From Gloeobacterales cyanobacterium ES-bin-313 (GTDB taxonomy: Bacteria > Cyanobacteriota > Cyanobacteriia > Gloeobacterales > Gloeobacteraceae): DNA of 49,276 nt. Made by a program: the position numbers and the translations under genes. A model generated the notes under the pieces. That model worked only from the letters and a program-made list of their open reading frames with translations. It searched no databases and was not told the origin of the DNA. This document shows, piece after piece, positions 1 through 49,276 of the stretch. The stretch is taken from contig JACMLN010000103.1 in assembly GCA_014379585.1 (NCBI GenBank), forward strand, positions 1 through 49,276, read 5' to 3'. How positions within the stretch are numbered: the first letter of the stretch is position 1; each line of letters begins with the position of its first letter.

Positions 1-330
1 ATTTATAAGAATTATCTACAACTTTCAGCACTACGAATGGAAGGATAAGTCGTCATCAGCCGATTGGAAGGATGAACTGCCAATATATGGTTCAAGTCAC
101 ACAAAGCTTTGTCCAAGCAATTTCTCTCTCGCCTCATCGTTTGTAGAAATATGCGACAAACTCGGTTTCTGACTTCCGTGGTTGATGGGAGAACTTTGAC
201 TACAGGCAGTTGTGTTCACCGATCTCACATATCTCAGGCTCATCGGTGGATAGCATTGCCTTGCAGCTAAAGAACTGACCTGAAGGGGGTATTATTCATT
301 TTCGTGCCGCTCTCGTAGGGAGATGCTCAG
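1..330. other. left-edge non-coding stretch
   Basis: I see no convincing reading frame, RNA gene or repeat here. The last part presumably holds the promoter of the small secreted-protein gene that starts at 331. A purine-rich ribosome-binding stretch, gtagggagatgctcag, lies just before that ATG. Confidence 0.4.
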
Positions 331-609
331 ATGCGAAAATTGTTCATAGTTCTCCTGGCTGTCTTGCCTTTTATGGCAACAGCGGCGATGGGACTATCTA
401 CAGACCAGATCAAGCAGCAGATTATCGCGGAATCCCTCGCTAGTTATCCCGGAAACTGTCCCTGTCCGTACAACACGACAAGAAATGGTCGAAGTTGCGG
501 AGCCAGAAGTGCCTACAGCCGTCCAGGGGGCTACAGCCCGATCTGCTATCCCCAGGACGTGACGCAGGAGATGATCAAGGACTATCTCAGTAGAACAACT
601 AGCCGATGA
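331..609 (+). CDS. small secreted Cys-containing protein
   Basis: A 92-residue protein beginning with a clear signal peptide: MRK, then a hydrophobic stretch LFIVLLAVLPFMATAA, so the mature form would start near residue 20. The mature part carries four cysteines in the pattern CPCPYN...GRSCG...YSPICYP, which suggests two disulphides in an exported protein. It resembles a family of short conserved periplasmic proteins with a CPCPYN...SAYSRPGG core that I know only as uncharacterised. The stop codon overlaps the next start (ATGA at 606-609), so the two genes should be translationally coupled. A purine-rich stretch upstream supports the ATG. Function unknown. Confidence 0.75.
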   Translation: MRKLFIVLLAVLPFMATAAMGLSTDQIKQQIIAESLASYPGNCPCPYNTTRNGRSCGARSAYSRPGGYSPICYPQDVTQEMIKDYLSRTTSR

Positions 610-1025
610 TACGGTTACCTGAATCTGCGAATGACTTAGAGATTTTAGCAATAGTCTATGCATGGGCTGAAGCACTTTCGCAGGAAGACTATGCTCTTGT
701 CTACGAGATGACTTATCACCCAGCCGATGATCATATAGATAAGAATCTGATCCGCCAACTTATCGAAAACTATGGATCAATTGAGCCGATGGGTGATGGG
801 TCGAAGTTCAAAGTGACTGCACTTGATTCAGCCGTTGGGGATCTCAAACCGAGGCATGAAGTTACCCGATATGACCAATCAGACGAACCGAATTCCTTAA
901 TAATTGGTGACATTTGGTTTGACCTTCCCCTCAATGGTGCATGGAGTGATCTGACAGCCCTATTCGATATCGTGCTTCTAGAAGGAACTTTGGTGCTACA
1001 ACTCCACGATATTCACGTAATGTAG
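606..1025 (+). CDS. small acidic hypothetical protein
   Basis: A 139-residue acidic protein with no signal peptide or membrane segment. Its start ATG overlaps the stop of the secreted-protein gene by four bases, implying one operon. The N-terminal helix (LEILAIVYAWAEAL) is followed by mixed alpha/beta sequence. The C-terminal part (IGDIWFDLPLNG...DLTALFDIV...LQLHDIHVM) looks like the end of a compact domain of unknown function found in small bacterial proteins; I cannot name it with certainty. An immunity-like role for its secreted neighbour is possible but is only a guess from the gene order. Confidence 0.65.
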   Translation: MIRLPESANDLEILAIVYAWAEALSQEDYALVYEMTYHPADDHIDKNLIRQLIENYGSIEPMGDGSKFKVTALDSAVGDLKPRHEVTRYDQSDEPNSLIIGDIWFDLPLNGAWSDLTALFDIVLLEGTLVLQLHDIHVM

Positions 1026-1098
1026 TCACCTTTGTAGTTAAGGTCTAAAAACTGACAGTGGAACGCAAAAAGAGCAAAAGTCTTCAAACTTTATCAGC

Positions 1099-2562
1099 TT
1101 AATGCTCTGGTGGATGCAAAAGGGGTTCAAAAGCGGTGCTAATTTTCTGTGCTAAGTCAAGAAGTTTGCGGTCTTGCCAGCGTTGGCCAACTAACTGAAG
1201 ACCGATGGGCAGTCCAGTTTCAGTCTGGCCAAAGGGCAGGACTACTACTGGGTTGCCAGTGAGATTAAAAATGGAGGTATGTGCTGTGCCCCAAACCCAG
1301 TAGGGAAGAGGCTTTCCATCTACATCCAGACTGCCAAAGATACCGGGTTTGGGGTAGTGGTGAAAGGCTGGCCCGGATGTTACTGGACACAACCACGCAT
1401 CCCAGTGAGAGAGAAAATCCTCCATCTGTTGGATGAAGGCATCTCGCTGAGCAAGGGCTTTGAGATAATCTTGGACTCCATATCCCGCTCCACGAATCAC
1501 CCCCTGTACCATCGGTCCTACCCGTTCCAAGGGCAAGAGGCGACCCAAATTCGCAGTCAGGAAACGCATCCAACCTTTTTGAGACACGCTCATTTCACAG
1601 CTGCTAATTTCACCATAGGTTTGCCAAGCGTGCGAAAAGCTGAAGCTTGTGGGTGAAGCTGCTTCTACTTGGCAACCCTGTTCTTTGAGACGAAGGACAA
1701 CGCGCTTAAGGGCTTCGCGGGTTTCGGAAGAGATGGGTGTTTCATCAAAGTTGTTGGTAAAAGCTAAGCGGTAGTCTTTGAGAGGACGGTGGTTGAACAA
1801 TTCCTGGATTGCAGGAGGAACTTCCCAATGCAGCTGGTCAGCCCCTTCAAGCAGGGATAGGCACAGTTGGAGGTCTTCCACCGAGCGGGCAATCGGCCCT
1901 ATGGTGAGCATATTACGCAGGCGTCGCGGATGACCCAATTGTTCTCCTACAGTACGTGCTGCCGATACGCGATGCTCTGTCGGTTTGAACCCATAAACCC
2001 CACAAAAATGTGCCGGGATGCGTAGAGATCCGCCCAAATCACTCCCCAAATCCAAAGCTGAACATCCAGCTGCAACAGCAGCAGCCCCACCACCCGTACT
2101 CCCACCTGGAGTACGTTTGAGATCCCAGGGATTATTAGTGCGGCCAAAGAGCGGGTTGTAGGTTTGGATATCCTGTCCTAGAGCAGGGACATTAGTCTTC
2201 CCCAAAATGACAGCTCCTGCTTGCCGTAGCCGGGCTACTCCTGTGGCATCACGCTTGGGGTGATAGTCAGCTAGCGGGGGAAACCCGCAGGTTGTTCTCA
2301 AGCCTTCAGTCTCTAAGAGATCTTTGACTGTAATTGGTACACCATGTAGTGGCCCCACTACTTCTCCTCTTTTTAAGGCTGCATCTGCACTTTGAGCCTG
2401 TTTGCGTGCCCCGACTTCATCAAGAGTGACGATGGCATTGAGATGGGGGTTCTGACGGGAGATTTGCTCAAGGTAAGCTTCCAGAACTTCAACTGCTGAC
2501 AACTCGCCTTGGCGGATCATCAGCGCGAGTTTGTGGGCTGGAGTAAAAACTAGGTCAGACAT
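1099..2562 (-). CDS. amidase (amidase signature family)
   Basis: A member of the amidase signature family, which hydrolyses carboxylic amides. Numbered from the longest frame (start 2589), the Ser-cisSer-Lys triad is K89 in GVPITVKDLL, S164 in the Gly-rich PGGSTGGG and S188 in DLGGSLRIPA. The Gly/Ser-rich signature spans about residues 160-205. About 490 residues is normal for the family. I prefer the ATG at 2562 (MSDLVF...) because the first nine residues of the longer frame look like leader sequence; neither start has a strong ribosome-binding site. The product could be a general amidase or a relative such as a 6-aminohexanoate-cyclic-dimer-type hydrolase; the substrate cannot be read from sequence. 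It is alone on its strand here. Confidence 0.92.
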   Translation of the reverse strand: MSDLVFTPAHKLALMIRQGELSAVEVLEAYLEQISRQNPHLNAIVTLDEVGARKQAQSADAALKRGEVVGPLHGVPITVKDLLETEGLRTTCGFPPLADYHPKRDATGVARLRQAGAVILGKTNVPALGQDIQTYNPLFGRTNNPWDLKRTPGGSTGGGAAAVAAGCSALDLGSDLGGSLRIPAHFCGVYGFKPTEHRVSAARTVGEQLGHPRRLRNMLTIGPIARSVEDLQLCLSLLEGADQLHWEVPPAIQELFNHRPLKDYRLAFTNNFDETPISSETREALKRVVLRLKEQGCQVEAASPTSFSFSHAWQTYGEISSCEMSVSQKGWMRFLTANLGRLLPLERVGPMVQGVIRGAGYGVQDYLKALAQRDAFIQQMEDFLSHWDAWLCPVTSGPAFHHYPKPGIFGSLDVDGKPLPYWVWGTAHTSIFNLTGNPVVVLPFGQTETGLPIGLQLVGQRWQDRKLLDLAQKISTAFEPLLHPPEH

Positions 2563-2589
2563 CAAGTGACACTCAATTCTGTAAGTCAT

Positions 2590-3260
2590 GCTAGCAGGCG
2601 CACTAAGGGCAAGTAGGGTCCGACTTAATAGCTTGGATTTTCCTTACCGCGTTAATCGAGTTGAGTGGATGCCAAAATCAAACATCCTCAAGGTGCGGTT
2701 TCCGGCTTCTTCCAACCTGGTGGTAGCTTTCTCATGAGCACCCAGGTTGTCTCAGGATCGAATCGATTACCCCTGCGCATGTCGTGGCCAATGAAGTAAG
2801 AGAGTGAGCCTTGCTGAATATAGCGACCCTTCAGTTGAAGGAGTTGAGTTTGGGTTTGTTGACCACCCAAGGAAAAACTGAACCCTCCAGTGCTGAGGAC
2901 TTTGTTCTGGCTTCAAAATTTTCTCAAACATTCTAACTCAATGTGATTACCTCAGACACTAATTTTCAGCCAACTGCAACCCAGTGGCAAACAGATAAAA
3001 TGCAGTTGCTCCTGCGAGTAGCTTAGGCTGCGCCTTGCGGTGATACAGTTTGTTTCGCGATCGCTACGAGAATAACAGACCAATCGTTGCGATGCAGTTC
3101 GTGTCCTGTTCCGGGCAATGGTAGTAATACATCTCTGCATGCCAAACTATAGGCATAGGGTTAAAACACAATCTTCTGTGCCATGAATAATCAAAGTTGG
3201 GACAGCGATTTCCTGGAGACAGTTACACCATTTTCTCCACCTTGAAGAAGCTCACAGGAC
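2590..3260. other. gene-poor stretch with a possible gene fragment
   Basis: No intact gene is convincing here. On the minus strand around 2688-2930 an open frame reads FSLGGQQTQTQLLQLKG, later FIGHDMRRGNRF and MRKLPPGW. This looks like protein sequence rather than noise, but it has no ATG start and no family I recognise, so it may be the 3' remnant of a lost gene. A HIP1 octamer GCGATCGC lies at 3057-3064. The base composition becomes GC-rich at about 3260, where the next gene ends. Confidence 0.35.
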
Positions 3261-3267
3261 AGCATCA

Positions 3268-4137
3268 TCAGTGCTCTTTGCAAAACATGCGAACCGCTTC
3301 GGCGACCGCTTGCGGGTTGTCCTCGTGGACGAGGTGCGACGCGCTCGGGATGCATACGTCCTTGGCACCCGGGATCAGCGCGGCGAGGCGCTGGTTGATA
3401 CGCCGCTGAAAGCCGGGGGTGTCGCTGCCGCGGAGGAGCTGCGTCGGGGTATTGATCGCAGCAGCGTCCGCCGCAGTGAAGACCGGAAGTCCGGCACCGA
3501 GCAAAGACGCGCGATGCGCTTTCGCATTGTCCATCATCTGTTGCTTTCGCGCGGAGGAGACCTTCGCGTACGCGGCATCACCGAGGACGCCACGCGCGAA
3601 GAAATCGATCGCGGCACCGTCGTTGCCCTCCTGGAACGCCTTCGTCGCCGGACCGATCCCACTGGCACCGAACTTGAGGAGCGCTACGAGTGCGCCGGGT
3701 GAAGAGAACAGGAGTTTGAAGATCTCGTCTGGCTTCGGCGGCAGCGCCTGCAAGAACATGGAGACGACCGGCGGCTCTTCGAGTGTGAGCGTTCGCACGA
3801 GGTCGGGCCGTTGCTGCGCGGCGAGCAAGCACACGAACGCGCCGGAAGAGTTGCCGACGAGATGCACTTTCCCGAGGCGAAGCTTATCGATGAGCGCCAC
3901 CAAGTCTTCGACGTGCGGCGCGAGCGCGTCACCGACCCCGTCGTCGGCAGGACGGTTCGGATGGGCGAACCGACGGCTGTAGTTGATGACGCGAAAATGT
4001 TCGGCGACTAGAGGTTCGAACGGCGCCCACGAGCGCAGGTCGCTGATGTTCGCGTGCACGAGCACCATCGGGTCGCCGCGACCGCTCTCTCGGTATGCGA
4101 ATGACACACCACCAATGTCAATCTCTTGCTTATTCAT
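3268..4137 (-). CDS. alpha/beta-hydrolase fold protein
   Basis: A 289-residue alpha/beta hydrolase. The oxyanion-hole region is VLVHAN (about residues 25-30), the nucleophile elbow is GNSSG with S97 as the likely nucleophile, and a late His in PSASHLVHEDNP is the likely catalytic base. The start at 4137 (MNKQEIDIGG) fits where family similarity begins; a GTG at 4182 would add 15 residues. A TATAAT hexamer sits at 4149-4144, so the transcript could be nearly leaderless. The gene is visibly richer in GC than its neighbours, and its antisense strand also stays open, as expected for GC-rich coding DNA. Recent transfer from a high-GC bacterium is my inference. Substrate unknown. Confidence 0.85.
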   Translation of the reverse strand: MNKQEIDIGGVSFAYRESGRGDPMVLVHANISDLRSWAPFEPLVAEHFRVINYSRRFAHPNRPADDGVGDALAPHVEDLVALIDKLRLGKVHLVGNSSGAFVCLLAAQQRPDLVRTLTLEEPPVVSMFLQALPPKPDEIFKLLFSSPGALVALLKFGASGIGPATKAFQEGNDGAAIDFFARGVLGDAAYAKVSSARKQQMMDNAKAHRASLLGAGLPVFTAADAAAINTPTQLLRGSDTPGFQRRINQRLAALIPGAKDVCIPSASHLVHEDNPQAVAEAVRMFCKEH

Positions 4138-4227
4138 AGGAGCATTATACCGAGCTAGGAACTTCGTCTTGTGTGCAGTCACGTGCGCGGCGGTGCGGTT
4201 GGTGACGCCTAAAGGCTCAAATCAGCG

Positions 4228-4548
4228 TTGGCAGACAACCTCAGCAATCCAGTAGCAGCTTTCTACCATCCGCTGAATTTGAATTGTGAGACCGCCCCAA
4301 ATGATTGGATCTCAACGGTCTTACTTTTACTTAGCGATGCCGACCGGGAACTGACCAATGCCCTGCGCCTGCCAGCGTTCACGGTGGGCAAGCAGGTACT
4401 GCTCAAGCGGCTGGGATGGATTGCTATGGATGGCAAGATCATCAAAACCTTTTACCCTGTGTTCCCACCGGATCGCCATGCCCAGGAAATGCTTACCTGG
4501 CTGGCAGATCAGAATATTCAAGGCGTTGGAAGGAGCCGTGCAGTCTGA
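4228..4548 (+). CDS. hypothetical protein, possibly a fragment
   Basis: A 106-residue open frame starting at an ATG. The sequence has plausible protein composition (DADRELTNALRLP, GWIAMDGKIIKTFYPV, HAQEMLTWLADQNI) but no domain I recognise. The last few residues (GVGRSRAV) run into a region of degenerate tandem repeats, so the C-terminus may be lost. It lies between a GC-rich imported gene and the arsenic operon. It could be the remnant of a larger gene. Confidence 0.35.
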   Translation: MADNLSNPVAAFYHPLNLNCETAPNDWISTVLLLLSDADRELTNALRLPAFTVGKQVLLKRLGWIAMDGKIIKTFYPVFPPDRHAQEMLTWLADQNIQGVGRSRAV

Positions 4549-4610
4549 ACTTCTCCCCTGCGGATCGATCCTTTGGTGCCCCTTGTTCTTTTCCGAAGTG
4601 GGTATTAAAG

Positions 4611-4720
4611 AAAATGGCAGTGCTGTGTCTTCTCTTAGAGCGATTTCAGGAAATGGCCGCGCTGTATTTCCGCTTTTGTAAAATAAGAGGATATGGCAGT
4701 GTTGGGTTTTCTGACACTTG
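4611..4720. repeat. three degenerate tandem units of about 39 bp
   Basis: Three successive units start near 4611, 4651 and 4691. Each contains an ATGGC(A/C)G(T/C)G(C/T)TG core followed by a T-rich segment; the ATGG cores are at 4614, 4653 and 4693, giving periods of 39 and 40 bases. The repeat lies just downstream of the 3' end of the minus-strand arsenic operon. Function unknown. Confidence 0.4.
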
Positions 4721-4722
4721 CT

Positions 4723-5376
4723 CTACTCGTCTGTAAACCATACAAATAGGGCCGTTGCTACTAGTGCTCCAAGCAATTGAGCCACGATAAAGGCTGCTAT
4801 ATCTACTGGGCGGATGCCAGCAAAGGTATTACTCAGAGCCCGCGCGACTGTGACTGCTGGATTGGCAAACGAAGTTGAAGAGGTGAACCAGTAGGCAGCC
4901 GTGATGATGGCAGCAACGGCGTAGGGGGTAGTTTGTGGGTGGTATCGCGAACAGCTCCAGATCACGATCAGGAGTGAAAAGGTAGCGGTGAATTCTCCAA
5001 CCCACTGCCCAATACCAGAGCGCATATGGGTTGAAACCTGGATGACAGGTAGGCCAAACATAATATGAGCCAACCAGACTCCAAGCACAGCACCCAGAAA
5101 TTGCGCCAACACATACCCCGGCACTTCTGCCCAGGGCAGGACTTTACGAGTCGCAAGGGCGAGGGTTACAGCCGGATTGAGATGCGCCCCCGAGATCGGT
5201 GCGAAGGTAAGAATTAGTGCCACAAGTCCCGCTGCTGTTGCCAGGGTATTGGCCAGCAGTGCAACAGCGATATTCCCGCCCGCTAGCTGTTCAGCCATCA
5301 CACCAGAACCAACGACTATGGCGAGGAGCAAGGCTGTACCGATCCCTTCGGCCACAAGCCGCCGAGCACTGTTCAC
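4723..5376 (-). CDS. aqpS: aquaporin-family channel, AqpS-like (arsenite)
   Basis: A 217-residue MIP-family membrane channel with about six transmembrane segments. Both NPA boxes are visible: HLNPAVT (N67) and FANPAVT (N172). The Arg that normally follows the second NPA, part of the selectivity filter, is Val here; this suggests a wider or altered pore. In arsenic operons such a channel (AqpS type) lets arsenite leave the cell down its gradient after arsenate has been reduced by ArsC, replacing an energy-driven pump. The start is GTG at 5376, overlapping the arsC stop (GTGA), so it is translationally coupled as the last gene of arsR-arsI-arsC-aqpS. Family assignment is firm; arsenite as substrate follows from context. 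Confidence 0.9.
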   Translation of the reverse strand: MNSARRLVAEGIGTALLLAIVVGSGVMAEQLAGGNIAVALLANTLATAAGLVALILTFAPISGAHLNPAVTLALATRKVLPWAEVPGYVLAQFLGAVLGVWLAHIMFGLPVIQVSTHMRSGIGQWVGEFTATFSLLIVIWSCSRYHPQTTPYAVAAIITAAYWFTSSTSFANPAVTVARALSNTFAGIRPVDIAAFIVAQLLGALVATALFVWFTDE

Positions 5377-5798
5377 GGCGAAATCCGGTTGCCCTGGTCA
5401 TCGACTACACGTTCGCCATCTTCTTTGGTGAATGGGCCGTGCTGCGGTCTAAGAAGAATCTCCAGGACAGTCTCGGAGGGTCGGCAGAGTTTCACCCCTT
5501 TGGAGGTAACGACAATCGGTCGGTTGATGAGGATGGGGTGGGCGATCATCGCGTCGATCAACTGGTCATCCGTCAAGGCGGGATCGTCCAAATGCAGCTC
5601 GTCGTAAGGTGTTCCCTTGCGCCGCAGCAGATCGCGCACAGGCATGTTCATCCGGGCAATCAGGCTGACTAGTTCATCGCGAGAGGGTGGAGTTTTCAGA
5701 TACTCGATAATATGCGGCTCTTCCCCGCTATTGCGGATCAGACCAAGGACGTTGCGCGACGTACCACAGGCGGGATTATGGTAAATGGAAATCGTCAT
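5373..5798 (-). CDS. arsC: arsenate reductase, glutaredoxin-dependent type
   Basis: A 141-residue protein, the usual length of the E. coli plasmid R773-type ArsC. The N-terminus MTISIYHNPACGTSRN contains the catalytic Cys at position 11 in the HNPxCGTSRN motif. Family members reduce As(V) to As(III) in the cytoplasm with glutaredoxin and glutathione. The conserved NRPIVV segment follows further on. The start at 5798 is set by the motif and by an upstream AAGGGTGG. It overlaps the arsI stop by four bases (ATGA) and its own stop overlaps the aqpS start, so the operon is tightly coupled. The longer frame to 5864 only reads back into arsI. Confidence 0.95.
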   Translation of the reverse strand: MTISIYHNPACGTSRNVLGLIRNSGEEPHIIEYLKTPPSRDELVSLIARMNMPVRDLLRRKGTPYDELHLDDPALTDDQLIDAMIAHPILINRPIVVTSKGVKLCRPSETVLEILLRPQHGPFTKEDGERVVDDQGNRISP

Positions 5799-6277
5799 GA
5801 AACCACCCTTGGGGCGCAACAGGCAGCATCGGCAGGTGTTGCTTCCACTTTGGGAGAACAGCAAGCCTTAGATGGCGTAGAGATCGATGTGTGGTCAATG
5901 TCTTCGCCGTAGACCGTGCTCTCACCTGATGTGAGAAAGACTTCCCAGGATAGACCTTGGGGATCTGCTATCCATGATTTCTCAGACTTCGCGTAGCAAC
6001 AGGTTGTCAAGCCTTCCTCAAGTACGGGCCGAGCCGCTTTTTCAAGCCGTCCGTAGACTTCCTGTAACTCGTCTGGGGATTCAACCTGGATACCAAGATG
6101 ATCGAGGCCAGTTTTACTGCTTCGAGTCGAAATTGCAAAGTTGACCCGTGGTTCTTCTATCATCCATTTCGCGTAGTCAGATTTATTGACCGTTGGTTCG
6201 GCAGCAAACAGAGCACTGTAAAACTTGACTGAATGGGCGAGATCGTCAACAGCGATGTGCAGATGTAAGCGTTTCAT
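5795..6277 (-). CDS. arsI: ArsI/CadI-family C-As lyase
   Basis: A 160-residue vicinal-oxygen-chelate (glyoxalase-fold) protein. It begins MKRLHLHIAVDDL, has LDHLGIQVE (H60) and ends its core with WEVF (E112), positions expected for metal ligands. The adjacent pair C93-C94 in TTCCYAKSEKSW matches the trivalent-organoarsenical-binding pair of ArsI, a non-haem iron dioxygenase that breaks the carbon-arsenic bond of methylarsenite. Two more vicinal pairs follow in a tail (C139-C140 and C153-C154), which is notable. The start at 6277 has a good AAGGAAA site. It overlaps the end of arsR by about 32 bases and the arsC start by four. A cadmium-binding CadI role is the alternative. Confidence 0.9.
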   Translation of the reverse strand: MKRLHLHIAVDDLAHSVKFYSALFAAEPTVNKSDYAKWMIEEPRVNFAISTRSSKTGLDHLGIQVESPDELQEVYGRLEKAARPVLEEGLTTCCYAKSEKSWIADPQGLSWEVFLTSGESTVYGEDIDHTSISTPSKACCSPKVEATPADAACCAPRVVS

Positions 6278-6620
6278 GGCAGTTTCCTTGGCTAACAGTA
6301 TTGGGACCACAAATATCGATGCCACAAGCAGCGGTGTTGCCTTGACAACAGTTTTCACTCAAGTAGCTCATCAGAGCATTCATGGTGGCGTAGGTGGCTG
6401 AATAGATCAGCGAGCGGCTTTCTCGGCGATATTGCACAAGCTTCGCCTGCCTGAGTTGGTTCAGGTGAAATGAAAGGGTTGCTGCTGGTAGTCCAAGCCG
6501 CTCCCCAATTTGACCAGCCGGAATGCCTTCAGGCCCGGCCTGAACCAACAACCTAAAGATATCAAGGCGAGACTCTTGGGCAAGCGCAGCAAGCGCGGTG
6601 ATTGCAACCAGTTTTTCCAT
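6246..6620 (-). CDS. arsR: ArsR-family metalloregulator
   Basis: A 124-residue ArsR/SmtB winged-helix repressor. The HTH lies at about residues 36-60 (QIGERLGLPAATLSFHLNQL) and the beta wing follows (LVQYRRESRSLIYS). Arsenite sensing probably uses the C-terminal cysteines in ENCCQGNTAAC (C91, C92, C99, with C104 nearby), the arrangement known from Acidithiobacillus-type ArsR, rather than a CxC motif in the recognition helix. It is the first gene of the arsenic operon and its 3' end overlaps arsI. A perfect palindrome covers its start codon, so it should repress its own operon until As(III) binds. Confidence 0.94.
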   Translation of the reverse strand: MEKLVAITALAALAQESRLDIFRLLVQAGPEGIPAGQIGERLGLPAATLSFHLNQLRQAKLVQYRRESRSLIYSATYATMNALMSYLSENCCQGNTAACGIDICGPNTVSQGNCHETLTSAHRC

Positions 6621-6654
6621 ATTTCCAATATATTGGAAATATGCGCCTTGTCAA
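6618..6654 (-). promoter_or_regulatory. ars promoter with ArsR operator palindrome
   Basis: A perfect 26-bp palindrome spans 6618-6643, centred on AATATATT with TTTCC/GGAAA arms; its end overlaps the arsR ATG. On the minus strand a consensus -35 box TTGACA lies at 6654-6649 and a -10-like TATATT at 6632-6627, 16 bases apart. Transcription would then begin at about the arsR start codon, giving a leaderless message, and ArsR bound to the palindrome would block RNA polymerase directly. The palindrome and boxes are seen; their use is inferred. Confidence 0.7.
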
Positions 6655-6898
6655 ACGGAAGCTAGCAGTAAGCGCACAGAAAACTGGGTTGAGCATTGGA
6701 CGAAGCCTGGCGCGAGTTTATTGGAACGATACAAATGCTTACTAGCCAAATCCGGCTCATGTCCGGCAAGGGGTGAGTTTCGTAACACGGCTGAAACCCT
6801 GTGAAATCAAGGTTTCTCATTTTGCATAAGTCTGTTTCATAATGTAACCAGCAAAATTGGCTATGCGTGGGCTTTGACCAAAGTCATCAACGCTGGCT

Positions 6899-8164
6899 TC
6901 AAGCCCTGACAAGGGGCAATTCTGACCAGCGAGTGGTGTACCTGGGGGATAGAAACTGGGCACGGGTCTTCCAGGATTGATCGATACCCTGTGCTCCGTA
7001 GCGCAGTGATCCTTGGCTATAACGGGTATTCACAGTATCGACAGTCTCCATCAATTGTCTTTCTTGTAGGTCGATCCCAGTCTGGTAAGGCTCGAAAAGA
7101 TTGAGTTGGATGGATTCACTGTCAGTCAGTCCAGTCAGAATCACGCCAGCTTTAGCAAAGGTGATGTCATCGCGCCAAAGCTGCTCGGCCAATATCAAAG
7201 CAGGTGCCAAAAGCTTTGGGGTATGGGCAGTTTCGCTCAAAAGCTGAAAAGAGGCAGAGTTTGAGAAATAGTTGTCCTTGTAGCGACTCGACGATACGAA
7301 AACAGTCAGAGCACCCGCAGCTAGTCCGTTTTTGCGCAGTTTGTGAGCGGCTTGTACGGTGAATGTGGCCACAGCCTCTTTGAGTTCCACTACAGAGCGA
7401 ACAGGTTTACCAAAAGAACGAGACACGCAGATGGATCGACGTGCTGGTGGACACTGTTCAAGGGGTAAGCAGGAAATGCCTTGAAGCTCCAGAACTGTGC
7501 GCAGACCAACGACTCCCAGGCGTTTACGAATCCAAAACCTGTCTGCATCCCGCAGTTGCAATGCAGTATCGATGCCATTTGCTGATAGAGCTTTGCCTGA
7601 TTGTGACCCGATGCCCCAGACCGCTGTCGCTGGAATTGTGGCAAGGATAGGTTCAATGTCAGTGATGGCAGTAAAGTCGAACACCCCAGCGTGCTTCTTG
7701 GCCAAATGGTTAGCGAGCTTGGCCAATGTCTTTGTAGAACCGATTCCGACCCGCACAGGAAGACCAATGTGTTGATGGATGGTGCTGCGGATCTCCTCGG
7801 CAAAGCTGTTGTATTCCTCAGTAGGTACATGACCCATATCCACGAAAGCTTCATCAATGCTGTAGGTTTCGGTTGACCCAAAACAGCCAAGAGTGGCCAT
7901 AGTCCTGGCCGAAAGATCCCCGTAGAGGGTGTAATTGCTGCTCCTGGCAACGAGTTTCCCAGCATCGACGAGGGGACGGACTTTAAAGAATGCCTCTCCA
8001 CGGGGTACACCGAGAAGCTTTGCAGGTTCGTTGAGGGCGACGACATTGCCATCGTTGTTGGAGAGCACGACCAGAGGGATTTTCCAAAGGCGCGGTTCAA
8101 AGACAGATTCGCAGGAGCAATAAAAGCTCTGACAGTCCACCAGAGCGAAGACTTGGGGTTTCAT
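6899..8164 (-). CDS. umuC: Y-family DNA polymerase V catalytic subunit
   Basis: A 421-residue UmuC/ImuB-type translesion polymerase. The N-terminus FALVDCQSFYCSCE supplies the first metal ligand (D10), and YSIDEAFVDM supplies D104 and E105. The helix-hairpin-helix region (VWGIGSQSGKALSANGI) and little-finger domain follow. Length and C-terminal segment match UmuC rather than DinB. The start ATG overlaps the umuD stop by four bases, so umuDC is one operon. It allows error-prone replication past lesions during the SOS response. Plasmid-borne umuDC pairs are common, in keeping with the accessory look of the region. Confidence 0.95.
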   Translation of the reverse strand: MKPQVFALVDCQSFYCSCESVFEPRLWKIPLVVLSNNDGNVVALNEPAKLLGVPRGEAFFKVRPLVDAGKLVARSSNYTLYGDLSARTMATLGCFGSTETYSIDEAFVDMGHVPTEEYNSFAEEIRSTIHQHIGLPVRVGIGSTKTLAKLANHLAKKHAGVFDFTAITDIEPILATIPATAVWGIGSQSGKALSANGIDTALQLRDADRFWIRKRLGVVGLRTVLELQGISCLPLEQCPPARRSICVSRSFGKPVRSVVELKEAVATFTVQAAHKLRKNGLAAGALTVFVSSSRYKDNYFSNSASFQLLSETAHTPKLLAPALILAEQLWRDDITFAKAGVILTGLTDSESIQLNLFEPYQTGIDLQERQLMETVDTVNTRYSQGSLRYGAQGIDQSWKTRAQFLSPRYTTRWSELPLVRA

Positions 8165-8607
8165 AACGTGTGGATCGACGCTGTGACCACACCCCAGATT
8201 TCAAAGCTTTGATGTTGGTGAATCTCGATAGTTGGATAGGCATCGTTGTCTGGAACAAGCACCAATCGTTCTTTGAAAAAGCGTAGTCGTTTGACGGTCA
8301 ACTCACTATCGACGACGGCGATCACCACGTTTTTGTCCTGGGGTTCGAGGGAGCGATCCACAATCAGGATGTCTCCAGGAAAGATCCCTGCCCCGATCAT
8401 CGAGTCCCCGACGACTCTGACAAAGAAGGTTGCCGCCGGATGGCGAATCAAATGGGTATTGAGATCCAAAGTTCCTTCGAGAAAAGACTCCGCTGGGGAG
8501 GGGAAGCCAGCGGTGATCGGACAACTGTAGAAAGGAATCTCGAAGTGGGTCGATAAATCCGGGGTGAATAGTTCGACAACTTTACTTTGCTGAGGATTAT
8601 GGGACAT
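8161..8607 (-). CDS. umuD: UmuD, LexA-like self-cleaving protease
   Basis: A 148-residue S24-family protein. The self-cleavage site is the A33-G34 bond in PITAGFPSPAESF, the nucleophile is S69 in GDSMIGAGI, and the general base is K106 in ELTVKRL. RecA-stimulated cleavage yields UmuD', which activates UmuC as polymerase V. It is the first gene of the pair with umuC. The ATG at 8607 has no strong ribosome-binding site. A LexA-box-like palindrome lies about 45 bases upstream. Confidence 0.94.
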   Translation of the reverse strand: MSHNPQQSKVVELFTPDLSTHFEIPFYSCPITAGFPSPAESFLEGTLDLNTHLIRHPAATFFVRVVGDSMIGAGIFPGDILIVDRSLEPQDKNVVIAVVDSELTVKRLRFFKERLVLVPDNDAYPTIEIHQHQSFEIWGVVTASIHTL

Positions 8608-8651
8608 AGGCTTTTTTGGTGGGATCTATTTGGAAGCCTACCGCAATATAT

Positions 8652-8663
8652 GAACAAAAGTCC
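8652..8663 (-). promoter_or_regulatory. candidate LexA (SOS) box for umuDC
   Basis: The minus strand reads GGACTTTTGTTC, one base away from the palindrome GAAC-N4-GTTC recognised by Gram-positive-type LexA and similar to cyanobacterial LexA targets (GTAC...GTTC type). It sits about 45 bases before umuD, where an SOS operator is expected. A single imperfect palindrome is weak evidence. Confidence 0.4.
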
Positions 8664-9003
8664 ATAGAGCAGCCAGAACCCAGCAATTCAGCAAAATTTG
8701 GATCGATGTTGGAGAAGAGTTTAGAAGTAAATTCGCAGATTTAAAGATACTTTTTGCTTTAGTTTATGAACGAGTTCTAAATGTCAAAGCAATCAATGAT
8801 TTGGAGATTGGATTCCAAATCATTGAAAAAATTGCATAAAGTCCTTTATCCAGACATATATGCTGTCATTGACCTATATCCTTCCTGACTGAGAGTTCGA
8901 AGGACAAGCCCGACTGGGAAGGGGTTTTAGGCGATTTTCACCTTATTCCGCAACAGGACTAGCATTTTCTCCCCAAACAGCACAATACTTGATAAAGGAA
9001 GTC
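8664..9003. other. non-coding gap between umuD and the repeat-hydrolase gene
   Basis: An AT-rich stretch without a credible gene. It must hold the promoter of the plus-strand gene at 9004. A ribosome-binding sequence AAAGGA lies just upstream of that ATG. Confidence 0.4.
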
Positions 9004-11547
9004 ATGAAAATAAAAATCGTCAAAAGAGACCGCTTAGAATTACCAGATACTCCAAAGTTTATTTCTCCTCCAATGGTTACAGAACCTCTATATCAGTGTG
9101 CGATTGCTGTAACAGTTATCTCATATGTATTAGATGCTGATATAGAAATCCAAGTTGATGGAGTTATAGTTTCTTCTGCCAATGGTGGATCGCCATGGCC
9201 AGAAGGAGTAACTGTACCTATACCAAACGCCCTTATTGCTGGTCAAAAAGTACGGGCAAGACAAAAAACAGCGGTTGCTCTTAGTGATTGGTCAGCAGCA
9301 GTGATTGTGAAAGACCACACGAAGGACTACCCCGCTGGGCCACCCCGACCAGAAATTAATCCTGCTCCGGTTTTTGAATGTGGAGTACGCACAGGAGTTT
9401 CTAATCTTCTAACGGGCGGCAATGTCTGGGTTACTGCCGATCAAATAGAAGTGGGCAGAGTTAGTGGCTGTAGAACTCATCAGGGAGTCAATGTGAATCC
9501 AGTCTACGGGCTAGGTCAAAAAGTTCGGGCTTGGTTTGAATTGTGTAAAGATCCAAGTCCACCATCTAGTGAATATGTAACAGGCAGTCCTCCCAATCCA
9601 TTACCTGCTCCAAGTGTTGATCCGATTTTCGAGAGTGGAACAGTTCTGACAGTCAAAAATATTGTGAATGGGGCAAAAGTCACTGTTTATCGCAATGGGG
9701 TTAACCAAGGAACCTGGCCATGCTGGGGTTTTTCAATAACCATTAATGGATTAGCCCCTTTTGTGACGGGTGACAAATTTACTGCTATGCAGAGTATGTG
9801 CCCAGGAAATCCTGACAGCCCTCCCGGTGAAGGTGTCGTTCAACCCTGTTCAAGTTTGCCTGCTCCTGAGATAGGTCCAGTTCAAGCAGGTGATAACCGT
9901 ATCACACTAACTAAGTTTGTTCCAGATGCCACCATTAAGGTTTATTTGAATAGTGGACTTGTGGGTGCAAGTGGCGGACCAATTGTCATGTTGACAAAAA
10001 AATTGGCGTTAGGGGATACCCTAATCGTTGTTCAGGATCTAAACAAGTGCGCAAGTAGTCTAGCACTTGAGATCAAGGTTCTATGTGTAGATCCACCAGT
10101 CTCGAGCAATCCCTCAAACCTCAACCTCTTCCCAGTAGGGTTTAGTGAATATCAGAATGGTGGTATCAAAGGCAGTGTTTACTACCCTGCGGAAGATGAT
10201 GGTAATCAGCAGCCCTTTAATGTTCGGTTGGCATCATTGGCTCGAGTGCCCATCGTTTTCATGGCACACGGTAATCATTCCCCCGCAGATCCAAGCTATC
10301 TAGGCTATGACTACTTTCAAGCCGATCTTGCAAAGATGGGCATCATTGCTGTTTCGGTGAACTGTAATGCTCTTAATGGTTCTGGTGGTGGAGTTCAGAA
10401 CATAGAAAACCGTGCTGACTTAATTATTGACAACATTGCCTTCTTTCAAGGATTGGACGCCGATCCAACATCAGTCTTCTTTGGACGAATTAACTTTAAT
10501 CTTCTCGGGCTAATGGGACATTCACGAGGAGGGGATGCAGTTGTCACTATTCCAACGGTCATAAATTTGCCAGAAGTAAATATCAAATCTGTACTCGCAC
10601 TCGCACCAACAAATTTCCGATATTGGGCAAGGTTATCGACTATTGAACCCAAAGGCTATGCATTTATGACAATACTACCTGCGGGGGACGGGGATGTTAC
10701 GGACAACAATGGTGCCCAGTTTTACGATCAAGCTATTCCTGCTACATTTAAGGCTCAGCTCTATGTCCATTTCACGAATCATAACTTTTTTAATCGACAA
10801 TGGCTTGATGACGATAGCCTCTTCACTTCGCCGCAGCCTGCTGTAATCACCCGCTCAGATCATGAACGTATCCTGACAGCTTATGGATGTGCACTATTTC
10901 GGGCTACGTTACTTGGGCAATCTACAACTGGCTATCTTGATGGGACTCAGCTCCCTGCTGGGGTATTAACTCAGCATGTTTATCGTTCCTATGAGCGCTC
11001 TAAGGTTTTGACAGTAGACAATCATGAGGATGGCAATACGATTAACATCAACTCTTTGGGGCAACCCACAACCCAGCTTAATGGCATGAGTGCGGATGAG
11101 TTTCCCTTTGATCGAGTGTCTGGTGCCTTTAATAGCTCATTCTATGGTCTTAGTATTGGTATGGTAGTGAAGCCAGGCCGGACAGGTCGTGTTTTTCGTT
11201 CTGAGTTGAAGAAGGTTACTAATCTCTCAAAAAAAGAAATTTGGATTCGAGCTGCTGAGGTTACTGATGGATCTTCAGTTGCTGCTGGCCCGACGGGCTT
11301 TGAGCTTGGACTGGAAGATAGCAATGGTGTTCAAACATGGGTTGATTCGGATGATGTAGGTGGTCTACCAAGACCCTATGCTCGTAATCCGGGTATGATC
11401 AAGACGATGCTTAACACACTGCGTTTCAAAGTACCCTGTTTCAAGGCTAAAGAGTTTAAAAATGATAGCATCCGAGCCATTCTCATCCGGTGCAATCGAA
11501 ATGATGAACGTGCGATCGCGTTCGATGATTTACAGATAATTAACTGA
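9004..11547 (+). CDS. tandem-repeat protein with a C-terminal alpha/beta hydrolase
   Basis: An 847-residue protein; the ATG at 9004 is chosen over an upstream TTG because AAAGGA precedes it. The first 375 or so residues contain four degenerate beta-rich repeats of about 90 residues, each with a P-A-P entry, a strand around V-x-V-x-x-(D/N)-G, and an ending like GQKVRARQ...S. They resemble Ig-like or carbohydrate-binding beta-sandwiches. About residues 380-640 form a lipase/PET-hydrolase-like alpha/beta hydrolase: VPIVFMAHGNH oxyanion strand, GHSRGG nucleophile elbow (S507), then PAGDGDV and TNHNFFN as probable acid and base segments. A further beta-rich region fills the C-terminus. No signal peptide is visible. 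The next gene starts 14 bases downstream. An esterase that binds a polymer or glycan is my inference. Confidence 0.85.
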   Translation: MKIKIVKRDRLELPDTPKFISPPMVTEPLYQCAIAVTVISYVLDADIEIQVDGVIVSSANGGSPWPEGVTVPIPNALIAGQKVRARQKTAVALSDWSAAVIVKDHTKDYPAGPPRPEINPAPVFECGVRTGVSNLLTGGNVWVTADQIEVGRVSGCRTHQGVNVNPVYGLGQKVRAWFELCKDPSPPSSEYVTGSPPNPLPAPSVDPIFESGTVLTVKNIVNGAKVTVYRNGVNQGTWPCWGFSITINGLAPFVTGDKFTAMQSMCPGNPDSPPGEGVVQPCSSLPAPEIGPVQAGDNRITLTKFVPDATIKVYLNSGLVGASGGPIVMLTKKLALGDTLIVVQDLNKCASSLALEIKVLCVDPPVSSNPSNLNLFPVGFSEYQNGGIKGSVYYPAEDDGNQQPFNVRLASLARVPIVFMAHGNHSPADPSYLGYDYFQADLAKMGIIAVSVNCNALNGSGGGVQNIENRADLIIDNIAFFQGLDADPTSVFFGRINFNLLGLMGHSRGGDAVVTIPTVINLPEVNIKSVLALAPTNFRYWARLSTIEPKGYAFMTILPAGDGDVTDNNGAQFYDQAIPATFKAQLYVHFTNHNFFNRQWLDDDSLFTSPQPAVITRSDHERILTAYGCALFRATLLGQSTTGYLDGTQLPAGVLTQHVYRSYERSKVLTVDNHEDGNTININSLGQPTTQLNGMSADEFPFDRVSGAFNSSFYGLSIGMVVKPGRTGRVFRSELKKVTNLSKKEIWIRAAEVTDGSSVAAGPTGFELGLEDSNGVQTWVDSDDVGGLPRPYARNPGMIKTMLNTLRFKVPCFKAKEFKNDSIRAILIRCNRNDERAIAFDDLQIIN

Positions 11548-11560
11548 TGGAGATTTAAAG

Positions 11561-11944
11561 ATGTCTATTGATCTCTCTGAACCACTTCCACCATGCTCGC
11601 GCCCTTCGTGGGATCTACCCGAAATTGTTGAAGTTCAAACGCTTAATACTCCCTTTGAGCCACATCAACTGAGGAATTTTAGGTCATCTTTCGAGGCCAA
11701 AACTGAGGCAACAGAGATCCAAATTAGGACAAACAGTCCTATTCCCATTCGCGCTCTTAGCCCAGTTTTACATGTTGGGAATGTAGTCCTAACTGAAAGC
11801 GAACAGATTGGTGAGAACCTTTATAGATTTTGGGCGTTTGAACCCAATAGACTTGAAGCTGAAGCACCTATTTCCCTCAGTTGGACGAATACTCCTAACG
11901 AGCAGCTTCAAGAACCCCAATTTCGCTATAACCGAAACCAATAG
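11561..11944 (+). CDS. hypothetical partner of the repeat hydrolase
   Basis: A 127-residue protein starting 14 bases after the repeat-hydrolase stop with GGAGA upstream of the ATG, so the two are almost certainly cotranscribed. It is beta-strand-rich (VLHVGNVVLTESEQIGENLY, FWAFEPNRLEAEAPISLSW), with no signal peptide or membrane segment and no recognised domain. It may be an accessory or binding subunit for its neighbour. Its stop abuts the convergent DUF4326-like pseudogene. Confidence 0.65.
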   Translation: MSIDLSEPLPPCSRPSWDLPEIVEVQTLNTPFEPHQLRNFRSSFEAKTEATEIQIRTNSPIPIRALSPVLHVGNVVLTESEQIGENLYRFWAFEPNRLEAEAPISLSWTNTPNEQLQEPQFRYNRNQ

Positions 11945-12195
11945 GCCAAGCAACCGGATAAGCTCATCCCAAGCCTTCCCTTCTCCCTTTTTTACTTCAT
12001 TCCACAACCACTGGCGTACTGCTGGATCACCCAATCGCGATCAGCTTCACAATTCATCCGGAATGGGTTCGCTAAGGGGCTATCAACCTCCCCATACTTT
12101 TCCCCATTTCGACCAATGTAGGTGCCTCTGGCTCCAGATTTCTTGCTCAAAACAGCAGTCGCTTCGGCGAACCCAATACCTGTGGAAGCACCCAT
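11940..12195 (-). pseudogene. frameshifted DUF4326-like protein
   Basis: From the ATG at 12195 the frame reads RGTYIGRNGEKYGEVDSPLANPF then DWVIQQY, which matches the DUF4326 pattern of (Y/I)IGR...SPLGNPF followed by a helix. It then runs out of frame, while the adjacent frame continues RQWLWNEVKKGEGKAWDELIRLL. Adding one base near 12015 would join them as QQYRQWLW. Either the gene is broken or the assembly lacks a base; it is not a long homopolymer. It is the last of a leftward group with ssb and a 205-aa conserved protein, as on plasmids. DUF4326 proteins are uncharacterised. Confidence 0.65.
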
Positions 12196-12279
12196 TTCTA
12201 CCCCCCAAATCCAAACAACTTGAGAATTTGTTTCACCCCAAAGGGGCAGTTTCAGAAGTTATGAGCTTGCTCTCAGCGT

Positions 12280-12897
12280 TCAATCAACTGAGCCAATCCC
12301 CAATGCCGTTCCGGCGCGTTCGAGATCCCTTCTGTCTTGGGGATACATGCAGTAATACATGTTTTGCATCGTTTCCATACCACCGAGCTGATTCGCCCTT
12401 TCTCCGAGGTTACGCGTGTAATCACGATTTTCTTCACCGAAGGGATCGCGATCTTCCCCTACCCTTTTATCGGCAACGCTCAGTTCGAGAAGCTCCAGCA
12501 TGATTCCTTCAACTGTGGATATTTTCCTGTCTTTCTGTTTGCTCTTCAGTTGTTCGTGGATTTTGATGACTGCTAGAAGTATGGCCTTGGCTTCTCTCGC
12601 TTCCGAGAGCACAGCAACTACTTCCGATTTGTCGAAGACCTTGGCTGTCCAGGTTCTTTCTCCGGCTTTCTCAGATTCAAGGGTTGAAGCAAGATCGGGT
12701 GAGATCTCGGCAATACCAACGAGAAGGCTACGAACATTGCTGAGGTTGGGCAGCTCTCCGTGATTTGTTCCTTTCCAAATAATCAGTTGATCCAATTTGC
12801 GGATCTGGACGAAGAAGGTTTGCAGGGGACGATCCCACCCGCAAACTACGGAATAGCCCTTGGCACAATTTGGAAGTATGTACTGGCTCATTAGCAT
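12280..12897 (-). CDS. conserved plasmid-type hypothetical protein
   Basis: A 205-residue soluble protein. Its N-terminal section YSVVCGWDRPLQTFFVQI is a pattern I associate with conserved proteins of plasmids and integrative elements encoded near ssb; I know no function. The C-terminal half is charged and helical (EVVAVLSEAREAKAILLAVIKIHEQLKSK). It starts at 12897 (or the ATG at 12891) and lies between a small hypothetical gene and a DUF4326-like pseudogene on the same strand. Confidence 0.72.
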   Translation of the reverse strand: MLMSQYILPNCAKGYSVVCGWDRPLQTFFVQIRKLDQLIIWKGTNHGELPNLSNVRSLLVGIAEISPDLASTLESEKAGERTWTAKVFDKSEVVAVLSEAREAKAILLAVIKIHEQLKSKQKDRKISTVEGIMLELLELSVADKRVGEDRDPFGEENRDYTRNLGERANQLGGMETMQNMYYCMYPQDRRDLERAGTALGIGSVD

Positions 12898-12945
12898 TCT
12901 CCGAGTTAGCTTGACTGTTTCTTTTGGGGTGAGGCAAAGCTTTGA

Positions 12946-13182
12946 TCAAGGCAGATGTGCTTTGTCTTGGTTGATTTGGAAGGCAGCAGCTCTTTCGGCT
13001 TGGTGGTAGTTTCCAGGGACGACGGCGATTGCGCGATATGCGAGCGGGTGATCTGGAAGGGCGACGACAATGCCATCACCATCAGGGATGAGAACCCGAT
13101 GATAATTCTTGGAAGGTAGATGAGGAGAGCGTTTGGGACGGCTATTGCCTTTGGTTGTTCTTGTCGAAAGTTGAGTTTGCAT
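12946..13182 (-). CDS. small hypothetical protein
   Basis: A 78-residue frame with a basic N-terminus (QLSTRTTKGNSRPKRSP) and a more ordered C-terminus (RVLIPDGDGIVVALPDHPLAYRA). I prefer this frame to an overlapping 112-residue frame because it reads as protein rather than Ser/His-rich noise and fits between ssb and the 205-residue gene on the same strand. No domain recognised. Confidence 0.5.
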   Translation of the reverse strand: MQTQLSTRTTKGNSRPKRSPHLPSKNYHRVLIPDGDGIVVALPDHPLAYRAIAVVPGNYHQAERAAAFQINQDKAHLP

Positions 13183-13279
13183 AGTTGTTCTCGGTGAGGA
13201 TGATGGGTAGTTCGTTGAGTTTTAAGGAAAGCAGAGCAGCCCAACCCCGATGCGCTCGGAGAAGGGCTGCAATGTTGGA

Positions 13280-13765
13280 TCAGAACGCAATGTCGTCAAG
13301 TTGTTCACAAGCAGCGGCTAGTTGAGTACCTACTGAACGGGAAGATTGAGATCTTGTGCTGGCTGGGGGAGTGTTGCGGCTATTGCTCCGTGTTGTTGTA
13401 GCTGGAGTAGGAGTAGAAGCAGAACCAGAAGCAGCAGTAGCAACAGGTTCATGAGTGCCTTGGCAGAAGACTTTGCGGACGATGATTTCTGTGGTGCGTA
13501 GCTTGGTGCCATCGGCCTGGGTGCGATTTTCATTGCGGATTGAGCCTTCTACGAACACTTCAGAGCCGATCGGAAGATCCTTTTGGGAGAGTTCCTGGCC
13601 AAGATTGCCGAAGCCGATCACCCGAACTTTGAAGTCTTCTTCCCCAGATTTGCCTGGGTTGAATTGGGCGACGAAGGAAGAGATGACAGTGCCTCCTTCC
13701 AATTGGCGAGATTCGATAGCGGAGGCGAGCGTGCAAACGCATTCCGCAGTTGATATCGGTGCCAA
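13280..13765 (-). CDS. ssb: single-stranded DNA-binding protein
   Basis: An OB-fold SSB of about 161 residues. The core SSFVAQFNPGKSGEEDFKVRVIGFGN...LPIGSEVFVEGSIRNENRTQADGTKLRTTEIIV is typical, followed by a Ser/Thr/Ala-rich linker and the acidic tip CEQLDDIAF, the peptide that recruits partner proteins. It acts in replication and repair. The start is unclear: the frame opens at TTG 13765, inside DNA that in another frame encodes a piece of RtcB, so the original first codon may have been replaced. It heads a leftward plasmid-like group. Confidence 0.88.
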   Translation of the reverse strand: MAPISTAECVCTLASAIESRQLEGGTVISSFVAQFNPGKSGEEDFKVRVIGFGNLGQELSQKDLPIGSEVFVEGSIRNENRTQADGTKLRTTEIIVRKVFCQGTHEPVATAASGSASTPTPATTTRSNSRNTPPASTRSQSSRSVGTQLAAACEQLDDIAF

Positions 13766-13937
13766 TGGCGGCGGGAATCACCTGACCTTCTGTCTCGACG
13801 ACGGAGCCGATGGCCACTCCGCTATTGCCGGGATGAAAATCGGGGGTTGCACAGGCACGGCAGACACATCCGCCACCGGGATGACGGACAGAAGCCAAGT
13901 TTGCCAACTGCTTAAAGGCTTTTAGTGTTTCTGGCCC
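13740..13937 (-). pseudogene. rtcB: fragment of RtcB RNA ligase gene
   Basis: Immediately after the stop of the SOUL-family gene (TAA at 13940-13938), the same frame reads LKAFKQLANLASVRHPGG, CATPDFHPGNSGVAIGSVV and VIPAAIGTDINCGMRLHA. The last two match the N-terminal part of RtcB-family RNA ligases, where the DINCGM cysteine binds metal. Only about 65 residues remain; the ssb coding sequence takes over in another frame. There is no start codon of its own. This is a junction between two once-separate genes. Confidence 0.72.
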
Positions 13938-14468
13938 TTAGACTGGGCTGACTTTTCGGATAGGAATCTGCACCTCACTGCGTTTTCGTTCGGCTTCCAC
14001 AAAGGGGGAATCGTAGAGAAATCTTCGTGCAGACCCGCAAAGCTGGTATTCAGGATGTTCTATCAGCCAAGCCCGTAATTGTTGAACACTCTGTTGAAAG
14101 CGCTCCCAGGAGTATTCGCCTGCAAGTCCCAGACTGAGAACCAGCATCGCAGGATGGTCTTGTACGATAACTCCTTGCGTCGTTTGGCCAGGAGGGATCT
14201 CCTGACTGCCATAGAGAAAGGAGACTTCTGCCTGTCCATACATCTGAGGTTCTTCCAGGGTCAGTGTCGGATACCGGGCCTCCACGGGCGAAGTCATGGC
14301 AATCCCGTTACTGCTGATATGAGCAAAGAGGGGGTTGAAGGCAGTAGAGGTAGCACCTGCCAACATGCCTTCTAGCCGGACGGTGGCAGAACGGTAAGGT
14401 GGATACTGCTTAATCTCGATCACTCCTGCTGGAGTAGGAGCTGGGAAACCCTTCGGTAGTTCAGCCAT
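13938..14468 (-). CDS. SOUL haem-binding family protein
   Basis: A 176-residue SOUL/HEBP-family protein. The start ATG at 14468 (MAELPKGFPAPTP) is preferred to an in-frame start at 14489. Family features are VIEIKQYPPYRSATVRLEG, then FNPLFAHISSNGIAMTSPVEARY, which matches the conserved N-x-I-x-M-T-x-P-V motif, and the C-terminal EVQIPIRK. Family members bind haem or other porphyrins; the role in bacteria is poorly known. There is no signal peptide. Its stop codon directly abuts an rtcB remnant. Confidence 0.88.
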   Translation of the reverse strand: MAELPKGFPAPTPAGVIEIKQYPPYRSATVRLEGMLAGATSTAFNPLFAHISSNGIAMTSPVEARYPTLTLEEPQMYGQAEVSFLYGSQEIPPGQTTQGVIVQDHPAMLVLSLGLAGEYSWERFQQSVQQLRAWLIEHPEYQLCGSARRFLYDSPFVEAERKRSEVQIPIRKVSPV

Positions 14469-14641
14469 GACCAATCTCGCAAATAGCAACCTCGATTGTA
14501 CGAGGGAAGGCAGATCTGCTTCGAAAGCTTAGTGGCATCAGTAGAGTACTGGTACTGGTTCGATACGTTATCCCACAAAAAAAGGCTTTGCTTGGCTTGA
14601 CCATATTCCACAGTGGATTTGCAACAAGATACAATCTGACC

Positions 14642-15010
14642 ATGATTCGCGCACATGTAGACAAAGACGGCAGATTGCTTCTTCCCGGTGGCGGAAGCAT
14701 TAGCGATCTACTCGATAAGGACATCCTCCTTCAATTGGCACCGACTGCTGAGGAGTCAATCGTTGGTGTGAATGCTCACCCAAGACAAGGTGTCTTTCGC
14801 CAATTCACAGATGAACGTGATGGTCAAAGCTTACGTTTCGATGGTGGAGTGCTGGTATTTGATGCTGGTGTAGAGAGTCAGGTTGTCGATGCCGAGATAA
14901 TCGAAGGCTTTATCCAGCAGGAACGCGAGGAGCGTTTACAGTTCTTCGAGTACCACAGCTGTAGTTCCGAAGAACGTGTCTATGGCAAAGTGCTTAGTAG
15001 TAATACTTAA
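14642..15010 (+). CDS. hypothetical protein
   Basis: A 122-residue acidic protein starting at the ATG at 14642 (MIRAHVDKDGRLLLPGGGSI); the longer frame from 14588 adds unlikely sequence. It is beta-rich in the middle (SLRFDGGVLVFDAGVESQVVD) and ends in a charged helix (IIEGFIQQEREERLQFFEYH). I recognise no domain. The stop lies inside ACTTAAC, and the next gene begins just after GTTAGGC, a layout reminiscent of an integron cassette. Confidence 0.5.
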   Translation: MIRAHVDKDGRLLLPGGGSISDLLDKDILLQLAPTAEESIVGVNAHPRQGVFRQFTDERDGQSLRFDGGVLVFDAGVESQVVDAEIIEGFIQQEREERLQFFEYHSCSSEERVYGKVLSSNT

Positions 15011-15178
15011 CGACATTACAGAAGTTCATAATCCTAAGGTGTTTAGGGAGTGAGATCCTCTCATTGCCTAGATAATGAAGCGTGATATCGGTTGGCTGAT
15101 GTTTCATATTAGGGCGTACTTCTTTCATCACAAAGAAGGCTGGTGATGCTGCCGAACGTGGGATACTACTTGTTAGGC
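15005..15178 (+). other. cassette-like junction before the GNAT gene (tentative)
   Basis: ACTTAAC (15005-15011) contains the stop of the preceding gene and fits the attC core RYYYAAC. GTTAGGC (15172-15178) fits GTTRRRY and is followed within two bases by ATG. The 3' part CCGAACG...GTTAGGC also has an attC-like look. However 174 bases is longer than known attC sites, and I cannot show strong arm pairing. Treat as a hint only. Confidence 0.22.
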
Positions 15179-15179
15179 A

Positions 15180-15770
15180 ATGCAAACATCTTCCTCTGAC
15201 ATGCCAAGCTACTGCAATCTCCACCTCAGCACTGCCCGACTCGATTTGCGTCCGTTGGCGGTTGGCGACGAAGATGGCCTGTTCGCCATTCACTCGGATC
15301 CTGAGTTCATGCGATATTGGAGCTCGCCGCCCTGGACTACGGTAGAGCAGGCGATCAAATTGATCGAAAGAGATAATCGCGAAATGCTTGATGGTCAACA
15401 TATTCGTCTCGGAATATTTTATCGCGGTGAGAATCACCTAATCGGTACGTGCTCCCTGTTCAAGATTGACGAGCAATGCCGTCGGGCGGAGCTCGGTTAC
15501 GGTATTGCCAGGGACTATTGGCGCAAAGGATTCATGAGCGAAGCTGTGCCCGCAGTCATTGAGTACGGCTTCGCTGTCATGGGGCTTAATCGCTTGGAAG
15601 CAGACATTGACCCGCGAAATACCGCCTCATGCAAAAGCCTTGAAAAGCTTGGGTTCGTTAGGGAGGGCTACCTGCGAGAACGGTGGATAGTTGCTGATGA
15701 GATCTCCGACTCGGCTCTCTACGGTCTACTTTCAAGAGACTGGCACAATAAGCATACAAGCGTGCCCTAA
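15180..15770 (+). CDS. GNAT-family N-acetyltransferase, RimJ/RimL type
   Basis: A 196-residue acetyltransferase. It has the RimJ/L pattern: TARLDLRPLAVGDEDGLF..., LIGTCSLFKID, ELGYGIARDYWRKGFMSEAV (the acetyl-CoA pyrophosphate loop, here in the Y(W)RKG(F) form) and NTASCKSLEKLGFVREGYLRE. Members acetylate protein N-termini, ribosomal proteins or small molecules; the substrate is not predictable. The start is 15180 or the ATG at 15201. It sits between two junctions that look somewhat like cassette boundaries, and GNAT genes are frequent cassette cargo. Confidence 0.9.
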   Translation: MQTSSSDMPSYCNLHLSTARLDLRPLAVGDEDGLFAIHSDPEFMRYWSSPPWTTVEQAIKLIERDNREMLDGQHIRLGIFYRGENHLIGTCSLFKIDEQCRRAELGYGIARDYWRKGFMSEAVPAVIEYGFAVMGLNRLEADIDPRNTASCKSLEKLGFVREGYLRERWIVADEISDSALYGLLSRDWHNKHTSVP

Positions 15771-15807
15771 CCCTTAGGCTCTGTGCAGAGCGTCGAACGG
15801 TTTAGGC
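15764..15807 (+). other. second cassette-like junction (tentative)
   Basis: GCCCTAAC overlaps the GNAT stop codon and GGTTTAGGC ends at 15807, roughly complementary ends (compare GCCTAAACC) around an inner hairpin GCTCT-GTGC-AGAGC. The total is 44 bases and the cores deviate from RYYYAAC/GTTRRRY. It may instead be a terminator-like hairpin for the GNAT gene. Confidence 0.22.
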
Positions 15808-15913
15808 ATGTGACCCACTTAGAGCAAAAGAGTAACATTGTATTCTGTAACGTATCATATTGTGCTATTACATGGTAGAAATGACCTAGCAACCAAGCTT
15901 AAAGTTTCCTGCC

Positions 15914-16702
15914 ATGCATTCACGATTTGACGAATTTCGCCGCCTGCCACTTGGCCAGCAACTTGAACATCTAATCGATACGCCTGAGCGGTATCTGGAA
16001 TATGCAGCTTTATCGCGTGCTACAGTTCCAGCCGTTACTGCCATCGTGCACGACCTCAAAGACCGATTTGCTGAGGTATCAGGCAACATGACTGCGAAGC
16101 AGTTCTGTGGGGCGTTGGTAGCAGATATCATGCGCCGTCACAATCATGTGCTGGTTCAGGAGCGTGGACGTGTACCTGGCGGATACTTCACTTTTGGAAC
16201 CGTCTGGTCACCTACTCCTGTACCTGTCACATTCGAAGTGTTGTTGTCAGCACTCGACCAGATGCCTCAGCAAATAGCGGTTGCCATTGCACAGCTGAGT
16301 GATGGGCAATGGGGAGCGCTGCCCTGTGGCACAGGTTTCTCAGCTCTAGAGCACACTTGTCATTTAAGGGATCTCGATACCGTATACAAAGAACGTTTAG
16401 AGGCAATCTTGACGCTCGAAGCTCCCGTCTTGCCAGGTGTCAATGGCACTTTGCTCGCTGTAGAGCGTGAGTACTGTAAGCAGGATCTAAATGAGGCATT
16501 GACGAATTTTCGCTTAGGACGAGGCAGTCTAGTCGAAGCGTTCATCAATGTGAGCGAAGCTCACCGCAAGCGGTATGGTTTATTTGATGGGGTCAAGCGG
16601 ATGACAATCGATGATCTAGTCAGGGATATCCATCAGCATGACCAGACCCACCTTCAAGAACTCAACGAATTAGTCGCTGAGCTATTGTCTGGAGGAGCGT
16701 AA
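15914..16702 (+). CDS. DinB-like (DUF664) protein with N-terminal extension
   Basis: A 262-residue soluble protein. The C-terminal half (about residues 110-260) is a DinB/YfiT-like four-helix bundle: GFSALEHTCHLRDLDTVY near its start and DLVRDIHQHDQTHLQELNEL near its end supply the three His expected of a divalent-metal site (EHTCHLRD, HQHDQTH). Such proteins are metal-dependent hydrolases or thiol transferases, mostly uncharacterised. The first 110 residues (RFDEFRRLPLGQQLEHLID..., MRRHNHVLVQERGRVPGG) are helical and I do not recognise them. Same direction as the genes on either side. Confidence 0.8.
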   Translation: MHSRFDEFRRLPLGQQLEHLIDTPERYLEYAALSRATVPAVTAIVHDLKDRFAEVSGNMTAKQFCGALVADIMRRHNHVLVQERGRVPGGYFTFGTVWSPTPVPVTFEVLLSALDQMPQQIAVAIAQLSDGQWGALPCGTGFSALEHTCHLRDLDTVYKERLEAILTLEAPVLPGVNGTLLAVEREYCKQDLNEALTNFRLGRGSLVEAFINVSEAHRKRYGLFDGVKRMTIDDLVRDIHQHDQTHLQELNELVAELLSGGA

Positions 16703-17097
16703 CTATGTTTGCGACCTTGAAATGGAGTGTCCCCTTTTTATAAGACAGTTTTCTGACCTTCTTAAGTGGGGCAATCAGGTCTGGATGGAACTGATAAAGT
16801 CGGGCGATTTATGCAGAGGTGGCACAAACCTCTACTTCTTGAACTGCTTGGAGCTTAAATTCAGGGCTAAAGAAACGACGAACTCTAGACATGTGTTTCT
16901 TTTGCGGGTATTAACCCACTTAAATGAGAAGAGAAGATTGTCTTATTCTAAGAGTTCATTAGCAATAATCGATTCATTTTGCATATTGCTTCAATGGGAA
17001 AACATGTTTCATTATCCGTCACTCTCACAAACATTTTGTAAGACCACTGTTCCATAGAAATTTTCTTGAGATCGTCCAGGTCTCCTCTCATGAACAG
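16703..17097. other. non-coding gap before the recombinase
   Basis: No persuasive gene. A plus-strand frame at 16722-17057 has poor protein composition and no recognisable motif. The region is AT-rich from about 16900 and may contain the recombinase promoter. Confidence 0.35.
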
Positions 17098-18030
17098 TTG
17101 AATCAAGCGTTTGCTGATTTTCTCTCCATCGATGTTGCCGCTGGACAAGCTTCCAACGATACCCTTGCCACATATCGACTCCAAGTGGCTCGGTTTGTTA
17201 AATGGTGTTTGGGCGTTGGCCTTCAACCCTCTCAGGCAACAGTTGCAGATATCAAAACCTATCGACGCTACTTGGTGGACAGAGGGGACAAGAGCAGTAC
17301 CATTGCCCTCAAACTTGGAGTGGTTCGGCGCTTTTACCAGGCTGCCGTCGAGAAGCAAGTTCCTGGGGTGAGTGTCAATCCAGCGACTTCCGTCAAAGCA
17401 CCTCTAGAAAGTATCGATCCAGCAGAACGAATCACTTACTTAGAAAAAGAAGAACTCGATCTGTTGCTCGACACGATTAGCGATGATGGGAGTCTTATCT
17501 CAGCCCGCGACCGCTTCATGATCGCTTTGATGGCGATCGAGGGGCCACGCACAGTCGAACTCCATCGGGTAAATATCAGTGATATCGTCCGTCGTGGCAA
17601 CGATGTTGGAATTCAGGTGCAAGCCAAGCGTTCAAGAAGGGTGGTTCCCCTGACAGCCCGTCTAGCAGTGCGTTTGGAGCAATATTTGGAACTCAGACGA
17701 AAGCTTACAGGTCAAGAACTTGACCCGTCAGAACCCCTATTTATCTCTCTAGACCGAGCAACCTCAGGACAACGCTTGTCACGGCGCGGCATCAGAAAAC
17801 GAGTGGATCACTACCTCGAACTTGCTAGTCTCAAACATGCTCCAGGTCGCACTCTCACCGCTCATAGTCTACGCCATACAGCTGGTACTCTCGGGCTTCG
17901 TGCAGGTTCAACTCTGCGCCAAGTTCAAGATCTCCTCGGTCATAAGAACCCTCAAACCACCGCAATTTACGTACACATCAACGACCGTTGGAAGGCTAAT
18001 CCAGGGCTTGGCATAGACGACAAGGTCTGA
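17098..18030 (+). CDS. tyrosine recombinase (XerC/D-like integrase)
   Basis: A 310-residue phage-integrase-family recombinase. The N-terminal SAM-like DNA-binding domain covers about residues 1-100 (DTLATYRLQVARFVKWCLGVGL). The catalytic domain carries R151 (EGPRTVEL), a Lys near 177, H256 and R259 (AHSLRHT), H282 (LLGHKN) and Y291 (TTAIYVH). The complete catalytic set suggests an active enzyme. It lacks the extra helix of integron integrases. The only upstream start in frame is TTG at 17098. It could move the adjacent small-gene block; that is inference. Confidence 0.93.
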   Translation: MNQAFADFLSIDVAAGQASNDTLATYRLQVARFVKWCLGVGLQPSQATVADIKTYRRYLVDRGDKSSTIALKLGVVRRFYQAAVEKQVPGVSVNPATSVKAPLESIDPAERITYLEKEELDLLLDTISDDGSLISARDRFMIALMAIEGPRTVELHRVNISDIVRRGNDVGIQVQAKRSRRVVPLTARLAVRLEQYLELRRKLTGQELDPSEPLFISLDRATSGQRLSRRGIRKRVDHYLELASLKHAPGRTLTAHSLRHTAGTLGLRAGSTLRQVQDLLGHKNPQTTAIYVHINDRWKANPGLGIDDKV

Positions 18031-18576
18031 AGAAGTATTCGCACCAAGAATTAGCAAAAAGTACAGATCGTGAATAACTTAGAAATGCCCGAAAACTGTC
18101 TAGAAGATTGGGTTCACTTCATTCCGACCTGTTGCGCGTGAATCAGGATTGGGTTATCCATGTTTTATAGTGTCCTAAATCCTCAAATCCAGTCTAGGCG
18201 AGCTTGTGTGTACACGGCAGCCCCATAGGGGATGACGCGTGGGCAGCCGTCCCGAGTTACAAGTCTTGTTGAGGTACCTATACGGTTTCCAGTACCATGC
18301 GCGGATTCTTCCTAAAAACTGTGACTGTTCAATCAAGCGATTGGAGCAAGAGGCAGATTGAGTTTCAAGACACTAGTAGACTCGCAATGCGTCACCCATG
18401 TTTGTAGATGAAGAGTAGACTGAGAAAGGGTTTGCAGACCTCTAATGCACGGCTCGTTGCGCCAGAGCGTGGGCCAAACAGTTGAAATTTAGAATTGCTG
18501 GTGTTGAACCCCTTCAGCTTGCCGTTTGCCTTCCCTACCCCGCTACGCTGAGGATAGTGACTGCCGCACAAAACGT
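18031..18576. other. 546-bp stretch with no gene found
   Basis: No credible open frame on either strand and no RNA structure I can name. It contains GTTCAATCAAGCGATTG at 18327-18343, similar (15 of 17) to GTTGAATCAAGCGTTTG at 17097-17113 over the start of the recombinase gene. Confidence 0.35.
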
Positions 18577-19929
18577 TCAAACTTCAATTTTGTTGCGACG
18601 AATATATTCTTGCTTCGTCTTTTCAAGCAGCTCGATAAGCACAAGTTGAAGATCTTCAGCAGTGCCATGAGAACGCCATTCAGCACCGAGTACGCTCAGC
18701 AGTTTATCCAGAAGCTGTTGGAGAAGTTGGGCTTCTTTGGGATCTTGCTGAAAAGCCTGATCGACAACCTTGAAGAGGGCTTTTACAGTGGTGACGGCCA
18801 AGGATTGACTGAGGGAGCTGGGCAGGGGAGCTGTTGTACGAATCTTGTACTCGATAAACTTTTCGAGTTCGGGCTTTACTTGAGGCAGCACTCCATTGAG
18901 CACGATGTCAGTTTGCGCTTTGACAAGACTGTTGAGAGCCGTGGAAGTTTGGCTGGGCGCAATCGAGACACTGCGCGTAGCCGCAGGTAGCAGTTTGGAG
19001 AAGTCGGTCTCCTGAACGACCTGCTGCATTTGAGCAATCATATTGACAACCACAAGATCGCTCACCTCATCTGCAATCGCCTTTGCGTAGTAGTGCAATA
19101 GCCAGCCAGCCGGGGAAGGTAAATTGAGAACGTGCTCGATGTGTTCAGACCAGCTCAAAAATCTAGTGAGCGCCAACCAGCCCACATGTACACCGAGAAT
19201 CAAATTGACGGCTGGGATCAAGTTGAGTAGATCAATGCTATTTGCCCCAGCCGCCTCCCGCCAAGTCGTCTTCGAAAATTGGAAGCGGGTGGCAACAGTA
19301 CGAGCGACGAACTCCAGAGCAAAGATGCCCATAAACCAGACATCGAACTGCCGCCAATAGTTGTCTACGAACGCGCCATCTTCGGCGTAGCTGCGATAGT
19401 AATTGATCTCGAAGAGAGGGCGCAGGCTCTTATCGAAGAAAGCCAGTTCTTTATTCCAGCGCTCAGGAGTAAAGTTTGCTTGCGACCAGAACTTCAGAAA
19501 GGATGCTTTGGATGAAGCTCGCTTGGTACCGAAGACATGCAAACGGATGCGGTTCTTGATGCGCTCAAGGGTGCCCTGCTTGTCCACCAGCAGAAATGGG
19601 TTTTCATCGACGATTAATTCGCTTTGCTGACGCAGACTGGCGAGAAGTTTTGCTTGCTTCGCTAGATCAGGCTTTTTACCCTTAAAGGTCGCTTCTAGTG
19701 CATCGATCGTTTTTAGGTAATTCTCGGTGGTGTAATGGGGTTCAATCCCTTTAATTGGATCATAAATGTGAGTGACATTGGCCAAGTGAAGGGCGTAGTA
19801 GTCGTGAAAAGGAATATAGGAAAGATCGAACATCACCCAACCAAGGTTGACTGTCGCAACGATCAGTAATACTAATTCCACGAACCAAGGCAGTCTACCG
19901 CGTTTTGATGTGAACAGATTAGATTTCAC
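18577..19929 (-). CDS. conserved membrane protein of unknown function
   Basis: A 450-residue protein. A transmembrane segment at about residues 14-36 (WFVELVLLIVATVNLGWVMF) is followed by a soluble, Lys-rich helical section, then further hydrophobic segments around 195-215 (FDVWFMGIFALEFVARTVA) and 230-260 (SIDLLNLIPAVNLILGVHVGWLAL). The last 170 residues are helical, amphipathic and probably cytoplasmic. The layout recalls an ion-channel voltage-sensor-like bundle, but I cannot place it in a family. Similar proteins appear, to my knowledge, mainly in cyanobacteria. Start ATG at 19929. Confidence 0.75.
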   Translation of the reverse strand: MKSNLFTSKRGRLPWFVELVLLIVATVNLGWVMFDLSYIPFHDYYALHLANVTHIYDPIKGIEPHYTTENYLKTIDALEATFKGKKPDLAKQAKLLASLRQQSELIVDENPFLLVDKQGTLERIKNRIRLHVFGTKRASSKASFLKFWSQANFTPERWNKELAFFDKSLRPLFEINYYRSYAEDGAFVDNYWRQFDVWFMGIFALEFVARTVATRFQFSKTTWREAAGANSIDLLNLIPAVNLILGVHVGWLALTRFLSWSEHIEHVLNLPSPAGWLLHYYAKAIADEVSDLVVVNMIAQMQQVVQETDFSKLLPAATRSVSIAPSQTSTALNSLVKAQTDIVLNGVLPQVKPELEKFIEYKIRTTAPLPSSLSQSLAVTTVKALFKVVDQAFQQDPKEAQLLQQLLDKLLSVLGAEWRSHGTAEDLQLVLIELLEKTKQEYIRRNKIEV

Positions 19930-19986
19930 AGGCTTCTGAATGAGGGTTCTTCAAATGTAGCCTGACGATATTCCGGACAGGTGAAG

Positions 19987-20344
19987 TGAACCCGGAAAAC
20001 TGGACAACTAGCTAAGTTATGCTCTCGCCTCCTAAACTGGTTATCAGAAGGAGCATCCCATGGCACAATCTCGTAAAAAGTACAGCTCTGATTTCAAGGC
20101 TAAAGTCGCTCTTGCAGCTATCAAAGGTGAGAACACAATTGCTGAACTCGCCTCTCAGTTCGAGTTGCATCCCGTTCAGATCTCGCAATGGAAAAAGGCA
20201 CTTCTAGAGGGTATTCCTTCTCTGTTTGCTGGCAAGCAAGTTAAAGAGGAGAACAAAGAGGCTGACCTCATCGATGCTCTCTATCGGCAGATTGGTCAAC
20301 TCACGGTGGAACGGGATTTTTTGTCACGCAAGTACGAGAAATAA
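19987..20344 (+). mobile_element. IS3-family remnant (left end and orfA only)
   Basis: TGAACCCGGAAAACTGGACA at 19987-20006 has the form of an IS3-type terminal inverted repeat. It is followed by a complete orfA (20060-20344). I find neither the integrase-bearing orfB nor a matching right end; the sequence runs directly into the 3' end of the Rieske gene at 20503. The element is truncated and cannot move by itself. Confidence 0.7.
20060..20344 (+). CDS. IS3-family transposase OrfA
   Basis: A 94-residue protein of the IS3 OrfA kind. An HTH covers residues 8-55 (YSSDFKAKVALAAIKGENTIAELASQFELHPVQISQWKKALLEG), followed by a leucine-zipper-like helix (DLIDALYRQIGQLTVERDFLSRKYEK) that would normally mediate dimerisation and lead into the frameshift to OrfB. 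OrfB is missing, so the gene is an orphan. A few codons after its stop (ERLTTLEHD) may be the residue of orfB. Confidence 0.9.
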   Translation: MAQSRKKYSSDFKAKVALAAIKGENTIAELASQFELHPVQISQWKKALLEGIPSLFAGKQVKEENKEADLIDALYRQIGQLTVERDFLSRKYEK

Positions 20345-20502
20345 ATCGTACTGAACGTTTGACGACGTTAGAGCATGACGGTGGCGATAACCAGAAGATG
20401 TAGAAATCCACCTATCCTTCCGATCATCGAACCCTTGCGGACATACTCGCCTGCGATTTCGGCAGTCTTGCCCCAGATTTCGAGGTCAAAAACCAGGAGG
20501 AA

Positions 20503-21501
20503 TTATTCAACTCTGCTGAAGCTAGGTGCGACGATATTAGGAAAGTTTTCAAAATTACGTCGAACCCAGTCCATACCCACTTCATTGTTGAGTTTGATTT
20601 TTTGTTGGGTGTCAGGATAAATCTTTCCTAGAATATCTGCATCTTGATCTACAACCACTTTGCCAAACTTGAGATAGGCACCACCAAATACTTTAAAGAT
20701 GGGGTGCTTGGCTTGAGCAAACAGCAAAACATATGTCCGGGTCCGGTTCTTGGCTTCCGGCACAAAGAGGTGGCATTGAGCTGCTTTGCCCAACGGCATT
20801 TCGCCATGAAAAATAACTAGTGAGGGGAAATGATTTTCCAGATGCGCCTTGATAGTACTGGGCAGTAGGAGTAAATCAGGTTTTCTGAGTTTTTCTACCA
20901 AGCTGCATGGGGCTGTGGGCATCTCGTAAAATGCATGGGAGTGGTGCCCGTTGTCAATGAACTGATGAAATTCAACTTCGGTAATTCGAAATAAATCCCG
21001 GTGGGTGCCATTCTGATGATTGTAGTCGTGCATATTGAGCAGCATCGTCAGCAAATCTGTATCGACACTCCTATCTGCAGTATGACCAACAAAATAGTAA
21101 TTCTCTGCGATCTCAGCTAGCACTGAAGGAATGGGTATTTTGGGCGTATATCCACCGTACGACCAGATGAAATCTCCTTGAATAGTCAACTCTAAAGGTT
21201 TCAGTTGGGGCAATGTCTTTTTGTTAGAGCCTGGTAAAACTGTGCAGCCTAAGCCATCAAACTTGAGGGCGTGAAACGGACAAACCACTTCGCTACTGCC
21301 ATTACTTCTGGCCTCGCACCATCCCTCTGACAGCATGGCTCCCATGTGTGGACAGGCATTGGGTAAGGCAAAAATCTCTCCTGCAGCATTTTTCCACATC
21401 ACATAGTCAACATCGTACAGAGAAAATTTCCTCGGTTGATTTACGGCCAACATGGACTTGTGCGCCAATAGCCAAGGTGCACCAGGAAGTAGAGACTGCA
21501 T
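20503..21501 (-). CDS. Rieske non-haem iron oxygenase
   Basis: A 332-residue oxygenase. The Rieske [2Fe-2S] cluster motif is C50-x-H52 (NACPHMGAM) and C74-x2-H77 (VVCPFHALKF). The mononuclear iron site is D-x2-H-x4-H in NMHDYNHQNGTH. It is therefore a ring-hydroxylating-type monooxygenase or dioxygenase alpha component; no reductase or ferredoxin gene is adjacent. I start it at 21501 (MQSLLPGAPW), preceded by GGAGAA. A TetR gene diverges only about 50 bases away and is the likely regulator. The substrate is unknown. Confidence 0.9.
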   Translation of the reverse strand: MQSLLPGAPWLLAHKSMLAVNQPRKFSLYDVDYVMWKNAAGEIFALPNACPHMGAMLSEGWCEARSNGSSEVVCPFHALKFDGLGCTVLPGSNKKTLPQLKPLELTIQGDFIWSYGGYTPKIPIPSVLAEIAENYYFVGHTADRSVDTDLLTMLLNMHDYNHQNGTHRDLFRITEVEFHQFIDNGHHSHAFYEMPTAPCSLVEKLRKPDLLLLPSTIKAHLENHFPSLVIFHGEMPLGKAAQCHLFVPEAKNRTRTYVLLFAQAKHPIFKVFGGAYLKFGKVVVDQDADILGKIYPDTQQKIKLNNEVGMDWVRRNFENFPNIVAPSFSRVE

Positions 21502-21554
21502 AAGGTTCTCCGCCAGAGATAAGATTGTGAGGAATCCGTCGTGTTTTAAAATAT

Positions 21555-22331
21555 ATGACAGAACATTCACGTTCGTCAAGTAGCTTGCGCCGCCAACCTA
21601 AACAGCAGCGCGGTAAGGAACGGGTTGAAAGAATCCTAGATGCTGCCGCCGCCGTTTTTGATGATGTGGGGTATGACGCCGCAACAACCCATCAAATCGC
21701 AGCCCAAGCAGGGACAGCAATTGGCTCTCTCTATCAGTTTTTCCCAGATAAAGCCGCCATTTTTATGGCGATGGAATTACGTCATTCAGAGCGCGTGAAG
21801 TCAATGTGGGCACAGGTAGATATCCCCCAAATTGTCCAATTACCCCTGCGCCAAATGATTCAAACATTGACACAAGCAGTTGGAAGCCTATTTGCACATC
21901 CAGTCTCGCGGGTAGTGTTTGTGCAATTTTACCTAGCCCGCGAGATTTTTCAGTCCATTGATGAAAGCATGACCCAGGAGGCGATCAACTTCATGGCAAG
22001 TATCCTAAAACAACGAAATCCAAGCCTTAAAGAGGAACAGTACGCCTTGCTAGCAGAAGTGTGCGTGCATAGTAGCAATGCAGTGATGCTCGCGGCTCTT
22101 CGCAGCACTGATCAAGGGCATCGGCAACGGTTAGCTCAGGAGATCGAGGACTTGATGGTGTCATATTTAGAACCGCACGTGGGAGACAAACAGTCACCAG
22201 TTGTAATGAAAGTAATGATATGCCCTCACTGCCATTCAAAGCAGATATCTAAAAACGGAAATCGTAGGGGAAAACAGTGCTACATCTGCAAACAGTGTGG
22301 CAAGCAGTTTGTGAGCAATTCCTCTGGTTGA
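21555..22331 (+). CDS. TetR-family regulator with C-terminal IS1-type zinc ribbon
   Basis: A 258-residue protein. Residues 1-220 form a TetR regulator: an arginine-rich tail, HTH at about 24-70 (RILDAAAAVFDDVGYDAATTHQIAAQAGTAIGSLYQFFPDK), then an alpha-helical ligand domain. The last 37 residues are a zinc ribbon, C223-x2-C226 ... C245-x2-C248 (MICPHCHSKQISKNGN, CKQCGKQF), of the type that opens IS1-family InsA transposases. TetR proteins do not normally carry it. It most likely arose when an IS1-like element landed at the 3' end and was then truncated. The gene diverges from the Rieske oxygenase and probably controls it. Confidence 0.88.
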   Translation: MTEHSRSSSSLRRQPKQQRGKERVERILDAAAAVFDDVGYDAATTHQIAAQAGTAIGSLYQFFPDKAAIFMAMELRHSERVKSMWAQVDIPQIVQLPLRQMIQTLTQAVGSLFAHPVSRVVFVQFYLAREIFQSIDESMTQEAINFMASILKQRNPSLKEEQYALLAEVCVHSSNAVMLAALRSTDQGHRQRLAQEIEDLMVSYLEPHVGDKQSPVVMKVMICPHCHSKQISKNGNRRGKQCYICKQCGKQFVSNSSG

Positions 22332-22922
22332 CTTGTTTTTCCGACTCACTGTCACTCGTAGAACGATCCCCTTCGACAACTGTCTTAACCTCTTCCACAT
22401 CCTTTTCAAGCCTGGCAAAGTCTGCCAATCTTCTCTAGATCAAAGTCGTCTCAGAGGTTCATAGTCTGTTGTTTGGCGCGCCAGGTCTCGGGAAATCGCA
22501 AAGATGTCTGCAACTGAACTCGGTGGAGATTCGAGAAATTGCCATTTGAGTTTTAATAGACGATTTAATGTGTAAGAAATTTGCTGATTTTGAGGTCGGA
22601 CTCATAAAAAGATGCTTATTAAAATGGCAATTCTCAATACTTCGATAAGATAAGGTACGGTGTGGGTGGACGTTCACCATCGAGGTCAAATCTATGCCAG
22701 AGGCGACTCAAGGTTGGCTAGACGCTGATCTGCCAGCAAATTTCGCCCTTTCCGCTGATCAGACTTTATAGAGACAATCTCTAGAAGTTTCAAGGTTGTT
22801 GTGGCTGAGCACCGCACTATATTGATGTCAGCCTTCGCTCCCTGACAACCGGCACAGCCCGGATTTCCTGCATTGGTTTTTTGGGGGGTGAAATCTGTTT
22901 TGCACAAAGCCTTGATTCTGTC
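22332..22922. other. gene-free stretch with an imperfect inverted repeat
   Basis: I see no credible gene. An inverted repeat lies at 22532-22559 and 22616-22635: the left arm GAGAAATTGCCATTT plus TTTTAATA pairs with TATTAAAATGGCAATTCTC, around a spacer of about 56 bases. It could be a small MITE-like element or the ends of an old insertion. The region directly follows the IS1-type fragment fused to tetR. Confidence 0.4.
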
Positions 22923-23237
22923 ATGATCGCAGCTGAACGTCGCACCGACTCTCTAGTAAGCTTCAAGATCAAAACAAGTACTGGCAACTTGACAGAAGTC
23001 AGAACGCATCACTATAGTTCTATACAAGCTGCAACGCAGATTAAGTGCCATTGTCCAAAATTTGCTTTTTCTCTCTATCCCCCGAAAGAGCGCACCCCCA
23101 GCGAAGAAACTCGCAAACTCGCTTTAAGACTCGAAGAAGAACTTTATCACGTCGTTCAAGACCTACTGAAGCAAGTCTCGTTCAAAATTGAGCGCCACCT
23201 ATTGCGTATCCAATTTGTCTTGAGAAAGTATTACTAA
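22923..23237 (+). CDS. small basic hypothetical protein
   Basis: A 104-residue frame from the ATG at 22923 (MIAAERRTDSLVSFK); non-ATG codons further upstream would extend it to 22881. The C-terminal half is a long charged helix (SEETRKLALRLEEELYHVVQDLLKQVSFKIERH). No domain recognised. It ends 47 bases before the Kelch-repeat gene on the same strand and might be cotranscribed with it. Confidence 0.45.
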   Translation: MIAAERRTDSLVSFKIKTSTGNLTEVRTHHYSSIQAATQIKCHCPKFAFSLYPPKERTPSEETRKLALRLEEELYHVVQDLLKQVSFKIERHLLRIQFVLRKYY

Positions 23238-23284
23238 TCTGATTTTTGCCTTGCTGAACTGTCTTTCTCTTTTGGGGTCTAACG

Positions 23285-26113
23285 ATGTTCATTTCCCTCT
23301 CACGCCGCTGGTTCAGTCTCTTTGCTACTTTGGTCATTGTCCTTGCAAATTTGACACCTATAGGTGCTGAGGCCTACATAAACTCTGTACCCAAAAGGGG
23401 AGCAGCAGATTGCCTTAGCTGTTTGCTTGCCGAACAATATCCTGGGCTTCGCCAACAATTGCAAGGGGAGATGCCATGGAATGTGGCCAATCAGCGCTTC
23501 GGCAAGCGCATGGCTGTAGGATTTACGACAACACTTGCGACCAGCATACAACCACCAAAAGATTTGCAGCCGCTTGAAAAACAAGCGTGGATGGCTATGA
23601 CTGAGCGGAAGCAGCTGAAACTGTTCATGCCACAGCAATACAACCACTCCACTGTCGTTGAAATGGGGCCGATTCGGGTTGAAGTCCAGCCCATCGCAGC
23701 ACAGTTAGTTAGAGCTGAACGCCAGGGAAAGGTACTTGTCTACAAGAATGTCTATCCAAACACCGATAGTGTTCAGGTTGCTAAGCAAGGAAAGAGCGAA
23801 GAGTTTTTGTACCTGCGTAACAAAACCGCGCCAAGTGTGTTCGACTACCGGGTGCAGTTGGGGCATGGAGTACAGGTGCATTCTGTTGCAGGCGGCATTG
23901 CATTCTTAGACAACCAAGGCAGGGGAGTGCGCATCGAGCGGCCTTGGTTGATGGATAGTACTGGGCAACGTAGTGAATCGGCAGTGCATTGGCAGGTTCT
24001 AGAGGGGGGAAAGCATCTTCGGTTAGTGGTCGAGCCTCAGGGATTGCACTATCCGCTGTTGGTGGATCCCACATGGAGCACCACTGCTTCTATGAGCACA
24101 CCTAGGGTGGGGCACACAGCCACATTATTGCCCAACGGTAGGGTTCTTGTGACGGGAGGACAAAGCAGCGCCAGCGCCTTAAGCAGTGCAGAGTTGTATA
24201 ACCCAGCAACAGGAATTTGGAGCAGCACTGCCAATATGAACATGCCTAGGGCGGAGCATACAGCGACGTTACTAAAAAATGGCACTGTTCTCGTGGCTGG
24301 GGGATCTAGCAACAACAGTGCGGAGGTCTACAACCCAACTTCTGGCAGCTGGAGTACCACCGCCTTAATGAACGCAGCTAGGTCAAGTCATACGGCGACC
24401 TTACTCAGTAATGGCAAGGTTCTGGTTGCAGGAGGAGGAGACAGTGGTAATGGCTTCAGCAGCACAGAGTTGTACGATCCATCGACAGGCATCTGGAATA
24501 CAACAGGCTCAATGAGCACAACAAGATTATCAGGCCATACAGCGATGTTACTCAATGATGGCAAGGTTCTTGTTGTAGGCGGCACCTTCTACCGGGACGA
24601 CGAAGATGGTGGTACCACCCAAGTCGTTTTGAGTGGTGCAGAATTGTATGACCCTCAAACTGGCTTCTGGACTGCAACAGGCTCCATGAACACATCAAGG
24701 ACAGGGCACACAGCAACGTTACTCAACAACAGTACAGTCCTGGTGGCGGGAGGAAACGATGGTGCTGGCCAGTTTAGAAGTGCTGAGCTATACACACCTG
24801 AAACGGGAGTATGGAGCACCACAGGTTCCATGAGTTTAGAAAGATACGATCACTCAGCAACGTTATTGAAAAATGGCAAGGTGCTCATTACAGGAGTCAC
24901 CTTTACCAACGACAGAATTAATAGTGCGGAATTGTACGATCCTTCAACAGGTCTGTGGACCGGCACTGCAAAGATGATCGTGCCGAGATCGGGTCATACA
25001 GCGACCCTGCTTAAAAGTGGCCAAGTTCTCGTCGCAGGAGGATACAGCAATAGTGTTTTAAGCAGTACGGAATTGTTCGCCCCATTGGCTCGGACTTGGA
25101 GTGCTACGAGTTTCATGAACTGGGCTAGGGTGTATCATACATCGACTTTATTGCCTAATGGAAAGGTTCTTGTAACGGGTGGCATTAACTACAACACCGG
25201 CGGCAGTGGCGATTTGAATAGTGCAGAACTGTACGATCCTAAGACTGGTATTTGGAGTACTACAGGCTTCATGAATTCAACTAGATACATTCACACAGCC
25301 ACATTACTCCCAAATGGTAAGGTGCTTGTGGTTGGAGGACAAACTAACAACCCAAGTAGTGCGGAGTTATACGATCCAGCATTAGGCACTTGGAGCTACA
25401 CATCCTCGATGAGTACGGGCAGGGCCGGTCACAAAGCGATTTTACTCAAAGATGGCAAGGTACTTGTGGTTGGAGGCAACGGGGGGGAATTAAGGACTGC
25501 TGAATTGTACGACGCAACAACAGATGTATGGATTAGTACTGGATCCCTTAACACTGTAGGGGACTTTTTCACAGCAACCTTATTGAAAAATGGCAAAGTG
25601 CTTGTGGCAGGAGGACAAAATAACCTCGGCGTTGTGAGTCTTGCAGCATTGTATGACCCAGCAGTGGGCACTTGGAGCGATACTGTCTCCATGAATATAG
25701 CCAGGGCATCCCACACAGCAACGTTACTGGCAAATGGCAAGGTAGTTGTTTCAGGGGGCTACAACGACAGCGAAACTTTGAGCAGTGCAGAAGTATACGA
25801 TCCAGTTGCGGGCACTTGGAGCGCCACAGGTTCCATGAGTACAGTCAGAGAATCTCACACAGCAACCTTATTAAAAAATGGCAAGGTGCTTGTCGCAGGG
25901 GGAAGAGGTGATAATACTGGAACTACAGAGTTGTATGACCCAATAACAGGGACTTGGGGTAGCGCTTCTCCTCTATTCGTGCTTCGGTACTCGCATACGG
26001 CCACGTTGCTAAAAAACGGCAATGTCCTTTTAGCGGGGGGCGACGGCGGTAGCGATGGTGGCGAACTGGACAGTGCTGAGATATACGGCTTCTTGAGTGT
26101 TTCTCCTCCATAG
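23285..26113 (+). CDS. exported protein with 14 Kelch repeats
   Basis: A 942-residue protein with a signal peptide ([20 protein letters not shown], probable cleavage after AEA near residue 31), so it is likely exported. Residues about 32-260 form a separate N-terminal domain with a CLSC pair. From about 265 to the end there are 14 Kelch motifs of about 46-58 residues, each following M-x-x-x-R-x-x-HTATLL-x-NGKVLV-x-GG ... SAELYDP-x-TG-x-W. Fourteen units could build two seven-bladed beta-propellers. Repeats 10 and 11 are the most divergent. Such proteins bind partners or glycans at the surface; the ligand is unknown. Confidence 0.92.
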
Positions 26114-26406
26114 CAAATTCATGAGAATCAAGGTGCCCTAGTGCAAGCGCCCTGGCGTAAACCTCTCTCCAACAACCTTTGATATGAGTGGGCTGGACGA
26201 ATGGATCAAAGAGCAACACGCTGAGGGGTTGCGAGGAGTTAAGTCCCCAGGGTGGCGTGCCGGGTGAGTAGACGATCAGATGATCAGACAATCTTTTCCC
26301 TAGCCCATCCACACCCTTGAATCAGCACGTTGCTAAATGCACTTGAGCACAAGGACTTTCGACACGTTCCAAAATACTCTCTTATTTTGATGCTTTTGTA
26401 AGAGAT

Positions 26407-27066
26407 CTATTGATAAATTACTTCTGTTTCAAAAGCTGCTTGCGATTGCTTGTGAAGAGTAAGATAGGACGGAGCGATCAGATCAGGATCAAAGTGAGTC
26501 CCTGATTGTACTGTGCCACAGATAGTCACCGTACCGACATGAATACCACTGGCCTTTAGCTCTTGAGCGAGAGTAAATGCCAAGCTGCGAATGCCTGCTT
26601 TGCCAATCGATAAGGATGCGGCTTCTGCAAAAGGATGCAAGGCTAGCCCTCCTCCAGTCAAAAGGATGGTGCCTTTGCCATTTGCTTTCATGGCTGGAAT
26701 GACTTGTTGAGCAGCAACTAATGCCCCTGCGACGTTCACTCGAAAATCGGCGACCAAAGCTTCTAAGGAAATGGAGCTGGGTTTTCCTGGCGTGAAGGCC
26801 GCAGCGTTGTAGATAAGCACTTCAGGATCACTTAACTCAGTGCGAATTTGGGTAAATGCTTGTACCAGTGAGGCTTCATCTCCGGCGTCTGCTGCAAAGG
26901 TCAGAACTGAATAGCCGTCTTCTTTTAGAGTCTGGGCATTGTTCGTTAAGTTACTTGGGCTACGTGCGACCAGTGCTAGAGCAAAGCCTTCTTTGGCAAA
27001 TGCTCTGGCAACACCCATGCTCACTCCACTGCCGAACCCCACAATTGCACAGACTTTCTTGCTCAT
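26407..27066 (-). CDS. short-chain dehydrogenase-like protein, atypical active site
   Basis: A 219-residue Rossmann-fold SDR. The nucleotide loop is CAIVGFGSGVSMGVARAFA and NAAAF replaces the usual NNAG. In a typical SDR a catalytic Ser is followed by Y-x-x-x-K; here the region reads LLTGGGLALHPFAEAASLSIGKAG, so the Lys is present but the position four before it is Leu, not Tyr. The enzyme may be inactive as a standard oxidoreductase or use another residue. The start at 27066 has an excellent GAGGAGAG site. A SnoaL-like gene lies 130 bases upstream on the same strand. Confidence 0.87.
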   Translation of the reverse strand: MSKKVCAIVGFGSGVSMGVARAFAKEGFALALVARSPSNLTNNAQTLKEDGYSVLTFAADAGDEASLVQAFTQIRTELSDPEVLIYNAAAFTPGKPSSISLEALVADFRVNVAGALVAAQQVIPAMKANGKGTILLTGGGLALHPFAEAASLSIGKAGIRSLAFTLAQELKASGIHVGTVTICGTVQSGTHFDPDLIAPSYLTLHKQSQAAFETEVIYQ

Positions 27067-27194
27067 TAAAACTCTCCTCAGATTTGGTGGAATCAAAGAA
27101 CTGACCCGAACATTTTGATGCCTTTCACATGGAATTCTCTGTCATCGAAAACCTAGAATAGCGTGTACCCAGGCAGTGATTGACTGCTGATATC

Positions 27195-27650
27195 CTACTC
27201 AACAGTCTTTAGCGATCCCAAAACAGCGTCTTTTAATACAGGGTACATAATGTATTCAAAGGGGAAATTTACCCCAGCTACAGTGTTGTGTATAATACGC
27301 TCACCTATCACTTCGAGTTGATGAATCTCTCGCAATGGTACAAACTGTTGGGTAGCCTTCACCCCGTAGTAGTCCTTTGTAAATCGTGTTAAGGCTGTGA
27401 ACTGGATGACTACGAAGTTGCCCTCCGTCACTTCCGAGTGGATCTCGAAGTGATGCACGGGCCAGGCATCAGCGAAGCTAGAAAAGATGGATTTGTAAGC
27501 TTCACGCCCGAGGATCGGACCTGCGGGACTGAGGCCAGTCTCAACAACAATGTCTTCAGCGAGCAAGGCGTCAAAGATGGCCATGTCCGCTTTGGCAATA
27601 CCCTCACTGATGAAGGTGTGGGCTATTTCGCTTACTGAATGGTCACTCAT
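27195..27650 (-). CDS. SnoaL-like (NTF2-fold) protein
   Basis: A 151-residue NTF2-like/SnoaL-type cone-fold protein: SEIAHTFISEGIAKADMAIFDALLAEDIVVETG, then GREAYKSIFSSFADAWPVHHFEIHSEV. These bind small molecules or catalyse isomerisation, cyclisation or hydrolysis. The start at 27650 (MSDHSVSE) is preferred over 27677 because family similarity begins there. It lies upstream of an SDR-like gene on the same strand and probably shares its pathway. Confidence 0.82.
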   Translation of the reverse strand: MSDHSVSEIAHTFISEGIAKADMAIFDALLAEDIVVETGLSPAGPILGREAYKSIFSSFADAWPVHHFEIHSEVTEGNFVVIQFTALTRFTKDYYGVKATQQFVPLREIHQLEVIGERIIHNTVAGVNFPFEYIMYPVLKDAVLGSLKTVE

Positions 27651-27842
27651 CACTTTGGTCTCTAAATTAGTAAGCAACGGTCATTCACTGAGAAATACAC
27701 GGATGATTCAACTACATTCATGAAGTTGATAGCGCAGTCCTCAGCTGAAGTGCGACTTTCTCTTTGACTATTTGTGAGTATACGTGTAGTCCATAGGCAC
27801 ACTACTAACTTATTCCACTCTCCAACCTTGACAAATTGGCAA

Positions 27843-28481
27843 TCAAGTCTTTTCTTTCAGGAATTTGAACCCTACCCTACCGCCGAAGCCTTGTGAGTAG
27901 GCAAGATTAACAAGCAACATCATTGACGGTTCAACGTATCGCGCCGTCCAAAGAGGGCCAGCATCAATCACTTCGAGCTCACATTCCACTAAAAGTCTAG
28001 TGACTATCTGCTTTGCCTCAGAATCATCGCCACTGACAAAGACAGTGACTTGCTGCCCTGCAATTTGGCGAACATCCGAATGCAAAACCTCTGCGAAGGC
28101 TGGAAGCCCTTCCACAACCTTCGCGCCCGGAGCAAGCTTAGCGATCTCTTCCGCTCCAGAAGTATTGGTGCCTACAAACAATCCGCTATAGTCAGGTTTC
28201 AGAGGATTGACACAAGAAAATAGCAACTTACCGTTCAGAACTCCGGCTGCGCTGAGAGCATCTGGCACCGCATTGTAGGGCACAGCAAGAACGATTACAT
28301 CTGCGAATGCAGTTGCTTCTGCAGGAGTGCCAAACCTGGCTGATGGATCGACACTATTCGCAGCCTTCTTTAACTTCTCAGCATCTCTCGAATAGCTGAA
28401 GAAAAGTTCGTGGCCATGTTTTGCCCAAAACTTCCCAAGACCAGTTGCGATATTCCCTGCTCCAATGATGCCAATTTTCAT
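27843..28481 (-). CDS. F420-dependent NADP reductase-like protein
   Basis: A 212-residue NAD(P)-binding protein of the NADPH:F420 oxidoreductase-like group. It opens with MKIGIIGAGNIATGLGKFWAKHGH, the dinucleotide loop, and continues with DVIVLAVPYNAVPDAL and the later VVEGLPAFAEVLHSD typical of this fold. These enzymes reduce a flavin-type cofactor or other substrates with NADPH; without proof of F420 in this organism the cofactor is open. The start at 28481 has a strong AGGAGAAA site. The LysR gene diverges upstream and likely regulates it. Confidence 0.87.
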   Translation of the reverse strand: MKIGIIGAGNIATGLGKFWAKHGHELFFSYSRDAEKLKKAANSVDPSARFGTPAEATAFADVIVLAVPYNAVPDALSAAGVLNGKLLFSCVNPLKPDYSGLFVGTNTSGAEEIAKLAPGAKVVEGLPAFAEVLHSDVRQIAGQQVTVFVSGDDSEAKQIVTRLLVECELEVIDAGPLWTARYVEPSMMLLVNLAYSQGFGGRVGFKFLKEKT

Positions 28482-28853
28482 AATGATGTTTCTCCTATTC
28501 TTTAAGTGATCGGCGTGCAATCGACCAAGACCGCCAGGACTGATCAGGGGTCTCGACACAGATAATGCCAAATGTGTTGAGGTAGCGCCCCCCATCGCCC
28601 TCGTGCAATAAAGGCGAGGGTTGTGCATTCAGCAGTGATTTGAGGTGCGCTCATTCAAGAAGTTCTCCGTAGACTCCGAGGCATTGCGAAGATGCATCTG
28701 CGTTTAGTTCTCTTCCACTTCCGCAACCTACCAGTAGCCCTTGCACTCTGTCCAATAGCCAACAATCGCAACTTATAGTTTTTAGCTATATCCCTTAGCT
28801 TCCTGAAATCCATGGGTTCGATTACTGTGAATTGAACGTTCAGTGCGACTTTT
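28482..28853. other. divergent intergenic region, F420-reductase-like/lysR
   Basis: No gene recognised. It holds the start region of the leftward reductase gene and the promoter region of lysR, including the TATAG-N7-CTATA palindrome at 28774-28790. Confidence 0.45.
28774..28790. promoter_or_regulatory. candidate LysR binding box
   Basis: TATAG-N7-CTATA is a perfect inverted repeat and contains the LysR T-N11-A pattern (TAG-N7-CTA). It lies 64 bases before the lysR start in the region shared with the divergent reductase gene, as expected for a LysR target. Confidence 0.45.
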
Positions 28854-29774
28854 ATGGAAAACGCGTTCGACATCGATTTTCGCCAACTTCGCTACTTCGT
28901 AGTCCTTGCAGAGGAATTGCATTTCAGTCAGGCTGCTGTCCGCTTGGGAATCGCCCAACCTTCGCTCTCCCGGCAGATTCAGCTTCTTGAGAAGCAATTA
29001 GGCGCGCCACTCTTTCGCCGTACGCGGGGGCAAGTTGAATTGGCACCGATCGGAAAAGTCCTCTTAAAGGAAGCAAGAATGATCTTGGAGCAATATGCGC
29101 GGGGCATTGAAACAACCCGAAATGCGGCTCAAGAGCAACCAGATGTCCTGAGTCTTGGCTTTGAACCCTGTGCAACTTTCCATGGTCTTCTCGAAGTAAT
29201 CCAACAGTTTGCGCAACTTTACCCGAATATCAGTCTGATTAGTCATCAAATGACTGCCCCGGAACAATGCGAAGCAGTGCTACGTAGACAGATCGATGTT
29301 GGATTCTCCCATCCTCCCGTGAATGTCCCAGGGCTGGTCTTCGAAAAGGTGATGGAAGAAAATTTCTTGTGTGCTTTGCCCACGGCCCATCCACTTGCTC
29401 GTCGTCGAAAAATAGCCCTCGAAGCATTAGCAACCGAGCCATTTATCCTTTTTCCTAGGACTCTCGCTCCAGCCTGCTTTGACATTGTCTATGAACTTTG
29501 TCGTCAGGCTGGTTTTACACCGAATGTCCAACATCAAACCAGCAACTTAAATTTCTGCTTGAATCTCATTGCTGCTGGTACAGGTGTAACGATTGTTCCA
29601 GCTTGCGCCCGCGAACGGGCTATTGCAGGTGTGACCTATCGCGAACTGAGCGAAGAAACACCCACCGTTGAATCGGGCTTTATTAGGCGTGCAGATGAAC
29701 TGATATCACCAGCATTTGAACAATTACTCATACTTTGGAGAACCCATTATGATGCTTCTAGATCAGTGAGTTAG
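28854..29774 (+). CDS. LysR-family transcriptional regulator
   Basis: A full-length 306-residue LysR regulator. The N-terminal HTH reads FRQLRYFVVLAEELHFSQAAVRLGIAQPSLSRQIQLLEKQLG (about residues 9-50), then the linker helix and a substrate-binding domain (DVGFSHPPVN, GTGVTIVPACA). It belongs by pattern to the aromatic-compound-regulator side of the family. It diverges from the F420-reductase-like gene and probably controls it and itself. Confidence 0.92.
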   Translation: MENAFDIDFRQLRYFVVLAEELHFSQAAVRLGIAQPSLSRQIQLLEKQLGAPLFRRTRGQVELAPIGKVLLKEARMILEQYARGIETTRNAAQEQPDVLSLGFEPCATFHGLLEVIQQFAQLYPNISLISHQMTAPEQCEAVLRRQIDVGFSHPPVNVPGLVFEKVMEENFLCALPTAHPLARRRKIALEALATEPFILFPRTLAPACFDIVYELCRQAGFTPNVQHQTSNLNFCLNLIAAGTGVTIVPACARERAIAGVTYRELSEETPTVESGFIRRADELISPAFEQLLILWRTHYDASRSVS

Positions 29775-29815
29775 AAGATGTGTTTCGGACGGTTCAGTTG
29801 CAAAAATAATTAGGG

Positions 29816-30124
29816 CTACAGTCTCTTGCAAGATATTTGCCTGTTAGGCGGCATTGTCAAGCTGATGAGGGTGGATGTCGAGAGCACTTCTCTGACTCCG
29901 TTAAAGCTAGGTTCGATCAATCGTCGAGGTATGGCCGTCGGCTCCATCCCTTTTCGAGTACGGATGAGCAGTTCATCGCCAAGCTGCTCTCGCAAAGCCG
30001 CCAAGGCGCGACTCACGGTCGGCTGACTAACGCCAAGAAGGCGTGCGGTGCGTGTCACACTTCGCTCACGCAAAAGAACTAAAAGGATGGTTAAGAGGTT
30101 GAGGTCAACTTGGTTGTTAATCAT
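29816..30124 (-). pseudogene. truncated LysR regulator (HTH only)
   Basis: The first 60 or so residues are a good LysR HTH (LNLLTILLVLLRERSVTRTARLLGVSQPTVSRALAALREQLGDELLIRTRKGMEPT). The sequence then becomes short and unrelated and stops at 102 residues, whereas LysR proteins have about 300. The effector domain has been lost. It diverges from the epimerase gene that starts at 30212, its probable former target. A free HTH fragment could still bind DNA. Confidence 0.72.
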
Positions 30125-30152
30125 TTGATATCTGTATTTTAGCTATTCACAT

Positions 30153-30170
30153 TATTCATGGTATTGAATA
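30153..30170. promoter_or_regulatory. candidate LysR-type palindrome upstream of epimerase
   Basis: TATTCA-TGGTAT-TGAATA is a perfect inverted repeat that includes a T-N11-A pattern. It lies between the divergent truncated lysR and the epimerase gene, 42 bases before the latter's start. Confidence 0.4.
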
Positions 30171-30211
30171 GTGGTTTCTAGTTTATAGTGTGGTCAATGC
30201 GGAGGCTCGCG

Positions 30212-31108
30212 ATGACAAGAATTTTGGTGACAGGCTTCAATGGCTACGTTGGAACCCACGTTGTTAAAGCGCTCAAAGCGCGTCAAGTTGAGATCACAGC
30301 CCTATGTCGTAATTCCTCCGGGGTCGAGCAAGCCAAGGCGGAGGGGCTTACTCCCCATATTGCAGCGTTGGAAGATGTCGCAGAATTACGCGCTTTAGCC
30401 GCAAGTGTAGACGGTGTGGCTCATCTTGCCGCCAGCGACAATCCCGCGTTTCTAAAGACCAATCGCAATGCCATCAAAGCAATGATTGATGGACTGCCTC
30501 CAGGATCTGTCTTTGTGATGCATGGCGGCTCGATGGTTTTTGGCGATACAGGCTCTAACACGCTATCTGGTATCCCGATCTTCAATCCGCCTCCTACACT
30601 TGCTGAACGGGCTGAACTTGATCAATTTGTATTGAAAGGGGCTTCGACAACCGTCAGAACTCACATTATCTATGGAGCCTTTGTGTTTGGTGGGCTGGGA
30701 GCCATGATTCCAAATAGCCTGATTCAAGCAGCCCGCACATCCGGCTTTTCAGGCTATATCGCAGAGGGTTCGGCTTGCTGGAGCGCAGTTCACATTGCTG
30801 ACTGGGCAGAGCTTATTGTTCGCGCCTTGCTTGATGGCAAACATTCAGGTCAACCGATTATGGCTGCGGCTCAGACGATCAGCCTACGCGAGGTAGCCCA
30901 TGCGGTCAGTCAAGCTTTTACGCCACCTTTACCTGAGAAATCGGTGACTTTAGAAGAAGGCTTCAAGCTATGGAGTTTCTTTGCACCCGGTTTTACCCTC
31001 AACCAGAACTTTAACGCCGATCTAGCAAAAGAAGATTATGGCTGGGAGCCACCGATGCGTGACATCGCCGCAGAGCTGGCGTTTCTAGCTGCGACACCAA
31101 AGCCATGA
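30212..31108 (+). CDS. NAD-dependent epimerase/dehydratase-like protein
   Basis: A 298-residue extended-SDR protein. The nucleotide loop is MTRILVTGFNGYVGTHVVKAL, with HLAASDN as the following strand. The sequence HGGSMVFGDTG stands where the Ser of the active site is expected, and a YxxxK is not obvious (LAERAELDQFVLKGA), so the catalytic residues may be atypical. The start at 30212 has GGAGG upstream. It diverges from the truncated LysR gene. Substrate unknown. Confidence 0.87.
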   Translation: MTRILVTGFNGYVGTHVVKALKARQVEITALCRNSSGVEQAKAEGLTPHIAALEDVAELRALAASVDGVAHLAASDNPAFLKTNRNAIKAMIDGLPPGSVFVMHGGSMVFGDTGSNTLSGIPIFNPPPTLAERAELDQFVLKGASTTVRTHIIYGAFVFGGLGAMIPNSLIQAARTSGFSGYIAEGSACWSAVHIADWAELIVRALLDGKHSGQPIMAAAQTISLREVAHAVSQAFTPPLPEKSVTLEEGFKLWSFFAPGFTLNQNFNADLAKEDYGWEPPMRDIAAELAFLAATPKP

Positions 31109-31175
31109 GAACTGACACCGACACAGATGTTGCCAATCCATTCAAAGTAGCGCCAAAGGCATTCATGAGGCGATT

Positions 31176-31514
31176 ATGAGCTTAAAACCTTCAGAAGCCC
31201 CAGACTCAGGATATGCAGGTCAACAGCCAGGAGGAATTCTATTAAGTCTGTCACTTGTGCTGACAGCCGTGATATCACTGGCAGCAGATCTCAACACAAG
31301 CCACCTATTCAACCCAGCATGGCCTGCTCACGCAAAGTTTCATGATATTGCCATGCTCAATCTGCTCATCGGTGTCTGCGGTGCTTGGACTGTGGCTGCT
31401 TTGGCGCAAGAGCCTTGAACCAAAAGTTGCTGCAATCGTTGGAGCGCTCGTTCCAGTGATCTTTTGGTCCGCCTTTTTTTGGGCACCACTGCTAGTACCA
31501 GGTGTCAGCCATTG
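31176..31514 (+). pseudogene. frameshifted small membrane protein (DUF6640-like)
   Basis: The first frame reads GGILLSLSLVLTAVISLAADLNTSHLFNPAWPAHAKFHDIAMLNLLIG and then degenerates. The +1 frame continues with SAVLGLWLLWRKSLEPKVAAIVGALVPVIFWSAFFWAPLLVPG. Joined near 31373-31385 these give one multi-helix membrane protein, resembling, to my memory, the DUF6640 group. The gene is broken by a small indel, and the 3' end runs into the start of the gene at 31502. Confidence 0.62.
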
Positions 31515-31825
31515 TCCAGCTGTTGGAGTTTTTGTCCCAACCCGTCCAGGAAGCATTCCCCCCGACTCCTGAAGAGGTCGAGTTGCTGCAAATCATCCAG
31601 CATCAGTTGCCCCAGGAGGAACAAGTCCGGTTGGAGGAATTACGCGATCGCTGCGAATGGGGCGAACTGACCCAAGCAGAACATCAAGAACTGATTCACT
31701 CCGAGGATTTACTGGAGCAGCAAACCGCGCATCGCTTGGAAGCTCTCATCCACCTGGCCAAGCTGAAAAATGTTGAACATCAACATAGCTATGAATATCG
31801 TAAGGCCAGCCGTGCAGCACCATGA
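31502..31825 (+). CDS. conserved hypothetical protein of cyanobacterial type
   Basis: A 107-residue helical, Glu/Gln-rich protein (SAIVQLLEFLSQPVQEAF, TPEEVELLQIIQHQLPQEEQ, LEALIHLAKLK). I associate this pattern with small proteins common in cyanobacteria that are often multi-copy and uncharacterised. It starts with GTG and overlaps the 3' end of the broken membrane-protein gene. The last residues (YRKASRAAP) do not look native, so the C-terminus may be truncated. Confidence 0.6.
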   Translation: MSAIVQLLEFLSQPVQEAFPPTPEEVELLQIIQHQLPQEEQVRLEELRDRCEWGELTQAEHQELIHSEDLLEQQTAHRLEALIHLAKLKNVEHQHSYEYRKASRAAP

Positions 31826-31908
31826 CCACAGGAGCATCGCTGGAAGCAACCTCAGCGTAGCTGACATTTAGTCTCTGATGCTTAACCTCTTTGCGCACTC
31901 CGTAAAGT

Positions 31909-32910
31909 TCAAGGGGCTTTTGCTAAGATCCCTGGTGGCAGCAGTTTGCCTTGTAACAAAAGTCGCAAAGTCCCCAAGGCAATACTGCCGATCGCGATAT
32001 TGGCACCAATGAATAGCAGCACTGCTAATCCTTCCATGGCTCCAGTCATGCCACGTTCAACAAAACGCAAGGACGATAGAGATAAAGCTGCAATACCGAA
32101 GGTAAATGCCCAGTAGGATGCGGCAAAGGGTTGTTGAAATAACCACGGCATAAGCCGCAGTAGAATTAATGCCTGCAATAGTCCATAGCCAAAGAGGATC
32201 TGGGCAAAGGTGTCGGGCTGACCACTAGTAATGCTTAGATAAGAAACGCAGCCTACGACAGGGGGAGCTAGTTGAATGCCTAACGTTGGGCGAAGAGGGT
32301 TGGGCAAGGCTTCCAATAGGAACAAGCGTTGCATGATGATGGACTCCAGTGCTATCCACGAAAACATCCCCATCCCAAAAAATAAAACGCCAAACTCTCG
32401 ATAACCGAGGGCACTGGCAACGATTGCGCTGACAAAACCACCAGCGACTGTGGGCAGGTAGAGAACTGGTGTAGTCGTTTCAGGTTTGCGTCCGCCCATC
32501 CATAGCTGCCCAGAACGATACACGCCAAAGCTCAACTGACCGAGCGCGCCAACTACAAATAACACGATGGCGATCTCATGAAAGTAGGGCAAGATCACTA
32601 GCGCCACCAGCACCGTGGAAAGAGGTACCAGCCCGATGAAGCAACACAAAATAGGATGCTTGAATTCAGCCAATGCTTCTTCCCGCGCCCAGAGCCATTT
32701 ACTGACATAGAGCATCAGCAGCAAGAGCCAGACTGCAACCGCCATCAACATAATGCTTTCGCCAATCCAAGCAGGTAGGTGCCAGAGTTTGGTAGCCACT
32801 CGCCAGCAATTTCCTAGCCCCGCTAGACCCAGAACTATGCCAAAAAAGGAGGCGGGAACAGGGCTGAGATCGGCTTTCAAACCAGCGAATTTTAGAGGTG
32901 ATTTTTTCAT
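31909..32910 (-). CDS. tehA: TehA/SLAC1-family transporter
   Basis: A 333-residue polytopic protein with about ten hydrophobic helices, the architecture and length of TehA (tellurite-resistance/dicarboxylate transporter, SLAC1 anion-channel family). The N-terminal FFGIVLGLAGLGNCWR and the segment LSFGVYRSGQLW are typical. TehA-like proteins conduct anions; resistance to tellurite in E. coli comes from overexpression. It is convergent neither with nor part of a clear operon: tnpB diverges from it just upstream. Confidence 0.88.
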   Translation of the reverse strand: MKKSPLKFAGLKADLSPVPASFFGIVLGLAGLGNCWRVATKLWHLPAWIGESIMLMAVAVWLLLLMLYVSKWLWAREEALAEFKHPILCCFIGLVPLSTVLVALVILPYFHEIAIVLFVVGALGQLSFGVYRSGQLWMGGRKPETTTPVLYLPTVAGGFVSAIVASALGYREFGVLFFGMGMFSWIALESIIMQRLFLLEALPNPLRPTLGIQLAPPVVGCVSYLSITSGQPDTFAQILFGYGLLQALILLRLMPWLFQQPFAASYWAFTFGIAALSLSSLRFVERGMTGAMEGLAVLLFIGANIAIGSIALGTLRLLLQGKLLPPGILAKAP

Positions 32911-33035
32911 AAAACTGCCCTCGCTACGGACACCCCGTGCCCTTGTGGCCGGGGAGGAGTAGCGGCTATGTCTCGCACTTGCGGTCTTTTGTCCATTTAG
33001 CTACCATAGTAGAGGTTATACATGAACTCCAGCAA

Positions 33036-34193
33036 GTGCAAAGAACGATTAGATTGCGCCTCAAACCAGACCCTCAAGTAGCGAATGCTTTTGAGCAGAC
33101 TTGTTTGAAGTACACCTATTCGTTCAATGCGGTTTGCAAGATTGGCTGGGATGCAGGACTTGTGCATAACGGCAACGCTTTGCATAGCCTGACTTACTAT
33201 GACCAAAAAGCCGAGACGGGCTTGCCCTCCCAATTGATTTGTGCCGCGAGGGTGAAAGCTACTGAAGCCTTGAAATCGGCGAAAGCGCTTATTAACAAAG
33301 GTGAGAAAGCGACTTGTCCACAGTCCAAGTGGTCCCCGATTCGTTATGATGCCAACTCTTACACAGTCTGGTTTAACCGTAATGAGTTGAGTGTTGCCAC
33401 GATTGATGGGCGAAAGCGATTGCCTTTCAAGTTGCCTTCTTTCTACAGTCAGTACATCCAAAAAGGATGGAAGTCTTGTAGTGCTGACTTGTGCAGAGAC
33501 AAGAAGAATCGTTGGTGGCTGCATATCGTCATGGAGTGCGCCACACCTGAACTTGAGCAATCTAGTGAATGTGTGGGCGTTGACCTTGGCATTGTTAATG
33601 TTGCCACTGACAGTAGAGGAAACTTTTACGGGGAGCAAAGATGGAAGCAGGTTGAGGACAAAACGTTTCAACATCGTCGCAGACTTCAGCGCAAAGGCAC
33701 AAAATCTGCCAAACGGCATCTTAAAAAGATGTCTGGTAGACAGAAACGGTTTCGGCGCGATTGCGATCATGTGCTGTCGAAAAGACTGGTGGAATCGGTA
33801 AACAAAGGCGCAACACTTGTGTTTGAGGATTTGACCAACATTCGAGGCAGAGCGAAGGGAAGTAAGACCCATCGGCGAAGACTGCATAGTTGGAGTTTCT
33901 TTCAATTCCAATCCTTCGTTGCTTACAAAGCTGAAAGGCTGGGAATTGCTATTGCCTTTGTTGACCCTCGCTACACCAGTCAAAAGTGTTCCAAGTGCAA
34001 GCATAGAGAACGCGGGAACCGAGCCAGTCAAGCAGAGTTTAAGTGCAAGGCTTGTGGATTTGAATGCTCCGCTGATATCAATGCTGCCATCAACATCAGG
34101 GAAGATTATTGGGCTGCTGTCAATCAGCCTATTGCGGGGAGTCGTGCTAGTCATGATTCACTCGCAAGCCCCCGCGCCTTGTGCCGGGGGTAG
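33036..34193 (+). CDS. tnpB: TnpB RNA-guided nuclease
   Basis: A TnpB of about 385 residues, ancestor-type to Cas12. The RuvC catalytic residues are the Asp in CVGVDLGIVNVA, the Glu in LVFEDLTNIRG and the Asp in CSADINAAINI, and a zinc finger (CSKC...CKAC) lies before the last. TnpB uses an omega-RNA transcribed from the element's right end to cut DNA matching the donor site, which helps the element persist. The start is uncertain: GTG at 33036 (QRTIRLRLKPDPQ) fits family N-termini, while an upstream GTG at 32937 would add 33 residues. The 3' end overlaps the right-end hairpin. Confidence 0.9.
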   Translation: MQRTIRLRLKPDPQVANAFEQTCLKYTYSFNAVCKIGWDAGLVHNGNALHSLTYYDQKAETGLPSQLICAARVKATEALKSAKALINKGEKATCPQSKWSPIRYDANSYTVWFNRNELSVATIDGRKRLPFKLPSFYSQYIQKGWKSCSADLCRDKKNRWWLHIVMECATPELEQSSECVGVDLGIVNVATDSRGNFYGEQRWKQVEDKTFQHRRRLQRKGTKSAKRHLKKMSGRQKRFRRDCDHVLSKRLVESVNKGATLVFEDLTNIRGRAKGSKTHRRRLHSWSFFQFQSFVAYKAERLGIAIAFVDPRYTSQKCSKCKHRERGNRASQAEFKCKACGFECSADINAAINIREDYWAAVNQPIAGSRASHDSLASPRALCRG

Positions 34194-34230
34194 TTGACAG
34201 TCGAACTCCCTGATAGCTATTAGGGGATAC
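34090..34230 (+). ncRNA. candidate omega-RNA at the tnpB right end
   Basis: In IS605-type elements the omega-RNA is derived from the 3' end of tnpB and the right end. Here the tnpB tail includes the strong hairpin CCCCC-GCGCCTTGTGC-CGGGGG at 34166-34190 followed by GTAGTTGACAG. The location and structure fit; exact ends are not visible. Confidence 0.4.
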
Positions 34231-34280
34231 AAATAACCAAGGACATAACCCATACGAAACGCCTTCACCAAAACGCCTAC

Positions 34281-34835
34281 TCATCGCTTTGCTTCGGGCA
34301 GCCTGAAAGTCACTGTTTTGCTGGTGATTACTTTGTGAGTAGGGTCGGCAAGTTCGATCAGCACCTTGTGGGGGCCAGGTTCTAGACCGACGAGGATGAT
34401 TGTCTGGCCGCTAGCGTCGACGAAGTGCCAGGGCGCGTCATCGACAGTGATGTGAATATGACCGATGCGCGGCGACACTTCGAGGGCACCTTTGCCGAAC
34501 ACCGGCATCACCCGCAGGTTCTGCGTCCGGTATTGGATGAAGACACGACCTTCAGCTAGCGGTTCAGGAAGCGGTGGATCGACAATCAACTCGGCTGGTG
34601 CTTCATTTTTAATCGCGATCAACGGTGATGGGCCAATAATATCCTTTGCACTTTGTGCGGAGGCGCTGGTGACGAAGGTCGTGTAATCAGTCATAACGAT
34701 TAGGCACCTGAGAGTAGTGTGTGCGATAGTTTCTCTGAAAAGGGGAAAAGGCACAAGCAGAGCACCGAAAAAAACCATACCAACCAGAACTGTTCCAAAA
34801 AAGCCTCGACGATTGTGTTTAATTCCTTTGGACAT
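34281..34835 (-). CDS. DUF6130-family protein
   Basis: A 184-residue exported or membrane-anchored protein. Residues about 14-30 form a hydrophobic segment (FGTVLVGMVFFGALLVPF). The soluble part, including EGRVFIQYRTQNLRVMPVFG, IGHIHITVDDAPWHFVDASGQTI and GPHKVLIELADPTH, is beta-rich, and resembles the DUF6130 family, found next to detoxification and oxidant-stress genes; function unknown. The start at 34835 has AAGGA upstream; a longer frame to 34916 is less likely. First from the left of the leftward gene row. Confidence 0.75.
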   Translation of the reverse strand: MSKGIKHNRRGFFGTVLVGMVFFGALLVPFPLFRETIAHTTLRCLIVMTDYTTFVTSASAQSAKDIIGPSPLIAIKNEAPAELIVDPPLPEPLAEGRVFIQYRTQNLRVMPVFGKGALEVSPRIGHIHITVDDAPWHFVDASGQTIILVGLEPGPHKVLIELADPTHKVITSKTVTFRLPEAKR

Positions 34836-34924
34836 AGATGCGATTCCTTGGATTGGTTGACAGAGAGAGCGCAGAGGATACTCATTGATAAAAATTTTGA
34901 TCCGTAGATTTGGCATGGTGTTAT

Positions 34925-35329
34925 TCAGAAGAATGCTTGATGGATTAGCGGTGCAATGACATCGATGTTCTTCACCAACTCATCAGAGAGTGAGAACCGC
35001 TGTTTTAAGTAATCAGTATCGTTGTAAATCAGCCACACCTTGCCATCAGCCGCTTCGAATGCCAGTACTTTCAAGGGCAAATCCAGGGCGATCGTTGGTT
35101 CTGCTACCATGAGGGGCGTTCCAGCTTCCGGTTTACCAAACAGCAATAATTGCGTCGGAAGCAGGCTTAGCCCTACTTTTTTGGCTTCAGCTTGTTGATC
35201 GATGAGGGCAAAAATAGTGATGCTTTTTGCTTGAAGGACGGCTGTTAGGCGATCAATGGATTCAGTCACTGAATAGGGGCTGGGCTGGCTGATGATGCCA
35301 TTACTTGCATTCATAGTAGACATCTCCAT
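34925..35329 (-). CDS. DUF302-domain protein
   Basis: A 134-residue protein of the DUF302 family: SVTESIDRLTAVLQAKSITIFALIDQQAEAKKVGL, then PTQLLLFGKPEAGTPLMVAEPTIALDLPLKVLAFE, then VWLIYNDTDYLKQRF, the usual DUF302 order. Members occur in oxidative and chlorine-stress gene clusters; the biochemical role is unknown. The same-strand DUF6130 gene lies 90 bases downstream, and such pairing is common. Confidence 0.88.
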   Translation of the reverse strand: MEMSTMNASNGIISQPSPYSVTESIDRLTAVLQAKSITIFALIDQQAEAKKVGLSLLPTQLLLFGKPEAGTPLMVAEPTIALDLPLKVLAFEAADGKVWLIYNDTDYLKQRFSLSDELVKNIDVIAPLIHQAFF

Positions 35330-35373
35330 GAGTCCTGATTAAGGGGAACATGACCAGCCGATTTTAGGGTGCT

Positions 35374-36123
35374 TCAAATTTGTGCCATACCGCCATCGAC
35401 AAACAGCTCGATGCCGTTCACAAAGCTGCTGTCGTCTGAAGCGAGAAAGACAACGGCTTTGGCAATCTCATCGGGAGTACCTACTCTTCCTAATGGGATG
35501 GTGCTGGCTTGGCTGTCCACGAATGTCTGTACTTGCTCATCACTCAACCCCAAGAGATTGTAACCAGGAGTCGGAACTACGCCAGGACTAATCGCGTTCA
35601 CCCGAATATGGCGACCTTTGAGGTCGAGTGTCCAATTACGGGCAAACGATCGCACGGCGGCTTTGGTGGCGCTATAAACGCTGAAGGCTGGGGTACCCAC
35701 GGTAGAAGCAGTTGAGGCGTTCAGAATAATGGAGGCGCCTTCACTTAAAAGCGGTAGTGCCTTCTGTACGGTGAACAGCAACCCTTTGACGTTCGTGTTA
35801 AATGTTTTGTCAAAGTGCTCTTCAGTAATCGATCCGAGGGGGGCGATTTCTCCACCGCCAGCATTGGCGAAAACCACGTCGAGGTGTCCTTGCTCTTGCT
35901 TGATCGTGGCAAAAAGGCGATCGAGGTCTGCCAGATTAGAGACATCGCTCTGAACACCCGTGACGTTTTTACCGATCACTTTCACAGCAGCATCTAGTTC
36001 AGTCTGGCGGCGACCCGTGATGAAGACCGATGCACCTTCAGCAACGAAACGCTTGGCAGTGGCGAGACCGATACCGCTAGTGCCACCCGTGACAAGCGCG
36101 ATTTTCCCATCTAGTTTACTCAT
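35374..36123 (-). CDS. short-chain dehydrogenase/reductase, classical
   Basis: A 249-residue classical SDR. It has the TGGTSGIG loop (about residues 12-19), NAGGG for the NNAG motif, a Ser in ILNASTAS and the active-site YSATK. The C-terminus [33 protein letters not shown] is fully typical. It resembles glucose-1-dehydrogenase/3-oxoacyl-reductase annotation groups; the substrate is unknown. Only about 15 bases separate it from the upstream hydrolase gene, so they share a transcript. Confidence 0.93.
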
Positions 36124-36138
36124 GAAGCTAATGCCTCT

Positions 36139-36960
36139 CTATTTTGTGGTCACAGCATGTTCGATGAGTTTGACGACAGTATCTGGATGGGAAATCATCA
36201 CTACATGAGATGCACCCTGCACTGCGATCGTCTCCTTTGAGTTGGCGCGCTTCGCCATGAAAGCGTGAACCGCCGCTGGAATATTTAAGTCGCGGCTGCC
36301 ATAGATAAACCAGGACGGGGTAGACTTCCATGCAGGCGCACCGGATGCCTCATTCAGCGCGGCATCCGTAACTGGTCGCTGGGTGCCAGCCATCAGCTTT
36401 GCGTCTGCGATGGACACATCCGCAGCAAACTGCGCGTGGAACTTGGACTGCTGGATATAGAGATCCTTGCCGCCGTCGGGTAGGGCAACTGGTGGCGCGA
36501 GTGTGGGACCGAGCGTGCTGCCTGGGTAACGACCGGAGAGTTCGACGGCAGTCTCGCCCGTCTCGGGAGCGAAGCCAGCAACGTAGACCAGTGCCTTAAC
36601 GTTCTTGTTGTCCTTGACCGCATTGCTGATCACCGAGCCTCCGTAGGAGTGCCCGACCAGTACGATGGGCCCTTCAATGCCGTTAAGGATGCTGGTGACA
36701 TAATCCGCGTCGCTCTTAACTCCACGTAGAGGATTGGCTACGGCAACCACCGGGTACCCTTTTGCAATCAATCTGGTCAATACGCCGTTCCAACTAGAAG
36801 ATTCAGCAAACGCGCCGTGGACGAAAACGATGGTGGGTTTTTTGTCCTGCGCACTAGCAGGGTTCAGGAAGGCTCCCAGGGAAGTGATCAGTACGATTCC
36901 CAGAAAAAGTGCGGCGATCAAAAGCAGAGGGATACTCCTCCTGCGGGTGAGCGTGTTCAT
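36139..36960 (-). CDS. exported alpha/beta hydrolase
   Basis: A 273-residue alpha/beta hydrolase with an N-terminal signal (RRRSIPLLLIAALFLGIVLI..., likely cleavage after ASA at residue 37), so it acts outside the cytoplasm. The oxyanion hole segment is VFVHGAFAESSSW, the nucleophile elbow is GHSYGG (S105), the acid lies near GSRDLNIP and the base His in GASHVVMISHP. It resembles small esterases annotated as alpha/beta hydrolase family. It directly precedes the SDR gene on the same strand. Confidence 0.9.
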   Translation of the reverse strand: MNTLTRRRSIPLLLIAALFLGIVLITSLGAFLNPASAQDKKPTIVFVHGAFAESSSWNGVLTRLIAKGYPVVAVANPLRGVKSDADYVTSILNGIEGPIVLVGHSYGGSVISNAVKDNKNVKALVYVAGFAPETGETAVELSGRYPGSTLGPTLAPPVALPDGGKDLYIQQSKFHAQFAADVSIADAKLMAGTQRPVTDAALNEASGAPAWKSTPSWFIYGSRDLNIPAAVHAFMAKRANSKETIAVQGASHVVMISHPDTVVKLIEHAVTTK

Positions 36961-37011
36961 GTCGTGATTTCCTATCTGTTCGTTGATATTGTTTGGCTGC
37001 GAAAATGTTGC

Positions 37012-37587
37012 CTATGGTGTCTCTAGATGCTCTGCCAGAAACCAAACCTGTAGCTCGTTCGTACGCAACGCTTGACTCACCAGCAAATCATTTGTGCCGC
37101 TATCCTGATTTGTCGATGTTTTGTCGATTGCCACTCTCAACTCCCCAATAATCAACTCGTGGGCTTCCAGCAACCGCGACAGCATCATTGGTACTTCTTC
37201 AACGCCGTTGGGAGGGCGCTGAATTTTGGTAACTTCTGCTATGTGGCGTGGGTCAGCGATCGCCACACCTCCAAGTGTTTGCACCCGTTCGCCCAATGCA
37301 TCAATCAACTCAATCTGCTCATCGGCGTGTTTGTCGAGTAACAAATGCAGTTGATAAAATGTGTGCCCGCGCATCAACCAGTGATGCTTCTTATAGAGGT
37401 GATAGAGAATGATGGTATCTGCCAGAATTTGATTGACTAAATGACAGCTTTCACTGCGAGTATTAGAGCTGAGAGCAATTGGCAGATTGCGCAAAGTGCC
37501 GTACTGCTGAATTTCATGTCCATGGTGACGAAGCAAGGGCTGTATGTCGTCGATTTCAGTGACTTTGCTTGTATTTTGAGCAGGCAT
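37012..37587 (-). CDS. dps: Dps-family DNA-protecting ferritin
   Basis: A 191-residue Dps/ferritin-like protein. The inter-subunit ferroxidase residues are visible in KKHHWLMRGHTFYQLHLLLDKHADE: H69, H81 and D85 match the H51/H63/D67 positions of E. coli Dps. It stores iron and protects DNA from hydrogen peroxide. The N-terminus is long (about 40 extra residues) and polar. The ATG at 37587 is preceded by GGAGAG. The location inside a hydrolase/oxidant-stress row supports a stress role. Confidence 0.92.
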   Translation of the reverse strand: MPAQNTSKVTEIDDIQPLLRHHGHEIQQYGTLRNLPIALSSNTRSESCHLVNQILADTIILYHLYKKHHWLMRGHTFYQLHLLLDKHADEQIELIDALGERVQTLGGVAIADPRHIAEVTKIQRPPNGVEEVPMMLSRLLEAHELIIGELRVAIDKTSTNQDSGTNDLLVSQALRTNELQVWFLAEHLETP

Positions 37588-37613
37588 AATCGACTCTCCT
37601 GAAGTCAGTGAGT

Positions 37614-37643
37614 TTTGGGTTGACCTCTTGTGGTCAACCCAAA
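37614..37643 (-). terminator. intercistronic hairpin
   Basis: A perfect 12-bp stem (TTTGGGTTGACC/GGTCAACCCAAA) with a six-base loop lies just after the stop of the esterase gene and upstream of dps. In the minus direction it lacks a long T run, so it may terminate weakly or only stabilise the RNA; in the plus direction TTTGTTTTGATT follows. Confidence 0.55.
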
Positions 37644-37653
37644 TTTGTTTTGA

Positions 37654-38649
37654 TTAACGCAGATGTTTCTTCAGTTCGGCGGCGGCTTGGACAAAAAGAG
37701 AACGGACTGCAGGAAGCTCGGCTAAACCATTCAAGAGTCCGAAGTCATGAATCATGCCGTTGTAGCTCACGGTCGTCACAGATACCCCTGCCTCATCAAG
37801 TTTGCGTCCGTATGCTTCACCTTCATCGTGCAAGATATCGCTTTGAGCGATCTGAATTAAAGCTGGAGGCAATCCTTTCAGCTGCTCAACAGTAGCCTGT
37901 AGAGGAGAGGCATAGATATCTTTTCGTTTATCTGGGTCAGGGATGTACATGTCATACATCCACTTCATTAAAGGCATGCTCAAGAAACGCTTCTCGCCAA
38001 ATTGGTGATAAGAATCCGTTTCAAAATTTGCGTCTACAATTGGCCACATCATGATTTGCAACTTAATGTGAGGACCACCCTTTTCTTTCGCCAATAAACT
38101 GGTTACCGCCGTCATGTTACCGCCGACACTGCTTCCAACAACTGCAAGATTTTTGCCGTCAACACCGATTTCATCGCCATGCTCAGCTACCCATTTGGTC
38201 GCAGCATAGATCTCATGGATAGCCTGTGGATACTGAGCGTCTGGAGTGCGAGTGTAGTTGATAAAGACAGCCGCAAAACCTGAAAGCACGACGAGATCGC
38301 GAACCATGCGCTTGTGTGTTGGGTAATCGCCTAGTACCCAGCCGCCGCCGTGAATAAAGATGAAAACAGGTAAAGTGTCATTGACACCTTCAGGCCGCAC
38401 AATATTCAGCGTAATCGGATAACCATCAGCGGTAATCATCTTTTCGGACTCGTCAATGCCAGACAAGTCTACTTGGACGGAAGCTTGTGCATCCACAAGC
38501 ACCTGCCGTGCTTCAAGTGGTGGCAAAGTCTCTAAAGGTACACCACCCGAATTCAACAATTTCAAAAATGCCTTCACTTCCCTGGAAAGACGCGGATCCT
38601 CTGCGACTTCCAAAATTTTCACCGCTTGCACCTTCGCTTGACTAATCAT
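37654..38649 (-). CDS. HSL-family alpha/beta-hydrolase esterase
   Basis: A 331-residue hormone-sensitive-lipase-family esterase. The HGGGW oxyanion motif (residues 100-104) and the nucleophile elbow GSSVGGN (S174) identify it; the acid and base lie near DILHDEG and MIHDFG. Substrates of this family are short-chain esters, and sometimes xenobiotics. The start at 38649 has a strong AAGGAGGA ribosome-binding site; a longer frame to 38703 is not needed. It lies in the leftward row downstream of an isochorismatase-like gene. Confidence 0.92.
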   Translation of the reverse strand: MISQAKVQAVKILEVAEDPRLSREVKAFLKLLNSGGVPLETLPPLEARQVLVDAQASVQVDLSGIDESEKMITADGYPITLNIVRPEGVNDTLPVFIFIHGGGWVLGDYPTHKRMVRDLVVLSGFAAVFINYTRTPDAQYPQAIHEIYAATKWVAEHGDEIGVDGKNLAVVGSSVGGNMTAVTSLLAKEKGGPHIKLQIMMWPIVDANFETDSYHQFGEKRFLSMPLMKWMYDMYIPDPDKRKDIYASPLQATVEQLKGLPPALIQIAQSDILHDEGEAYGRKLDEAGVSVTTVSYNGMIHDFGLLNGLAELPAVRSLFVQAAAELKKHLR

Positions 38650-38821
38650 AAATCCTCCTTGAATAGTTAGTTGGTGGACAATTTGTTGAAGTGGCACGAT
38701 CAAGTTAATTTGCTTGATAGTGATTATGCATTAGCAATGATGGCAGTATTCTTACTTACCAGAGAGTAAAAACCGTCAATTTGAAAGAGCGAATTACTGC
38801 AAATACATCAATGCTAGGTTG

Positions 38822-39469
38822 TCACTTCATGGCTTTTACAACCTCATCCGTGGATAGTACTGCATTGGCGATATACCCAAAGTTGATCAGTGCCGCCTTA
38901 TAGCCATCGCCTATCTCCGGATGCCGAGGGGCAGCCGTCGCATCCTTAACGACAAGCACCTCAAACCCTTGTTCAACCAAGTCGCGAAGGTGAGCTTCAA
39001 CACAAATATTTGCTAGCATTCCTAGGAGAATGACTTTGCTGATGTTGCGCTTACGCAGTTGTAATACGAGATCATTGGTCTGTGGCCCATACGCTTTATG
39101 GGGACTGACGACGATCGTATTTCCATCCTCAATGAATGGCTTGTAGCGCTCAAACCAGTCTGCCCCCGATCCGAGGAAACCATCAAGGGTTAAGGGGCCT
39201 CGGCGATCAAACTCCTTCACCTCAAGCATCATGCGCTCAAGGGTGCCAGTAATTTTCCAGTTATAGTCAGTTGGGTAGTAGTAGTGGGGGGAGATAAACA
39301 CCTCAAACCCATTCTGTTTTGCAGCTTTGAAGACACGCTCGATGTTTTCGATGGTCTTGTTTTCCTTGACACTTGCACCCACCAAATCCCAAGACACCCC
39401 TGTTTCACTTAGGACATCATTTTGTGGATCGATGACAACTATTGCAGTGTCATTCTTGTTGATGTTCAT
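38822..39469 (-). CDS. isochorismatase-family cysteine hydrolase
   Basis: A 215-residue isochorismatase/nicotinamidase-like hydrolase. The catalytic triad is D14 (VVIDPQND), K125 (SPHKAYGP) and C156 (LANICVEAHL), with the usual cis-peptide before the Cys. The substrate is an amide or related; such genes often occur in detoxification rows. The start at 39469 has GGAGA upstream. Same strand as all its neighbours. Confidence 0.92.
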   Translation of the reverse strand: MNINKNDTAIVVIDPQNDVLSETGVSWDLVGASVKENKTIENIERVFKAAKQNGFEVFISPHYYYPTDYNWKITGTLERMMLEVKEFDRRGPLTLDGFLGSGADWFERYKPFIEDGNTIVVSPHKAYGPQTNDLVLQLRKRNISKVILLGMLANICVEAHLRDLVEQGFEVLVVKDATAAPRHPEIGDGYKAALINFGYIANAVLSTDEVVKAMK

Positions 39470-39558
39470 ATTTCTCCTTGCTTACGGTTCACGGTTCTAT
39501 TTGAAGTAGCGCGTGTAGTGCAACTAATCCCTGTGGCATCGCCTCATAACCTTCGCAT

Positions 39559-40431
39559 TTATGAAACTGGGATAGGTTGCAGCCGTGACGTGAGGAATTG
39601 AGCGATATAGTTTGCAATCACTTCACCCTCCTCTTCCAGAGCAAAATGCCCGGTGTCGAGTAGATGGAACTCAACATCATTCAGGTCACGCTTGTAAGGA
39701 TAAGCACCTTCAGCAGGAAAGATGTAGTCGTTCTGCCCCCAAACTATTAAAGTAGGAGGTTGATATTTGCGGAAATACTCCTGCCACTGCGGGTACAACG
39801 GCGGGTTGGTGCCATAGCTATAGAACAACGCAAGTTGAATCTCAGCATTTCCAGGACGATCAAGGAAGAGCTGATCCATATTCCATGTATCTGGGCTGAT
39901 TGCCTTAGAATTGCGAACGCCGTTAGTATATTGCCACTTCGTTGCTTCAAGGGTAAACAGGTGACTGAGCTTACTAGCATTTGCAGGAGAACGTTCTTGC
40001 CAGTAGGCTTTGATAGGCTCCCAAAATTCGCGCAGCCCTTCTTCGTAGGCGTTCCCATTTTGTACAATCAGTGCTTCTACTCTTTCAGGATATTTGGCCG
40101 CAATCCGATAACCAATCGGAGCGCCGTAATCCATCACGTAGAGGCTGTATTTCTTGAGATCAATCGCGTTGGTAAATTTCTCCATAATTTCAGCCAAGTG
40201 ATCAAAGGTATAGTCAAACTCGTTCACAGTTGGCATTGAACTATTGCCGTAGCCTGGATAATCGGGTGCAACCAGATGGAAGCGGTCGGCAAGTGCAGAC
40301 ATCAAATTGCGGAACATATGAGAGGAAGTTGGAAAGCCGTGCAACAGCAGAATCGTGGGATTACTACGGGAGCCTGCTTCGCGGTAGAAGATATCTAAAC
40401 CATCGATCAAAACGGTACGAAATGTGGTCAT
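39559..40431 (-). CDS. alpha/beta hydrolase with Asp nucleophile, dehalogenase-like
   Basis: A 290-residue alpha/beta hydrolase. The oxyanion strand [16 protein letters not shown] is typical of haloalkane-dehalogenase/epoxide-hydrolase types, and the elbow VMDYGAPIG has Asp 101, not Ser, as the nucleophile. The catalytic His is in [10 protein letters not shown]. It therefore likely opens C-halogen or epoxide bonds rather than ordinary esters. The ATG at 40431 is preceded by AAGGAG. In the same leftward gene row. Confidence 0.9.
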
Positions 40432-40468
40432 GAGATGACTCCTTGTGAGTTTATTGTGGTTTCATGGC

Positions 40469-41107
40469 CTAACGAAGGCTCTGTTTTTGGAAGTAGTCAC
40501 GCCAACTTTTGGGTAAGGCTTCCAGTTGAGTAGCACGGTAAAGTAAATCTGGATTGTCCTGTTCACGGGTATAGAGTTCAGTAATATCGGCAACCGTGAT
40601 ATTGTTCTCATTCCGGCTCACCAACTCTAGAGTGTCTCCAACTCCGACTATGCCTTCTTGCATAACGGAAAAGTAAAATCCTGTACGACGACTTGCAAGA
40701 AAGCGTTTCACCATATCTGGTCGTCCGAACCGAATCCCCAGTTTGTAGCAAGGCATGCGGGGTTGCGTCACCATTAGTTTGACAGTACCAATCCGAAAGT
40801 GATCGCCAATATTCAATTCTGGTTCTCTTAGCCCAGTTGTCGTGAAATTTTCACCAAAGTTGCCTAGCGTCAACTCGATATCAGGTAATTCACTTCGCCA
40901 GTAATCATAATGCTCAAAGGGATAAACATAGACTGCTTTCTCCAATCCGCCATGCACAGTCAGATCAGCTTGTCCGTCACCGTCTAAATTGAGCGCTCTC
41001 ACCATAACACGATCACTAACTGGCTCTTTGAAGATTCCAGTTTTCACCATTTTTCCGTTCCAGGCCACTTCGCGGGGAAGTCCGACATTGACAGAGATGA
41101 GTTTCAT
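40469..41107 (-). CDS. MOSC-domain protein, YiiM-like
   Basis: A 212-residue MOSC-domain protein of the YiiM type. The start at 41107 is MKLISVNVGLPREV. Family features are DGQADLTVHGGLEKAVYVYP, LGNFGENFTTTGL and the conserved Cys C120 in PRMPCYKLGIRFG, which would hold a molybdenum or sulphur ligand. MOSC proteins such as YiiM/mARC reduce N-hydroxylated compounds, consistent with detoxification. The C-terminal 3-alpha section is also present. Confidence 0.9.
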   Translation of the reverse strand: MKLISVNVGLPREVAWNGKMVKTGIFKEPVSDRVMVRALNLDGDGQADLTVHGGLEKAVYVYPFEHYDYWRSELPDIELTLGNFGENFTTTGLREPELNIGDHFRIGTVKLMVTQPRMPCYKLGIRFGRPDMVKRFLASRRTGFYFSVMQEGIVGVGDTLELVSRNENNITVADITELYTREQDNPDLLYRATQLEALPKSWRDYFQKQSLR

Positions 41108-41187
41108 TTTTGCTTCCAAACGTGAGCTTATGAACTAGACAAAACTATCTACAGCCACATGCTGTTAGGGACAAATAGTCAGGAAGT

Positions 41188-41745
41188 TTAATCACTTGCA
41201 GTGACAATCGCTGACATTAATTGCTGAATGTTCCAGCGAGCGCGATAGCGAATTCCATTCATAAACAAAGCTGGTGCTGCTTCTACTCCACTTTGTTTTC
41301 CACTCTCAACATCTGCATTGATGCGATCAATATGCATTCCTCCAGATAGATCTTGTAAAAACTGAGAAATACCAAGCCCTAGACGATTTGCATACTCTAC
41401 TAGGTAGCCATTTCCCAAATTCTGCTGATTGATGAACAACATCTCGTGCATCTGCCAAAACTGACCTTGAGCCGCCGCCGCTTCCGCTGCTTCTGCCGCA
41501 TGTTGAGCATGAGGGTGAATTTCTAACTGGGGAAAATGACGGAAAATAAAACACATTTCATTTTCTCCAAAAGAGAGAATCATTTGTTGTTGAACGACTT
41601 TAACTAAGCGATAAACGTTTGCACTTTGAAAACATTCGTAATCTCCATACATGACAATTATCACTTTTGCGTTTAATACACCTTGAAGATGATCACGGGC
41701 TGAAGGTGGGAGGAATAAGGAGCTATTTTTGTGGTTGTAAGCCAT
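41188..41745 (-). CDS. DsbA-like thioredoxin-fold protein, single active-site Cys
   Basis: A 185-residue DsbA-family thioredoxin-fold protein. The usual active site CxxC is CFQS here (C38 followed by S41 in YGDYECFQSANVY), leaving one nucleophilic Cys. The cis-Pro region is GVEAAPALFMNG. No signal peptide is visible, so it is probably cytoplasmic. A monothiol site suggests glutathionylation-type or isomerase chemistry rather than disulphide formation. It is the upstream-most gene of the hydrolase row before the two-component system. Confidence 0.85.
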   Translation of the reverse strand: MAYNHKNSSLFLPPSARDHLQGVLNAKVIIVMYGDYECFQSANVYRLVKVVQQQMILSFGENEMCFIFRHFPQLEIHPHAQHAAEAAEAAAAQGQFWQMHEMLFINQQNLGNGYLVEYANRLGLGISQFLQDLSGGMHIDRINADVESGKQSGVEAAPALFMNGIRYRARWNIQQLMSAIVTASD

Positions 41746-41952
41746 CTTCTAGTTTGTAATAAGCACACTCAAACGCTGCGACTCATTTGGTGTTAGTGCT
41801 TGCATGAACTCAATGTAGGTGATCACCTACTGCCTGTCGTCCACTCAGAGTTGACAATTTCATCCAATCAAGTGATGGATCAATCAACCCATCTTTTAAG
41901 GGAAAGCTGTTTCCAACTAAAGTTGAAGTCCAAAACCCAACGATAGTACAAC

Positions 41953-42585
41953 CTATAAATTGACAAGCCCACGTTTAACAGAAACAATCACGGCTTGCGT
42001 GCGATCATTCACTCCTAGTTTGCTCAAAATGCGATTTACATGGGATTTGACAGTGCTTTCACCAATACTTAAAGCAGTGCCAATTTCTTGATTACTCAGC
42101 CCCTTCGCTATTAAACGTAGCACTTCAAGTTCACGCTCACTGAGTTCTGGATTGCTCATCCGCTGCACCAGTTTTGCCCCCACTTCAGGCGGAATGTATT
42201 GCTGACCACTATGAACCGTGCGAATCGCATTCAGCAGTTCATTCGGTTTCGCATCCTTGAGCAGGTAGCCTTTAGCGCCTGCCTGCAAGCCGCGATAAAT
42301 ATCTTCATCACCATCGTAGGTCGTTAACACGATTATTCGAGCCTGCTTAAACTCTGCACAAATCGCAGAAATGGCTTCAACTCCTGCTATCCGGGGCATT
42401 CGTAAATCCATAAGCGTCACATCAGATTGGTGTTCACGAAAAAGATCGATCGCCTGCTGTCCATCTTCTGCTTGAGCGATCACTGTCATTTCAGGATCAC
42501 GATTAATGATCGTTGCCAATCCCTGCCTGACAATGGAATGATCGTCAACAATCAGAACCTGAATTTTAGCGGACTGGCTCATCAT
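41953..42585 (-). CDS. NarL/FixJ-family response regulator
   Basis: A 210-residue response regulator. The receiver domain has the acidic pair VDDH, the phosphoacceptor Asp at about residue 60 (VTLMDLRMP), and the Lys in LLKDAKP. A LuxR-type HTH covers the last 65 residues (SERELEVLRLIAKGLSNQEIGTALSIGESTVKSHVNRILSKLG). A GTG at 42594 overlaps the kinase stop; the ATG at 42585 is my preferred start. The partner is the adjacent hybrid kinase; the operon structure (kinase first) makes this firm. Target genes are not visible. Confidence 0.93.
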   Translation of the reverse strand: MMSQSAKIQVLIVDDHSIVRQGLATIINRDPEMTVIAQAEDGQQAIDLFREHQSDVTLMDLRMPRIAGVEAISAICAEFKQARIIVLTTYDGDEDIYRGLQAGAKGYLLKDAKPNELLNAIRTVHSGQQYIPPEVGAKLVQRMSNPELSERELEVLRLIAKGLSNQEIGTALSIGESTVKSHVNRILSKLGVNDRTQAVIVSVKRGLVNL

Positions 42586-42590
42586 GAAGT

Positions 42591-45500
42591 TCACCCTTGA
42601 TTGACAGTGACAATAATTTCAGTACCTTGCCCAGGCTGGCTCTCGATTCTCAATTGCGCTCCAATTCGCTCTGCCCGTTCGCTCATTCCTAACAGTCCAA
42701 ACCCGCTACTCAAAGAAGCATTACCCAATCCAAATCCCCGCCCATTATCTTTAATACGCAAAGTACACTGAGCATCTGCATACACTAGCTCAACCCGAAT
42801 TTCATTAGCATAAGCGTATTTGATCGCGTTGGTTAAAGCCTCCTGACCAATCCGTAGTAAGTTATTCTCCACTTCAGTGGGTAGGGAATAGGCTACGCCT
42901 TGCATTTCGTAAATTAAAGCGCTGTCGGCTGCCGATCTCATTTGGGCGACAAGACGATGCAGAGCACTCTGTAAACTGCCGTCTTCCAAGAGCTGTGGGC
43001 GGAGCGCGGTCACTGACCGACGAGCTTCTGCAAGTCCAGTTCGCGCCAATTCTTCAATCATTTCCAGATGAGCCTGAGTCGCCTCGATGTCGTCTGTCAG
43101 TACTTGCCCTGCCGCTCCGACTTGCAAAAGAATGCCCGTAAAGGATTGGGCTAGCGTATCATGAATTTCTCGTGCCATGCGGTTGCGTTCATCCAAAATT
43201 GAGGCTTCTTCAGCACGTTTACGATCACTAATGTCGAGAATCACACCCAACATCTGCACAGCTTGCCCAGCATTATTATAAATGCCACGACCTCGACTCA
43301 CTAACCAATGAATACTACCATCTGGGTATACCACTCGATATTCAGTTTCATAGTCGATGTGGGTTGCCAGAGCTGTCTCAATCGTTTGCTCAACACGATC
43401 TATATCTTCTTGATGAACCTGATCGCGCCACACCTGATAGCTTTTCTCAACTTCACCTGGAACTAACCCCAGCAATCGAGCGTAGTTGTCATCCCAGCCT
43501 GATGTATTTTCCACAATGTTCCATTTCCAAGTGCCGATGTAAGAGAAGTCCATAGTTAGCCTACGTTGCTCTTCGCTCTGTCGCAGGGCGTTTTCAACTT
43601 GCTGACGCTCTTCAATCTCCTTTGAAAGGAGCAAAGTCCGCTCACTGACTTGCTGTTCCAACATTCGGTTGTAGTTGGCCAACAGGTGTTCTGTTTTTTT
43701 TCGCTCAGTGATATCTTGAAAAGCTGCGATTGCGTAAGCCACTTTTCCATGTTCGTCAAACACAGGTGAACCCCATACCTCAACTGGAATAGTCACGTTA
43801 TTCTGGCGGATATCTATATCATCTACTGTACTACTTTCGCCCCTTAATGCCTGAATAATTGGTAGTCTTTCAGTTGGATAAATTTGATCCGTTTCCATTG
43901 TATAGAATTGATAAACCTCAGCGATTTGATCCGGCGCTACAGACGGATCAATCCCCTTACCCATGAGCTGAATGCCCCGTTGATTTGCGTAGTAAGGGCG
44001 ACCCGCTGCGTCGATGATGCCAATGCCAACCGGAATCGCTTCTAGAAATTGAGTCATCTGACTTTCGCTTCTGCGTAACTTTGCATAGAGTTTGGCATTT
44101 TCAATTGCAATGGCCGCTTGGGTTGATAATAGATGTAGAACTTGTATTCGATTATGTGTAAATGCCCCAGCTGCTAATTGATTTTCCAGATACAAGACTC
44201 CAACAAGCTTGCTTTGATTCAGCAGCGGGAAGCATAATATTGATTGAGTTTGATTTTGCTGAATGTAGGGATCATGGGCGAAATTACCTTCACGAGTGGC
44301 ATCACTTAAAATGACAGGTTCATGAGTACGAATCACGTACTGGACAATTGATTCAGACAAGCAATTTGTGGTTGGAATTGTTTGCAAGACTCGTATCGAA
44401 CAGACCTGCTCTCTTGTATTAAATTCACAAGCAGCTTGGATCGCCCATGCGCCTGCGTTTTCCAAAAGGAGATACCCGGTTTGCGCTCCAGCATTCTCGA
44501 TTAAGATCTGCATCAAGGAATTGAGCAACCGATCTAGTTCAATTTCATTCGAAATCGCCTGAGATGCTTTCAAGACAGCTGCTAAGTTGAAAGCACTGTC
44601 TGAGCGGCTAGAAGTGCTTCCAGAAGGAGCGTGGATTGTCGAATAAGCCATCCTTGAGGGCTGAGGAAAGAACTGCGGGTATCGCGTTTCTAAATCTTTC
44701 ACCTTAGCCGTTGCCCCCCAACGTTCGTAGCAGTAGTGGGCTTCTTTCATATAGGTTTGGGCGAACTTTTCTCTGCCGCGAGATAAGTAAAACTTGGCGG
44801 CTAATTCATAGGTTAAGGCTTCTTCTTGAAGATACTCATTATCTCTAGCGCCTTGAATCGCCTGTTCATACAATTCTTCTGCTTCAAAAAGTTGACCTAA
44901 GATCCGTGCTTTCTCTGCTTCAACTAATTCGTACTTATGTTGAAAATTTACTGGGGCGGAATATGCCCATTTCTGCATCTTCGCCTGGTTGTTATTTATT
45001 TTGAGCAACAAATGTTCTTGTTCTACAGATGAAATAGACTGATACAGCTGTATCTGTGCTAAAGAGTCGTAGAAATAAAATAGAGATACTGAAAAAGTTC
45101 CTGCTACTCCGTCTAAATAAAGTTCAGCTTGAGAAGCATACTCTACTGCTTGGGGAAAATCTTCAAATAAATAATTTAGAGTAAGCTTATCTAAAAACAG
45201 ATAGTAAAGGTGAGTTCTATCATTTGCTTCAAGGTGGATTGGCAAAAAATGCTCTTCATTATAGTGATCACCGAGTAGCCGACCTGGATTTTCAACTTGT
45301 TCTAATAAGTTAAAGGCAACTTGTTGCAGTCTACGAAAGTAAATTAAAATATTTTCCTGTTTGAACTGAGCTAGAACATCACTATATATCTTGATCGCTG
45401 ATGTAACTTTTGTTAATTCTAAACCAGCAAAATATAAGTACAAACAGCGAAAGCCAGCAGCATACATACTAAACTCTAAATCTCCAATTTCTAGCCCAGT

Positions 45501-48500
45501 CTCATAGGTTTCTTGAAGTAATGGTAAGGTATGCCTGATATGGGCTTTACAGTGCATAAGGTGTGCTGCAACCATCTCTGTGACCTTAGGCTTAAATTTT
45601 TTGCTATCTAATTGCTTAGTTAAGCCAAGTGCCAATTCACCGAATTGGTAAGCTCTTTCAAAATCTCCCATGATTCCATTCAGAATTACTCCACCATAAG
45701 CAGCATAGGCAAAAGTTGAAGAAGAAGTATTTCCATACTGAACTGATAAATTTGTTTGTTCTAATATAATCAGCGGCAATAATAAAGGAGCAGATTGAAA
45801 GGCAGCTCCAACCAGGCTAGATAAAATCTGCATGGCAGCCAGCTTGTCTGGCTTTTTCATTAATGGAAGCTCCAGCAAATCTTTTATATCTATGGCATTA
45901 AAGTAATCTACTGTCTCTTCTAACTGCTCTTGAACATCAGCTTCTATTGGTGCTTTTGGAATAGCAACACCCAGCAACTCTAAGACTTCTAAACCAATTT
46001 TAATTGCCTCGACTTGTCTACCTTGCACCATGCAATTTTGAATTTTAGTTTCATAGACTTCTATTTTATCCAGAACAGTATTTGCATGTTTTAGAACAAC
46101 GCTCGCCCAGTGTTCCATTTGTTGAAAGTCGCCACATAGATATGCTGCTTTTGCTGCATCTTTGTGCAGTGCCAAGGTCAGAGCATATTGAAATTGCCAG
46201 CTATCGGCAACCAGTAATGCTATTCCTGTTACTAAATACTGTTGTGCAGCACTGTGGGCTAATGTTTTTTGGGCTTTCTGCCCTGCAATTAAATTCAGCT
46301 TGGCTATTCTGTCTCGATGCTGTTGATTTACGACTAGATTACGACCTAGGTTAAGGTGATCAATCACCTCAAATAAGTTATAAGGTATAGTTTCAGGCTC
46401 ACTGCTTTGCAGCAAAAGGCAACCAATTTGTAAGTGAACAGCCTGTTTCTGTTCCTCTGCAATTAGCGTATAAGCAGCTTGCTGTAAGCGATCATGCGAA
46501 AACTTGTAATTCTGAATTAATAGATTCTCATCTAACTCTGAGGTAGATAGTATCAACTCCGACTGAATTACTGTTGAAAGTTCTGAAAAAATTTCAACCG
46601 CTGCTCGCTCACAGATCGCTGAGAGTGTCGCTAAATCAAACTCAGCACCGATACATGCCGCTAAACGCAAGACCCTTTGAGTTTGCTCCGGCAGTTGTTT
46701 CAGCTTCTGGATCATTAACTCCACCACATTGTCGGTAATATTTTTTGCTTTAATCTGCTTAACGTCCCATTGCCAACGTTGTTGATTAATATTGAAGGTT
46801 ATGAGATCTTGCGCGTGGAGTATTTTGAGAAATTCATTGGTAAAGTAGGGATTGCCGTTTGTTTTACGCCATACTAATTCTGCTAAAGGCGCGATTAGTT
46901 CAGTAGGTGCGTGCAAGGTCTCAGAGATGAGTTGAGATACTGCCCCCAATGTTAGCGGAGCTAACATGATCTGATGAATCGTAATAGTTTCTAGCTTCAG
47001 TTTGTCTATTGTGGCAATGAGCGGATGCGCTTGGTTTACTTCATTATCCCGATAAGCTCCAATTAAAAGCAAGGATTGTGTCGCACGGTCGCTCAGGATT
47101 AATTCAATGAGTTTAAGAGTGGCTGAATCTGCCCATTGCAAATCATCTAGAAAAATAACCAAAGGATGCTCATAGGAACAACAGGCTCGAATGAACTTTT
47201 GAAAGACAAAGTTAAACCGATTTTGCGCCTCAGTTGAGCCAACTTCAGGTAGGGGTGGCTGCTTGCCCACAATCAATTCAACTTCTGGGATCACATCAAT
47301 AACCAGTTGTCCGTTGCTTCCCAAGGCGTTTAGAAGCTGTGAACGCCATGCTTGCACTTGCTCTTCAGGTTCACTAAGCAGATACAAGACCAACTTTCGT
47401 AGGGCATCCACGATCGCACTGTAGGGAATATTGCGCTGAAATTGATCAAACTTACCCCAGATAAAATAGCCGCGCATTTTAGTTATTGGTCGATACAGTT
47501 CCTGCACCAACGCTGATTTACCAATCCCAGCATAACCAGAGACCAATATCATCTCAATGTTGCATTGAGAATTTTTTGCTTCGCCGCCATTTACTCTTTC
47601 GGTTACTCTGTCAAACGCCGTCAATAATGCTCCAACTTCTGCTTCGCGTCCATATAATTTCTGAGGAATTCGGAACTGATCCGATACATCTTGCAGACCT
47701 AGTTGAATGTGATCAATATGACCACTTTTATCTAATTGAGCTGCAATAGCTTCTAAATCAGCTTTGAGACCCCAGTTACTCTGATAGCGATCCTCTGCAT
47801 TTTTCGCCATCAGTTTCATCACAATGTCTGAAACAGGTTTGGGGATTGATGCATTCAGCTCATGGGCAGGAAGAGGCGATTTGGCAATGTGGCAATGCAC
47901 TAGCTCCAGAATGTCAGTAGTAGGAAATGGCAACTGTCCGGTGAGCAGCTCATAGAAGGTTACTCCAAGCGAGTAGAAATCAGTACGGTAATCAATCAGG
48001 CGGTTCATGCGCCCGGTTTGCTCTGGTGACAGGTAAGCGATTGTTCCCTCTAAAACATAGGGACTTTTGAATGCCGGATTCGTACGACTAAAGCGGGTGG
48101 CAATACCAAAGTCAATGATTTTGACGACATTAGTGTGGGAGTTGAGGACAATATTGCCAGGATTGATATCCCGATGAATAACGCTGGAAGCATGGATTCG
48201 TCCCAGAATATCAGTGAGGTTGATCGCAAGTTTCAGAAAAACAGACAAAGGCATAGGGCAGAAGTCCGGATGCTGCCGTATCCAGTGCTCTAAAGACTCC
48301 CCACCGAAATCTTCTAGGAGGATGACAAGAGTACGCTGATAATCTTTCTGGCTATACGCCTTGACCACTCCCTCCAGATTGAGAGATCGGGTAATTTGAT
48401 ATTCCTGTCTATAACGGGTTATTTCTTGGGGAGAAGGATAATCTTGCTTGAGCAATTTGGCGACGATCGCCAACCCATCGGCTCGGATGCCCCGATAAAC

Positions 48501-48560
48501 CACAGAACTAGCACTTTCAAAGATCTTGGCGTGAAGGTCAATACCCGGTAGAACATGCAT
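42591..48560 (-). CDS. Ser/Thr kinase-AAA-GAF-PAS-histidine kinase hybrid
   Basis: A 1989-residue multidomain sensor. Order: a Ser/Thr kinase domain (about residues 1-270; Lys35, HRDINPGN with D131, IIDFG with D150); an AAA/STAND-type NTPase (Walker A GYAGIGKS at about 342, Walker B VIFLDDLQWAD at about 470); a long TPR-like helical region (about 700-1300); GAF (about 1370-1510); PAS (about 1530-1660); a second PAS (about 1680-1785); and a HisKA_3/HATPase_c histidine kinase with H1800 in REIHDTLAQSF and an N-box NAIKYA. This architecture is common in filamentous cyanobacteria. It would receive input from several stimuli and phosphorylate the neighbouring regulator. Its stop lies within a few bases of the regulator start. 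Confidence 0.95.
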   Translation of the reverse strand: MHVLPGIDLHAKIFESASSVVYRGIRADGLAIVAKLLKQDYPSPQEITRYRQEYQITRSLNLEGVVKAYSQKDYQRTLVILLEDFGGESLEHWIRQHPDFCPMPLSVFLKLAINLTDILGRIHASSVIHRDINPGNIVLNSHTNVVKIIDFGIATRFSRTNPAFKSPYVLEGTIAYLSPEQTGRMNRLIDYRTDFYSLGVTFYELLTGQLPFPTTDILELVHCHIAKSPLPAHELNASIPKPVSDIVMKLMAKNAEDRYQSNWGLKADLEAIAAQLDKSGHIDHIQLGLQDVSDQFRIPQKLYGREAEVGALLTAFDRVTERVNGGEAKNSQCNIEMILVSGYAGIGKSALVQELYRPITKMRGYFIWGKFDQFQRNIPYSAIVDALRKLVLYLLSEPEEQVQAWRSQLLNALGSNGQLVIDVIPEVELIVGKQPPLPEVGSTEAQNRFNFVFQKFIRACCSYEHPLVIFLDDLQWADSATLKLIELILSDRATQSLLLIGAYRDNEVNQAHPLIATIDKLKLETITIHQIMLAPLTLGAVSQLISETLHAPTELIAPLAELVWRKTNGNPYFTNEFLKILHAQDLITFNINQQRWQWDVKQIKAKNITDNVVELMIQKLKQLPEQTQRVLRLAACIGAEFDLATLSAICERAAVEIFSELSTVIQSELILSTSELDENLLIQNYKFSHDRLQQAAYTLIAEEQKQAVHLQIGCLLLQSSEPETIPYNLFEVIDHLNLGRNLVVNQQHRDRIAKLNLIAGQKAQKTLAHSAAQQYLVTGIALLVADSWQFQYALTLALHKDAAKAAYLCGDFQQMEHWASVVLKHANTVLDKIEVYETKIQNCMVQGRQVEAIKIGLEVLELLGVAIPKAPIEADVQEQLEETVDYFNAIDIKDLLELPLMKKPDKLAAMQILSSLVGAAFQSAPLLLPLIILEQTNLSVQYGNTSSSTFAYAAYGGVILNGIMGDFERAYQFGELALGLTKQLDSKKFKPKVTEMVAAHLMHCKAHIRHTLPLLQETYETGLEIGDLEFSMYAAGFRCLYLYFAGLELTKVTSAIKIYSDVLAQFKQENILIYFRRLQQVAFNLLEQVENPGRLLGDHYNEEHFLPIHLEANDRTHLYYLFLDKLTLNYLFEDFPQAVEYASQAELYLDGVAGTFSVSLFYFYDSLAQIQLYQSISSVEQEHLLLKINNNQAKMQKWAYSAPVNFQHKYELVEAEKARILGQLFEAEELYEQAIQGARDNEYLQEEALTYELAAKFYLSRGREKFAQTYMKEAHYCYERWGATAKVKDLETRYPQFFPQPSRMAYSTIHAPSGSTSSRSDSAFNLAAVLKASQAISNEIELDRLLNSLMQILIENAGAQTGYLLLENAGAWAIQAACEFNTREQVCSIRVLQTIPTTNCLSESIVQYVIRTHEPVILSDATREGNFAHDPYIQQNQTQSILCFPLLNQSKLVGVLYLENQLAAGAFTHNRIQVLHLLSTQAAIAIENAKLYAKLRRSESQMTQFLEAIPVGIGIIDAAGRPYYANQRGIQLMGKGIDPSVAPDQIAEVYQFYTMETDQIYPTERLPIIQALRGESSTVDDIDIRQNNVTIPVEVWGSPVFDEHGKVAYAIAAFQDITERKKTEHLLANYNRMLEQQVSERTLLLSKEIEERQQVENALRQSEEQRRLTMDFSYIGTWKWNIVENTSGWDDNYARLLGLVPGEVEKSYQVWRDQVHQEDIDRVEQTIETALATHIDYETEYRVVYPDGSIHWLVSRGRGIYNNAGQAVQMLGVILDISDRKRAEEASILDERNRMAREIHDTLAQSFTGILLQVGAAGQVLTDDIEATQAHLEMIEELARTGLAEARRSVTALRPQLLEDGSLQSALHRLVAQMRSAADSALIYEMQGVAYSLPTEVENNLLRIGQEALTNAIKYAYANEIRVELVYADAQCTLRIKDNGRGFGLGNASLSSGFGLLGMSERAERIGAQLRIESQPGQGTEIIVTVNQG

Positions 48561-48847
48561 AGAGCTTCTCTAGATATGTATGATGTAGCATGTCTTTTAA
48601 ATCTGAATTAAATTTCCAGATTTAAAAATCAAATGCAACAGGTGTGAGGCTGAGTACCCTTCATGCGGTCTTCACAAATCATACAAGCTGATGTTCAGAA
48701 ATATCAATGCTCAAATACTAAGTGAGAGTGGCAAAGCGTAACCATCACACCGAGATTGCCAATTTCTAGGGAGTGCTTCTTGCATCTATTTCACTAAGAT
48801 TTTCCAGTCTCAGTTACATTGAAACTGGGGAAATAGTTACTGCCAGG
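48561..48847. other. intergenic stretch upstream of the hybrid kinase
   Basis: No gene recognised on either strand. AT-rich DNA just before 48560 probably carries the kinase promoter. Confidence 0.4.
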
Positions 48848-49276
48848 TCAAGCGAGCAGGTGCAGCGATTCATCCCAGAGCCGATCGGCATTGTCTGGAT
48901 TCAGGGCGTAGGGGGCAACTCCGCTCATATAGCCGTTCCCATTAGTGACGAGAGTGGCTTCATTGCAGTCCTCGAAATAGCGTCCGCCAACGCCCTTTAG
49001 TAACGGAGAGGTTGCCAACAGAACGGAAGCTGCCGCACCCTGCTCTATTGTCTTCTGCCGCTCAGGTGGGGTTCTAAGACCGTCCGTATGACGCTGGAGG
49101 TTGGTTGCGATCGCCCCGGGATCAGGGCATTAGCAGTAATGCCATCCTTGAACCAGCGCGCAGTAGCACCCACAGCAAAGAGGATGCTTGCGGTCTTGGA
49201 CTGTCCATACGCCAACCACGGATCATAAGGACGGAACATGAAGTGAATATCATCGAACACAATGGGCGACATCAGG
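48848..49276 (-). pseudogene. SDR (partial, runs off right edge, frameshifted)
   Basis: Entering from the right edge, the frame reads SPIVFDDIHF, then LAYGQSKTASILFAVGATARW (the SDR YxxxK region) and ITANALIPG, and then goes out of frame. One base inserted in the run of four G (plus strand 49114-49117, next to a HIP1 site) restores ATNLQRHTDGLRTPPE, SVLLATSPLLKGVGGRYFED and ALNPDNADRLWDESLHLL to a stop at 48848. The C-terminal half is fully SDR-like (retinol-dehydrogenase-type). Being in a homopolymer, a sequencing error is quite possible. Confidence 0.75.

Follow-up and report, generated by a model that had tools for sequence, protein, structure and literature searches.

What an IS1-type zinc ribbon is doing at the end of a TetR repressor, and whether it is there by accident or has been put to use, is the question raised by a gene at positions 21555 to 22331 (plus strand) of the window, the whole 49,276-nucleotide stretch of DNA from Gloeobacterales cyanobacterium ES-bin-313 that was analyzed here. 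The original prediction read the end of this gene as the ribbon of an IS1-family InsA protein joined in frame to a complete TetR regulator and offered two explanations, domestication of a transposase domain or neutral read-through after an insertion. We find that the gene, referred to here as the tetR-ribbon gene, represents a genuine domestication, long-standing and conserved, in which a putative TetR repressor took up a DNA-binding domain from IS1.

The predicted architecture was confirmed. The open frame encodes 258 amino acids plus a stop codon, and relatives align along its full length. Residues 27 to 72 (21633 to 21770, plus strand) form a TetR_N helix-turn-helix (HTH) (Pfam PF00440; E 2.3e-14; 53.3 bits against a cutoff of 24), and residues 97 to 205 (21843 to 22169, plus strand) form the all-helical TetR_C_15 ligand/dimer domain (PF17918; E 4.6e-19; 69.5 bits against a cutoff of 26.8). 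A linker separates this domain from the C4 ribbon at residues 222 to 252 (22218 to 22310, plus strand), which was recognized by the NCBIfam IS1/IS1595 zinc domain NF050000 at residues 223 to 254 (44.1 bits against a cutoff of 28; E 2.2e-11) and by the transposase-like zinc domain NF048018 (45.2 bits against 27); the Pfam profile Zn_ribbon_InsA scored below threshold (14.6 bits; cutoff, 26.1). The segment at 22200 to 22331 corresponds to residues 216 to 258 plus the stop, and C223, C226, C245, and C248 lie exactly where they had been placed. In alignment A2, each of the 47 proteins with a ribbon matched NF050000 at E <= 1e-5, and the four cysteines are invariant among them, so that the ribbon match is not due to chance. 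An AlphaFold2 model built with 47 sequences (mean pLDDT, 87.8) resembles TetR structures and predicts three ribbon strands between residues 231 and 253 (231 to 237, 240 to 245, and 251 to 253) behind a low-confidence hinge at residues 216 to 219 (pLDDT below 50). A fold search with this model returned TetR cores only among the 50 matches listed, and in a sequence search of the PDB no solved TetR match reached residues 217 to 258. Of the InsA module, the window has the zinc ribbon only: the InsA-type HTH is absent from the protein, whose frame stops 10 residues past C248.

Relatives were sought in named genomes with alignment A1 and two peptide patterns from the TetR region. The ribbon was present at 54 of the best 80 loci (38 ribbon-only and 16 with ribbon plus HTH), a proportion that is not a population frequency, since loci were ranked by their match to a ribbon-bearing query; 7 others carry a different, winged-helix-like C-terminal domain, and the remaining 19, mostly distant TetRs and including one truncated by a contig end (L100), have no added domain. 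Of 386 genomes sampled evenly across the phylum, 13 gave a match that reached the ribbon (profile position 251 or beyond). Plasmids, too, carry ribbon-bearing, full-length relatives, in Kovacikia minuta (80%), Nostoc sp. C052 (74%), and Calothrix sp. NIES-4101 (49%), and full-length relatives occur in further genomes of the same class. Two TetRs close to the ribbon group that adjoin a Rieske gene, L063 and L096, end without the ribbon and seem to have lost it; L063 reads GTAGTGAAGCC where others read GTAATGAAAGTA, which looks like decay. At the DNA level, the ribbon-bearing TetR genes of a metagenome-assembled genome titled Candidatus Gracilibacteria SU_1_2 (L068) and of Hydrococcus sp. Prado102 (L069) are 91% identical, for which a mis-binned contig is a likelier explanation than transfer. 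The TetRs with a winged-helix-like extension share an SRRTLQR motif (L080, L082, L085, L091, L094, L097, L098, L036, and L013 to L016), and some of them also adjoin a Rieske gene; they represent a second type of added DNA-binding domain within the same TetR group.

Pairwise dN/dS values, taken from 55 nonindependent pairs that share species and lie at synonymous distances of 0.1 to 1.2, were 0.066 for the ribbon, 0.046 for the TetR HTH (residues 21 to 73), 0.143 for TetR_C_15, and 0.344 for the linker (residues 208 to 216). The ribbon is under purifying selection at a level near that of the TetR HTH and is shared across species in frame, as is expected of a domesticated domain. Neutral read-through from a recent IS insertion in the window strain has in its favor the IS1 type of the module, but it retains practically no credibility in the face of 54 ribbon-bearing loci among the best 80, the plasmid and class relatives, purifying selection, and a window genome with no second good copy of the ribbon (next match, E 0.27); relatives do not all end at about residue 220, nor is the ribbon confined to one strain. 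The domestication reading is supported in turn by the same conservation and by the IS1-like origin of the ribbon, with one amendment: the regulator has indeed kept an IS1-derived domain, but the window strain did not itself gain it, the gain being old and shared.

Three findings support the IS1 origin: 16 relatives have an HTH behind the ribbon, the tails of these proteins resemble InsA, and transposon-end sequence lies within the reading frame. The tail of one such relative, L071, matched the first 81 positions of the NCBI IS1 transposase model NF033558 with 83.2 bits (the cutoff of 100 applies to the whole protein), and its structural model (mean pLDDT, 81.3) has ribbon strands followed by three helices. 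Over about 80 residues, ribbon-plus-HTH tails are 50 to 63% identical to the InsA-like sequences that match them best elsewhere in the cyanobacterial class, among them multicopy IS1 elements (15 copies in genome G101). In a tree with 30 InsA-like rows (82 columns), the fused tails of all 16 loci cluster together; the support is modest (84/75) and, like the other tree supports, comes from short alignments.

The transposon-end sequence in question is TGCA(C/T)A, the end sequence of cyanobacterial IS1 elements. It lies in frame ahead of the first ribbon cysteine in 13 of the 16 HTH-bearing fusions, at a distance of 30 nucleotides in 10 and 21 in 3, and the linker of these proteins reads L/M-H-N/K, that is, TTGCACAAT or near it. 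In L077 the motif is 81 nucleotides from the first cysteine, behind an insertion, and it was not found in the HTH-bearing L092 and L095. In the L077 gene (L077:5983-6945), this insertion separates two GTAATG copies and contains an extra TTGCACAATTAAATAATG, as if transposon-end sequence had been duplicated. Among 30 InsA-like loci, 11 have TGCA(C/T)A 21 nucleotides ahead of the first cysteine, preceding the InsA start, and 8 show the end motif together with an inverted copy downstream; one locus, L171, combines the 21-nucleotide spacing with InsB and a second end. Given the end sequence in the linker, at 3 loci with the spacing of L171, the 3' end of tetR probably received an IS1 insertion, and a fossil IS1 left end appears to sit in the linker of the HTH-bearing fusions; the 30-nucleotide spacing would then stem from a 9-base tandem copy of AAAGTAATG. 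Among loci L037 to L099, only L038 has an InsB-like match, more than 5 kb from tetR; the window contains no InsB-like match, inspection by eye of three frames 3' of its tetR stop found no InsB or IS remnants, and its junction has no recognizable transposon end. Sixteen InsA-like genes likewise have no InsB-like match in flanks of about 1.5 kb on each side (L146 to L150, L152 to L157, L159, L161, L167, L174, and L175); nine of them have TGCACA exactly 21 nucleotides ahead of the first cysteine, and the 16 are possible stand-alone InsA regulators.

The ribbon-only form of the window looks like a later shortening. In a tree of the TetR core (93 rows, quick method, unrooted, L086 and L100 dropped), the ribbon-only label changes 7 times (4 forced by starred branches) and the ribbon-plus-HTH label 6 times (3 forced). 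Taken together with the fossil end, this tree leads us to infer, by parsimony, one gain of the ribbon and several losses of the HTH; L076 and L079, for example, have no HTH, and their sisters L073 and L074 do. Of the 16 HTH-bearing genes, 14 contain TGCAYA, compared with 0 of 39 ribbon-only genes, a contrast that comprises only three independent pairs (3 for, 0 against; p 0.25), and the ribbon-only L008, which falls outside the 39, retains CTGCATAAT.

At the point of fusion, conservation of an unexpected kind was seen. The junction GTAATGAAAGTAATG (V217 to M221; 22203 to 22217, plus strand) is constrained at its synonymous positions. With L086 left out as belonging to the same record as L003, the codon for Val217 is GTA in 51 of 51 valine rows and that for Val220 in 47 of 48; the next most fixed fourfold column has a codon entropy of 1.42 bits, and the share of GTA at other valine columns is 4 to 36%. 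Mapped on the tree, third-base changes number 0 and 1 at positions 217 and 220, compared with a mean of 19.3 (range, 13 to 25) at 33 other fourfold columns. The codon between the two GTAATG copies varies (Lys, Asn, Ile, Ser, Glu, or Gln), and the copies themselves are fixed. A protein-level constraint would not explain L076 and L079, where the first GTAATG is kept out of frame (AGT AAT GAT), and the constraint appears to act on nucleotides, as DNA or RNA. Of 12 further ribbon-bearing junctions (L005, L006, L008 to L012, L029, and L126 to L129; L121, L122, and L007 were excluded as copies of L037, L040, and L051 over 120 nucleotides), 9 have both copies and 3 have one; no GTAATG was found at the junctions of L092, L093, and L095. 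The exact 15-mer occurs once each in 7 of 10 genomes searched, always at the tetR junction, and in those 10 genomes the exact AAA form of GTAATG-N3-GTAATG was found at tetR only. A genome-wide regulon defined by the general pattern was unsupported (29 places in the 10 genomes, 10 of them at tetR; 9 for a control pattern), and the divergent promoter has no clear shared site, with GTAATG in 22 of 61 regions (shuffled mean, 12.2) and TGCACA in 5 of 61 (shuffled, 9.95).

One conceivable cause is an internal translation start at the junction, by which the gene would yield both the TetR-ribbon protein and a short ribbon or InsA-like protein. The ATG ahead of the first cysteine corresponds to the start of InsA, the junction contains TAATG, and M221 is nearly invariant; against this, the GTA that precedes the ATG is unconserved in 30 InsA-like genes, which leaves the fixed GTA unaccounted for, and the first GTAATG is out of frame in L076 and L079 and the second ATG is lost in L078. 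We consider an internal start improbable. Recognition of the junction by some other protein, or an RNA signal that has nothing to do with the ribbon, fares somewhat better, if still as the less likely course, in that the constraint falls on nucleotides and the exact 15-mer is restricted to the tetR gene in the 10 genomes searched; its location argues otherwise, being a transposon-end relic next to a domain whose IS1 parent binds ends.

What the TetR part is likely to control is suggested by the adjoining gene. A Rieske oxygenase gene (Pfam Rieske, E 1.1e-13) occupies 20503 to 21501 on the minus strand, its probable start being the ATG at 21501 (the mechanical open reading frame begins at a TTG at 21579); in a PDB sequence search its product gave weak matches, the best to DdmC (E 1.2e-5). 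A Rieske gene lies upstream on the opposite strand at 50 of the 54 ribbon-bearing loci from the best 80. The pairing is not absolute, since L078, L092, L093, and L095, which keep both ribbon and HTH, have no Rieske neighbor, and in L077 the neighbor is partial. A GGAG at 21508 to 21511 (minus strand), conserved in the group alignment, is a possible ribosome-binding site for the Rieske gene, and a possible promoter at 21550 to 21579 (minus strand), read by eye and conserved in that alignment, consists of TTGACG (21579 to 21574), 18 bases, and TATATT (21555 to 21550). Pattern matching placed two copies of an operator-like motif in this region, O1 at 21526 to 21545 and O2 at 21554 to 21573, the latter spanning the tetR start codon and overlapping the possible Rieske promoter. 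The motif, TRTGA-N8/9-TCRYRTT, searched somewhat more loosely, matched 56 of the 61 upstream sequences, commonly at two places, compared with a mean of 3.2 and a maximum of 6 in shuffled sequences and 2 for a reversed control; the pattern was drawn after inspection of the sequences, and the control is thus generous. The winged-helix relatives also bear the motif (5 of 7 Rieske linked), which fits a site for the TetR part that they have in common. Just past the 3' end of the Rieske gene ends a 94-residue open reading frame (20060 to 20344) with a transposase HTH (HTH_Tnp_1, E 3.1e-8) that looks like an IS3-type OrfA, and downstream of tetR, at 23285 to 26113, lies the gene for a 942-residue protein with 12 or 13 kelch repeats.

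The explanation that we favor, and hold to be fairly probable as a whole, is that of a TetR repressor of the divergent Rieske gene that carries a DNA-binding module derived from the IS1 transposase. An ancestral cyanobacterial tetR gene would have taken a single IS1 insertion at its 3' end, which brought the left end and insA into frame; early fusions would have kept the whole InsA module, zinc ribbon and HTH, with the element end serving as linker codons, and the HTH would later have been lost in several lineages, that of the window included, the ribbon alone being retained by purifying selection. TetR dimers would use their HTH to occupy the two operator copies, which lie across the Rieske promoter and the start of tetR, and would silence the promoters of both genes until TetR_C_15 bound a ligand and the repressor came off. 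The ribbon, presumed to bind zinc, would offer a second nucleic acid contact by way of the flexible hinge, most likely with the invariant GTAATG-N3-GTAATG that lies within the gene at the former transposon end. InsA of IS1, as known from E. coli, is a repressor that binds the element ends and needs its zinc finger and HTH together to do so (PMC12428005). HTH-bearing fusions could accordingly bind the relic end as InsA does; DNA binding by the ribbon alone is less sure, since end binding by InsA needs both parts and the window form has one, and ribbon-only forms may retain a weaker or shorter contact with GTAATG.

The same consideration lends some weight to a role for the ribbon other than DNA binding, be it as a zinc- or redox-sensing flap, a contact with the dimer partner or RNA polymerase, or a stability tag. 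The window form has dispensed with the HTH on which InsA end binding depends (PMC12428005), the HTH has been lost in several lineages, and the model shows a flexible hinge at the junction; on the other side, N234, G235, K240, Q241, and Q251 are invariant in the 47 proteins besides the cysteines, and the retained nucleotide motif suggests nucleic acid as a partner, neither point being decisive. We judge such a role to be unlikely, albeit worth keeping in mind. The favored explanation, a second nucleic acid contact, also admits an extended version that we put forward tentatively, as the less likely case: the IS1 insertion may have supplied a DNA-binding domain together with the site that it recognizes. 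The TetR part would then occupy the operators, the InsA-derived part would bind the relic end some 650 bp downstream in its own gene, a loop or roadblock would couple Rieske repression to autoregulation, and site and domain would have been kept together, the TGCACA part being lost where the HTH was lost.

The architecture of the tetR-ribbon protein is new, and its parts are known. No description of a TetR-InsA fusion was found in searches of a collection of open literature. With InsA of IS1 (NF033558 and NF050000) it shares the ribbon, in 16 relatives the HTH as well, and an adjoining IS1 end, but it differs in being fused behind TetR, in having no catalytic InsB part near the gene at fusion loci, and, in the window protein, in having no HTH. 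With TetR_C_15 repressors (ScbR or KstR like by weak profile matches; nearest solved chain, 2oer) it shares TetR_N, TetR_C_15, a divergent putative target gene, and a palindromic operator-like motif; the difference lies in the additional C-terminal module that is predicted to bind nucleic acid. A second capture of an InsA module by a DNA-acting protein was observed in Pseudanabaena, where a Dcm-type cytosine-5 methyltransferase (L197:1529-2758, from a plasmid of Pseudanabaena sp. PCC 7367, and L163:1501-2742; TIGR00675, 236.9 bits) carries a complete C-terminal module of ribbon plus HTH (NF033558, 91.9 bits over residues 331 to 408), on a methyltransferase rather than on a repressor.

To our knowledge, eukaryotes offer well-known examples of host regulators that captured a DNA-binding domain from a transposase, and few have been described for bacteria. 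The TldR transcription factors derive from TnpB. These transposon-derived, RNA-guided factors (PMC13418256) are likewise bacterial regulators that came from a mobile element, but they belong to another protein class and are wholly element derived, whereas the tetR-ribbon protein owes one domain to its element. In eukaryotic captures such as that of the Tc1/mariner HTH in F-box genes (PMC12062965), a host gene also captured and kept a DNA-binding domain; the present case is instead bacterial, involves IS1 and a repressor, and has an element end that can be read in the coding frame. The capture can be followed stepwise, from complete module to shortened module to loss, and the transposon end can still be made out among the codons. 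The tetR-ribbon protein is a candidate repressor for a widespread and uncharacterized Rieske oxygenase, and if the junction motif is the target of the added domain, one insertion would have supplied the regulator with a new domain and a new site together.
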